Of a stretch of DNA of 64,000 nucleotides, positions 1-64,000 are shown piece after piece. Positions within the stretch are counted from its first letter, which is position 1. Every line of letters begins with the position of its first letter. The position numbers and the translations under genes are program-made. The DNA is taken from assembly GCF_910596095.1 (NCBI RefSeq), contig NC_056536.1:32000956-32064955 (forward strand). The letters are read 5' to 3'. The notes beneath the pieces were generated by a model. It was not told the DNA's origin. It saw only the letters and a program-made list of their open reading frames with translations, and did no database searches. Source of the DNA: Thunnus maccoyii (Eukaryota > Chordata > Actinopteri > Scombriformes > Scombridae).

Positions 1-484
1 TTTGTAAACCTCTGCAGGAAGTCTTTAGTTTCATTGACGGCAGCATAACGTGATTGATAAACGATAAACAGACAGAGCTGGTGTTAAACAGAGAAAGCTT
101 TCATTTGAGAATAAACTTTTTTACATTTCACTCATTAATGAATTAAACAAATGCTTCTATGATGTCATCAGTTAACTGTATAAGAGATGAATAAATATTA
201 TATTTCATGTCCTCAGTTTACACATAAAGATCCATTCTGGAGATCTAAAGAGAAAGATGGATAATGAGATAATTAACTTGTTATTAGAAAATAATTTTGT
301 CATCCAGAGGTAACGAGATAATTAACTTTGAGATAAGAAGATATTGAAAAATAAGATGTTCATGTATAAATACGTCTGTAGAGTTTCAGTAAAGAGCCAA
401 TGATTTGGTCACATTCTGTCTGCACCTCGTTATGCTCGTTGTTGCCGTGTGTTAACGAGACGCGGCCTGTGATTGGTCGAGCAG

Positions 485-1783
485 GGAGACGAGGTGGAAC
501 AAAGGAACCATCCTGAAGGCGTCGGTGGATTACATCCGCAAACTGCAGAAAGAACAACAGAGATCTCGAGAGATGGAGGAGAGACAGAGGAGGCTGGAGA
601 ACACCAACCGATCCCTGCTGCTCAAGATACAGGTACAGATCTCAACCAATCAGGGACCTCCAGCACTCTGATTGGTCCTGTTCTTAAAGAAACTAAAACT
701 AAAAACTCCAATGTCTATGAGTTGTTAACAGCTCCACCAAATAGTGATTTTTCCCTCTAAACTTCTCACATGCTTTCATTTACATAAATGTTCAAATGAT
801 CATTTATTATATGTTCAAAGTCCAAAAACTGAAAACAGATTTGTGTATCAGAACTTTGTTTTTTCTTCTTTCCTCTCCCATTAATCATCTCACGACCCCT
901 CAGATTTATCTGCTGACCCTTTGGAGGGGCCCGACCCCTAGGTTGGGAACCACTGGACTAAACTAGCTAACTGTATATAAAGTAGTGTAAACTAGCTCCA
1001 CCTCCAGCAGCTACAACAGTAACATGCTGCTCTAACACTGATGCTTCACTATTAATAATCTAATGATGTCATATATAATAATATATCAGTCAGAGGGACC
1101 AAACCACTACTTTTACTGCAATACTTTAACTACATCAAGCTCATAATACTTATGTACTTTTACTGCAATACTTTAACTACATCAAGCTCATAATACTTAT
1201 GTACTTTTACTGCAATACTTTAACTACATCAAGCTCATAATACTTATGTACTTTTACTGTAGGAGGGTTTTTCATGCAGGACTTTTATGGCATATTGTGA
1301 ATGTATTTTATTGGTACTTTTGCTTAATTAAAGGATCTGAATATTTCTTCCACCACTGCTCAGATCTGTGTAACATGTTTGTTTGTGTTGTTGCAGGAGT
1401 TGGAGCTTCAGGCTCGCCTCCACGGCCTCTCCTCCTCTTCCTCCTCTTCCTCTCTGGATGTCACCGTGGCCGACCCCCAGGCACTCCTCTCCCCCTCGCT
1501 GCCTCACCCCTCCTCCTCTGTGGTCATGACGACCCTGGTGACCCCCCTGCAGGGTTTAGATGCCCTTAGCTTTGCGGAGCTGGACGAGCCTCAAGGTGCG
1601 TCCGGCGTCTTCTCCCCCGACCTGATGTGTGACGTCGGGCTGACGTCGCTGGACATCCTGATGGAGGAGGGAGGAAGAGGAGACGTGATGTCACCTGCAG
1701 GAGGCGCTGACCCGCTGCTGTCCTGCGGAGCCTCAAAGAGCAGCAGCAGGAGGAGCAGCTTCAGCATGGACGACGACCTCTGA
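485..1783 (+). CDS. tfe3: MiT/TFE bHLH-leucine zipper transcription factor, TFE3-like (3' two coding exons only)
   Basis: Two coding exons are in the window: 485-632 (148 nt) and 1397-1783, ending in TGA; the start of the gene lies to the left. The first encodes the end of helix 2 and the leucine zipper ([20 protein letters not shown], then a Leu heptad region), and the second opens with [11 protein letters not shown]. The protein tail DILMEE ... DPLLS ... [13 protein letters not shown] matches the conserved C-terminus of the family, which carries regulatory Ser residues. The zipper reads KLQKEQQRS and NRSL.L.IQELELQA, closer to TFE3 than to TFEB (RMQKD, TNKQL) or MITF as I recall them. Family members bind E-box/CLEAR elements as dimers and control lysosomal and metabolic genes. 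The last exon is shorter (128 codons) than the mammalian one. The donor is CAG/gtacag and the acceptor ttgttgcag. Family assignment is very sure; the TFE3 assignment is likely. Confidence 0.9.
711..1358 (+). mobile_element. 5'-truncated non-autonomous hAT-type element in the tfe3-like intron
   Basis: The stretch matches the right-hand two thirds of the full element at 32879-33763, for example the block ending TTGGGAACCACTGGAC. It stops at the terminal motif CTTCCACCACTG, 38 bp before the last-exon acceptor. The left end is missing. It contains three tandem copies of a 47-bp unit (1111-1257) where the full element has about one. It fills most of the 764-bp intron. Confidence 0.7.
1111..1257 (+). 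repeat. 47-bp minisatellite, about 3 copies, inside a hAT-type element
   Basis: The unit starts TACTTTTACTGCAATACTTT and ends ATACTTATG. Copies are nearly identical. The same unit occurs in reverse orientation about 8 times at 15970-16330 and about once at 33596-33640, each time inside the same element family. Confidence 0.85.
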
Positions 1784-4700
1784 TGACGTCAGCACTCTGA
1801 TGGATATGATTGGTCCGTGCTGGAAGCGGGAAGCCGGCCTGCTGGGAGCTTTTTTTTTTAAATTTTTTTTATTTTTTAAATAGAACTATTTTTAATCGAT
1901 GACATCACAAACTGAACGAAGCACAAGTCGATGTCACAGGGAATCACTGTCCTACAGTGTAACCATGGCAACCGCTGTCCCTCCAGGATGCTCCTGTGTA
2001 ACCATAGTAACCACTGTATCCTCAGTGTAGCCATGGTAACTGCTGCATCTTCCTCTGTAACCATGGTAACCACTGTATCCTCCACTGTAACTGTGACATC
2101 CACTGTGTCCCGCAGCGTGATGACCGTTGAGTTCAGCCCAGAAACAACTAGAAGCTGATTGGCTGTTTCTGAACAAACCCACAGCTGATTGGTTGGTAGA
2201 GGTACAGCTGGTCAGCGCTCCAGGTGATCAATAACTCCTCAATATCAGGTGAAAAGTCTTAAATTCAGTTTTCAAAAACTCAGAATTTGTTTCTCGAGTT
2301 TTAGTTCAGAAGAAGTTTCTGGTTCTCAGGATAAACATGAACATCATCAGTGAAGAATTCAAAGTTTGGTTTAAAGTTCTTCATTTCGCACCACGAGGAA
2401 CCTAAAACATGTTCTTTGATGCAGCAGATGTTTCTGTAGGACGGAGGAGTTGTTTTTATAAACGTCCTACAGATCAAACTCTTAAACCGTCCTGACAAAC
2501 TGGCTCTTTTGTTTCCAATCAGCTGTTAATAGTCGTGTTTGATCAATCAGTGACCTGCAACACTGTAAGCTACGTCCTGATAGGTCCTGCTCCATCACAT
2601 GGTCAGGATCAGGGATGTTAAAAACTAGAATCATCGTGGAAGACTTTTTATGCCCGGAAGAGAAAAATAAAAGGATGAAAAATTGGAAATAACAAAAATA
2701 AAAATACTCATGCAAAGTCAAAATTCTGACTAAATTTAGATTATGAGATACTAATTTACACCATGGCGACCGACGGGTTAAAAGAATCACAGCATCCTGG
2801 TTTAAGTCCGGTCGGGGACGTTTGTCAGAGGTCGAACTCGCTGACTCTCTATATACTATATATACCTTAGGTAATAAGTCACAATTCTGATTATTATCTA
2901 ATAATCTTGACTTTTAAAGTCTTTTTTTTAACTTTTGAAATTATGAGATACTAATATAAAATTCTGATTTACCGTCTATTAATCTTTTTAAAAGTCCAAT
3001 CCTTGGTTCAGTAACTTGTAATTTTGACTAAGAATGACATTCCTCATAATTTTGACTTTTCACGAGTATTCTGTCATTCCTAAATTTATCTTTTCCCGGT
3101 TGCAATGAGCTTCCTCACAAAAGGAAAGACGGGTTCCCAGAAAAGTTTCTGTGGTTGAAAAGGGCTTAAAATCACCTCTGTTGATATTTTTTTTATATAA
3201 TGATTTAAATTAGAGTGAATCAGTTGTTTTAGCTGTTAACATGATCATAAAAGTCCTGCTGCTCAGCCATCAGTGATGTCACAGCAGGTGTCAGAGTCCT
3301 TCAGTGCTAAAATGATTGATCGATCATACTTGTTTCACCTGTTCTGACCAGTTTAACCACCTGAGATACAAGAGACAACATTATTAAACACCTCCGAGTC
3401 TTCAGTTGTGTAGTCACATGTAAGAGTTTTCAGAGTAAAGAAGCAGTTTGAAGAATCATTTCATATAGAATATGTGTTGTGTCTGTAAAAACAAAAAACA
3501 AAGTATATTCAGGAAAAAGGTTGGAGGCTTTTTAATGGGACGCCTGTTCTGACACTTCAGTCCTGTAAATGTAAATATGTACATAAACACATGAATCTAT
3601 AATCACTGTGTGCTGGAAACAAACACCCTGAGGAGATATTTTAGTGGAAGAAAAGAGAAAATTTTAGCTGACTGATTGATCTGATCAGGATTTATTATTA
3701 AAGATATTAGTCTGTTTTTATCTTTACTTTAGATTTTTGAGCTTCAGAGGAAAACGAAGGGAAACTATTGATCCACCAGCAGCATCACCTGGATCTGTTC
3801 TTATGTAGAGAAAAACTCACTTTAAAGGGGCATAAAGCTGTTTTAGCTGCTTCATCAGTGTTTACACTGATGTCCTTCATTCAAGCAGTTTCACTTCAAA
3901 ACTAAAATCCACCTGCAGAGAGATAATCCAGCATTTAGGAAGCTTTGTTATTTTATCAAAGTTTTCGTCATTTTGTAATTATGTTGAGAGCAGAGACTGT
4001 TTTCAAAATCTCACCTTGTTGAAGTTCAAATGTGAAATTTCAGAGTCATCTGTTGAAACTTTTTAATGGAAAAAGAAAAGGACCACATTCACTGAACTGT
4101 ATGAACTATAGGTTGGAACCAACTGCCAAGTTAGCTAGGTGTTAGCGATAGCATCTCCCATCTATGAATTAGTTCATGGACACCAGCTAGTTCAGCTAGT
4201 TGTAACTGTTAACTACAAACTTGATAGTTTGTACAGCTAATGTTAGGAGTTAACTGGAGCTATAGATGAATTATAATTCAGAACTAACTGCTAGCTGTTA
4301 TCTACAAAATATAGTTCCTACAGCCAACTATAGTAAAGAGAACGTTAGCTAACTGTTAGATAAAAGCCAGCTATAGCTAAGCTATCAACTCTATTAGTTC
4401 ATAGTTAACAGATAGGATAACATACTGTTAGCTGTAGCTTGTTGTTACAGACAAACTGTGTCTATACAGCCAACTAAATAGAAAGCTAACTGCCTGTTAG
4501 CTATAACTGAACTGCATGAACTGTAGTTTGGAAACAACTCCAAAGTTATAGCTATAGCTGGCTTTTATCTATCAACTCTATTAGTTCATAGCTTACAGCT
4601 AGGATAAGTAGCTGTTAGCTGTAGCTCACTGTTATTCAGAAACTTTGCAGTCGGCTACAGTTAAAAGTGAGCTAACAGACTGTTGGCTGGAGCTGAAAGA

Positions 4701-5400
4701 TATGAAACTGCATTGTGGAGCCAACTGATAAGTTAGCGGTTAGCTCAACAAAAGCGGTTAGACACAAGCTAACTCACTGCTGTAGCTGCAGCTAACAGTC
4801 AGTTAGCTTTGTCTCAAATATGTTTTCTGCACATTAATGTCATCTGCAGACAAATGTGAAGCAGCAGATTGTTTGTTTGGGTTTGTACAGAAACTCAAGA
4901 CTGATCTGATGTCAGCTCTTTGCTTCACATTCAGACATTCAGACTGTGACATCTGAACTTTAAATGTCTGAGATTTTAATCCAGTTGTCCTCCCTGATGT
5001 CATGAGACTAAAAACAGAACACAGGTTTAGTTTTATCAGTTCCTCACCGAAGGAGAAACATTTTAATAGTGAAAATATCACCAGAATAAAGAGCCATGAA
5101 CTGTCTGGATGTTACATGAGGTGATACCGGTTACTATAGCAACAGCAGCCGGCCCAGCTGTCAATCATCTGTTATCAGATGAAAGCTTCCTCCATAAAGG
5201 GATTTCTGTTTGTCATTTATTGATGTTTTTATTATGTTTATATGACATTTATGTTTACAAACACACAGCTCAGTGTTTCTGTGTTTCATGTAGTCTGAAA
5301 ATGATCTGAATGTTTCATTTAACGTCATGTTTGTTTTTATAGATCCTTTATGTTTCAGATTTAAACTTTTTTTATTGAAATAAACTGATAAAAAAAAAAC
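1784..5400 (+). other. Probable 3' UTR of the tfe3-like gene and downstream sequence
   Basis: There is no coding signal in this stretch. It follows the TGA stop of the TFE3-like gene. Candidate poly(A) signals exist; the clearest is AATAAA at 5379-5384, followed within about 10 bases by an A-run. That would imply an unusually long 3' UTR of about 3.6 kb. Earlier, weaker sites (for example AATAAA near 2684) could be the real end. Positions 1950-2110 hold a degenerate tandem motif around GTAACCATGGTAACCACTGT. Confidence 0.35.
4085..4810. repeat. Diverged tandem-like repeat rich in TTAGCT/AGCTAAC
   Basis: Segments such as CATGAACTGTAGTTTGGAA and CTATTAGTTCATAG recur in order at roughly 190-bp and 400-bp spacing (4092/4500 and 4383/4577). 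The intervening sequence is saturated with short self-complementary AGCT motifs. This looks like an old, decayed tandem repeat and is not coding. Confidence 0.5.
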
Positions 5401-5409
5401 CTAGTTTTT

Positions 5410-8400
5410 AAAATCTTTTTTGTCTTTTGTTTCCTCACAAACACAAACAAGTACACCAGCTGCTCTGTCTGTTTCCATCATTATATTATCATCATTTTTA
5501 TTCATGAAGTGTTTATAAGAACTATAGAAACAGTGTTCATCAATAGTTTTTACAGAAAAAGATGAAATATTTGCCAAGTACTACATTCAATGTACACAAA
5601 AAATAAAGAAAACAATAAAAAAAAAATAGTAAGGAAAGAGGTTTTTGTTACAATAAAAAATACTGAACATAATCTAACAATATTTCAATAATAATATTTT
5701 AAAACAAACCCTCACGTCAACAAATAACTTATTAATTTGCAATAACGGTGCTAATAAAGTCTATAAAAACATGAAAATATAATTCATTTACGCCTTACAC
5801 ATCTCTACCCATAAAAATAAAAAAACACATTTAAAAAATATACAAATAATATTAAAACAAATTATCTTAAACTGTAGTGACACATTTGTTCATTTTTAAA
5901 GTTTTGGTTTATATTTAGTTGGTTTATATTAATTAATTAATTAATTTATGTGCAAAAATGTTCATCAAAGGAGATGATTTGGTAGAATGACATTTGTATA
6001 TGTATATATTCATTAACATTAAATTAAATCTCTGTGTCCTCTTCAGTAGTCCCCTACTGAACATTTTTAAATGTTAAATGTTTCACATGTATTTACAACA
6101 CAGCTCAGTGGCGGCTGTCATCATGCTGTTGTCCACCGGAGGGCAGTGTCTGTCTGTCATTTTTTAAAGGACAGGTTTACAATATTTCAAGTGAGTCCTA
6201 AACCAGCAGTCAGGTGTCCATATGAGCAGTGAAAGAGGTTTTCCTCGCTGTAATCATTCCTCCTGTTCATACTGGATATTAAAAGATCCTTCAAATGTGC
6301 TTTCAATGGAAGTGATGGAGGATAAAATCCACAGTGTGTCCACACAGTCATTTAAAAGTCTCTGTGAAGCTTCTATTCAGCTTCAGCAGTCTGAGTTAGT
6401 CATATCAAGTGGATATCTGACACATTTACAGTCTTTTTAGCATCAAATTCCCTCTTTGTGTTTCCTCGGACAGTGTTTCCCTGTTGAGCTGCAGGTGGAA
6501 GTATAGTAACAAAAAGAGGGACTTTGGCACTAAAAAGACTGTAACGTTGAAAGATATCTACTTGATTTGACTCATTTGGATGCTGAAGCTTCATATTAGC
6601 TTCAGATAAACTTTTAAATACATTTTTGCACAGAAGGAGGACTGTCATCACTTCCATTGTAAGTGCATCATGAAGGGATCTTCTAATGGTCAGTATGAAC
6701 AGGAGGAATGATTAGGTGCCAAAGAAATGAGGTCAGAATAAAAATAACTAAAAAATGCAGCGGGCGCTGAATAGTATTGAAACTCTGCCAAGAATAACAT
6801 TGCCTGCAGGTGGGATCAAACCTATGACCTCATGTTTGTAGCGCTGTGTGCACTGAGCCAACATGTGACGCCATCAACAGTAAAGAAGATCAGATCTACA
6901 TGTGAAGACTTTTAACTACATAAGAGATAAGAGTTGCAGCTCTGACATTTTTATCATAATAAGGAGAACTAGAGTCACACAGCATGATGGTACATAATAA
7001 ACATGTTATGCAACTTTGTTTATAAGAGCAGAGTTATGAGGATCATTGCTGTGAGCCTGTATTAAACCCAGAACCTTAAAATAATCATTATCAGGGTTTA
7101 ACCACAGAGCCAGCAGGGGAACCTGGAAACAAGGAGCACATATTCACATTAGTGTTTGAAGGAAAAGACAATCTGTAAGTTTAAGAAATGAGAGAGTGAG
7201 GAGACAGACAGCCTGCCGATTGTACGGCAGTCAATGAGAGTGTGACGGCGCTCTCTCTATCGATTATGGTTCAGATCTCAAAAACTATAATTCCTATAGG
7301 AAATATATTTACATTTTGAGAGAGAGGAGGCTTGCGGCAACATTTTAAGGTGTGATATGCACTTGAGGAGTTAAAACTGTGGGAGTGAGATGTGTTTACA
7401 ATTTAAAAAATCTCTGCTCTGCTCTGTGCCTGACACTGATGAGGTCTGAAAACTGCTGTAAAAGCTCTCACTTTGGATTTAAATTGCTCCAAAAGTACAA
7501 AAGGTATCAGAATACAGAATACAACTTTGGAAATTCAAAGTTTTGTTAATGTTTTAAAGTTTGAATGAGGTCTGTAGGATGAGAGATGTTTGAGCAGTTG
7601 AGTTTCAAAGTGACAAACGTTATAGCTCAGTTGGATCGTTCCTTCTATTGACTGCAATTATAAATTCTGTCTAAAATGCTAGAAAACAGAAAAGTACATC
7701 TGTTGAATGAGCTGCACAGTTTGACATTCGAATGAGTGTAATATTGTGTAGTATGATGTCACGACCCCTCAGATGAATATCGTGGCCTGTTGGGGGGTCT
7801 CGAACCTCGGGTTTGAACTGTTTGGATATCGCAGTGTTTTTGGGCAAAGATGTGCAGAAATCTGTGGAAAAATAAAACTGACTGTTTTTCAAACTGACAC
7901 CTGATGGCGCGCATGTGTGTGTGTGCGTGCATGCGTGTCCTCTCTCGCTCGCTTTGATGTCGGGCATCCAGGGGTCGGAGGTCAGGTGGCGTTGTCATTT
8001 CAGTGATTTCCTGTTTCCTGTTTGGACGTCCTGGCTCGTCGCTTTGACAAACACGCACTTCCTGTACCAGCGGGACCCACTTCCTGTCCCGCCCGGCCTC
8101 GCCTCCTCCTTAGCTGTCAATCACAGGACTCAGAAACATCATAACACTGTTTCACAGCCAGGGAGTCCGAAAATGAACTTTATTTCTGCTGCAGAGGAAG
8201 AAACTCTGTTTATAATCATCTCTTTCATATAAAACACTGTCCTCTCGATATTATTAAACCTGAATTAACTGATGTTGTGTTTGATATGTTGAACTTGTTA
8301 GCAAACAGTTGCTTATTTCCACATCCAGCAGTTACGGAGCAACATCATCATTCATGTGGAGTTGTGTTTCTGTCCACCTGGTGAATATAAGTCCAATATT

Positions 8401-9590
8401 CACTCTCTTTTAGCTCTGTTTTTTAACTCTCTACCAACTCCTGAGGTAAATATCTGGGTCTTAAGCTGCTAAACGCTCCACTATGTTCACCAGCTAGTCT
8501 ACAGCTAACTGTGTCTGTTTGCCGTTTGGTGCTGAGCAGGTAGTGTACAGCAGCTTTTTAGAGCTTTTTCTCTGTAAACAGCTGCCTGCTGCGGCCCAAA
8601 ACGACGCTATGAGAGCGCTGAGAGTGAACCAAAACAGTAAAGTTGCAGCCGGACAGATAAACAATAAGGTGAAACTCAATTTAAAGCTCTGTACATTACA
8701 CACTGACAATGAATACGGTGGAGTTATAAAAATAAATCATACAGACATTTTAATGACATCTCACATTTAGAGAAAGTTTGCACAAGTTCTTGATGTACAA
8801 AGTTTTCTTAAAGTGAAGTTATTTGCATCTTTTAATGAGAAATTTACACAATGTGAAAAACTGAATGTTTCTTCCTTTAAAAGAGGTAAAAGTTGGACGT
8901 CTCACTCTGATCCAAAGTGTTTGACAGACAGATGTTTGTTTCCTGACGCCCACAGATCTGATTCTTTGTCTTTGCATCACTGACAATCAGGTATTCATCT
9001 GAAATATTGTTTTCAAATTTCAGCAACTGAAAGCTTCAATATATCCGACGTGACACTTCATAAAACACAAATGCTTGTAAATGTGGCAAACATGAACGCC
9101 TCACATCGGCAGAGTCTGTCGTCATGGTGATTAAACAACAAATTTAACGGATATGATGTCACCTAGTCAGTAACTGAACCCTCATTGGACCGACTGTCAT
9201 CAGACAACTGTCGTGAGTTAGTTGTCTGATGATGTGAACGCTTGCAAGTTGTAAACATGTGAATCTTCCCCATCAATCCCACGTGACCTGAATGCAGCAT
9301 AATTTTAGGAAGAGACTGGTTAATAATAAGATGACCATTAATTTCAGGCTCTACTCTGGTCTCCTGCTCACCCTCGTTGTCTCTACAGAGACGCACTGAT
9401 GTCCTGCAGGCACGTAAATAATCTAACATACATGTAGCTCAGTTTGTCCATGTATGTGTCCAACTCTTCACTAAAGAGGCAGATATCTAAACAAACAATA
9501 ATGCCGTAAAGTTTACTGAGCATATTCCTGATCCAAACCAAAACCCTGTTGACCAAGTCTGCACTTCTTCATTTTCTTCCCACACAATCT
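5410..9590. other. Intergenic stretch between convergent tfe3-like and I-mfa genes
   Basis: I see no gene here. It contains AT-rich sequence (5560-6040), a foldback element (6164-6716, listed separately), a short fragment of the hAT-type element near 7760-7820, and a stretch at 8300-8670 that resembles a common fish interspersed repeat (low certainty). The ORFs present are short and lack conserved motifs. Confidence 0.5.
6164..6716. mobile_element. Foldback (long-inverted-repeat) MITE-like element
   Basis: The left arm (TAATCATTCCTCCTGTTCAT at 6250) is the reverse complement of the right arm (ATGAACAGGAGGAATGATTA near 6696). The arms enclose about 400 bp. The same arms and interior recur in front of each intact C1q gene (43658-43999, 49092-49475, 57126-57513), so this is a dispersed repeat. 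No transposase is encoded. Confidence 0.65.
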
Positions 9591-9599
9591 GTTCAGCTG

Positions 9600-9605
9600 T
9601 TTATT
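9600..9605 (-). terminator. Candidate poly(A) signal of the I-mfa gene
   Basis: AATAAA on the - strand lies about 155 nt downstream of the I-mfa stop codon. It is the nearest canonical hexamer, so it is a plausible 3' end. Confidence 0.4.
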
Positions 9606-9758
9606 TAAACATTTCAAAGACTAAAAAAGATTTTTACGTGTTAGCAGGTCAGTCTGTGTCCACTCAGCCAGAACAAAGTTAACACATCAGTTCTGTTTGG
9701 AATTTCCTGTTCTTATTATCTCTGGCATCATCTTGTAGTCTGTCTCTGATTGGCTGCT

Positions 9759-10030
9759 CTATGTGGGGAAGCAGATAGAGCAGCACTCCAAACAGATCTC
9801 CAGGCAGTCGGACGAGTCCTCCAATATCCCACATTCCAACACGGCCTGACATGCCTCCTCTGTACAGGCCACGTCCCCCGCCGCCTCCAAGCAGCAGCAG
9901 CAGCCGCAGCCGTCCACAGTGTCACAGCACCCGGCCACGTCCCCTCCGCACGCCAGACACGATCCTACGGCTGAACACATGGACAGCAGTTCACAGAACA
10001 GACACCCCAGGAGACAGTGAACGCAACAGT
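9759..10030 (-). CDS. mdfi-like: I-mfa domain exon (terminal exon of the mdfi-like gene)
   Basis: The proximal 3' splice site reads tctctacag followed by ACTGTTGCGTTCAC. The G left by the preceding exon completes GAC, giving DDCCVHC. The exon is 272 nt and encodes 89 residues plus stop, with about 25 Cys typical of the I-mfa zinc-binding fold. Its first 21 nt are also the start of every unit of the adjacent minisatellite. Confidence 0.9.
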
Positions 10031-13000
10031 CTGTAGAGACAAACAGAACAAATAGGAGACAATGAATGCAACAGTCTGTAGAGACAAACAGAACAGACAG
10101 GAGACAGTGAACGCAACAGTCTGTAGAGACAAACAGAACAAATAGGAGACAATGAATGCAACAGTCTGTAGAGACAAACAGAACAGACAGGAGACAGTGA
10201 ACGCAACAGTTTGTAGAGACAAACACAACAGACAGGAGACAGTGAACACAACAGTTCGTAGAGACAATCAGAACAGACGGGAGACTGTGAACGCAACAGT
10301 CTGTAGGGACAAACAGAACAGACAGGAGACAGTGAACGCAACAGTATGTAGAGACAATCAGAAAAGACAGGAGACAGTGAACGCAACAGTCTGTAGAGAC
10401 AATCAGAAAAGACAGGAGACAGTGAACGCAACAGTCTGTAGAGACAATCAGAAAAGACAGGAGACAGTGAACGCAACAGTCTGTAGAGACAAACAGAGCA
10501 GACAGGAGACAGTGAACGCAACAGTATGTAGAGACAATCAGAAAAGACAGGAGACAGTGAACGCAACAGTCTGTAGAGACAATCAGAAAAGACAGGAGAC
10601 AGTGAACGCAACAGTCTGTAGAGACAATCAGAACAGACAAAAGACAGTGAACGCAACAGTCTGCAGAGACAATCAGGACAGACAGGAGACAGTGAACGCA
10701 ACAGTCTGTAGGGACAAACAGAACAGACAGGAGACAGTGAACGCAACAGTCTGCAGAGACAATCAGGACAGACAGGAGACAGTGAACGCAACAGTCTGCA
10801 GAGACAAACAGAGCAGACAGGAGACAGTGAACGCAACAGTCTGCAGAGACAAACAGAGCAGACAGGAGACAGTGAACGCAACAGTCTGTAGAGACAATCA
10901 GAAAAGACAGGAGACAGTGAACGCAACAGTATGTAGAGACAATCAGAAAAGACAGGAGACAGTGAACGCAACAGTCTGTAGAGACAATCAGAACAGACAG
11001 GAGACAGTGAACGCAACAGTATGTAGAGACAATCAGAAAAGACAGGAGACAGTGAACGCAACAGTCTGTAGAGACAAACAGAAAAGACAGGAGACAGTGA
11101 ACGCAACAGTATGTAGAGAAAATCAGAAAAGACAGGAGACAGTGAACGCAACAGTCTGTAGAGACAAACAGAACAGACAGAAGACAGTGAACGCAACAGT
11201 CTACAGAGACAAACAGAACAGACAGGAGACAGTGAACGCAACAGTCTGTAGAGACAATCAGAAAAGACAGGAGACAGTGAACGCAACAGTCTGTAGAGAC
11301 AAACAGAACAGACAGAAGACAGTGAACGCAACAGTCTACAGAGACAAACAGAACAGACAGGAGACAGTGAACGCAACAGAGAAAAAATAAAGTGCTGAAA
11401 AAACACTATCATGCTCTCAGGCTGTATGTTTGGTCGAGGTGGGCGTTGTAGGATCTAGACCATCGGATGCTGGGAGTGGTTATCAGTGTGTGTGCGTGTG
11501 TGTGTGTGTGTGTGCGTGTGTGTGTATTTGTGTGTGTGTGTGTGTGTGCGTGTAGAGATAAGCAGACCCCCATGTTGGAGGTGTTCAGCTGATAAAGAGT
11601 GAGAGGGAGTTTCTTCAGTCAAATCGAGTGAAAATCTTCCAAAGTTAACATCATTTTATTTTCCATGGTGGGCTGCGGAGGGGAAATGGGGGAGGTGTGG
11701 TGATTTGAACATCACCTGCTGGTCAGTGATTTTAATCCAGTTCCTCTCTGTATGTGACTCATTTTTCACCTCCACCCAGTAATAATTACAGCTGTAATGA
11801 CTGTTTTTCACTGCTCCTCCTGTCATTTAAATCCTGTCTTTGTGTTTTAAAGTGGATCTCAGAGTTTTGTCCTTCTGCTGCATTTTATCAGCTCAGTGTG
11901 AAATTTAACTTTTGTGTGAAAATGTTGTTGCTAATCTAAAAAGATGGAAACAGAGCAAGACCCTATAAAAGCTCATTAAAGGCGCTGTTGTAATGTCAGC
12001 TACAGGTAGGTACTGCTGTCGTCTGAAGCCCATATTTGTTCACATTTTGGCAAATAGTCTCCATTAAAAGTCTGCTGAATTATCTATTAGCATTTCCTGT
12101 TTGCGGTGTAGCGATAGATGTACAGACAACTATCACTGAAGGAAACTGAAGTTCTGCAGCCTCTTTTTTCTCTGATTTCTAAGAGGAATTATGGAGGTTT
12201 ATTGTATTGTATTGTATTTACTGGGACCATGTTAACATTTGATGTACCGCACCAGAGTTAGCTTAAAGCTAATTTTTCATCTGCAGTCCCTTACAATTAA
12301 AATATATAACAGCACAATAACAAACAGTACAAAGCAAAAAAACACACACAGGACACATAATACAAAACACAAAGCTGCACACATCACATACACTCACAAT
12401 GTCAACTAGAAATTAATAATGTAAACTTCAAGCTTGTTGATGGACATCGGAGATAATTAATCACACTGAATGATGTTAATATGTGTTTCATGTCTGTGTG
12501 TTCAGATTTGACTTTGAGTTCAGATTCTTAAACCAAACGTTTCATTAGAAGATGAATTTCTGACTTCGCAGTAAATTAGAATAAATCTGATTGGCTCACC
12601 GTCTCCCGCTACTTCTTCAATCTGGGCGGCGCCCGCCTTGAAGGATGTGTGGCTCTTAGCGGAGGAGAGACGCTTCTGATTGGTGTTCTGCTGATGATGA
12701 TGATTATGATGAGGATGAGGATGAGAAGGAGGAAGGCTGCAGCTGTGTCTGGAGGACCCATCAGGAGGAGGGGGAGGAGGAGGAAGAGGAGGACAGGTGA
12801 GGGAGGAAGACGGAGGAGTACAGATGGGAGGAGGAGACGGTGACGACCTGTCCGTATCTGAGAGACAGAGAGATGACATCAGAGATGACATCACACCGAG
12901 TCACGTGTCACCAGGTGTTCTCAGGATGTGAACTGTCACCTTTCTGTTTTTGGAGCGGGGCTGCGGAGGCGGGATGGGCAGGCAGGAGACAAGAGATGTC

Positions 13001-15789
13001 ATTGGTGGAAGAGCTGCTGGTTAAAGAGTCATCACCGTTGTCACCGTCCTCCGGCCTATCAGAGAGCGGGGGCGGGGCCTCCTCTGCAGGTAGATGATTA
13101 GATTAGATTAGATAAAACTGGTCTCTGAGGTTACAGGTGAGCTCAGTTCCACCAGCTGATGACTAACTAGTTTCAAACTGATTTACTTAATAAGTTCGCA
13201 CCATTAAAACTTAAAGAACACGTTGCTAGGAGACATCTGTAGCGCCGTCCAATAAGAAGCAACCAATAATGTAAACAGGAAGTGACAGTAGCACGATGAG
13301 CTGTAACATAACTTCCAAAAATAACAGTTTTATCTGTTTTTCTATCTGCATACCTGGAGAAATACAAGATAAGATAAGACTTTATCTTTTATAAACTACT
13401 TTAGGAGTAATAAATGCAAACAAAATAAGAAGTCAAGTAAATGGAATTCAATCTATAAACAATATGACACATTACAATACTTAGGCTGTATACATGACCT
13501 GATGCATATAGATACATATACATGACCTGATGCATATAGATACATATACATGACCTGATGCATATAGATACATATACATGACCTGACTTGTGGATGTAAA
13601 AAGAAAGAAAGTTGTGCAAAATATGTGCAGAAGTAAAGGTTCTGGTCGGTGCAGCTATAGTTATATGTGTATATGTTATATAGGTGAAGTAGTGGTTATG
13701 AAATATAAATAAAATATGCAGTATCGTTATCTACACAGACCAGCTATATTTCTACATATTGTGGAGGATGGAGGAGTGCGTGGGTGGGATGGAGATGGGG
13801 GTGATGAGCCTTCACAGCTGTTTTATCCTGTTGTCACAGTTCTTGTTGTACAGTCTGATGGCGGCGTTCTGTCTTGCTCTTTGGTGGAATTAGTCTGTGA
13901 CTGAATGAGCCGCCCATTTGCCACAGTTCACCATAGAGCGGCTGAGAGGGATAAAGGACGGTACCGTCCCTCATCCTCCTCTCTGCCGCTGGCTCCAGAC
14001 TGTCCAGTTCCAGCACAGCCACAGATTTGGACTTCCTGACCAACTTAAATTTGTTGGCAGCATGCAACTGTAGAGAAAAGTGCATTCGCTATCGCACACG
14101 TGTAAAACATCCTCAGTAGCTTGTTGCACATGTAAAAGGAGTGCAGCTTCCTGAGGAAGAACAGTCTGCTCATATGTGTGTTGAAGGGTTACTAGCAGGT
14201 TACAAAGAGAGGGAAATAAAGCGTCGGGTCAGATATGTCGACCATATTCCATGTGACCTCTTTCACTCAAACATGAACCTCAGAGGCGACCAATCAGAAA
14301 ACGCTCTGAGTGATTTGGATCATTTTAAATGCTCTGTCATCAGGAGTTGTGTTTTTTCCTGCCTGTCAGTCTTCGCTCAGGGCACAAATACACACGTCCT
14401 GAGACAGGAAGTCCCCTCTCAGAGTCCTGCACTGGTTCGGGGAGGATGTGCGACTGCTCTCGGGTCAGGATGAGTTTAACACGTGATGTCATCAGTCACA
14501 GAAAACATCCAGTGATATCTGATGTGTTCGCTCTGTCAGGATGTTTGATTCCACTTTGTTTTACATCGACAGAGGATTTGATTTACACAGAATCATTTGC
14601 TTACTTGTCTGACACCTTAATGTGTGAACCTGTACTGGATTAACCTCGTACTGGCCTCTACTGTACACGGTGGTACTCCAGAGCTGAAATGATTAGATGA
14701 TTCACGGATTGATTGGCATCAATCGTGTTATTTGATTAATGATTTAAGTCATTTTTTCATCAAAATGCAGAAAATTCTCTGGTAGCAGCTTCTCAGATGT
14801 GAATATTTACTAGTTTTCCCAGTTTTCCATCATAGTAAAACTCAACATCTTTGTGTTTCTGACAAAATAAGTCATCTGAATATGTTCACATGGGCTTCAG
14901 GGAATAATTTTATTCACTGAACAATCAATGGATTATTATAGAAAATAATAGCTGGTAGCCTTACAGTCCTCCTATGATGGAATAATACAACCTGTCCCTT
15001 AGTTTTCTGTGATAAAAACACAACTTTACAACTAACGAGCTCAACAGAAACTAAAACTAGTCTCCAGAGTTCCTCTTCAAGACCAAGATCACAAGACGGA
15101 GGATGGAGGACCAGTCAGAGTTCAGACTGGACCTCACTGCTGCTCGTTAAGAACTGATTTATAATTAATTAGATGTATGTAGACCCAAATAATATGAAGT
15201 GAAGCTGGGACTTTGGGGGTATGGCGGGTAATCCAGCCCTGAGTACAGCCTCTCAGGTCATCTGAGTCTTTTAGTTGTTCCAAATTGCAGAACGAAAACC
15301 TTCGCTGAGGCCACTTTTTCTTTTTATTCTCAGACTGACAAGGATCTGAAAGCAGCTCAAAAATCTATAAAAAATACTCTGCTTTGAATAACAATTTGTG
15401 TCTGTAAAGTCTGTTTGTGCTCCGCAGGCTTCAACATGTTTCCACATCAAACAATCAAAGAAACAACAACAAACTGGTTTTACAACATTATTTAGTTCAT
15501 TTAAGCTTTTATTTTATTATATTTATGTTTTAAAGTGTTTTAGTCCCTTATTTGTTATTGTTTATTATATATTTTACAGCTTTTATTATCACATTTGAAT
15601 TATTATCAGCCTGTCTGTAAAGAGCTGTATGAAAGATGCTGTATATAAACTAATAAAGTTTGATTGATTGGTCGACTGACCTGTGTTGTGATGCAGAAGA
15701 ACCCCATTGGCTGTTGGCTGGCTCGAGATGCACTCTGATTGCTTTGAGCCGTTATTAGCGCCGCTTTCAGAGTGTGATGTCACATCCAT
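9759..15789 (-). CDS. mdfi-like: MyoD family inhibitor (I-mfa domain) protein
   Basis: The coding exons on the - strand are 15789-15681 (ATG), 13083-12940, 12857-12600 and 10030-9759 (TAG), all joined in phase 1. They give 260 residues, against about 246 in mammalian MDFI/MDFIC. The N-terminal two thirds is low-complexity (Ser, Pro, His; a PPPPPPP run and a HHNHHHQQ tract) and includes SSAKSHTSFKAG. The last exon is the I-mfa domain: DCCVHCLLGCLFCELLSM, a CCCC run, then CGILEDSSDCLEICLECC and a terminal SICFPT. Family members bind bHLH and other transcription factors and hold them inactive, partly in the cytoplasm. The exon coordinates assume the acceptor nearest the domain is used; the intron in front of it is a 45-bp array of acceptors, any of which would keep the frame. 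The symbol is a family name; the orthologue (mdfi, mdfic or an extra paralogue) is not settled. Confidence 0.9.
10016..11382 (-). repeat. 45-bp minisatellite, 30 intervals, built from an intron/exon boundary of the mdfi-like gene
   Basis: On the - strand each unit is a pyrimidine tract ending in tctctacag plus the first bases of the I-mfa exon (ACTGTTGCGTTCACTGTCTC). The phase is exactly 45 bp from 10021 to 11371 with no indel, by counting the motif CGCAACAG on the + strand. Thirty acceptor positions exist (exon-side start 10030 + 45k). Twenty-three keep AG, as ctacag, ctgcag or ctgtag. Seven have lost it (those next to 10211, 10256, 10346, 10526, 10931, 11021 and 11111 on the + strand). Because 45 is a multiple of 3 and the unit has no stop, the I-mfa reading frame is open across the whole array. 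Confidence 0.95.
11486..11553. repeat. GT microsatellite with interruptions
   Basis: This is an alternating GT tract with a few GC and AT interruptions, in the last intron of the mdfi-like gene. Confidence 0.9.
11560..12599 (-). other. Intron of the mdfi-like gene with an old interspersed-repeat fragment
   Basis: This is the intron between the coding exon ending at 12600 and the I-mfa exon. Positions 12195-12330 (a TTGTA-rich start, then ACTGGGACCATGTTAACATT) resemble the 3' end of a fish retroposon, seen on the opposite strand. Nothing else is recognised. Confidence 0.4.
13084..15680 (-). other. Intron of the mdfi-like gene
   Basis: This is the 2.6-kb intron between coding exons 1 and 2. 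It contains a 28-bp tandem repeat (13491-13590). The remainder holds no recognised gene or element. The ORFs present are short and lack motifs. Confidence 0.6.
13491..13586. repeat. 28-bp tandem repeat, about 3.4 copies
   Basis: The unit starts TACATGACCTGATGCATATA and continues GATACATA. Consecutive copies start at 13491, 13519, 13547 and 13575 and are essentially identical, which suggests recent origin. Confidence 0.9.
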
Positions 15790-15949
15790 CCTGCCAATGA
15801 GACAGAAGAGTCTGTTTGTATTAATGTGATTATTAATTTTAAATATATTTGTAATCAATACAACTCACGGTTAGAAACACAGAATCCAGAGAGCAGATAA
15901 GAGGTTCATGTGTAGAAGAATGTTAGTGACGGATACGACAGTCAGTTAT

Positions 15950-16440
15950 TCAGCTTTAATATTATGAGCTTGATGTAGTTAAAGTATTGCAGTAAAAGTA
16001 CACAAGTATTATGAGCTTGATGTAGTTAAAGTATTGCAGTAAAAGTACATAAGTATTATGAGCTTGATGTAGTTAAAGTATTGCAGTAAAAGTACATAAG
16101 TATTATGAGCTTGATGTAGTTAAAGTATTGCAGTAAAAGTACATAAGTATTATGAGCTTGATGTAGTTAAAGTATTGCAGTAAAAGTACATAAGTATTAT
16201 GAGCTTGATGTAGTTAAAGTATTGCAGTAAAAGTACATAAGTATTATGAGCTTGATGTAGTTAAAGTATTGCAGTAAAAGTACATAAGTATTATGAGCTT
16301 GATGTAGTTAAAGTATTGCAGTAAAAGTAGTGGTTTGGTTTCTCTGACTGATATATTATTATATATGACATCATCATCCACGAGGAAACAACAAACACTG
16401 ATCAGATCCTAAAATATCACTGAAGCATTAACACTGAGAG
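15950..16440 (-). mobile_element. hAT-type non-autonomous element fragment with expanded internal 47-bp minisatellite
   Basis: In reverse orientation it matches the element at 32879-33763: the GCATTAACACTGAG and TCTGACTGATATATTA blocks at 16320-16440 are present. About eight near-identical 47-bp units (ATTATGAGCTTGATGTAGTT...) run from 15970 to 16330. It lies in the first intron of the mdfi-like gene. Confidence 0.75.
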
Positions 16441-16699
16441 ATACAGGAAATCATATTTAAAACAGAAAGTTCAGAAGTCAAATATAATCATAAAAGCATC
16501 ATATTCTGTTGAGTTCAGTTCAATATGTTTCTCTGTGTGAGACAGATGATAAAAACTGAACATTGAAATTCAGTAAGTATCATCCGAATATTATAAAAAT
16601 ATTATAAATATCATGTGGCTTTAATCAGACTCACAGCCTCAGTTTGAATTCACACAAAATAAATAAAGTTTAAAACATATAAATGAAAAGTTTTCTCAC

Positions 16700-16842
16700 C
16701 TGCAGCCTCTGAGACAGACTCTTCTTCTTCTGTCGCTTTCTGCTTTTAAACTGTTTCTCGTCACGTTTCTGAAAAACACTTCGTTGTCTGAACTGGAGCG
16801 CGCACATGCGTGTGGCCGCCGCCTCCTCCGCTTCCGTTATAT

Positions 16843-16845
<3 letters not shown>
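16700..16845 (-). other. mdfi-like: 5' untranslated exon and promoter-proximal region of the mdfi-like gene
   Basis: On the - strand the sequence ends CAGAGGCTGCAG followed by the donor gtgaga at 16699. The region is GC-rich and purine-rich compared with its surroundings. An upstream ATG here (MCALQFRQ...) would read out of frame and stop in the next exon, so it is a possible uORF. The main ATG is in the next exon at 15789. The 5' limit is not defined; a CA microsatellite begins directly upstream. Confidence 0.55.

Positions 16846-16916
<71 letters not shown>
16846..16916. repeat. (CA)n microsatellite
   Basis: This is an uninterrupted dinucleotide tract of about 35 units, directly upstream of the presumed first exon of the mdfi-like gene. 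It is followed by a short ATT tract near 16950-16972. Confidence 0.98.
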
Positions 16917-17268
16917 TACTCGTGAAGAGTTATTATTTATTATTACGTATCATTATTATTATTATTATTATACTTGGAGACTCATCATTGTGTGTATTTG
17001 ATGTTTTATTTTGTACTTTGTTCTTTAATCGCTCAAAAGTAAATAAACAAACTTTTGTGACGTCATATCTCTGCCAAAATCCGCGAGCGCAAATGAGGAG
17101 TCACAAGCGCAACTCAAACAGCCGCGCGCGCACATTATTTTTGCAAGCAATGTTGTAGCCTGCAATGAGAAAACCATGACATGAGCGCGCGCAGAATCTT
17201 AAGGGGCGCGTGACCGTTATCCTCGACCACACAACCTGTGTGAGACCTGATAGCGGCAAGTTTATATA

Positions 17269-17344
17269 TGTCTCTGTCTGTCTGTCTGTCTGTCTCTCTA
17301 TCTGTCTGTCTCTCTGTCTGTCTGTCTGTCTGTCTCTCTGTCTC

Positions 17345-17381
<37 letters not shown>

Positions 17382-17410
17382 GTCTGTCTGTCTGTCTGTG
17401 TGTCTCTCTC

Positions 17411-17445
<35 letters not shown>

Positions 17446-17518
17446 GTCTCTGTCTGTCTGTCTGTCTCTCTGTCTCTCTGTCTGTCTGTCTGTCTGTCTG
17501 TGTGTCTCTCTCTGTCTC

Positions 17519-17606
<88 letters not shown>
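17269..17606. repeat. (TCTG)n / (TC)n compound microsatellite, about 340 bp
   Basis: TCTG-rich repeats (17269-17530) pass into a pure TC tract (17530-17606). The tract abuts the 3' end of a LINE fragment, so it probably grew from the retroposition tail. The open frames across it on both strands are artefacts. Confidence 0.97.
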
Positions 17607-17609
<3 letters not shown>

Positions 17610-17611
17610 CT

Positions 17612-18310
17612 CAACTTTCAATTTTCAATGTCAAATAAGCTTTATTGACAGATCAGAAATCTACATCGCCAAAGCAGTGCAGAAAATTATAAACATTGTC
17701 AGATTATTAATAATTATACAATAACATGTAAATATAAACAATACTATTAAATGCAATATAATAAAGGACATTTTTTTAGAGATGTAATCACACAGAAACA
17801 TTTACTACAGAGCTTATTTCTCTCAGATTATGACAAGATGGGACAGTTTCTCAAGATATATATGATTTATTTTTTCAAAGAAAACTTCTCTCAAATCCTT
17901 ATTTTTGTCACAATATAATAGGAAGTGAGATTCTGTCTCAACTTCTCCTTTATGACAAAGTGAACAGAGTCTGGCCTCCCTGGGAAGCCTGTTCTGCCTG
18001 TGACGGCCTGTTTCTATGGCCCGGCTGTGTCCACTCAGTCTGCACGTTGTCACCGTTTTTCTCAGTTTTCTATCAGTCACGGTGGTCAGGTACTCAGCCA
18101 CCGTGTGCTCTCTATTTAGGGTCAAATACAATTCTAATTTACTTTGTGATTTTGTGGTTTCGTTCCAATATTTGATATAATTTTCTTTTTGTTTTGAGAT
18201 GATTTGGTTGGACCGGATTGTTTTTGGTGTGTGTGGGCAGAGCTTCAGCAGCAGCTGGTAGAGGGGACTCTGATCTTTGTTCAACTGGTGGCACTGAAGG
18301 GCTTTGTACT
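17612..18310 (-). mobile_element. 5'-truncated LINE fragment (C-terminal part of the second ORF and 3' end)
   Basis: The - strand frame at 17823-18284 encodes a 153-residue piece with CSLCHKGEVETESHFLLYC, the Cys/His knuckle typical of the C-terminus of fish L1/Tx1-like LINE proteins. The 3' tail reaches the TC tract at about 17612. The reverse transcriptase core is absent, so this is a dead-on-arrival copy. Confidence 0.7.
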
Positions 18311-18324
18311 GGTAGGACTAGCTT

Positions 18325-18545
18325 GTTTCTCTCAGATTATGACAAGATTTGACATATTTTGCAGCTTTTACTGCACATTGACTTCTCTCCCTACATAGAT
18401 GGAACAGTTTCTGAGAATCAGGGAGGATGGATGATAAACTCAGGATATATATGATTTATTTGTCCAAAGATAACCCCTCTCAGATCTTTATATTTGTCAC
18501 AGTATCATAGGAAGTGAAATTCTGTCTCAACTTCTCTTCTTCTCT
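18325..18545 (-). mobile_element. Second short fragment of the same LINE family
   Basis: It repeats, with divergence, the 17818-17950 block (CTCTCAGATTATGACAAGAT, then TCACAGTATCATAGGAAGTG) in the same orientation. It ends near another CA microsatellite (18565-18626). Confidence 0.6.
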
Positions 18546-18564
18546 TGAATTTCTCTTGAACACA

Positions 18565-18626
<62 letters not shown>
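18565..18626. repeat. (CA)n microsatellite
   Basis: This is a pure dinucleotide tract of about 30 units. Confidence 0.98.
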
Positions 18627-18628
<2 letters not shown>

Positions 18629-18629
18629 G

Positions 18630-19040
18630 TCTAAAACTCAAAGGACACACACATGCATTGAGAGAGAGATAACACATTGGTTAAGCAAAGGCCATTACAG
18701 CAGGTATATAGACATTGTCGGTATTATTTTAACACCAGTACAAACAGCTGGGAAAATGAGTTTATTGTCTGTTCTGTATAGTTGTGGTAATGTAGAATGA
18801 ATGCTCAAGCACTGAAAGTTTGTATACTTTTATTTTTTTAACACTATTTTTTTAACTTTCAGGGCCAAAGAACCAAACAATTTTACCAAAAAACCCCCAA
18901 AAACAATATAAACACAACTATAGGAAAACAAAGTGCCAGTTTTTTTTTAAAATCAAATTAATGTTAACGGTGGAAGAAACAACAGACAGATCAGACAAAC
19001 ACATTCAATACGTTACTCTGCGTGAGAGTTTGCATACATT
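18630..19040. other. Intergenic, nothing recognised
   Basis: The sequence is AT-rich, with no coding signal and no recognised element. Confidence 0.4.
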
Positions 19041-19640
19041 CAAGTCAAGTCAAGTCAACTTTATTTACATAGCGTCAAATCACAACAGAAGTTATCTCAG
19101 GTCACTTTTCATATAGATCTGGCCTATGTAGCTTGTCTAAGAGGAGTTGCTGTACCTAGCTGTCCAAGATGTCAAATCAAGCAGCAACCTCCGGGGCTGA
19201 AAAATGAAGCCAATGTGGAAGTGCCAAAAACCGCAGTTCCTTGAATGACCACTTAAGGCTCCAAAAGCGAGTCAATCCCCATAGACCCCCATGTTAAAAT
19301 GCCCAACTTTACAGCAGAAATAAACATGTTTACAGCCTGGTACAAACAACGGTTTTGGTCTCTATAGCTAATTTCCCCTTTCATGACAACTGTACAGGGG
19401 GTGAATTTTTTTATAACTTACCCATTTAAATTATATTAAGCCATAAAGTTATGCATGATGCTTTGAGTTAAAGGTCTGCCAGGTCCGCCAGCCGCTAGGT
19501 GGCTTGTTTCAGCCATTTGGCCCACCTCTGCCAAGATGGCGACGGCCAGAGTGACTCACTTTGAGCTTCAAAACCACCCTTCGGAAACCAGTGGGTGACG
19601 TCACGGTGACTACGTCCATATTTTTATACAGTCTATGTGT
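19041..19640. mobile_element. Two adjacent fish interspersed-repeat fragments
   Basis: Positions 19041-19180 (CTTTATTTACATAGCGTCAA, then CACAACAGAAGTTATCTCAG) resemble a widespread fish retroposon end. Positions 19185-19638 (CTGAAAAATGAAGCCAATGT to TTTTTATACAGTCTATG) resemble a common fish non-autonomous DNA element. Both calls are from memory of recurring fish sequence, without a search. Confidence 0.55.
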
Positions 19641-20170
19641 CAAACCCGTTCACCCAAATATATTCAGGGATACAATCATGGATGCATAAAGAGAACTGGA
19701 TACAGTGTCGGGGGCGAGGCCCCATTCATTCCTATGAAAGTTGGTCAGTGGCGCATGAAGCCAAAAAGCCACTTCCTGAAAACATACTGGGCACGCTCTA
19801 TGGGCCCAGTGCATCCATGGAGCATGCTCACTAGAGCCTTCTGCTGGCCGAGACAGCTAACTTCTGGTTTAGCCCTCCAGCTAACTTGAATGGGGATTAA
19901 AAAAAAAAACACAATACGTGGCTCTTCTAGACTTTCCAGATATTATCGGACCGAATGGATGAAATTCTGATAGTGAGACGAGTCATTTTGAAGGTTGTGA
20001 TGCTCAAAAAAATGTTTCTGCTGATTTACTGGCGTCTCTTTCACAATGTAAGTCTATGGGGAAAGTATTTTTGGGGCTAATAGTATCACGTGATGTTGTA
20101 ATTACACTGTTTGGCCACTGGGGGCTTGGATACAGTGGCCCACTTGCTGTCAAAAAGAAAAAATTGGATT
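19641..20170. mobile_element. Further interspersed-repeat fragment
   Basis: It carries blocks such as GAGAACTGGATACAGTGTCG and GAGCATGCTCACTAGAG. The second is found, reverse-complemented and diverged, in an intron of cxxc1 near 27415-27440, which supports a dispersed repeat. Confidence 0.5.
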
Positions 20171-20404
20171 TCTCCTCGCAGGCTACAATATTGATGGCGT
20201 GAGCAGTGATATTCTGTGCGCGAGTGCTGTGAAAGTGCTCACAAAAATAATATGCGTGCGCGGCTGTTTGAGTTGTGCGTGCGACTCTGCACCTACACCT
20301 GTGGATCTCATTTGCGCTTGTGGATTTTATCAGAGAGATACCGTCATAAACTTTCTTCTTAAGTGTATTTTCATGCCATGTTTGTAGTCTAATAATACGC
20401 TATA

Positions 20405-21560
20405 ACAACACACTATAGGTGTATTTATTGATTTACATAAAGTGTTTGACACAATCGAACATTCCTTCTGCAGAAATTGGAACGCTATGGTATAAGAGGT
20501 GTTGCGCAACATTGGTTAAGAAGTTATTTAAATGATAGGTTTTAATATGTAAAAACTAATAATACTGAATCACAGTTTAGAGGAGTAACCTGTGGTGTTC
20601 CACAAGGTTCAGTATTGGGACCTAAGTTATTTATACTTGTTAACTAATTTGTTACGTTTGCTGATGATACAAATGTATTTAATTATTGAAAACAGTGGAA
20701 AGGGAATTCATAATGTTTTTAAAAAAATGGTTTGATATTAATAAGTTATCACTCAATGAAAATAAAACAAACTTTACGGTGTTCGGTGGTGTCAGGGTTA
20801 ATTGTGAAATAAAACTGAATTTAAATGGAGTTGAAATTGATAGAGTATATGAAACATTGATCATAAACTCTGTTGGAAGCCACATATAGAATATATCCAA
20901 CGGAAATGATCTAAATCTATTGCTATTCTTTATAAAACAAGGTATCTGTTGAATAAGAAATGTCTTCATATGTTGTCTTGTTCACTTATATATGTCATAC
21001 TGTGTTGAGGTCTGGGGAAATGTATATAAAACAAATATAGACACTATAATTAAACTACAGAAAAGAACTATTAGAATAATAAATAAAGCTTGTTACCATG
21101 AAGCTACCATTTTTAGATATTGTGTATTATTTTTCGAGTTAGGAATGAAAACCTTCCTATTTGTATCTTGTGTATCTTTGAAACATGTAAAGTGAGAATG
21201 AATGTAAAATACAGATGTGTTTCAGTTTTGGGAGTCAAACTATGGAAGGGTATTAAAAATTAAAACAATAATATAATAAAATAGTTAAGGATTACGACGT
21301 AAAATGATTAAGATGTAAAAGAATTATTTTTTTCTTTCTTTCGTACTGCTGATATTCTGGGTTATTTTATGGATTGTATAGAATCGGCAAAAATAATCCT
21401 TGGACTTCATCTTGTTCCTTTTTCGGTTATTGATTGTGTGAATTTTCATTGTGTGAAATGTATTGCTGTAAACATGTATGATGATGTTTTTTTCAGTTTT
21501 ATACCCATACATATTGTTGTTTTGTTCCTTATAATGTAAGACTAAAATAAACTATTCGTT

Positions 21561-21616
<56 letters not shown>
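20405..21616 (+). mobile_element. 5'-truncated LINE (L2/CR1-like reverse transcriptase fragment) with (AAT)n tail
   Basis: Reverse-transcriptase motifs are visible across frames: FIDLHKVFDTIEHS, GVPQGSVLGP and FADDT, then downstream LSLNENKT and the C-terminal MSYCVEVWGN and LQKRTIRIINKACYHEA. Several frame breaks separate them, so it is inactive. The element runs to an (AAT)n tract at 21564-21616, a typical 3' tail for this group. Confidence 0.8.
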
Positions 21617-21617
<1 letters not shown>

Positions 21618-23344
21618 TGATGATTATACTGATATTAACAGTAATATGGGCATGAACAGGTTAAAAGATCACCATTGTAAACATCATAATAACCTCTTTA
21701 GAGTCCATATGAGTTATTGTGAAGCTCTGAGAGGTCAGACAGATTATTACAGATGACGTCACAGTGCTGCCTCCTGCTGGACTCACAGGGAACTGCAGCT
21801 CCATCACTCACTGCTGATTCTGAGGATCAATACAACTGATTACTTGATGTACTTTATGTCTAATATTATATAAAAGTGTTATTATTATATTGCAGAGCTC
21901 AGTTACACAAAGACCACAATAACTAGACTTCACTGTTCATTATTATTATTGGTAGTTGTACTTGACATTATATTCATTTCACAATGTGCTTTTAAAATAC
22001 ATGTATTCAAGTATAGTACTTCCAGATATTTATTAATACAGAGCTATAAAAATATTCTGCTTGTAACAATATGTGTGTTTGATATGGTTTTTCCACAAAA
22101 AAATGTATAATTATAATTTTGAAACCCTTAAAATCACATCTACTCCTTCTCCCTCATTAAAAATACCAGAATATATGAAAATGCAAATAAATTTCATTTC
22201 TGAAGATGAACTGCTGGACAGCAGATGTCTCCTCCTTCACTGTAAAGTTCATTCTCAGTGTTTGTGAACTGGAGGCTTCAAGTTTTCACATCACGCTTGT
22301 GTGAGTTGAATACTGGACCACGATTGGCTCCAAACCAGTTGTGATGTCACAAATCCTGCTCGTAGGTTCACGTGTTAAACTCTTTGGTGATCATAAAGAA
22401 ACTTTCCTTCTTCAGCAGATGAATGTGAAAACAAACTCTGAGCATGAATCATTCAGCACAGAGACGATCAAACATCCAACAAGAAGAAAAACATGTTTTT
22501 GAGTCGTCGGGGACTTTAAATATAATTTTGAGTCACTTGAGAGAATATTGTACTTTTCTGTTGACATTCGTTAATTTGTAGATTCTGATTAATAACACAA
22601 AATATAATCAACAAATCAATGATGATGCATTATTATATGTTCAAAGATTTATTGATATTGGGGGATTTCAGCACAGCAGCATATAAAGTAATTAAAATCA
22701 GCTCCACCTTTACCAGCTGCAACATTAAAATGATTAACATTCATAATTATAATCCAATAAAATCATGATCATTGTTTTTCCTACCGCAGGACCACTGGAT
22801 TAATTGTTTATAATAATGTTTATGGCCTCAGATACTGTACTGTATAAAATGTACAGTATATTTTATTTCTATCATCCCTTATTTTATTGTATTTATTTCA
22901 GTTTAAAAGTTCTTAAAATGTTGCCTCTCAGTTTTCCTCGTGCTGCTCTAACACGATAGAGATCAATAAAGTTTTATTTTTCAAATGAAAATATATCAAC
23001 ATTATGATTGTTTTAATACATTTATTTATGTATTTATGTATTTGTGGGTTTTTTTGTCATTTTTTTATTTCTTTATTGACATATAAAACAATTACAATTC
23101 TTCTATGTATATTAATGTACAAAATATCAAAATATTCATCTTGTGGTTTGCAGAAGAAAAATAGAAACAAACAAACAAACAAACTGAGCGAGGGGGAGTT
23201 ATAGCTCATATAAAGGTTTTAAACAAAAAATATTATTTATAGTTTTTCATCTAATTGAATCAATGTTTGACCTCCTTTGTGAAAACCAAGAAGTTTGACT
23301 TTTTACCTGTAAATTTATGAATATGAAAATTTGCCAGTAAAATA
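21617..23344. other. Intergenic, AT-rich, nothing recognised
   Basis: No gene, splice-delimited exon or clear mobile element was found. The longest ORFs (about 65 codons) lack conserved motifs. Confidence 0.45.
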
Positions 23345-24395
23345 ATTTATGTACAGTGGTGGAAGAAATATTCAGATCCTTTACTTAAGTAAAAGTATCA
23401 ACACCACAATGTAAAAATGCTTCATTACAAGTAAAAGTCCTGCATTTAAAATCCTACTTAAGTAAAAGTACATAAGTATTATCAGTTAAATTTACTTAAA
23501 GCGTTAAAGTTAAAGTACTCGTGTTCAGAAAATCAGGCTGTGACTGATATATTAAATAAATGTAACAAAGAACATTATTAATACTGATGAGTTGATGCAT
23601 CAGCAGCATTTTATTATTGCAACTGCTTGAGATGGAGCGACTTTAAACTGCTTTATGTGGGTTATAAAATAAATCTGAAGGGTATTGTGATGATAGATTG
23701 AGTAAAAAAGAAGAAAAAACGTGGATGATTTTTTCAGAGCTTTTCTTTAAGATTTGCATTTTTGTGAAATATTGGAGAGATAAACCTCTTTGGACTTTAA
23801 ACAGTTATTTATTTTAAAGACTCCCCTCCTCCCTGCTCCCAACAACCATCAGCAACAGAAAACTGCAGCCTATTAAAGGTTTTTTTTTTAACAATCTTTT
23901 AGCTTCAGGGTGGGTCAACAGCAAAACAATAAACAAAAAGGAAACAAAGCTGAACAACCTGGGATTACCTCTTCAAACGACAGGAACAAAAAGACAAATC
24001 ACTAACTTCACTCCTACCCTGACAAAAACAGGAGAAAAATGGAATTAAACAAAAAAATACTACCCATCCCTACCAAACCTGGGCTCGTATGTCACATAGG
24101 CAAATCTACATACAACATTTCACACTGAAATATGTTGGTTGGAAGCGGAGAAAGGTGAACCTGCAGGAGCTGAGGGAAACCGGCCCTTAAAACTGCAAAG
24201 TGGGAGGCTGGAACCAATCAGCTCCCCGGAACCACCTACACAGTCACACCCATTCATTCAGTCAATACACACACACACACACACTAGCACCACAGCAGGA
24301 TCACCAGAGAGAGTGAAACAGATCCACAACACATGCACAGAGGAAATTAAAGCACATGTAATGTACTTAGTTACTTTCCACCACTGTTTATGTAT
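23345..24395 (-). mobile_element. Non-autonomous hAT-type element with matching 8-bp target-site duplications
   Basis: The element is 23353-24387. Its left end reads CAGTGGTGGAAGAAATATTC and its right end reads ACTTTCCACCACTG. Identical 8-bp direct repeats TTTATGTA flank it (23345-23352 and 24388-24395), the hallmark of hAT insertion. The interior (23800-24350) differs from the other copies in the window and encodes no transposase. Confidence 0.85.
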
Positions 24396-25185
24396 TTTTT
24401 TTATTAACAAAAACAATTTCTACATAACATAACATGTACAGAAGGATACACATAATAAAAGTTTAAAAATGTAAAAGAAAATGTTCACTTTACAGATTAG
24501 TGCTGGAGGGATGAAGATCTATATAAAAAATGTTTAACGCAGTACAAGCTGTTACAGTTATAATTGCTTTTTGTTTTTATATTGTTTGAACTCTTTACTA
24601 AAGGCAGTAAAGCACGTTTTCCTACTTGTACATTTATATTTATGGATATAGAATTTAGCCATTATTATAATAATAAGACTGTATTATATACACATAAGTG
24701 TTTTTCTCTGTTTTCTCCAAGAGACCAAACAATAAATTCTTCCAAAGTGAAATAAAACTGTCGTCAATATTTCTAGTAATGAAAACACATTTTATTCACA
24801 TTTGGGCGATGAAAAAATAAATAATAAATAACAGAAACTACAATTCACACCAGCGTTTCTCTTAAATCTTTTTAGCATAGTTTTTAGATGGATAGAATTT
24901 ATGAATGAGTTTAAAAAAAAATTCCTTAACTTAATTGGTGATTAAGTTTCAATTAGGTAGAAACCTTATTTCATAGCATATCATCCACAAACTGGTTCCA
25001 ACATGAAATCACATGTAATGTAATAAAATCTCTTGGGAACAGAGCTCTTATAGATCTGTTGTTATCACCAGAATAACTGGGGAAAGATGTTTTTGCCTTT
25101 GGGAGTGTATGTCGGACATAACCTGGGCAGTTGTTGCTCATTATGTATTGATCATATTAAAGTGGCATGTGTGTAGTTCAGTCTC
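24396..25185. other. Intergenic sequence upstream of cxxc1
   Basis: This is AT-rich sequence with no coding signal. GC content rises from about 25180, where the cxxc1 promoter and first exon are expected. Confidence 0.4.
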
Positions 25186-25403
25186 CGTCCTGCAGGTGTC
25201 GCTGCTGCGGCGGCTCCTGTCTGACTGCTGCTGCTTTATTTCCCCCGCACAGAAGAAGAAGAAGAAGAAGAAGAAGAGGACGAAGATGAAGATGAAACAA
25301 AGAGATTCCTGCAGATGTTTAAAAGCATGAAGAATAAAGTGAAATGAAAGCGGAACCCTGATGAGGATTTAACCGGAGGACAGTTTGTTGTTGCTGCTGC
25401 ATC
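25186..25403 (+). promoter_or_regulatory. cxxc1: Probable promoter and 5' UTR of cxxc1
   Basis: This is a locally GC-rich stretch (GTCGCTGCTGCGGCGGCTCC at 25198) followed by a GAA-type purine tract (25251-25300). It runs to the ATG at 25404. There is no TATA box, as expected of a housekeeping chromatin gene. The transcription start is not defined. Confidence 0.45.
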
Positions 25404-26667
25404 ATGGTGAGTCTGACAGATGTTCGTCGTCACGATCACAGACAGATGTGTTGGACTGATGCAGAATAATAACGGAGCAGCTGGACTCATTTTTTAATAT
25501 CCTGCAGCATCACAAACACAAACAGAAATAACAGATTGATTAATGCAGAAGAATGAACGGAGTTTAGTTTAACAGTGAAACAACAGACTGACCGGGCGGA
25601 ACTGAAGAAAACAGAAATATGAAACATAAAGTGAAATCGCCATTTTTTCTGTTTTTATGAACTGAATAGAGATTTCATCAATCTGAAAAAATAAAGAGAC
25701 TCCGCGTTAATGTAGTCCAGTTTGACAAGTCTAGACCTGGTCTCATGTGGTAAATATTAAGGAAAAAACGGCTAAATCCGCCTTTTTTCCGTGTTCATGG
25801 ATAGAAATATGTTTAATAAATCTGAAACTGAGTTTTAAACGGTCCGTAGATCTTAGTCCGGGTTAAACAAGAGAAAAACTCTGAAAATGGTCCGTTTACT
25901 CTCCGTCCAAAGACAAGCTTTTAAAAATACAACACATAGTTACAAATGAAACAAGTGGCTTCAAAACTTTTTGGCGGCTTACAAAATATTTCAGCAAAAA
26001 TCAAAAATTAGAGAAAAAGTCCGAAAACTGAAAACAGATTTGTGTATCAGAACTTTGTTTTTTCTTCTTTCCTCTCCCATTAATCATCTCACGACCCCTC
26101 AGATTTATCTGCTGACCCTTTGGAGGGGCCCGACCCCTAGGTTGGGAACCACTGGACTAAACTAGCTAACTGTATATAAAGTAGTGTAAACTAGCTCCAC
26201 CTCCAGCAGCTACAACAGTAACATGCTGCTCTAACACTGATGCTTCACTATAAATAATCTAATGACGTCATATATAATAATAGTAATAATGTACTTTTAC
26301 TGTAGTAGCGATTTTTTATGCAGAACTTTTACTTGTAATGGAGTATTTCTACATCGCTGTACTGGTACTTTTACCAAAGTAAAGGATCTGAATACTTCTC
26401 CCACCGCTGGTGTTCAGTCTTGTTTTCTGATTTTGCAACACTTTTCTTGTCTGTCTTGTGTTCCTCTTCTGTCTGTTTTGTTGTGTTTGAGGCTGAGGAG
26501 GCAGCAGCAGAGCGAGGAAGTCCAGAGGAGGAAGAGGAGGAGGAAGGAGGAGGAGGAGGAGGAGGAGGAGGAAGAGGAAAGGTTACCATAGGATTCCCCA
26601 ATGCTCCTGTATACTGTGTCTGCAGGAAACCGGACATCAACTGTTTCATGATGTAAAAAATCTCATC

Positions 26668-26728
<61 letters not shown>

Positions 26729-29700
26729 CATCCATCTGTTAACACTAGCCTGTCTGTGTGTCAGAGGGTGTGACAGCTGCAGTGAGTGGTTTCATGGAGA
26801 CTGTATCGGAGTTTCAGAGAAAGCAGCTAAAGCCATCAGAGTGTGGTACTGTCCGTCCTGCAGAGGTCAGTGTCCCCAATATCAAAAATCACTTAAAGCT
26901 CATACTGAAATATATCAAGTCGAACTCTGGTGATATTTAATGTGTTTCTTCTGGCAGTTTGAGTCAGCAGGTTGTCTCTTAGCTGTCTGTTGTGTCCTCT
27001 GCAGACAAAGACTCGTCTCTGGAGATTAAATACCGTCAGAAGAAGACCAAGGAGAAGGAGGACAATGAGGCGGAGCCAGAGAGGGAGGACAAACCTGAAG
27101 GAGACGGGAGCTCCACCCCCCAACCCAAGATGGACAGGAGGCGGGGCTCACAGGTAACCAGGAAGTTACTTTGTATGTTTCAGGCCCCCATGAACAACGC
27201 CAGGCTGTGAAGCTAATTTGACATTGTGGCCAAAGTGTGTATTTACAACCTCCGGGTCTGTCATGTGATCCACACTGGCCCAAAAAGTATTTTTCCTGCA
27301 CACAATCATTGGAAAAGGAGCTGATGAATAAATGTTTCTGAGTGAAATGACTCATTTTATTATCAGAATTTGATCCATTTGGTCCAATAATATTTGGAAA
27401 GTCTGCAGCGCAAGTCTCTAGTGAGCATGCTCAATGGGCCCAAAAATCACAAAGCGTGAGGAACATTCGGGTAATTTCTTTGAAGCCGGAAGCCGATTTT
27501 TTGGCTTCGTAGGCCACAGAGCAACTTTCATCAGAATGAACGGGGCGCCATCTTTGAGTCCGGTATACAGTTCTCCTTAATACATCCATGGTGTGTTTCT
27601 ACTGTGGATTCATTTAACCAGTAGTTTATATAAGGAATCTTTAAGGATTTTTAATCTTCAACTGGCATTTCAACTTTTGTCACTGCTTATATAACAGCTG
27701 ACACTTTTATCACTTACACACCAACTGACACTTCAACTACATACAGTCCACACACTGTCTGTCATTTCAACTAAAAAGGTTGCTGATTTTAACTGACAAT
27801 TCGATTTTTAATTGAGTTCAACTGTTTCATCTCTTATGCTCCTTTAAGAAAACTCCTGCACAGTAATTTCTGAGAAGAATGAACATTTGTAGACACTTGA
27901 AGCTGTTTACAGTGTTTGCATCTGCAGCACGTTCAAATCTTCTGTAGGAAATGTAAATATTTTCTGGTTGTCGTCTGTATTGATAACATAACATATATAT
28001 ATTTGATATTTCTGTGACATTTGTCGTACAGATCAAACGTTCAGCCCGGATGTGCGGTGAGTGTGACGCCTGTCTGAGGACGGAGGACTGTGCTCAGTGT
28101 GACTTCTGCAAAGACATGAAGAAGTTTGGAGGTCCAAACAAAATCCGACAGAAGTGTCGACTGAGGCAGTGTGAGGTCCGAGCCCGGGTGAGTCATCAAA
28201 ATATTCACAGATCGGTGATTCTTATCCTCCTTTAGTTGTTGTCATATTGTCTGAATTTTGTTTATTCATTTATTTTCTTTGAGAATTGATTTGATTAAAT
28301 CGTTGTTGTTTCTTTCGAGCAGAAGATGCTTCGTGTCAAAGACGAGGAGATGAGTCGGAGTGGCGGCAGAGGGCGGGGCCTCCCGAGGAAAGGGACGGGG
28401 CATCAAACAGAGGAGGAGGAGGAGGAGGAGGGGGAGGATATGGTGTTCAGTGAGAGCGAGCTGGAGCTGTACGAGCAGTACAAAGCAGCCGGATACAGAG
28501 ACCTGGTGAGTGTTTCTGACCAATCAGCTCTCAGAACCGGAACTTCCTGTGGTGTGATGCGTTGTCTTGTTGCAGGTGTGGCACAGCGAGGAAGAGGACG
28601 GTCAGTCAGACTCTATGAGGAAGAAGGCGGTGAAGGTGAAGCACGTGAAGAGACGAGAGAAGAAGACAGAGAAGAAGGTGACAGCTTCTTTAAGTAGTAG
28701 AGGATGGATGATGTCACTGATGATGTCATTTACACTCTGATGATGTCGTCCCCTGCAGAAGTCTGTCTCTGCTCCTAAAGAGGAGGTGAAGCTGCGTCGT
28801 CACAAAGCAAAGCAGCGCCATAGGGAGCGTGTGCGGCACAGCGAGCGAGGAGGAGAGGGCGGGGTTAAGGAAGTGGGTGGGGCTATGCGCCAGTGTCTGG
28901 GTCCAGGCTGCGTCGAACTGGCAAGGGTCAACTCCAAATACTGCTCAGAGGACTGTGGCATGAAGCTCGCTGCCAAGTGAGTCTCCTCACACAGTTTGTA
29001 TCCTGTAACACACCTGTAGCACACCTGTAGTACACTTGTAACACCTGTAGCACACCTGTAGCACACCTGTAACACACCTGTAGCACACCTGTAACACCTG
29101 TAGCACACCTGTAGCACACCTGTAACACCTGTAGCACACCTGTAACACACCTGTAGCACCTCTAACACCTGTAGCATACCTGTAGCACACCTGTAGTACA
29201 CCTGTAACACTTGTAGCACACCTGTAACACACCTGTAGCACCTCTAACACCTGTAACATACCTGTAGCACACGTGTAACACCTGTAACACCTGTAGTATA
29301 CCTATAGCACACCTGAAGCACACCTGTAACACACCTCTAACACCTGTAGCATACCTGTAGTACACCTGTAGCACACCTGTAACACACCTACAACACACAT
29401 GTAACACACCTGTAACACACCTGTAACACCTGCATCACACCTGTAACACACTTGGAACACAAATATAACATACGTGCAACACACCTAGTACACCTGGAAC
29501 ACACCTGTAGCACACATATATTACTTATAGTATGCATGTAAAACCTGCAACAACCCCTGAAACACACCTCTAACACACCTGTAACACCTGTAGCACACCG
29601 TAATACCTGAAACACACCTGCAACACACCTGTAACATGCTTGTAACACAACTATAACATACCTGCAACACACCTGTTACACCTGTAACACACATGTAAAA

Positions 29701-32700
29701 CCTGTAACTCACCTTTAACACCTTGTTAGGGACCAAGCATGAAGGCACAGGATGGAGGGTTTCACGTTAAAAAAAGGTGGGTTTTATTTAACCCAAAAAA
29801 GACAAATCAACGGTGAATATCAACTTAGAGAGGTCAACAAAACAGAACTGAACTCAAAATTCAGCAACAGAACTGTGTAAGTTAATCAAACACAAATCAA
29901 AAATACAAAAATACAATATCTACGAATAACCACACATAGCACTAAACAGTTTGCTGACAACTCAGTGTTACTACTTAATGTAAATTAACTACAAACAGGG
30001 ATGACTGTCTGTCTCTCTGTCCTTCAGTCGTATCTATGAGATCCTCCCTCAGAGGATCCAGCAGTGGCAGCAGAGTCCCTGTGTTGCCGAGGAGATGGGG
30101 CGGAGACAGCTGGAGCGAATCAGGAAAGAGCAGCAGGCGGCCAGGCTCCGTCTCACTCTGATGGAGAAACGATTCCATGAGCTCGAAGGCATCATCGCCA
30201 ACGCCAAACTGCAACAAGTCCAACAAGACGAGGAGGTATGAGACAGTAACACAGGGACAGAAAGACACAGAGATATAGCTTTTAGTCTTTTCATCTGTTC
30301 ATCTCTTAATTCTGTCTGTCTACAGGTGACTGAAGGTGAGGGTGATGACACAGACCTTCAGATTTTCTGTGTTTCCTGCAGTCATCCCATCAACCCAAAG
30401 GTGGCGCTGCGACATATGGAGAGATGCTATGCTAAGGTCAGTTAACAGAGTCAGGATACGTGTGTCCATCAGTTGTCTTTAAAGAGCAGGAAAACAGAGC
30501 CGGGTCCCCTGAAGCATGACCTCCTTTGGGGTCCCCAAAAGTCAGGTGTTTCACTTCCTTTAGGGTCCCCAGAAGCATCCCTTCCTTTAGGGTCCCCAGA
30601 TGTCAGGTACGTTTCTTCCTTTAGGGCCCCCAGAAGTCAGGTGTGTCATTTCCTTTAGGGTCCCCAGAAGTCAGATGCGTTACTTCCTTTAGGGCCCCCA
30701 GAAGTCAGGTGTGTCATTTCCTTTAGGGTCCCCAGAAGTCAGTTGTGTTACTTCCTTTAGGGTCCCCAGAAGTCAGGTGTGTCACTTCCTTTAGGATCCC
30801 CAGAAGTCAGGTGTGTAATTTCCTTTAGGGTCCCCAGAAGTCTGGTGTGTCACTTCCTTTAGGGTCCCCAGAAGTCAGGTGCGTTACTTCCTTTAGGGTC
30901 CCCAGAAGTCAGATGCGTTACTTCCTTTAGGGTCCCCAGAAGTCAGTTGTGTCACTTCCTTTAGGGTCACAAGAAATCAGGTGCGTCACAACTAGTGATT
31001 TAGCACATGACAACAGCTACATGATGACAGACAGTAACAACAACAGCTTAATGTTCACAAAGTTTTAACTTTTATATAAAGTGGCTGAAACATTTAACTG
31101 ACCTGTCTCACTCTCTGTCTGTCCGCAGTATGAGAGTCAGACATCGTTTGGTTCCATGTACCCAACACGTATAGAGGGGTAAGAACACCTGTTTGTCTGC
31201 CTGTCTGTCTTTCATTGGAAGAGTTATATACTCTTAGAGTAAGACCTGTCTGTCTTTGTCCGTCGGTCTTTCAGAGCCACCCGGCTGTTCTGTGATGTGT
31301 ATAACCCTCAGAGTAAGACGTACTGTAAGCGGCTGCAGGTTTTGTGTCCTGAACACTCCAGAGATCCAAAGGTACGACTTGGTTTATCACCTCATCATTT
31401 CAACAGTTTGTTCACAAAATGCTGTTTATCTGCTGGTTATTTTCTCTTCTTGTGGTTTCATATTGAGCTCATTGGTGTTTTTGGCTTGTTTGAGCCCTTT
31501 AACTGCCAGTCCTGCTTATTTTACACCACTGATTGTTATTGGAGACTGAGCCAGAACAACTGAGGAAATGGTTTATCCTTGTAGAAAACAGAATGTTAAA
31601 GTCTGGCTGGCTAACATTTCCAAACTAGCTAATGAAGCTAGTTACTTTATTAGCTACCACCCTGCTTTTCATTTCAATAGTGTTCTCTCACAATTAACAG
31701 TAACTAAAGATTCATTGATAATGATTGGTGCTTTGTGACTGAAACCATAGCAAATGTGTTAGCTAATGTGGCTAGGTAGCAATCTGGATTACCATTAGCC
31801 TCCACAAAGTGGTTTCTAGACTTCCAGTTCACACAAAAACAGCAGCAATAAAAAAATAGCAATTTAAAATCAGATTGATCAATAAAACGAGAAAAAGCAA
31901 AACAAAATATAAAGTATAAAGATCAGAACAATGAAATAACTCAACATATGAAAAGATACACAATAGAAACTTACAACAAAAACTAAAACAGAATTTAGTA
32001 AAGCCAGCTAACATTAACTGTTTGTCCCTCAGGTCCCAGCAGACGAGGTGTGTGGATGTCCTCTGGTTAAAGATGTCTTTGAGCCCACCGGAGAGTTCTG
32101 TCGGGTTTCTAAGAGGAAGTGTAACAAACATTACTGCTGGGAGAAACTTCGCCGTGCCGAGGTCGACCTCGAGAGAGTCCGAGTGGTACTGAACTCTCAA
32201 CAAAACTTTAACATCAGCTTTTAGTAGCAGCACAGTGAAAGCAGAGATGTTTGTGTTCATCATGGTGGACAGATGAAGGTTGTCTGTGTGCATGTGGAAG
32301 TTCTTCAGTCTTAAAACATGAGTGGGAAATTTTGAAAAACTAACATGAATGTAGCTTCTGTCCGACCTCCACAGTCTGGATGTGAAAGCGTTTTCAATCA
32401 TCAATCTCCTGATTTCTGTCATTGTAATCAGAAGAAATGTATCATTTTATACATATCTGAAACACATGATACATGAGCACTAAGCTTACAGAGATTAGTG
32501 GGGTGGCAGCTCACTGTCGGCCCTGTGTAGGCAGACCACTCCGTCTTTAGTGGTCCCTGGTTGGTCCTTTGTCAGCATGCCGCTCAGAATGAAACATGAG
32601 GATTTAATGGAGATTTATGAAAGTCAAACAGATTTAATGGATCACAGGCTTGAGTCAGCTTGTTGTTTTAGCGGCTGATAACATCACAGAACAGAAAAGT

Positions 32701-34070
32701 TTAAGCTAGAACACATTTAGTTTGTGGATTATAACCTTTTATTTTATATGTTCACCATGTAATTGCTTCTACAGGATCTCCTGGATAGATTAAGTAAAAT
32801 CCTTTACAATCATTACAGTGTTAAACGCAGTGATAGAGGTTTGTTTACTTCCACCTACAACACAGATTTGTCTATAGCCAGTGGTTGAAAGTAACTAAGT
32901 ACATTTACTCAAGTACTGTACTTAAGTTATTTTGAGGTACTTGTACTTTACTTGAGTATTTCCATGTGATGCTACTTTATACTTCCACTCCACTTCATTT
33001 CAGAGGGAAATATTGTTCTTTCTACTCCACTACATTTATTTGACAGCTTTAGTTACTTTTCAGATGAAGATTTGACACAATGGATAATATAACAAGCTTT
33101 TAAAATACAACACATTGTTAAAGATGAAACCAGTGGTTTCCAACCTTTTTGGCTTTTGACGTCTTACAAAAAGCAGTGTGTAGTCGGGGTCACATTTCAC
33201 ATGTCTATGAGTTGTTAAGAGCTCCACCAAATAGTGATTTTTCCCTCTAAACTTCTCACATGCTTTCATTTCAATAAATGTTCAAATGATCATTTATTAT
33301 ATGTTCAAAGTCCAAAAACTGAAAACAGTGTATCAGAACTTTGTTTTTTCTTCTTTCCTCTCCCACTAATCATCTCACGACCCCTCAGATTTATCTGCTG
33401 ACCCTTTGGAGGGGCCTGACCCCCAGGTTGGGAACCACTGGACTAAACTAGCTAACTGTATATAAAGTAGTTGAAACTAGCTCCACCTCCAGCAGCTACA
33501 ACAGTAACATGCTGCTCTAACACTGATGCTTCACTATTAATAATCTAATGACGTCATATATAATAATATATCAGTCAGAGGAACCAAACCACTACTTTTA
33601 CTGCAATACTTTAACTACATCAAGCTCATAATACTTATGCTAATAATACTTTTATTTAAGTAGGATCTTTGATTCAGGACTTTTACTTGTAATGGAGTAT
33701 TTTTACATTTCTATATTGTTACTTTTACTAAAATAAAGAATCTGAATACTTCTTCCACCGCTGTCTATAACAACAGTCACTGAGGCTTATGGGTACTGTA
33801 GTGTTCAGGGACTTTCCACAAAACAAATTCAGGGAAAAAAAAAAGAATTTTGATTTGTTGGGGAACATTTGAAGTCCATGGCCTTGACATTAATGTCTGT
33901 CTCTCTACCTGTCTGTCTGTCAGTGGTATAAGCTGGATGAGCTGTTCGAGCAGGAGAGGAATCTGAGGACAGCGATGACGAATCGAGCCGGTTTATTGGC
34001 TCTGATGCTGCACCAGACCATTCAGCACGACCCAATCACCACTGACCTGCGCTCCGCCAAGGACAGGTAG
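25404..34070 (+). CDS. cxxc1: CXXC-type zinc finger protein 1 (CFP1), CpG-binding subunit of the SET1 complex
   Basis: Fourteen coding exons, all with GT-AG introns and consistent phase: 25404-25406 (ATG only), 26492-26652, 26765-26865, 27005-27153, 28032-28187, 28323-28505, 28576-28677, 28759-28976, 30028-30235, 30326-30436, 31129-31178, 31275-31371, 32033-32185 and 33924-34070. They total 1839 nt, or 612 residues (human about 656). In order: Glu/Gly-rich start; PHD finger, residues about 42-89 (YCVCRKPD...[13 protein letters not shown]...WYCPSC); CXXC finger, about 139-190 ([13 protein letters not shown]...[17 protein letters not shown]); acidic and basic linkers; coiled coil, about 358-427; C-terminal Cys/His domain ending [19 protein letters not shown]1 binds unmethylated CpG through CXXC and H3K4me3 through PHD, and guides SETD1A/B. 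No disabling change is seen. Confidence 0.97.
25915..26410 (+). mobile_element. 5'-truncated hAT-type element in cxxc1 intron 1
   Basis: It matches the right part of the element at 32879-33763 (ACTTTTTGGCGGCTTACAAA, then TTGGGAACCACTGGAC) and ends with the terminal motif CTCCCACCGCTG at 26409. The left end is lost. Confidence 0.7.
26669..26731. repeat. (TATC)n microsatellite
   Basis: About 15 tetranucleotide units lie in cxxc1 intron 2, starting about 17 bp after the donor of the PHD exon. Confidence 0.97.
27154..28031 (+). other. cxxc1 intron between the PHD-linker and CXXC exons
   Basis: This 878-bp intron includes a diverged copy (about 27390-27600, reverse orientation) of the interspersed repeat at 19641-20170. 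The rest is unremarkable. Confidence 0.5.
28998..29735. repeat. Degenerate 10-13 bp tandem repeat in a cxxc1 intron
   Basis: Units of the type ACACCTGTAGC / ACACCTGTAAC run for about 740 bp, becoming more diverged after 29400. The tract starts about 20 bp after the donor of the exon ending at 28976. It explains the several long - strand open frames here, which are not genes. Confidence 0.95.
30520..30990. repeat. 34-bp minisatellite, about 13 copies, in a cxxc1 intron
   Basis: The unit contains TTCCTTTAGGGTCCCCAGAA followed by GTCAGGTGTGTCAC. Copies vary at a few positions. It lies in the intron between the exons ending at 30436 and starting at 31129. Confidence 0.93.
31372..32032 (+). other. 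cxxc1 intron, nothing recognised
   Basis: There is no repeat or coding signal beyond AT-rich intronic sequence. Confidence 0.5.
32186..32878 (+). other. First part of the last cxxc1 intron, nothing recognised
   Basis: This is intronic sequence between the penultimate exon and the full hAT-type element. Confidence 0.5.
32871..33771 (+). mobile_element. Full-length non-autonomous hAT-type element in the last cxxc1 intron
   Basis: The element is 32879-33763. It starts CAGTGGTTGAAAGTAACTAA and ends GAATACTTCTTCCACCGCTG. Flanking 8-mers TCTATAGC (32871-32878) and TCTATAAC (33764-33771) differ at one base, which fits an aged 8-bp target-site duplication. It is about 885 bp with no transposase. 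It ends 160 bp before the last coding exon. Confidence 0.85.
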
Positions 34071-34260
34071 ACAGACAGGTAGAAATATGGAGAGAAACAT
34101 AGACAGGTAGAGAGATTTATGGAAAAACAGACTACAAATACTCTCCCAGATATATCTGGATCATTGTCTTTTGTATTTTCTTTAAAGTGTGTTTTAATAT
34201 TTCAGTCGGTGATCCATAGATGCATTGTGGGAAGCAGAGGCTGAACTTGGAAAACATTTA
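34071..34260 (+). other. cxxc1: Probable start of the cxxc1 3' UTR
   Basis: This directly follows the TAG stop. I could not pick out a convincing nearby AATAAA, so the 3' end is not placed. Confidence 0.3.
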
Positions 34261-35530
34261 GCTTTAACAAAAAACAAAAATTTAAGACCTCATAATCTCT
34301 CATAATTATAACTTTTGTATTTGAATCTCATAATTATGAGAAAGCATCTTATAATTTGGAGATCTTTATCTCTGTATCTTACCGTTATTATACAATCTTT
34401 TAATCACAACAAGCTGATGTTTTAAATACATAATCAGGTTCAAGATAGTATTAAGATTTTGTAATAAGACAAAGATCTTGAAATTATTAGATAGTTCAGT
34501 TGCAAATATGAAATAATGGTAAGAGAAGGACTGTGTCATTAATTACGATTATGAAGATTTTGACTAGGTTTTGATAAAATTACAAGATAAGATCTGTTAA
34601 TTGAGACAAGGATCTTAAAATTATGAGATTTATTTTGTAATTAAAAGATATACATCATGTAATTACAAGGAGAATTTCTTTGTAATTTTGACAGTTTTCT
34701 TCTTATTATAAAATACTAATTCACATATTTATAAAATATGGATCATGTAATTACAAGATAAAGTTTCCCTAATTATTAGATACAAACCTTGTAATTATAT
34801 CATAATCTTGAGTGTTTTTTAATAATTGTAAAATACAGTAATTTTGAGTCAAGAATCTTAAAAATAGGATTTTTTCGACACTGTAAGATATATATGATGT
34901 ATATCTTCAGAAGATAAAGATCTTGTAATTATGAAATAATTTCACTGTAATTATGTTATAGATTCCTTGTTATTATGAAATATTTTGTAATTAGATGATA
35001 ACAGATAATCTTACAATATTTATGTGATATGGAGCTTGTTATTACAAGATACTTGTAATTATAAGCTCTAAAACTTATTTTGTGTATTGATGAGAAACAA
35101 ATCTTGCAAGATCAGACAAAATAAAGATCTTGTAATTACAAAAGAATTTTGTAATTATGAGATTTTTTCCTAATTGCAACATATTTCGCTTTATCATGTA
35201 ATTACAAGATAAATATCTTGTAATTATGAGATAATTTTAGTATTATTAGGATTTAGTTTTCTTGAAATACTTTGATTATATGTATGAGATATGGATCTTG
35301 TAATTAGAAGATAATGTCTTCATAATTATGGCATAGTTTTCATATAATTATGAGATACACATCTTGTAATAATGGAACAAAGATCTTGTAATTATGAAAG
35401 TAAGTATATCATAATTATGAGATTATTGTATTATTATTTTGACGGGATCTTGTGATTTGGAATTAAGATCATTAAGTCATAATTATGAGAAACGTGACAC
35501 ATAATTATGCAATGTGTCCATCTTTTTCTT
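34261..35530. repeat. Diverged tandem repeat of AATTATGAGAT / CTTGTAATTA type
   Basis: About 1.27 kb is dominated by short units such as ATCTTGTAATTATGAGATAA, often in mutually complementary forms. It is very AT-rich. A second block at 36440-36735 repeats the part at about 35005-35290 closely. Confidence 0.8.
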
Positions 35531-36114
35531 TTTTAGTGGAATGAAATTAGGGTTTTCATGCTCACTGAAACTGTGAGTTTCTTCTCCATGCAGCACATAG
35601 GTAAACCAGCAGATGACGTGTAGGAGGAGTTTTTAATAATCAGAAGTAAACACAGTGTTTATGTCCACATGTGGATGCTCATCAATAAACAAACAGTATT
35701 AACGCTACAGTTCGACTCAGTAATGAAGCTGAGAAATGACTCTAAATGCTGCTGCAGACTTCAGAAGCTTCTTAAAAGAAACACACCAGTGACCTCTAAT
35801 TTTCTGAGAAACACTACACTACCCACAATCCACTGCAAAACACTACAAAACGCTCCACCTGTGTTTCTGTAGGTAAGCTGGCTGAGTGAAAGGTTTCTGA
35901 TGTCACAGTCGCTCATCCTGTAGAGATGGACAAAATAACAAGAACACTAAATGCAGCTAAAATTTTAATATTCTGTTTTTATTGCACTTAGTTTTTATCC
36001 TGATGTTGTTCTTATTGTTACTTTTTAAATATCTGTCATTTTTTATCAGTGTTATTTTGTATCTTTTGATCATGTTATTGCTCTCTGCTCTCTGTGTCTC
36101 TTCATGTTGTTGTA
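35531..36114. other. Intergenic, nothing recognised
   Basis: No coding signal was found. The ORF at 35669-35872 has no recognisable motif. Confidence 0.4.
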
Positions 36115-36960
36115 TTCAAACTGATGCTTCATTAAAAGCTGATGATGTTTAATTATTTCTGCCAGTTTTTTTTCTTGTTTTATAGAAGACTCTCTAGTCC
36201 TTATAAAATAAAAATGTTAAAATCAAATTGTTCAACCGGAGTTATAAAAACAAAACAAAATGAGACTGTTATTGTTTTTCATTCTTATTGAACATGGAAC
36301 AAAAAACAATACAGATTCATCAATTCATTTCAAGTTCATGTTTAAAAAATATCAACATAATGAAAATAAATAAAGCAAATGACATAAAATGTACATAGTA
36401 CAGGATTTACAAAGAGAAACAATAACCAAGATGTTTAAATGATAACACAGATAATCTAATAATATTTATGTGATATGGAGCTTATTATTACAAGACACTT
36501 GTAATTAGAAGTTCTCAAACTTATAGCGTGTAATGATGAGAAACAAATCTTGCAAGATCAAACAAAATAAAGATTTGTAATTGCAAAAATAAGAATTTTG
36601 TAATTGAGAAATTGTAATTGTAAATGAGATATTTTTCCCAATTGCAACATATATAGCCTTATCATGTAATTACAAGATAAATATCACGTAATTACATGAT
36701 AATTTTAGTGTTATTAGGATTTAGTTTTCTTGATTAAATCAGCTTCATTAAAAGCTGATGATGTTTAATTATTTCTGCCACTTTTTTTCTCGTTTTATAG
36801 GAGACTCTCTAGTCCTTGTAAAATAAAAATGTTAAAATCAAATCGTTTATACTAACTGGAGTTATAAAAACAAAACAAAATTAGACTGTATTATTGTTAT
36901 TCATTCTTATTGAACATGGAGCAAACAACAATACAGATTCATTAATTCATTTCATTTCAT
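36115..36960 (+). repeat. Duplicated block (about 0.2 kb plus 0.3 kb segments)
   Basis: Positions 36125-36335 and 36745-36958 are near-identical (TCTCTAGTCCTTATAAAATA against TCTCTAGTCCTTGTAAAATA). The stretch between them repeats part of 35005-35290. A local segment has therefore duplicated in tandem, with one arm keeping AATTATGAGAT-type repeats. Confidence 0.75.
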
Positions 36961-37740
36961 TCAGACTCCTGGTCTGTGGAGAAAAGTAACTTCTTGTTGG
37001 TCTTCAGACTGGATCGCTCTGATGTCTTCCATGTGCTCTGAACTGGCAGCTTCTCTGACTTTATACATGGGGCACACCAGGCCCAGGTGTGTCTCATCCT
37101 GCTAATCAGCCTGTCCTCAGGTACCTGCCCCTAATTTGGAGTGCATGCGTATACCTTCATGGTAAATGCATTGAAAAGAAGAGTCAGCGACTTTATTCTG
37201 TCAGATGTCTCAATTTCCAAAGACAAATGTTGCAGTATGAAACTCTTACCTGAGGAGAGGCTCTGACATCTTTATTCTACCTGAGCACATCAAATACAAT
37301 ACACAGAGTATATTATACATCCATGGCATATACAGAAAACATATATGGAAATTAGATTAACTGGATTATAGTCACAGGAAGCATAAAGCATGTTATATGT
37401 CTCCCTTATAAATTACAACATACCACTAAATGATGAGGGACATTACTTTATTCTCTCATTTTGGGTCGGAAGAAAAAAACCTTACAAATGCTAACATATT
37501 TGAGTTCAGGACAACCCTGACTACACTAACCTAAAATCAAACATTTTCAGTGTATCATTTTAGAAAATTTACAGATTAAATGTCCCACATTTGTACCTTG
37601 AAATGGCTTCCTTTCTGAAACTGGTAAATATAAATGATTTAATTACTTTTAATAGACTGTTTGTCTGCATGGCAACAGTCTCTTAAGGTCATTGAGTGTC
37701 TCTTTCACGTCTCTGCCAATGGACTCAATCTAGGGAGAAG
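36961..37740. other. Intergenic, nothing recognised
   Basis: No gene or clear repeat was seen. Confidence 0.4.
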
Positions 37741-37799
37741 GATTTATATTTTAAGTCACTTTACGGCTGGTGTGATCCTCTTAGGGGAAAGAGAAGACG

Positions 37800-38530
37800 T
37801 TTGAGGTAACTTCCCAGATAGAATATGGAAGTGGGCCACTTCAGGCAATGATACGGCACTGCTGGCCTTCTTCTGGCCCGGACAAAATTGGTGTGAGCCT
37901 GAAGTGGCCTATCTGTAAAATAACACATATGGCCCAAATATCCCAAAACAAATGTGGGCAATTTTTGGCAAAGGTGTGGTGCTCTTGGCGATGTGCAAAC
38001 TGGATGTGACCCTAAAGTCGCCCATGTGATACATAGTGAATATGGCCCAGATATCACAAAACAAATGTGGGCCACCTTTGGCAAAGATTAGGCACAGTCG
38101 ACAATAGTTAATGGAGGTGTAAACCAAAAGTGGCCCACATATGGTGCAGCAAATGTGGCACGGTTTTCTTAAACATATCTGGGCCCATTCTGGAAAATAT
38201 ACAATACAGCTGGCACTGGCTAATCAGGGTGTGAGCCTAATATGGCCCATATTTGAAATGGTGAATATGGCCTAAATATGGTTGAACAGTATTGGGCCAC
38301 TATAGGTAAAGATGTGGCACAATTGGTACTGACTAATCTGGAAGTGAGCCTAAAATGGTCCGGATATGATATGGTGCATATGGCCCAAATATTTTACAAC
38401 AATCTGGGCCAGTTCTGGCAAATATACGACACAGCCCAGATGGCAAAATTGATGGCCCACATTCGTCACTTTCATGTGGCCCGCATACCGCATGGAATGA
38501 TGGCACTTGGACGGTCCACTCCTGTTTGCC
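37800..38530. repeat. Diverged tandem repeat rich in TGGCCCA / GGGCCA
   Basis: Phrases such as TATGGCCCAAATAT, CTGGGCCA and GGCAAAGATGTGGCAC recur about every 60-70 bp with drift. It resembles a satellite-like repeat common in fish. The ORFs across it are not genes. Confidence 0.7.
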
Positions 38531-38586
38531 AGATCCGAGCCACAAGCAAACCATAGCAATGCCACATGTAAACCAAAAACTGAACA

Positions 38587-39284
38587 AATTAAAGCTGCAA
38601 GGAGCGTTGAACGTGCCCTCGCACCTTTGTGCATGTCAGGCCGCAGCGCAGTCGAAGGTCTTCTGTCATGTAGATGTCTTCAGACCCGGGCTGTTTTTAG
38701 ACAATATAAGAAGGAGATAAACATCACTTCCTTTGTCCACTGTTTTGCCCGCTGCTGGGGCTGCTTCGCTGAAATTTCGTAGGGGGCGCTATTCAGCCAG
38801 TTTGCATCACTGATGGAATATTGTCATGTAGACGTGTTCAGGCCGGGAGTCTTATCAAACATGTAAAGTTTGGTGCAGACTGGAGCATTTACAATAAAGT
38901 TATAGCAGCTTCCTCTGTCATGGCGAAGCATCAAATCTCAATGGTGCGAGGATGAGAATTTTCTGCAAGGTGAGACATGTCTGTCTTGCTCACACCAGTG
39001 GCATCAAAATCATGCAAGTTTTGGGCCCATTTACTTGAATTTCAACTAGTAAACAGAAAACTCTTGATGAGTTTGTGTGTAAAACAAATTAATTTCCTAA
39101 TTTTCATCAAGTCTATTTTTAGAAAAGTAAAGACCTTTAACCCACATGACCTGGTGAAAGTTTGATTGAAATGTGTACTGTCAGGTGTGGAGAGACAATA
39201 AGTAACTGCAGCTGGACACAGAAAAATACTCATACATTTGAAAGGAGAGTGTGAGCGAACCGCTAGGTGCTCGGGCCCTAATAA
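38587..39284 (+). mobile_element. Interspersed repeat, left arm of an inverted pair
   Basis: It starts AATTAAAGCTGCAAGGAGCG and ends GGTGCTCGGGCCCTAATAA. It is matched in reverse complement by 41497-42087 and in part by 61180-61460. I recall the terminal motif as a frequent fish repeat, but I cannot name the family. Confidence 0.65.
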
Positions 39285-39512
39285 CTGCAGTACAGAGCTA
39301 CAAATTTTAGTTTTGATGGTATTTTTCTACAGCACTTTATCACTAAACTCACTCCATTTTTTCCCTTCCCCTCATAGGTCATCCCCACTACTGAATTATA
39401 ATTATAAATGATAATGACACCAAACTTCTTACAAAGTTTGTAAATAATCTACTGTATGTATATGGGCCTTTCTGCCGTATCCTACAAAAATGAGCTGCAT
39501 TCAACCCCCACA

Positions 39513-39770
39513 CCAGTGGCGGCTGGTGACTCAAAAAATTGGGGAGGACAGGAGGAAAACCAATATGGAATCTTACAACAAACCGCATCAAACTATATCA
39601 TTGTCCCCCACCTGATGAAATTGGAGGGGTGGGGGGCAATGTTATATGCCAATAAAACAATTTGCTTTTAAAAACAAAAACCCCTGAGTGGTGTAAAGGC
39701 TGCTTCTTTAAAGATATTTAGCATATACATATTGTTTCTAAACAAAGAAGAGCTCACTTTAGCCATGTGG
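39513..39770 (+). mobile_element. Fragment of a dispersed DNA-transposon-like repeat
   Basis: It begins CAGTGGCGGCTGGTGACTC. It shares blocks (TATCATTGTCCCCCACCTGA; GGCTGCTTCTTTAAAGA) with the sequence behind each truncated C1q exon (43150, 48415-48660 and 56450-56690). It is therefore the likely source of the material that interrupts those exons. Confidence 0.55.
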
Positions 39771-41490
39771 TTCAGATGTGTGATTTTACCAACAAAGTGA
39801 CATTCAAATTTATAGTATTGTTCTATTGTGACAACAGATTTATATTCTCATCAAAAACAGACAAGATATCACATGATTTACATGCGTTTCCTATGTATTT
39901 TCTTAGTATACAGAAATATATAAAGTACCACAAAATTTATAATGTGATACAGTAACAGATCAGTGCTGAATACTAGAAAGACTGAACACTAAAACATTCA
40001 CAGATCTGAAAGTGTAGGTTCACATCAGAAAGTATTAATGCATGTATCAAATACATGACTTAAACACTCTTATCTATGTGCACGACATACAAAAATATAG
40101 TCTACAAAGCTGACATGTTAACACAAGGAGTGCAACGGATCATTAAAGTCACGGTTCAGATCACATCACATATTTGAGTCACGGATTGGATAATTTTTAG
40201 GATCAGCAAAAAAAAAAAGGGGGAGACAAATAAAACTTTGTTTTCTATTTATTCTGTATCACATTTGCAACACGAAACAGCAATGAACTTTTGCCCATGG
40301 TCTTAAATGAAAACATTCAAGACAAACAACATTTAAGATGTCAAATGTTTAAATAAAATAAAATAAAATATATGAAATATTCAATGCTCAAATATTGCAA
40401 TATGAGGCATGATACCTTCCTCTTTTAAACACGGTAGTGAATGAAACAGCCTCTGTCCACATCATCAAAACTTGATGATAACTTAGAAACATGAACACAC
40501 TCTTGTCCTGCAGCCACAAAACAAACATTCACCGCTAATGTCAGTTAGCAGCTAGATGCTAATTAGCTAACAGAAACTGTCAGAAGCAAGCAGCCAGACC
40601 TCCTGCACACTCATTCACTAATCACACAACATCAACAGGTGACTGAACAACCACTCAATTAAAAACGGGATCAATTCCACATGAATGAGTGAGTCCAGAC
40701 AGCTCACTGTAACTTCAACAAGCAAACTACCCACAACACATTATATATATGTCTCTGCTGCATTCGTGTTAAGGAGATAAATTCACACAACAGCCACACA
40801 GAGAGACATTTAACCATCAGAGATGAAATTAGCGACCAAAGAGACAGAGGGAGAGAAGCTGTATCTGACTCACGTTATCTGATGTCCTCTTCTTTCTATC
40901 AAGGAGATGAAGTATTCATGTCATAACATCCATTTGTGACTGTTGGTCATCTTATTTGTTAGTAAACAGAACTTTATGGCTGCTGCTTAACCAGTCTGAT
41001 ATCATTTGCAACAATGACAAACAAGCTAACTCTCCTGGTTGTTTCTTCGGTTGCTTCTCTCTCCAGCTGCTCCCTGGCGGTGTCCTGCTGCTGCTGCGCT
41101 GCACAGTCCAGATAATTTCTCCCATTAGCTTAACAACAGTCCTTAACAGTCCTTCCATGGATGTAAAAAATGTGGTTTTTAATGTAAGATTTGGCCAAAG
41201 TCATGGGATTTATGAGGATATTTCACAAGAAGAGTACCTTAAAATCCTGCTCTCCAGCTGCTCCTGATGATGTCACTCCCTCAGTGCTGTGACACATTTC
41301 GCAATACACACTCATTATAAAATCACAGGAGGAGCAAGAAAAGACTTTAAAACTCACACCCTAATATCGCCAAAACAGTAAAAGATAGAAAACACATGTA
41401 AACTCAAGATTTGTAGGTTAACATTGTGACTCATTTAAAGTTCAAATGAAGTTTGTGTCCAAAACTATGTGGAAGCAGTAAATGATCGAA
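39771..41490. other. Spacer of the inverted repeat pair; no gene recognised
   Basis: AT-rich sequence. The open frame at 40956-41267 has no recognisable domain. Confidence 0.4.
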
Positions 41491-41496
41491 AAAGTG

Positions 41497-42090
41497 TGGG
41501 TTTGCTCACACTCTCCATTCAAATATATGAGTATTTTTCTGTGTCCAGCTGCAGCTACTTATTGTCTCTCCACACCTGACAGTACACATTTTAATCAAAC
41601 TTTCCAGGTTATGTGGGTTAAAAGTCTTTACTTTTCTAAAAATAGACTTGATGAAAATTAGGACATTAATTTGTTTTACACACAAACTCATCAAGAGTTT
41701 TCTGTTTACTAGTTGAAATTCAAGTAAATGGGCCCAAAACTTACTTAATTTTGATGGCACAGGTGTGAGCAAGACAGACATGTCTCACCCTGCAGAAAAT
41801 TCTCATCCTCACACCGTTGAGATTTGATGTTTCACCATGACAGAGGACGTTTCTATAACTTTATTGTAAATGCTCCAGTCTGCACCAAACTTTACATGTT
41901 TGATAAGACTCCCGGCCTGAACACGTCTAAATGACAATATTCCATGAGTGATGCAAATTGGCTGAATAGCGCCCCCTATGAAATTGCAGCAAAGCAGCCC
42001 CAGCAGCAGGAAAAACAGTGGACAAAGGCTGCGGCCTGACGTGTGGGGAGGCGCGAGGGCCTGTTCAACGCTGCTTGCAGCTTTCATTGA
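41497..42090 (-). mobile_element. Interspersed repeat, right arm of an inverted pair
   Basis: It is the reverse complement of 38587-39260 with moderate divergence, for example TTTGTTTTACACACAAACTC against GAGTTTGTGTGTAAAACAAA. The arm-to-arm spacing is about 2.2 kb. Confidence 0.65.
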
Positions 42091-42399
42091 AATGACTGTT
42101 CTGAGTAGGTTATTGCTTGAGTTGCAGCTCACACAGCAGAACTGTCTGTCATGTTTGTCCAGACTAACAGCCAGTGGTTTTATAGGCCCACATCTATTTA
42201 TATGGGATTAGATTCATCCATGTAACTTTTATATCAGCTTTATGATGGATATGCTGTATATTTCCATTTTTAGTTTGGTAGTTTGACCAGAGAGTATCAG
42301 TCATCAGCCATTTATGTATTTAGCAGAGACAATATGAGATTTGACATCTGGCTGTTGATCAATTATTAATCTGCTTATTAATTTTGCCTTCTATTGCAG

Positions 42400-42580
42400 A
42401 TCTTCTAGTCAGAGTAACAGCGTGTGAAAATAAGAGCACAGGTCGGCCCACATGTCAAAAATCATGTAAAAAAAACTTGAAACCTGCTGACAATAAACAT
42501 ACTTCACAATAATATTAATGTTAAGCATTAAATTCACAGTGTTGGAGGCCAAAATGATCTCTGCAACACACAAGATTTGA
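42400..42580 (+). pseudogene. Relic of C1q-family stalk exons
   Basis: Positions 42400-42441 form a 42-nt cassette with acceptor ctattgcag, encoding DLLVRVTACENKST in phase 1-1. That is the same size and phase as exon 2 of the intact genes. A second cassette starts at 42540 (VLEAKMISAT...) and runs into a stop after about 12 codons. No C1q domain or signal peptide belongs to it, so it is a leftover of an older gene copy upstream of the cluster. Confidence 0.6.
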
Positions 42581-42759
42581 AATAAAAGACTGACTATGAG
42601 GTTAAAATGCTGAATCTAAGCTTAATTTGTGGATATTGAAATCTGACTCTGGGAAAACCAACCCATACACACAGAAAGATCAGAGACTGAAATCCCACTT
42701 ATCTGCTGTTTAGTTCTGATGAGGATCTGATGATCATTCAACATAAAAGAACTTTTCAA

Positions 42760-43999
42760 GTCTGTCTTAAAACAACAGTCAGGTGTCTATATGAACACTG
42801 AAAGAGTTTTTCCTCACTGTAATCATTCCTCCTGTTCATACTGGATATTGAAAGATCCTCTTCAAATGTGCTTTCAATGTAAGTCATTGGGGCCAAAAGT
42901 CATTTTGTGCAAAATGCATTTAAAGGTTGATCTGAAGCTTATATGAGAGTGGAGGGGTGACAGAGAAAGATGTCACTCAACAGAGCTGTGCAGAGACCTT
43001 TAGAGGGGCAGTTGCTCAAAGTTAAAAAGGGGCACATGGAACAAGATTGTAAAACACCACATACACCAACATCATTTATAACATAACCTGTTGAACTATA
43101 GCAACTCATATTCAAGCAGAATGTAACATGGAATCTTACAGTAAACTGCATCATACTATATCATTGTCCCCCACCTGATGAAATCAAAGGTCCTGTAAAG
43201 ACCAAACAAAGAATGCACTTTTGATAAGATGACAATCTCTGATCCAGAGCATAACATATAGCTCTTCAAATCCCATAATTACACTGAAATTAAAAAACAA
43301 ACAAATTACAAGACACACAACAACTGGGATGGAAAGGGGATAATCTTTAAAGAATATAAAATACAGCTAAAAGTAACAGAGGGGTAGAGTTCAAAAGTAG
43401 TGCAAGAGACAGTGAGACAAAACCAGCTGCTACAGTCTTATCTTAAAAGAAACTAAACCACAAAAATATATTTTTTTGTATCTCACCTATTTCAACCTTT
43501 TAACAGCTTGTGAAAACATCATGATAACAGAGATGTTGTGTAATATTAGTACCTGTATTAAATGATTATTTATTTAATTATACTATATTACTATATTATG
43601 TCCTTTAGTTTATATTCAGATAACTGACTTCAAAACTATTTAAGTATTTAAACTATATGAAGTGGATATCTGACACATTTACAGTCTTTTTAGCATCAAA
43701 TTCCCTCTTTGTGTTTCCTCGGACAGTGTTTCCCTGTTGAGCTGCAGGTGGAAGTATAGTAACAAAAAGAGGAAGAGCTTCATATTAGCTTCAGATAAAC
43801 TTTTAAAGACATGTTTGCACAGAGGGAGGACTGTGGATTTTGTCCTCCATCACTTCCATTATAAGTGTATTTTGATATTCTAATGGTCAGTATGAACAGG
43901 AGGAATGATTTTGGCAAGAAAAACCTATTTTAGTGTTAATTTGGGCTCCTGACTGCTGTTTTAAGAGAGACTTGAAAGATTGTGAACCCGTCCTTTAAT
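42760..43999. mobile_element. Foldback element interrupted by other repeat material
   Basis: The left arm at 42763-42870 (AATCATTCCTCCTGTTCATA) and the right arm ending at 43999 (TGAACAGGAGGAATGATT, then AAGATTGTGAACCCGTCC) are inverted copies. Between them lie a small piece of C1q exon 1 (from 42942, GAGAGTGGAGGGGTGACAGA) fused to transposon-like sequence, and AT-rich sequence. The right arm ends about 150 bp before the TATA box of the first intact C1q gene. Confidence 0.6.
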
Positions 44000-44150
44000 G
44001 TTGTTATATTGAAGGACAGAACATCATTCTAACTTGTTGTTTTCTTTAAACTCAGTTCAGTGTTCAAGGATCTTTGGTGTTATTTTTATATTTGTTATCA
44101 GAGACACCTGTTTCATTCTCATACAGCAGTTCATTGACCTGTTTTATGTG

Positions 44151-44158
44151 TATATAAA
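44151..44158 (+). promoter_or_regulatory. TATA box of C1q-like gene 1
   Basis: TATATAAA lies 70 bp before the ATG. The surrounding about 150 bp (GACACCTGTTTCATTCTCAT to GTGTCAGACTGCATCTTGCT) is nearly identical before all five exon-1 copies, so it is the core promoter. Confidence 0.75.
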
Positions 44159-44220
44159 GACGAGAACTGAGCGAGACGTGTCAGACTGCATCTTGCTGTC
44201 TAAAGAGGTGATATTTCACA

Positions 44221-46995
44221 ATGAGGCGTGCTGCAGCTTTTCTGGCGTTGCTGCTCTGTCTGTACTGGACGAGGGCTCAGGGTGAGAGTGGAGGGGTGAC
44301 AGAGAATGATGTCACTCAGACTGAGGTTCAGTCTGAGATCCTGGGTGTCAAAGCAACCAGTGATCAGACTAACATCACTCCTGATATCTGGGCTGAGCTG
44401 AAGGAGCTGAGAGACATGGTGATCCAACACAGTCTGGAACTGAGGAAGCTGGAGCAAGAGAATACAGGTTCATTCATATAATGTTAAACAGATTCATGCA
44501 ATGTTCACATATTCGTTACTTTTAGGACTAATTTACTGTTTTTATCCCAGCCATACAGGCCAGACTGACAGACAGTGAAATCAAGAATGCAGGTAGATAT
44601 TTACATTTTATTAAATGATATATAATTCATTCATGTTTGTGATGCTTTTCCTGTCAAGCTGAAGAGTTAAATGTAACCAAATCTTTAAGGTGTTTACTGA
44701 GATTAATATCTAAGATTCAAAATGGACCTTTTGGTAAAAAAAACCCTTAATTGCATTCACAGTTTTGGAGGCCAGAATGACCGCCAGTGACAACAAAGTG
44801 GAGGAGCTCGAGAGAGAGAACACAGGTAAATAAGTAAAAATGACCTTTTATGTTAGAAAACATGTTGTTTTAAAGTCTATCAGATGTGAAGTCCAAAAGT
44901 GATGAAAGAAGGGTAAAAAGATCTATTTAGCAGATAAAAGTTCAACATATTGATAAAATTTTACATGTGGATGTTAATCTTAATTTATTTCCTCCTCTTA
45001 TGAAGGCACAGGTAGGCCTACATAGTAATCAAGGAAAAAAGTGAAAACTGCTCACCATTGTCCTACTTTACAGTAAGAGTTTTAAATGTGTTCACAGTGT
45101 TGGAGGCCAGAATGAACACCAGTGAAAATTTGGTGGAGGAGCTCCAGAGAGAGAACATAGGTAAGCTTAAAAAAATCAAAGTGTGAAAACAAACTTAGTA
45201 TATTATGTTAGCAATGAGAAAATATTTAGTGAGGTTAAAATGAGGGTAAGTTTCATTAATAATGTTTTGATGGGAAAAAATTAAACATCACAGAGCACAG
45301 ATAAGCTACAAAAATCAATAAAAAACAAAAATAGCATCGTATGATAGAAATATAAACATATTTAGTGAGAAAATGATCACAATAGAAGGTTCATAATTTA
45401 CCTTTTTGTGAAAAACGTTACAGTTTTGGAGGCCACAATAAACAGCAGGGAAAAGCTGGTTTTATTCATGCAATTATTACAAATTACAGATTGTCATGTC
45501 ATTTCATACTTGCTGTTGATTGACTGTAAATATTTCACTATTGTAACTAGAAATGTGTTCACAGACTTGAAGGCCAGATTGAACACTGGTGAAAATTTGG
45601 TGGAGGAGCTCCAGAGGGAGAACACCAGTAAGCTGCAAAACACACAGCTGTCAGTTTATTAGATACACATACTGGTATTTTAAGTTCCAGTTATGTATTT
45701 TACCTCCTTTACAATAAAAATGATGAATGTGTTCACAGTGTTGGAGGCCAGAATGAGCTCCAATGAAAACGAGGTGGAGGAGCTCAAGAGAGAGAATGCA
45801 GGTGAGCTGCTTATATCATTATTAAAAAGTCAAAATGTCATATTACAGTAGCAGTGAGAATGGCAACGGTAAATCGAGGGTCTTCCTCTGTGCAGCGGGA
45901 TGCAGAGTGACATGAATACAGTTATTAAATGAGGCAGAAGTGACATTTTGCATCTGTTATTGATGTGAGGAAAATATTCTCTCTATGTGTGTCTCCCACA
46001 TTCACACAGAACGACCAAAGGTGGCGTTTTCTGTCGGACTTACTGGACCAGTTGGACCCGTCAGTAATGACATCACACTTAAGTTCAGTAACATTTTCAC
46101 CAACATCGGCCAGGCTTATAACCCATCTACAGGTACGTACACCTCTTTCACCCACTCACACTGATTTTATTTGAATTATTACACATTCTTATAGATTTAT
46201 GATCCAACTTATCATTTTTTCTGGAATTTCCTTTTCATGCATAACTTTTATTGCATCCCTAGTTGTCCAAGTGTGGAATATCTCTCTTGAAATTGTCTCG
46301 CCATTTTTCCAATTTTGTCCTTTTTTGTATTTCTTGTCTTCTTGGTAGGATAGTTCTGGGTTGGAAGCTCTTATAAAGCTCTTTCAGATAAAGTATGTTA
46401 TACTGGGATGTACATGATGCCATTATGGTGAAGGGACTTTCTCTTTTACATAGTTTGCACATGTTTTAAAGTATTATGTAGCTATTTGTATTCTATTTGG
46501 CAGTCGTTTTTTATTCTAATGGGTTCTTCTGTGAAAGCTTTGATAGTTCTCACTTGTATTTGGTTTGGTTTGTGTTTTCACTGAATTGACTCCTTGATTA
46601 GATTTCTAACACAGTCTAACATACACAGACTTGGCAACAAATTAGACTTAGACACACACGTATAAAGCCTGACAAAAGCAATTAAAAGACTGAATTCCTC
46701 CTTTGTTGCAGGTGTCTTTACAGCCCCAGTCAGAGGAGCCTATTACTTCAGATTCAGCGCATGGGAACTACGTGATACAAGTTTAGTAGGAATTAAACTG
46801 TATCACAATGACAAGTTAATGACTCTCTCTTATGAAAGAGTTGTTAGCCATGGTTATGTCACCATGTCTAATGCATTTGTTCTTCAACTGGAAAAGGGAG
46901 ATGTGATCTATCTGGTTCTCTGGTCAGGCTGCAGTGTTTATGATAATTCCAATAATCATAACACTTTTAGTGGATTCCTACTTTTTGCTATGTGA
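44221..46995 (+). CDS. Secreted C1q-domain protein with coiled-coil stalk, copy 1
   Basis: Exons in phase 1: 44221-44467, 44551-44592, 44763-44825, 45098-45160, 45565-45627, 45739-45801, 46010-46132 and 46712-46995 (TGA); 315 residues. A signal peptide (MRRAAAFLALLLCLYWTRAQ) is followed by a coiled coil (ELKELRDMVIQHSLELRKLE). Stalk exons follow, most 63 nt = 21 residues = three heptads (pattern VLEARM.....VEELQREN). Then comes the C1q domain: RPKVAFSVGLTG...FTNIGQAYNPSTG, FTAPVRGAYYFRF and FSGFLLFAM. There is no collagen region. Such teleost C1q-like proteins form secreted trimers and are often linked to innate immunity; the function of this one is unknown. One extra stalk exon at 45424 looks dead. 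Exon 1 uses a GTTCAT donor. Confidence 0.88.
46200..46660 (-). repeat. Intronic insertion shared by all three intact C1q genes
   Basis: The intron between the two C1q-domain exons carries the same sequence in copies 1, 2 and 3 (46250-46660, 52500-52910 and 60210-60620). Its - strand open frame (MCKLCKRESPFTIMASCTSQ...) looks like a retroposon fragment, but I cannot name it. It was present before the genes duplicated. Confidence 0.45.
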
Positions 46996-47210
46996 GATCT
47001 GCTGTAAAAACACCCACAGCTGATTGCATGAAGTCTCAACATTACAGTATTAAAAATATCAAATCCAAATAATCTGTTTGTGTGTATTTTTGTCTGATAC
47101 ATGAACACGACACAGGATTAAAATGTTCTCTACTGACAATATCAAACAACCTCTTCACAGTTTAAAAAACAAGTTACATTCTAGTGTTTGTTTATTAATT
47201 TTCTCCTCAG

Positions 47211-47450
47211 ATGCAGGTATCTTCACAGCCCGAGTCAGAGGAGCCTACTACTTCACATTCACCATGTGGGACAACCATACATCAGCGCTGATTGGTGTTT
47301 ATCTCTATCACAGTGACAAGAGAGTGATGTATATGACAGCGTCGGCTATGTCTTCACGTGATCTACATGACTCTCTGGTAAGACGACATTGTTGCAGATG
47401 AGAGCGACAATCATACCACCTTTGATGATTTTCTACTTTTCCCTCTGTGA
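47211..47450 (+). pseudogene. C1q terminal exon with internal deletion (cluster remnant)
   Basis: After acceptor ttttctcctcag the frame reads DAGIFTARVRGAYYFTFTMW...SALIGVYLYHSDKRVMYM, a second C1q subtype. At HDSL it loses the middle of the domain and goes to a stop; the domain end (ESDNHTTFDDFLLFPL) follows in another frame. It is about 45 nt shorter than the 284-nt intact exons. The same deletion is in the copy at 55257. Confidence 0.75.
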
Positions 47451-47459
47451 GTGCCCACA

Positions 47460-48000
47460 GTTAATATTACACAGTTTGTGTTAAAAAAAAATATGAACAT
47501 TCATAAAATCCAAATAACTTGTATGTGTTTTTTTCTGGTTACATGAATACGACTTTACAAGTCAGAGAATGATCTTGCCTAAAATATTTTAAAAAGCATT
47601 TGCAATTTTATAAACAAGTTAACTTTAACTTTCAATCCCATGTTAGTGAATGACCACATCTCCTACAGTGACACTCTGTGGATCCATCTATGCACCTTAG
47701 AGCTTTATATAGTGCAGTAGAGTCTTTACATATTTGGACAGTACATGTTTTTTCTTGTGTTGGCTTTGCTCTGCAGCAGTATTTGCAAAAAATACTTTAA
47801 AAACACACGTTAATACACATCAGATGAACCATGACCCAGTTGTAGCCCTTTACAACCTGAATCTGGGAAACAAACATACACACTTTTGAACATTCAAAGA
47901 TTGAAATTTCTCTTATTAACTGTTTAGTTCTCATGATCATTCAACATTAATGTACTGTAGTTTTTAAAGGATTCACTACAAATATCAGTTCAGTGTTCAA
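47460..48000. other. Spacer inside the C1q cluster, part of the 8-kb duplicated unit
   Basis: It is nearly identical to 55505-56030. No gene is present. Confidence 0.7.
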
Positions 48001-48083
48001 GGATCTTTGGTGTTGTTTTTATATTTGTTATCAGAGACACCTGTTTCATTCTCATACAGCAGTTCATTGACCTGTTTTATGTG

Positions 48084-48091
48084 TATATAAA
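48084..48091 (+). promoter_or_regulatory. TATA box of truncated C1q exon 1 copy
   Basis: TATATAAA lies in the same context as the intact genes, 70 bp before the ATG at 48154. Confidence 0.65.
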
Positions 48092-48153
48092 GACGGGAAC
48101 TGAGCGAGACGTGTCAGACTGCATCTTGCTGTCTAAAGAGGTGATATTTCACA

Positions 48154-48297
48154 ATGAGGCGTGCTGCAGCTTTTCTGGCGTTGCTGCTCTGTCTGTACTG
48201 GACGAGGGCTCAGGGTGAGAGTGGAGGGGTGACAGAGAATGATGTCACTCAACAGGGCTGTGCAGAGACCTTCAGAGGGGCAGTTGCTCAAAGTTAA
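48154..48297 (+). pseudogene. Truncated C1q exon 1: promoter, signal peptide and 47-codon ORF
   Basis: The first 33 codons equal exon 1 of the intact genes (MRRAAAFLALLLCLYWTRAQ, then GESGGVTENDVTQ). The sequence then switches to repeat-derived DNA (QGCAETFRGAVAQS) and stops. The promoter is intact and nearly identical to that of the working genes. A GT donor-like site (CTCAGG/gtgaga) within it could allow splicing onward. It is most likely a dead copy, though it could make a short secreted peptide. Confidence 0.6.
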
Positions 48298-49090
48298 GAT
48301 TGTAAAACACCACATACACCAACATCATTTATAACATAAGCTGTTGAACTATAGCAACTCATATTCAAGCAGAATGTAACATGGAATCTTACAGTAAACT
48401 GCATCATACTATATCATTGTCCCCCACCTGATGAAATCAAAGGTCCTGTAAAGACCAAGGTTTTATCATTTTAAGGGTTAATGAATGGCAGGATTAGCCA
48501 AAGGCTTCAAGTACTTTTGTCTGAAGGACTCAGTTTATAATGTTTGACTGAACAACATATAAAACAATTTGCTTTCAAAAACAAAAAACCCAGAGTGGTG
48601 AAAAGGCTGCTTCTTTAAAGACATTTAGCATAAACATATTGTTTCGAAACAAAGAATGCACTTTTGATATGATGACAATCTCTGATCCAGAGCATAACAT
48701 ATAGCTCTTCAAATCCCATAATTACACTGAAATTAAAAAACAAACAAACTACAAGACACACAACAACTGGGATGGAAAGGGGATAATCTTTAAAGAATAT
48801 AAAATACAGCTAAAAATAACAGAGGGGTAGAGTTCAAAAGTAGTGCAAGAGACAGTGAGACAAAACCAGCTGCTACAGTCTTATCTTAAAAGAAACTAAA
48901 CCGCAAAAATATATTTTTTTGTATCTCACCTATTTCAACCTTTTAACAGCTTGTGAAAACATCATGATAACAGAGTTGTTGTGTAGTGTTAGTACCTGTA
49001 TTAAATGATTATTTATTTAATTATACTATATTACTATATTATGTCCTTTAGTTTATATTCGGACAAAACTATTTAAGTATTTAAACTATA
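48298..49090. other. Repeat-derived sequence behind the truncated exon
   Basis: It shares blocks with 39513-39770 and is almost identical to 56325-57125. No gene is present. Confidence 0.6.
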
Positions 49091-49091
49091 T

Positions 49092-49475
49092 CAAGTGGAT
49101 ATCTGACACATTTACAGTCTTTTTAGCATCAAATTCCCTCTTTGTGTTTCCTCGGACAATGTTTCCCTGTTGAGCTGCAGGTGGAAGTATAGTAACAAAA
49201 AGAGGGACTTTGGCACTAAAAAGACTGTAACGTTGAAAGATGTCTACTTGATTTGACTCATTTGGACGCTGAAGCCTCATATTAGCTTCAGATAAACTTT
49301 TAAAGACATGTTTGCACAGAAGGAGGACTGTGGATTTTGTCCTCCATCACTTCCATTATAAGTGTATTTTGATATTCTAATGGTCAGTATGAACAGGAGG
49401 AATGATTATTAATGTTCATTTGGGCTCCTGACTGCTGTTTTAAGAGAGACTTGAAAGATTGTGAACCCGTCCTTT
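49092..49475. mobile_element. Foldback element part upstream of C1q-like gene 2
   Basis: It has the interior plus right arm of the foldback family: AGTGGATATCTGACACATTT to GTGAACCCGTCCTTTAA. The left arm is missing. It ends about 155 bp before the TATA box. Confidence 0.65.
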
Positions 49476-49629
49476 AATGTTGTTATATTGAAGGAAAGAA
49501 CATCATTCTAACTTGTTGTTTTCTTTAAACTCAGTCCAGTGTTCAAGGATCTTTGGTGTTATTTTTATATTTGTTATCAGAAACACCTGTTTCATTCTCA
49601 TACAGCAGTTCATTGACCTGTTTTATGTG

Positions 49630-49637
49630 TATATAAA
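49630..49637 (+). promoter_or_regulatory. TATA box of C1q-like gene 2
   Basis: TATATAAA lies 70 bp upstream of the ATG at 49700, in the conserved promoter block. Confidence 0.75.
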
Positions 49638-49699
49638 GACGAGAACTGAGCGAGACGTGTCAGACTGCATCTTGCTGTCTAAAGAGGTGATATTTCACA

Positions 49700-52600
49700 A
49701 TGAGGCGTGCTGCAGCTTTTGTGGCGTTGCTGCTCTGTCTGTACTGGACGACGGCTCAGGGTGAGAGTGGAGGGCTGACAGAGAATGATGTCACTCAGAC
49801 TGAGGTTCAGTCTGAGATCCTGGGTGTCAAAACAACCAGTGATCAGACTAACACCCCTGATATCTGGGCTGAGCTGAAGGAGCTGAGAGACATGGTGATC
49901 CAACACAGTGTGGAGCTGAGGAAGCTGGAGCAAGAGAATACAGGTTCATTCATATAATGTTAAACAGATTCATGCAATGTTCACATATTCATTACTTTTA
50001 AGACTAATTTACTGTTTTTATCCCAGCCATACAGGCCAGACTGACAGACAGTGAAAGAAAGAATGCAGGTAGATATTTACATTTTATTAAATGATATATA
50101 ATTCATTCATGTTTGTGATGCTTGTCCTGTCAAGCTGAAGAGTTAAATGTAACAAAATCTTTAAGGTGTTTACTGAGATTAATATCTAAGATTCAAAATG
50201 GACCTTTTGGTAAAAAAAAACCCTTAATTGCATTCACAGTTTTGGAGGCCAGAATGAACGCCAGTGACAACAAAGTGGAGGAGCTCGAGAGAGAGAACAC
50301 AGGTAAATAAGTAAAAATGACCTTTTATGTTAGAAAACATGTTGTTTTAAAGTCTATCAGATGTGAAGTCCAAAAGTGATGAAAGAAGGGTAAAAAGAAC
50401 TATTTAGCAGAAAAAAGTTCAACATATTGATAAAATTTTACATGTGGATGTTAATCTTAATTTATTTCCTCCTCTTATGAAGACACAGGTAGGCCTACAT
50501 AGCAATCAAGGAAAAAAGTGAAAACTGCTCACCATTGTCCTACTTTACAGTAAGAGTTTTAAATGTGTTCACAGTGTTGGAGGCCAGAATGAACACCAGT
50601 GAAAATTTGGTGGAGGAGCTCCAGAGAGAGAACATAGGTAAGCTTAAAAAAATCAAAGTGTGAAAACAAACTGAGTATATTATGTTAGAAATGAGAAAAT
50701 ACTTAGTGAGGTTAAAATGAGGGTAAGTTTCATTAATAATGTTTTGGTGGGGAAAAAATTAAACATCACAGAGCACAGATAAGATACAAAAATCAATAAA
50801 AAACAAAACTAGCATCATATGATAGAAATATAAACATATTTAGTGAGAAAATGATCACAATAGAAGGTTCATAATTAACCTTTTTGTGAAAAACGTTACA
50901 GTTTTGGAGACCACAATAAACAGCAGGGAAAAGCTGGTTTTATTCATGCAATTATTACAAATTACAGATTGTCATGTCATTTCATACTTGACTGTTGATC
51001 GACTGTAAATATTTCACTATTGTAACTAGAAATGTGTTCACAGATTTGAAGGCCAGATTGAACACCGGTGAAAAAATGGTGGAGGAGCTCCAGAGGGAGA
51101 ACACCGGTAAGCTGCAAAACACACAACTACCAGTTTATTAGATACACATACTGGTATTTCAAGAAGCTGGAGCAAGAGAATAAAGATTCATTCACATAGT
51201 GTTAAACAGATTCATGCAATGTTCACATATTCATTACTTTTAAGACTAATTTACTGTTTTTATCCCAGCCATACAGGCCAGACTGACAGACAGTGAAATC
51301 AAAAATGCAGTTAGATATTTACATTTTATTAAATGATATATAATTCATTCATGTTTGTGATGCTTGTCCTGTCAAGCTCAAGAGTTAAATGTAACAAAAT
51401 CTTTAAAGTGTTTACTGAGATTAATATCTAAGATTCAAAATGGACCTTTTGGTAAAAAAAACCCTTAATTGCATTCACAGTTTTGGAGGCCAGAATGAAC
51501 GCCAGTGACAACAAAGTGGAGGAGCTCGAGAGAGAGAACACAGGTAAATAAGTAAAAATGACCTTTTATGTTAGAAAACATGTTGTTTTAAAGTCTATCA
51601 GATGTGAAGTCCAAAAGTGATGAAAGAAGAGTAAAAAGATCTATTTAGCAGATAAAAGTTCAACATATTGACAAAATTTTACATGTGGATGTTAATCTTA
51701 ATTTATTTCCTCCTCTTATGAAGGCACAGGTAGGCCTACATAGTAATCAAGGAAAAAAGTGAAAACTGCTCACCATTGTCCTACTTTACAGTAAGAGTTT
51801 TAAATGTGTTCACAGTGTTGGAGGCCAGAATGAACACCAGTGAAAATTTGGTGGAGGAGCTCCAGAGAGAGAACACCAGTAAGCTGCAAAACACACAGCT
51901 GCCAGTTTATTAGATACACATACTGGTATTTTAAGTTCCAGTTATGTATTTTACCTCCTTTACAATAAAAATGATGAATGTGTTCACAGTGTTGGAGGTC
52001 AGAGTGAGCTCCAATGAAAATGAGGTGGAGGAGCTCCAGAGAGAGAATGCAGGTGAGCTGCTTATATCATGATTAAAAAGTCAAAATGTCATATTACAGT
52101 AGCAGTGAGAATGGCAACGGTAAATCGAGGGTCTTCCTCTGTGCAGCAGGATGCAGAGTGACATGAATACAGTTATTAAATGAGGCAGAAGTGACATTTT
52201 GCATCTGTTATTGATGTGAGAGGAAAATATTCTCTCTATGTGTGTCTCCCACATTCACACAGAACGACCAAAGGTGGCGTTTTCTGTCGGACTTACTGGA
52301 CCAGTTGGACCCTTCAATACTGACATCACACTTAAGTTCAGTAAGATTTTCACCAACATCGGCCAGGCTTATAACCCATCTACAGGTACGTACACCTCTC
52401 TCACCCACTCACACTGATTTTATTTGAATTATTACACAATCTTATAGATTTATGATCCAACTCATCATTTTTTGGGGAATTTTCTTTTCATGCATAACTT
52501 TTATTGCATCCCTAGTTGTCCAAGTGTGGAATATCTCTCTTTAAATTGTCTCGCCATTTTTCCAATTTTGTCCTTTTTTGTATTTCTTGTCTTCTTGGTA

Positions 52601-53248
52601 GGATAGTTCTGGGTTGGAAGCTCTTATAAAGCTCTTTCAGATAAAGTATGTTATACTGGGATGTACATGATGCCATTATGGTGAAGGGACTTTCTCTTTT
52701 ACATAGTTTGCACATGTTTTAAAGTATTATGTAGCTATTTGTATTCTATTTGGCAGTCGTTTTTTATTCTAATGGGTTCTTCTGTGAAAGCTTTGATAGT
52801 TCTCACTTGTATTTGGTTTGGTTTGTGTTTTCACTGAATTGACTCCTTGATTAGATTTCTAACACAGTCTAACATACACAGACTTGGCAACAAATTAGAC
52901 TTAGACACACACGTATAAAGCCTGACAAAAGCAATTAAAAGACTGAATTCCTCCTTTGTTGCAGGTGCCTTTACAGCCCCAGTCAGAGGAACCTACTACT
53001 TCAGATTCAACGCGTGGGAATCACGTGATACAAAGTTAGTAGGAATTAAACTGTATCACAATGACAAGCAAATTACTCTCTCTTATGATATAGTTGTTAA
53101 CAATGGTTATGCCACCGTGTCTAATGCATTTGTTCTTCAACTGGAAAAGGGAGATGTGATCTATCTGGTTCTCTGGTCAGGCTGCAGTGTTTATGATAAT
53201 GCCGATAATCATACCACTTTTAGTGGATTCCTACTTTTTGCTATGTGA
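49700..53248 (+). CDS. Secreted C1q-domain protein with coiled-coil stalk, copy 2
   Basis: Exons: 49700-49943, 50027-50068, 50240-50302, 50575-50637, 51044-51106, 51481-51543, 51816-51878, 51990-52052, 52263-52385 and 52965-53248; 356 residues, in frame throughout. The layout is that of copy 1 (signal peptide, coiled coil, 21-residue stalk cassettes, C1q domain ending NHTTFSGFLLFAM), but the stalk is longer by two cassettes because a block of about 1.2 kb duplicated inside the gene. The duplicated 42-nt exon at 51269-51310 has lost its donor (gt to tt) and should be skipped; the 63-nt cassettes keep theirs. The remnant cassette at about 50903 looks dead, as in copy 1. Confidence 0.87.
51160..51430 (+). 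pseudogene. Dead stalk exons inside C1q-like gene 2 (internal duplication)
   Basis: AAGAAGCTGGAGCAAGAGAA (51162) copies the end of exon 1, and 51269-51310 copies the 42-nt exon 2. Both sit in what is now an intron. The exon-2 copy has a good acceptor (tatcccag) but a ttagat donor. The same arrangement occurs at 59200-59400 in gene 3, so the internal duplication is older than the split of the two genes. Confidence 0.75.
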
Positions 53249-53795
53249 GTTCTGTTATAAAAACACCCACAGTTGATTGCATGAAGTCTCAACATTACAC
53301 TATTAAAAATATCAAATCCAAATAATCTGTTTGTGTGTATTTTTGTCTGATACATGAACACGACACAAGATGAAAATGTTCTCTACTGACAAGATCAAAC
53401 AACCTCTCCACAGTTTAAAAAACAAGTTACATTCTAGTGTTTGTTTATTTTTTAGGAAACGAAAACCCCAAAAAACTAAGACAAACCCATCCAGCAAAAC
53501 TTGCTTGAAATGCATCCAAACCCCTCTGCTTATTTATTTTTATTTCCTTAAAAAAATGATTCTATCTTTTCTTCATACGCTGTCCCCTGTTACCTATCTG
53601 TGTCCTTTTATGTTTTGTAAACCAATATCATCTCCTGTTGCCTCTGTATTAGTTAGTATGTCCATATTGTCTATATATGTATGCACTTATCAGTGAATTA
53701 AAAAAAAATCATTCTGGTGTTAATGGATATGAAGAGGATGTCACATATAATTAAAATAATTTCACAAAGCATTTTGAAGAAAAATGCTTTTACAC
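53249..53795. other. 3' flank of C1q-like gene 2
   Basis: It matches the 3' flanks of copies 1 and 3 for about 200 bp (to TTCTAGTGTTTGTTTATT) and is then unique and AT-rich. No gene is present. Confidence 0.5.
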
Positions 53796-53796
53796 A

Positions 53797-54290
53797 ACTC
53801 CTGTAGTAGCACGACAGTATTCTATGACTCCATATACAACTGTTTTATGAAGAGAGAACAAAGCAAGAATATCCTTGTATCTTTGTATCCTTGCAAATGT
53901 CATTTTGATAAGACAGCAGCATCCAAATGACGACCCTTATGGTCATGACTGATCATGATCAGTTATTAAAGAACCACAAGTCAGTTTCAGTAAATTAAAA
54001 GCAGTGTGACCAACTCTGCTGGTCTGAAGGAACAAATGACAGCCTTACTTTTGCACTCATACTGGCTGCAGAGTAGAGAGCGGTGTGGATGGTCACAGCA
54101 TAGAGGTACGGGTCACATGGAGAGTTGTCAGCAAGGTAGTGGACTCTCTGATTCTCCTGGGAGACGACGTCAGCTCTCCTACACACCACCAACCCCGGGA
54201 CGTACAGGCACACACACACTCCTGTAGTAGAGACAATATCCTATGACTCCATACACAACTGTTTTATGAGGAGAGAACACAGCAACCTTT
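53797..54290. repeat. Direct repeats of about 65 bp flanking a foreign segment
   Basis: CCTGTAGTAGCACGACAGTA plus CTATGACTCCATATACAACT (from 53801) recurs as CCTGTAGTAGAGACAATATC plus CTATGACTCCATACACAACT (from 54221). About 360 bp lies between the two, including the PLAT-like exon relic. Confidence 0.7.
54049..54221 (-). pseudogene. Isolated polycystin-1-like exon (end of a membrane segment and start of a PLAT domain)
   Basis: The - strand frame reads CLYVPGLVVCRRADVV, then LADNSPCDPYLYAVTIHTAL and SAASMSAK. This resembles the stretch in PKD1-like proteins where a transmembrane helix leads into the PLAT/LH2 domain (usual form DN....YLY.VT.HTG....A..SAKV). It has an acceptor (tactacag) and a donor (AAA/gtaagg), and the 173-nt exon is open. 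No partner exons are visible nearby, so it is probably a gene fragment moved here. The assignment is from memory of the motif only. Confidence 0.5.
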
Positions 54291-54308
54291 TTGTGAAAAA
54301 CGTTACAG

Positions 54309-55496
54309 TTTTAGAGGCCAGAATAAACACGAGTGAGAATGTGGTCATGGAGCTCAAGAGAGACATCACGGTCAAGCTACAAAAACATCATTAGAAAATA
54401 AAAATAAAAATTGCAAAATATGATGTACAAAAGTAATTGGAAAGCAGTCAAAACATTTAACAGAAATGTAACATCTGGGGTTGTTAATCAACTAATCTAT
54501 TTAACCTATTAATTTTTCTCCTCTATCGCAGGTCTTTTGGTCAAAGTAACAACAACTGACAATAAGAATACAGGTAGGCCTACATAGTAACCAAGACAAA
54601 ATGTGAAAACTGCTAACCATAATCCTATTTTACAATAAAAGTGATAAATGTGTTAAGAGTGTTGGAGGCCAGAATGAGCTCCAGTGAGCTCCAGGTGGAA
54701 GAGCTCAAGAGTGAGAATTCGGCTAAAACTAACTAACTATATAAATAACCATAAGTAAAAAGTTAAAAAGTGATGAAAGAGGAGTAAAAGTGTCTATTTA
54801 GCAGAAAAGAGTTCAACATATTGATCAGATTTTACATGTGGATGTTAATCTTAATTTATGTCCTCCTCTAATGCAGAGTAACAGGAACAGAAAATAAGAG
54901 CACAGGTAGACCTACATAGTAATCAAGGAAAAATATGAAAACTGCTAAACATAGTTTATTTATTTAAATATTTTACAAACAAAAGATGCAGTTATATTTC
55001 TCAGAGACTCAGTGATGTTTTCAGTATGCACGTCTCCCACGTTCACACAGACCGACCAAAGGTGGCGTTTTCAGTTGGTCTTACTGACGCAGGACATGTT
55101 GGACCCTTCAGTGCTGAAATCACACTACAGTTCAGTGAAGTCTTTACCAATATCGGCCAGGCCTACAACCCAACAACAGGTATTCAGCTCTTTTATATTC
55201 AGTTTTCAGTACTGATGTAGGGAGAAGTTCTGACCCCTCGCTGATTTTCTCCTCAGATGCAGGTATCTTCACAGCCCGAGTCAGAGGAGCCTACTACTTC
55301 ACATTCACCATGTGGGACAACCATACATCAGCGCTGATTGGTGTTTATCTCTATCACAGTGACAAGAGAGTGATGTATATGACAGCGTCGGCTATGTCTC
55401 CACGTGATCTACATGACTCTCTGGTAAGACGACATTGTTGCAGATGAGAGCGACAATCACACCACCTTTGATGATTTTCTACTTTTCCCTCTGTGA
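54309..55496 (+). pseudogene. Broken C1q-family gene of a second subtype
   Basis: There is no signal-peptide exon. Stalk cassettes are at 54309-54371 (VLEARINTSENVVMELKRDI; donor lost), 54532-54573 (42 nt, GLLVKVTTTDNKNT; intact sites), 54660-54722 (VLEARMSSSELQVEELKSEN; donor lost) and a shortened one near 54880-54906. The first C1q exon, 55051-55179 (DRPKVAFSVGLTDAGHVGPF...FTNIGQAYNPTTG), is intact at 129 nt. The last, 55257-55496 (DAGIFTARVRGAYYFTFTMW...), carries the internal deletion shared with 47211-47450. It is a host gene that has decayed; the missing start, lost donors and deletion make a functional product unlikely. Confidence 0.75.
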
Positions 55497-55504
55497 GTGC
55501 CCAC

Positions 55505-56030
55505 AGTTGATATTACACAGTTTGTGTTAAAAAAATCCAAATAACTTGTATGTGTTTTTTTCTGGTTACATGAATACGACTTTACAAGTCAGAGAATGAT
55601 CTTGCCTAAAATATTTTAAAAAGCATTTGCAATTTTATAAACAAGTTAACTTTAACTTTCAATCCCATGTTAGTGAATGACCACATCTCCTACAGTGACA
55701 CTCTGTGGATCCATCTATGCACCTTAGAGCTTTATATAGTGCAGTACAGTCTTTACATATTTGGACAGTACATGTTTTTTCTTGTGTTGGCTTTGCTCTG
55801 CAGCAGTATTTGCAAAAAATACTTTAAAAACACACGTTAATACACATCAGATGAACCATGACCCAGTTGTAGCCCTTTACAACCTGAATCTGGGAAACAA
55901 ACATACACACTTTTGAACATTCAAAGATTGAAATTTCTCTTATTAACTGTTTAGTTCTCATGATCATTCAACATTAATGTACTGTAGTTTTTAAAGGATT
56001 CACTAGAAATATCAGTTCAGTGTTCAAGGA
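55505..56030. other. Spacer inside the C1q cluster, second copy of the 8-kb unit
   Basis: It is almost identical to 47460-48000. Confidence 0.7.
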
Positions 56031-56180
56031 TCTTTGGTGTTGTTTTTATATTTGTTATCAGAGACACCTGTTTCATTCTCATACAGCAGTTCATTGACCT
56101 GTTTTATTCGTATATAGAGACGGGAACTGAGTGAGACGTGTCAGACTGCATCTTGCTGTCTAAAGAGGTGATATTTCACA

Positions 56181-56324
56181 ATGAGGCGTGCTGCAGCTTT
56201 TCTGGCGTTGCTGCTCTGTCTGTACTGGACGAGGGCTCAGGGTGAGAGTGGAGGGGTGACAGAGAATGATGTCACTCAACAGGGCTGTGCAGAGACCTTC
56301 AGAGGGGCAGTTGCTCAAAGTTAA
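56181..56324 (+). pseudogene. Truncated C1q exon 1, second copy
   Basis: It has the same 47-codon frame as 48154-48297 (signal peptide then QGCAETFRGAVAQS). The promoter TATA motif has changed to TATATAGA (56111-56118). The reading frame is preserved between the two copies, but the copies are young, so that alone does not show selection. Confidence 0.6.
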
Positions 56325-57125
56325 GATTTTAAAACACCACATACACCAACATCATTTATAACATAAGCTGTTGAACTATAGCAACTCATATTCAAGCAGA
56401 ATGTAACATGGAATCTTACAGTAAACTGCATCATACTATATCATTGTCCCCCACCAGATGAAATCAAAGGTCCTGTAAAGACCAAGGTTTTATCATTTTA
56501 AGGGTTAATGAATGGCAGGATTAGCCAAAGGCTTCAAGTACTTTTGTCTGAAGGACTCAGTTTATAATGTTTGACTGAACAACATATAAAACAATTTGCT
56601 TTCAAAAACAAAAAACCCAGAGTGGTGAAAAGGCTGCTTCTTTAAAGACATTTAGCATAAACATATTGTTTCTAAACAAAGAATGCACTTTTGATATGAT
56701 GACAATCTCTGATCCAGAGCATAACATATAGCTCTTCAAATCCCATAATTACACTGAAATTAAAAAACAAACAAACTACAAGACACAAAACAACTGGGAT
56801 GGAAAGGGGATAATCTTTAAAGAATATAAAATACAGCTAAAATTAACAGAGGGGTAGAGTTCAAAAGTAGTGCAAGAGACAGTGAGACAAAACCAGCTGC
56901 TACAGTCTTATCTTAAAAGAAACTAAACCGCAAAAATATATTTTTTTGTATCTCACCTATTTCAACCTTTTAACAGCTTGTGAAAACATCATGATAACAG
57001 AGTTGTTGTGTAGTGTTAGTACCTGTATTAAATGATTATTTATTTAATTATACTATATTACTATATTATGTCCTTTAGTTTATATTCAGATAACTGACTT
57101 CAAAACTATTTAACTATTTAAACTA
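56325..57125. other. Repeat-derived sequence behind the second truncated exon
   Basis: It is the near-identical counterpart of 48298-49090. No gene is present. Confidence 0.6.
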
Positions 57126-57513
57126 TATCAAGTGGATATCTGACACATTTACAGTCTTTTTAGCATCAAATTCCCTCTTTGTGTTTCCTCGGACAGTGTT
57201 TCCCTGTTGAGCTGCAGGTGGAAGTATAGTAACAAAAAGAGGAACTTTGGCACTAAAAAGACTGTAACGTTGAAAGATATCTACTTGATTTGACTCATTT
57301 GGACGCTGAAGCTTCATATTAGCTTCAGATAAACTTTTAAAGACATGTTTGCACAGAAGGAGGACTGTGGATTTTGTCCTCCATCACTTCCATTATAAGT
57401 GTATTTTGATATTCTAATGGTCAGTATGAACAGGAGGAATGATTATTAATGTTCATTTGGGCTCCTGACTGCTGTTTTAAGAGAGACTTGAAAGATTGTG
57501 AACCCGTCCTTTA
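57126..57513. mobile_element. Foldback element part upstream of C1q-like gene 3
   Basis: It has the same interior and right arm as 49092-49475, ending about 155 bp before the TATA box. Confidence 0.65.
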
Positions 57514-57666
57514 ATGTTGTTATATTGAAGAAAAGAACATCATTCTAACTTGTTGTTTGCTTTAAACTCAGTCCAGTGTTCAAGGATCTTTGGTGCTATT
57601 TTTATATTTGTTATCAGAAACACCTGTTTCATTCTCATACAGCAGTTCATTGACCTGTTTTATGTG

Positions 57667-57674
57667 TATATAAA
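57667..57674 (+). promoter_or_regulatory. TATA box of C1q-like gene 3
   Basis: TATATAAA lies 70 bp upstream of the ATG at 57737. Confidence 0.75.
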
Positions 57675-57736
57675 GACGAGAACTGAGCGAGACGTGTCAG
57701 ACTGCATCTTGCTGTCTAAAGAGGTGATATTTCACA

Positions 57737-60700
57737 ATGAAGCGTGCTGCAGCTTTTCTGGCGTTGCTGCTCTGTCTGTACTGGACGAGGGCTCAGGGTG
57801 AGAGTGGAGGGCTGACAGAGAATGATGTCACTCAGACTGAGGTTCAGTCTGAGATCCTGGGTGTCAAAGCAACCAATGATCAGACTAACATCACCCCTGA
57901 TATCTCGGCTGAGCTGGAGGAGCTGAGAGACATGGTGATCCAACACAGTGTGGAACTGAGGAAGCTGGAGCAAGAGAATACAGGTTCCTTCATATAATGT
58001 TAAACAGATTCATGCAATGTTCACATATTCATTACTTTTAGGACTAATTTACTGTTTTTATCCCAGCCATACAGGCCAGACTGACAGCCAGTGAAATCAA
58101 GAATGCAGGTAGATATTTACATTTTATTAAATGATATATAATTCATTCATGTTTGTGATGCTTGTCCTGTCAAGCTGAAGAGTTAAATGTAACCAAATCT
58201 TTAAGGTGTTTACTGAGATTAATATCTAAGATTCAAAATGGACCTTTTGGTAAAAAAAAAACCCTTAATTGCATTCACAGTGTTGGAGGCCAGAATGAAC
58301 GCCAGTGACAACAAAGTGGAGGAGCTCGAGAGAGAGAACACAGGTAAATAAGTAAAAATGACCTTTTATGTTAGAAAACATGTTGTTTTAAAGTCTATCA
58401 GATGTGAAGTCCAAAAGTGATGAAAGAAGGGTAAAAAGATCTATTTAGCAGAAAAAAGTTCAACATATTGATAAAATTTTACATGTGGATGTTAATCTTA
58501 ATTTATTTCCTCCTCTTATGAAGACACTGGTAGACCTACATAGCAATCAAGGAAAAAAGTGAAAACTGCTCACCATTGTCCTACTTTACAGTAAGAGTTT
58601 TAAATGTGTTCACAGTGTTGGAGGCCAGAATGAACACCAGTGAAAATTTGGTTGAGGAGCTCCAGAGAGAGAACATAGGTAAGCTTAAAAAAATCAAAGT
58701 GTGAAAACAAACTGAGTATATTATGTTAGAAATGAGAAAATATTTAGTGAGGTTCAAATGAGGGTAAGTTTCATTAATAATGTTTTGGTGGGAAAAAATT
58801 AAACATGACAGAGCACAGATAAGCTACAAAAATCAATAACAAACAAAAATAGCATCGTATGATAGAAATATAAACATATTTAGTGAGAAAATTATCACAA
58901 TAGAAGGTTCATAATTTACCTTTTTGTGAAAAACGTTACAGTTTTGGAGGCCACAATAAACAGCAGGGAAAAGCTGGTTTTATTCATGCAATTATTACAA
59001 ATTACAGATTGTCATGTCATTTTACACTTGACTGTTGATTGACTGTAAACATTTCACTATTGTAACTAGAAATGTGTTCACAGACTTGAAGGCCAGATTG
59101 AACACCGGTGAAAAAATGGTGGAGGAGCTCCAGAGGGAGAACACCGGTAAGCTGCAAAACACACAGCTGCCAGTTTATTAGATTCACATACTGGTATTTC
59201 AAGAAGCTGGAGACAGAAAATAAAGATTCATTCACATAGTGCTAAACAGATTCATGCAATGTTCACATATTCATTACTTTTAGGACTAATTTACTGTTTT
59301 TATCCCAGCCATACAGGCCAGACTGACAGACAGTGAAATCAAAAATGCAGTTAGATATTTACATTTTATTGAATGATATATAATTCATTCATGTTTGTGA
59401 TGCTTTTCCTGTCAAGCTCAAGAGTTAAATGTAACAAACTGTTAAAGGTGTTTACTGAGATTAATATCTAAGATTCAAAATGAACCTTTTGGTAAAAAAC
59501 TTTCAATGTGTTCACAGTTTTGGAGGCCAGAATCACCGCCAGTGAAAATTTGGTGGATGAGCTCGAGACGGAGAACATTTGTAAGCTGCAAAACACACAG
59601 CTGCCAGTTTATTAGATACACATACTGGTATTTTAAGTTCCAGTTATGTATTTTACCTCCTTTACAATAAAAATGATGAATGTGTTCACAGTGTTGGAGG
59701 TCAGAGTGAGCTCCAATGAAAACGAGGTGGAGGAGCTCCAGAGAGAGAATGCAGGTGAGCTGCTTATATCATGATTAAAAAGTCAAAATGTCATATTACA
59801 GTAGCAGTGAGAATGGCAACGGTAAATCGAGGGTCTTCCTCTGTGCAGCGGGATGTAGAGTGACATGAATACAGTTATTAAATGAGGCAGAAGTGACATT
59901 TTGCATCTGTTATTGATGTGAGAGGAAAATATTCTCTCTATGTGTGTCTCCCACATTCACACAGAACGACCAAAGGTGGCGTTTTCTGTCGGACTCACTG
60001 ACGCAGGACAAGTTGGACCCTTCAGTGCTGACATCACACTTAAGTTCAGTAAGATTTTCACCAACATCGGCGAGGCTTATAACCCATCTACAGGTACGTA
60101 CACCTCTTTCACCCACTCACACTGATTTTATTTGAATTATTACACAATCTTATAGATTTATGATCCAACTTGTCATTTTTTCTGGAATTTCCTTTTCATG
60201 CATAACTTTTATTGCATCCCTAGTTGTCCAAGTGTGGAATATCTCTCTTGAAATTGTCTCGCCATTTTTCCAATTTTGTCCTTTTTTGTATTTCTTGTCT
60301 TCTTGGTAGGATAGTTCTGGGTTGGAAGCTCTTATAAAGCTCTTTCAGATAAAGTATGTTATACTGGGATGTACATGATGCCATTATGGTGAAGGGACTT
60401 TCTCTTTTACATAGTTTGCACATGTTTTAAAGTATTATGTAGCTATTTGTATTCTATTTGGCAGTCGTTTTTTATTCTAATGGGTTCTTCTGTGAAAGCT
60501 TTGATAGTTCTCACTTGTATTTGGTTTGGTTTGTGTTTTCACTGAATTGACTCCTTGATTAGATTTCTAACACAGTCTAACATACACAGACTTGGCAACA
60601 AATTAGACTTAGACACACACGTATAAAGCCTGACAAAAGCAATTAAAAGACTGAATTCCTCCTTTGTTGCAGGTGTCTTTACAGCCCCAGTCAGAGGAAC

Positions 60701-60956
60701 CTACTACTTCAGATTCAACGCTCGGGAATCACATGATACAAAGTTAGTAGGAATTAAACTGTATCACAATGACAAGCAAATTACTCTCTCTTTTGATAGA
60801 GTTGTTAGCCATGGTTATGTCACCGTGTCTAATGCATTTGTTCTTCAACTGGAAAAGGGAGATGTGATCTATCTGGATCTCTGGGAAAACTGCAGTGTTT
60901 ATGATGATCGCTATAATCATACCACTTTTAGTGGATTCCTACTTTTTGCTATGTGA
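57737..60956 (+). CDS. Secreted C1q-domain protein with coiled-coil stalk, copy 3
   Basis: Exons: 57737-57983, 58067-58108, 58281-58343, 58616-58678, 59084-59146, 59518-59580, 59692-59754, 59965-60093 and 60673-60956; 338 residues, in frame. The signal peptide is MKRAAAFLALLLCLYWTRAQ. Compared with copy 2 the stalk is one cassette shorter. The first C1q exon is 6 nt longer (GLTDAGQVGPF, as in the broken gene at 54309-55496), which suggests sequence exchange with that subtype. The last exon differs from copies 1 and 2 at several surface-type positions (LDLWENCSVYDDRYNHTTF). The dead 42-nt exon copy is at 59309-59350. Confidence 0.87.
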
Positions 60957-61780
60957 GATCTGCTGTAAAAACACCCACAGTTGATTGCATGAAGTCTCAA
61001 CATTACAGTATTAAAAATATCAAATCCAAATAATCTGTTTGTGTGTATTTTTGTCTGGTTACATGAACATGACACGATGAAAAACTTCTTAACTGACAAT
61101 ATGAAACAACCTCTCCACAGTTTAAAAAACAAGTTACATTCTAGTGTTTTGTTTTTTTTTAGGAAAAAATAAAAATAATTAAAGCTGCAAGCAGCGTTGG
61201 TCAGGACCTCGCACTCTGGCCCGTCGGGATCAGATCAATTTGCTTTTTAAAAATGAGGGATATTTCTTACAAGTGTGGTGTGCTTTTATTTTGAAAGTTT
61301 GATTGACAGGATGAGAATTTTCTGCAGGGCGAGATATGTCGGTCTTGCTCACACCTGCGTCATCAAAATCATGCAAGTTTTGGGCCCATTCACTTGAATT
61401 TCAATTAGTAAATTGAAAACTCTTGATGAGTTTGTGTGTAAAACAAATTAATTTCCTAATTTTCATTTGTAGTTGTTTTTTTTTTTGTGAGAACAGTTTG
61501 CAGCAGAAGCTGCAGAAGGAATGATTACAGCAAGAAAAACCTATTTCAGTGTTCATTTGGGCTCCTGACTGTTGTTTTAAGACACACTTGAAAAATTATG
61601 AACCCCTCCTTTAATGTTTAATGTTTAGGATCCTTTTAACTTGTTTAAATCATCTTTCTGTATAAATAAAAAAATATTATTGTTATTATAAATCCTCCTA
61701 AAAGCTTTTAAAAATGAGTGACAGTTCGATTAGAGAGCCCTGACAGACAAACACGTGGTGTTTATTTATTTATTTATATA
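60957..61780. other. 3' flank of the C1q cluster with repeat fragments
   Basis: It includes a partial copy (61180-61460) of the interspersed repeat at 38587-39284 and a short foldback-arm fragment at about 61520-61620 (GTTCATTTGGGCTCCTGACT). No gene is present. Confidence 0.55.
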
Positions 61781-61902
61781 CGTCACCAGGCCGCGCCGCC
61801 CCTCCCTGCCGGGTGACGTCATGTGCATTGGACGGCTGTGGAGCTCAGTTGGCGCTCAGCAGCTCTGACAGAAACAGAAGACGTGAGGAAAAGAAAGCTG
61901 CC
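61781..61902 (+). promoter_or_regulatory. GC-rich promoter and 5' untranslated exon of the last gene
   Basis: This is a GC/CpG-rich island (CCGCGCCGCCCCTCCCTGCC) with a perfect CRE palindrome TGACGTCA at 61814-61821. The exon ends AAGAAAGCTGCC followed by the donor gtgagt at 61903. There is no TATA box at the usual spacing. The transcription start probably lies near 61840. Confidence 0.6.
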
Positions 61903-63899
61903 GTGAGTCTGAATTTATCTGTTTGAAGGTTTGGACGTTTCCCGCTAAGAGGACGGACTGTTAGCCGACTTAAATTAACGTAACTGAGTGATTATAAACA
62001 GCTGAGAGCTAACGTGCAAGCTAACAGGTTAGCTCAGCTGCTGTTTACACTGTTGCCAGGCTGCTGTTTGAGCCTCTCATGTAGCAGCTTTACATTCATC
62101 ACAGAGACACAACATGTTTTACAATCCTCAAAGACTCTTTAACCACCTGGATGAGAAAATATTCACTCTGCTGCATCATTTAGCGGCTTTTTTAACGTTT
62201 CTCCTGAGCTGTGACTCTTGTTTCTGGATCCAAAACAAAGATGGTGTCTGGTTGATATCTGGACAAGAGTTACAGCTTTGGAGGAAAAACGTTAAAAGAA
62301 ATCTTGTTTTACTGAATATTTTGTCACCCAGATACTCAGAAGAGTCTTTTAAGATTCTGGAAATACATAAAGAACAATCAATCATATCTGTCATTGTGGT
62401 GAATTTGCTAGATTAAGATTTAATTTCGAAAGAAATATTTGTTCCTTTTGAAAAATACAGATACTGAAACCGGAAAGATTTAGGTTTCACTTTTTGAATG
62501 TAGATTATAATATGGACTATATAAAGGTGTTGATTACCTGCAGCCCTCAACTTCAACTTACTATTTAAAGTTAAGGGCGTTGGTTTGGTTTTAAGGACAT
62601 TTTCTGTGTATATAAACCTGCTCTGTGTCTCGTCTCTTTCATGTCCACATACACACTTAAAGAGCCTGAACGTAAAATATTAACTTTCTTCATTTACTGA
62701 ATATGTATTTGCTGACTTGCCTGAATCTGGACTTGTAACCTATCATCATTTTTTTTCTCAGATTTACATGCTTTTTATCTGACACCAAAATAAATATTTA
62801 ATATTAACATTTCATAGAACAAAAAAAAAGTTACAAAAATAAAAGTATGAAAGCCAGTAGATGATTTGTTACTCTGTTTAAACCAACTATCTGGTTTTCA
62901 AACCTCACCTGAGATTCTGCAGCTCTGTCTGATATCTTTAAATCACTTCAAAACCTTCTACTTGTATTATTTTTCATTCAACTCCTAAACGTATGTCTCG
63001 ATCTTTCACTGTGACGTCAGAGCTCACCTGTCTGTGTTTCTGACAGGATTTTTATAATAAAATGATGCCTGACAGTCACAAGCAAATCAGTTGGACAAGT
63101 TCTGGCTAATTTACCTTTTAAATAATGCTCTGATGTCATAGTGAAATATCTAGCTGTGAGTTTAGGAGCTGAATGAAAAATAATAAATAATAATAAATAA
63201 ATAAAGCAGTTTTTGATTTAAAGATGTCAGTCAACAAAGTGAACGAAGTGCATGAAAAACCTCGTATTATGTCATATCTGCTGCTGACTCTGTGTACTGA
63301 ACCAAAACAAATCCCACTCTGGTCATGTGACCGTTAACGTGAAGGGAAGTGATGTAAGACAAAGAACCCGGAGTCATCAAATGTTTAGCACCTTTGCTTA
63401 AAAAGGGATTGAATGTTAAATCTAGAGCTGTGACCAACGATTATTTATTATCGATTAATATGCTGATTATTTTCCGATTGATTGTTTTGTCTATAAAATG
63501 TCAGTGAATAGTACTAAATTGGTCTTGTCAAATGTCAAATGGAGTCAAATGTGACGTCTTCAGATGTTTTGTTTTGTTTGATCAGCAAAGATATTCAGTT
63601 TACTGTCATGAAATCATCAAATCATCACATTTGAGAAGCAAATTTCTGAAAGTTTTGCTTAAAAATGACTTAAATGATTATTTGATTATAGTTGTCAATA
63701 AATTTTCTCTCGATCGACTAATCTTGATGAATCTGTGTGAATCTCTGCTGCTCAGACAAATCAAAACATTTCAAGACGTCACTTTGGCTTCAGTAACTGT
63801 GATTTACAAGTATTTTATACACCAAACAATTAATCAATCAATCAATCAAGAAAATAATCTGGCAGATTAATGTCATGTATGTGTTGATGTTTCTTTCAG
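61903..63899 (+). other. First intron of the last gene
   Basis: This is AT-rich sequence without recognised exons. The 100-codon frame at 62114-62416 has no recognisable domain or splice signals and is not called. Confidence 0.45.
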
Positions 63900-63910
63900 G
63901 TGGATCAGAG

Positions 63911-63982
63911 ATGCCGTCTGGATCAGATCCTCCAGGATCTGGACTGAAGTCAGTCAGAAGATCTCCTCGTCTGTCTCCTCAG
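63911..63982 (+). CDS. First coding exon of an unidentified gene (continues beyond the window)
   Basis: After acceptor gtttctttcag (exon from 63900) the ATG opens MPSGSDPPGSGLKSVRRSPR, then LSPQ, followed by a phase-0 donor gtaagt. The Ser/Pro/Arg-rich start with RRSPRLSP looks like a nuclear or chromatin/cell-cycle protein N-terminus, but 24 residues are too few to name it. The CpG-rich promoter at 61.8 kb fits a broadly expressed gene. Confidence 0.65.
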
Positions 63983-64000
63983 GTAAGTCAGGTGACACAC

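Follow-up and report, generated by a model that had tools for sequence, protein, structure and literature searches.

Splice sites inside tandem repeats are already known. According to one account of ABCA7, intron 18 contains a 25-bp VNTR that includes the donor of exon 18 and is present in 23.7 copies in the human reference, and one repeat unit can be retained through use of the donor one unit further on (PMC5954066). Human UBC is described as carrying an AGGT splice site at every ubiquitin repeat, with RT-PCR giving a ladder of products (PMC10809524), and in IR1 of Epstein-Barr virus the repeated W exons are reported to yield EBNA-LP with a variable number of repeat domains (PMC12451641). Where competing acceptors lie 20 or more nt apart, one study finds that the choice typically falls at first recognition and that the upstream one of a pair is preferred overall, less so when introns are long (PMC9225289), and AG exclusion zones are the topic of a further report (PMC1431707).

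Here we describe a tandem repeat that contains a complete 3' splice site, in a 64,000-nucleotide stretch of Thunnus maccoyii DNA (assembly GCF_910596095.1, contig NC_056536.1, positions 32,000,956 to 32,064,955; hereafter the window), the assembly being 782 Mb in 54 contigs. The gene concerned lies on the minus strand and is MDFI; its four coding exons join to one open frame and, supported by homology, give a predicted protein of 260 aa (Table 1). This protein contains the Cys-rich, C-terminal I-mfa domain (Pfam PF15316, 97.3 bits against a cut-off of 27), has 342 homologues at an E value of 0.001 or better, and equals the MDFI of Thunnus albacares at 253 of 260 residues (97%), with 7 differing. 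A PDB entry exists for MDFI itself. Both the donor phase and the exon start are backed by unbroken homology to annotated fish MDFI, and the boundary also by a paralogue in the same genome (L010), which has the same exon boundary without an array. Depending on the acceptor used, the last intron would be 1264 to 2569 nt long.

Table 1. Positions in the window of the predicted MDFI exons, the minisatellite and its acceptor positions.
Feature	Position	Strand	Basis or detail
First coding exon, ATG at 15789	15681..15789	-	Homology from residue 1
MDFI coding exon	12940..13083	-	Homology to annotated fish MDFI
Coding exon ending in phase 1 (GAGACG/gtgagc); donor 12600 for every array acceptor	12600..12857	-	Sequence
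45-bp minisatellite, 30 full units followed by the real exon start	10008..11379	-	Tandem Repeats Finder
30 acceptor positions, first exon base 10030 + 45k	10030..11335	-	Exon-start motif spacing
AG-bearing acceptors 1-12 of 23	10030, 10075, 10120, 10165, 10300, 10390, 10435, 10480, 10570, 10615, 10660, 10705	-	
AG-bearing acceptors 13-23 of 23	10750, 10795, 10840, 10885, 10975, 11065, 11155, 11200, 11245, 11290, 11335	-	
Seven acceptor positions without AG	10210..11110	-	AT at 11110, 11020, 10930, 10525, 10345; GA at 10255; AA at 10210
Terminal coding exon, I-mfa domain and stop codon; presumed default acceptor 10030	9759..10030	-	Pfam PF15316, homologue
AATAAA, candidate end of terminal exon	9600..9605	-	Read directly in sequence

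Between donor 12600 and the last exon, Tandem Repeats Finder reports a repeat of period 45 in 30.5 copies. The motif with which the I-mfa exon begins occurs 31 times, the last copy being the real exon, and the spacing is exactly 45 nt in 30 of 30 cases, with 16 distinct unit sequences in the array. The seven acceptor losses among the 30 positions comprise 5 AT, 1 GA and 1 AA, and the whole array holds 24 AGs, namely the 23 acceptors and one extra AG located in a unit whose acceptor is lost.

Alignment of the unit with the exon gives 23 nt that match, 5 nt that are missing and 9 nt more that match, the last 13 nt of the unit being intron; the exon-derived part is thus 32 nt, taken from the first 37 nt of the exon minus 5 nt. 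A 5-nt gap followed by a 9-nt exon match of this kind arose 85 times when the unit tail was shuffled 200000 times. Because only 13 nt of the unit are intron, the branch motif and most of the tract are coding sequence: the Val-His codons (GTTCAC) are the source of the branch-point motif, the Cys-Leu-Leu and Leu-Phe codons (within CCVHCLL and LFC) supply most of the pyrimidine tract, and the AG comes from the intron remnant. The A of the branch motif (TTCAC in 21, TTCAT in 2) lies 32 nt ahead of the G of the next AG in 23 of 23 intact units. The initial annotation had described a boundary copied 30 times in tandem, with AG kept in 23 units and lost in seven and the branch-motif A about 33 nt ahead of the AG; the 31 exon starts with their 30 acceptor positions, a recheck of the AG count and the measured distance all agree with this. 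Its anatomy of the unit holds for the branch motif, tract and AG, which are present in all 23, and has to be amended for the exon part, which is 32 nt with a 5-nt deletion and not 21 nt.

Scored with an approximate 3' splice site weight matrix, the 23 array acceptors range from 7.96 to 10.41, compared with 7.13 to 10.5 for the three other predicted acceptors of the gene. By the same approximate matrix, the ~1.35 kb array contains 23 complete acceptor-like sites, against 0.675 per kb per strand in a 200-kb background sample of the same genome (20 pieces of 10 kb from ten contigs, some containing N). The four acceptors nearest the exon all score at the array maximum; since units 27-30 read HIHI, a local duplication, these scores are not independent and were not taken as proof of exon-proximal strength. 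We also considered RNA structure as a means of hiding acceptors, and found none in the 301-nt stretch of array that was folded, which folds no better than its shuffles (z 0.58).

As the unit is 45 nt long, all 23 AG-bearing acceptors would join donor 12600 in frame with the domain, as had been proposed, giving predicted proteins of 260 to 695 aa that differ between intact acceptors by multiples of 15 residues and have no stop in that frame. The open frame was discarded as evidence of translation and is uninformative, because stops in the domain frame would result from only 3 of 135 single changes, zero stops are expected with a probability of 0.79, and another frame of the unit is open too. 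The array contains no GTAAG, GTGAG, GTATG, GGTA or AGGT, so the units are expected to serve as acceptors only and are unlikely to form exons of their own, in which case upstream use would lengthen the last exon at its 5' side.

Searched genome-wide with up to 2 mismatches, the 21-nt exon start gave 30 matches. Of these, 29 belong to this locus, namely the real exon plus 28 units; the remaining one stands alone and equals what the reversed pattern yields as a control (1 and 1, per strand). This concentration of 29 of 30 matches at the MDFI locus bears out the earlier view that the repeat originated at the locus. No second array of the unit was found in the 782-Mb genome, and the exon-start pattern had 0 matches in viral contigs. 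Of eleven other genome matches at 64-68% identity, the seven that were fetched are TCTG-, CTCTGTCTGT- or ACAGACAG-type repeats of other units and were rejected as relatives. There are six MDFI-domain matches in the genome; the boundary of paralogue L010 reads ctctccag/ACTGCTGTGTTCACTG, the same as in MDFI, and no 45-bp array was present at the five paralogous loci, read ~1.5 kb either side. No array elsewhere that would point to a transposon or dispersed satellite was seen at the isolated match or the seven fetched loci, and the unit belongs to the MDFI locus.

Other tandem repeats also occur in the window. One 47-bp minisatellite lies both at 1108-1259 and at 15960-16329, 15 kb apart and in opposite orientation, with the exact 47-mer found 4 times on the plus and 6 times on the minus strand. 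Two long minisatellites, at 29002-29723 (units of ~11, 31 and 42 bp) and 30522-30989 (34 bp), are less than 1 kb apart, and neither contains acceptor-like sites. Apart from the MDFI array, the window has three arrays with a period of at least 20 and at least 5 copies, none of which has an acceptor-like site on either strand, and the 200-kb background sample contains no array of that description.

We examined homologous proteins for repeated exon starts, and among 120 listed of the 342 homologues one carries them, isoform X3 of zander, Sander lucioperca (P0074), which after the shared exons reads DCCVHCLLYVLIVSVSTDCCIHCLLACLFSMSLSPQTVAFTVSWPACSDCLCLHRLLRSLSPGLPVLIVSVSTDCCIHCLLACLF and then ends. 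Models numbered X in this way are predicted by NCBI, as a rule with RNA reads as a guide. By codon arithmetic from the peptide, its exon starts are 51, 56, 56 and 56 nt apart, and codon compatibility is 188/201 at period 56 and 133/145 at 112, compared with a mean of 0.68 over periods 30-149. Since the zander copies are read in three frames, intersecting the frames yields one peptide-inferred 56-nt sequence, with 2 of 56 columns assigned by majority. Outside two gapped blocks, one of 6 nt and one of 5 nt that is placed as 3 and 2, this sequence differs from the two tuna units tried by 1 mismatch (unit L) and 2 mismatches (unit H), and the exon-to-intron join, CTGTTCTG followed directly by ATTGTCTCT, is common to the inferred zander unit and tuna unit L. 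Zander isoform X1 (P0014) joins at the normal boundary, and X1 and X3 are both listed with a contig of one and the same length, 39,468,189. Thunnus belongs to the Scombriformes and Sander to the Perciformes, both within Percomorphaceae. As annotated, isoform X3 would enter a matching array at the same boundary, a hint that splicing into a repeat of this sort is possible and indirect support for the alternative acceptors proposed in the initial annotation. With a unit of 56 nt the zander array does not keep the frame, and its use removes the I-mfa domain from the X3 protein, so the example makes no case for a functional in-frame ladder. Should the stop be located in the last exon, as the gene model implies, the X3 RNA may evade decay.

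The only T. albacares MDFI protein seen is the 260-aa form, which is joined at the position of the terminal acceptor. In a search for longer, repeat-bearing MDFI proteins, none of 8000 scored candidates of ~296-943 aa fell under the threshold, and 2941 candidates of 382-1216 aa gave one hit, a fusion model without repeats. The T. albacares protein, together with the lack of a repeat-bearing MDFI among the scored candidates, favours the terminal acceptor as the main one. The fusion hit (P0121, Scophthalmus maximus, 655 aa, named MBD4) has MDFI N-terminal exons followed by an MBD protein and is either a fusion model or read-through; the T. maccoyii contig has an MBD-domain match, interrupted by two stops, ~99 kb away from the start of the window.

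Two further variants of the last junction were noted. An in-frame AG lies 60 nt inside the I-mfa exon (TGTTCAG/CC; window 9971-10030, minus strand), 47 nt past the A of the TTCAC motif; isoform X2 of Centropristis striata (P0100) joins at the equivalent of this AG, and P0068 and P0094 within a few residues of it, so that an in-exon alternative acceptor of the I-mfa exon seems to be annotated in several fishes. Read-through of donor 12600 (window 12520-12600, minus strand) gives GDGEPIRF...stop, and the GDGEP continuation is also present in annotated proteins of Toxotes (P0084), Sebastes (P0097) and Lates japonicus (P0098), and in Caranx (P0058), where the protein then rejoins the domain. These GDGEP proteins probably represent a recurrent retained-intron form, mostly without the I-mfa domain.

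We then compared the units with one another. Counting each change once per column and base over the 16 unit types, and taking the consensus as the starting state, we obtained 21 distinct changes from the unit consensus. Synonymous changes in the domain frame number 7 of 21 against 6.8 expected, stop changes 0 against 0.22, and pyrimidine-to-purine changes in the tract 3 against 3.2. In the two AG columns 3 changes were counted where 0.93 would be expected (P of at least 3 = 0.04), which is an excess rather than a deficit; changes that break the branch motif number 0 against 1.56 (P 0.16). A split of the synonymous changes between the exon-derived part (5/8) and the rest (2/13) was set aside, as the cut had been made at column 21, before that part was redrawn to 32 nt, and the numbers involved are low. 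We see no clear indication that individual units are maintained, and their evolution looks neutral. The array looks like a minisatellite that spreads variants by local duplication, a picture that fits the seven dead acceptors with their three kinds of loss.

The reading that we lean towards is that tandem duplication acted on the 3' splice site of the last MDFI coding exon, and that the acceptor adjoining the real exon is the main one. The upstream copies would be used at a low and stochastic level, lengthening the terminal exon, and copy number would drift through slippage or unequal exchange, with no selection acting on individual units. The tuna array would share its origin, or at least its breakpoint, with the zander array of 56-nt period. 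Mostly terminal use with a minor ladder would be expected in tuna, and the predicted zander isoform X3 would be the only sign of upstream use among 120 listed of the 342 homologues. With an intron of 1264 to 2569 nt, acceptor-competition theory names no clear winner.

It is possible, if doubtful, that the array is a passive, intronic minisatellite in which only the terminal acceptor is used, slippage at a pyrimidine-rich junction having left the upstream copies as silent by-products. The single-acceptor form of the T. albacares protein, the failure to find a repeat-bearing tuna protein among the 120 listed homologues and the scored candidates, and the lack of visible constraint on the AG and coding columns all speak for silent copies. 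However, the annotation of zander isoform X3 has it enter an array of this kind, the array acceptors score like real ones, and a preference for the upstream acceptor, weaker with long introns, has been reported at distances of 20 or more nt (PMC9225289). The part of the favoured reading that concerns a common origin faces a rival of its own, not much short of an even chance, in which tuna and zander acquired their arrays separately at one and the same place, with no ancient array behind them. The periods differ (45 against 56), with gaps of 5 and 6 nt between the units, and 119 of 120 listed homologues (of 342) show no repeat in their proteins; a shared short TTCTG-like stretch of exon and intron, favouring the same duplication twice, is conjecture. 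Against independent arrays, the exon-to-intron join is the same, with 1 mismatch in the aligned part, and protein records would reveal an intronic array only if an isoform enters it. A bolder version of shared descent, which we regard as speculative and rather unlikely, makes the array an old splice-acceptor minisatellite in percomorph MDFI, common to tunas and perches, in which the coding sequence for CCVHCLL.CLFC doubles as branch point and tract, so that each slippage would add a working acceptor. Two small deletions in the tuna line would then have shortened the unit from 56 to 45 nt and brought it into frame, and copy number would set a ladder of proteins with Cys-rich, hydrophobic 15-residue repeats before the domain.

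Three other explanations carry far less weight. An array that acts as a length-dependent regulator, a multivalent platform on which pyrimidine-binding factors (U2AF, PTB) would tune the efficiency of the last splice, is improbable. Pyrimidine content is 71% in the array and 50% in the intron upstream, with 1.99 against 0.08 TCTCT and 6.03 against 0.08 TGTCT per 100 nt, and motifs of the TCTCT/TGTCT type bind PTB; the array stretch that folds no better than shuffles is compatible with this, as is the ABCA7 precedent, in which VNTR length changes splicing (PMC5954066), yet the motif density follows from the origin of the unit. Still less probable are redundant acceptors kept by selection, which the initial annotation had offered as protection for splicing of the I-mfa exon. 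That 23 of 30 acceptors are intact, that the four closest to the exon reach the top array score and that no change breaks the branch motif would suit such a role, but the AG columns have changed more often than expected (3 against 0.93), the synonymous count is as expected (7 against 6.8) and paralogue L010 shows one acceptor, so this proposal was not upheld. An assembly error or a dead gene copy is scarcely credible, given 16 different unit sequences at an exact 45-nt spacing throughout, an exon start that is arrayed at one place in the genome only, and four coding exons in open frame with 253 of 260 residues equal to T. albacares MDFI.

The rules of acceptor choice have often been tested on pairs, whereas here ~23 near-identical complete acceptors stand in frame in a natural gene, and single-base variants mark many of them, so that long reads could score which is chosen. 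Where the coding sequence of an exon already looks like a branch point and tract, a minisatellite can become a splice site that multiplies, and repeat number could change the MDFI protein, if tuna splices into the array. The paralogue MDFIC is reported to be an auxiliary subunit of the PIEZO1 channel (PMC12266723). If tuna MDFI acts like MDFIC, added Cys-rich repeats before the domain could matter physiologically.

Within the open-licence literature we found neither a minisatellite that multiplies a complete acceptor nor a ~30-fold in-frame acceptor derived from an exon that supplies its own branch motif, the nearest cases being ABCA7 and UBC. The initial statement that no described gene has such an arrangement is nevertheless too strong, as these are close precedents (PMC5954066, PMC10809524). 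As in tuna MDFI, the ABCA7 repeat includes the exon's own splice site; however, it repeats a donor (GT), with a 25-bp, out-of-frame and disease-associated unit, whereas the repeated element of MDFI is a complete acceptor plus exon sequence and its 45-bp unit keeps the frame, and the human array is polymorphic in length, the MDFI array being known here from one assembly (PMC5954066). In UBC, the AGGT sites serve as both donor and acceptor and the repeats are whole coding domains (PMC10809524). The MDFI array, by comparison, contains no AGGT and would only lengthen an exon at its 5' side; its period is a multiple of 3, as in repeats of the UBC type (30 of 30 spacings are 45 nt). NAGNAG acceptors share one branch point. 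They resemble the MDFI array in that neighbouring acceptors give in-frame length variants, and differ in their 3-nt spacing, as against 45 nt and a branch motif for each acceptor in MDFI (PMC3250501, PMC1449888). In IR1 of Epstein-Barr virus each repeat has complete exons, whereas MDFI has acceptors only, and the likeness is one of outcome, not of kinship (PMC12451641).
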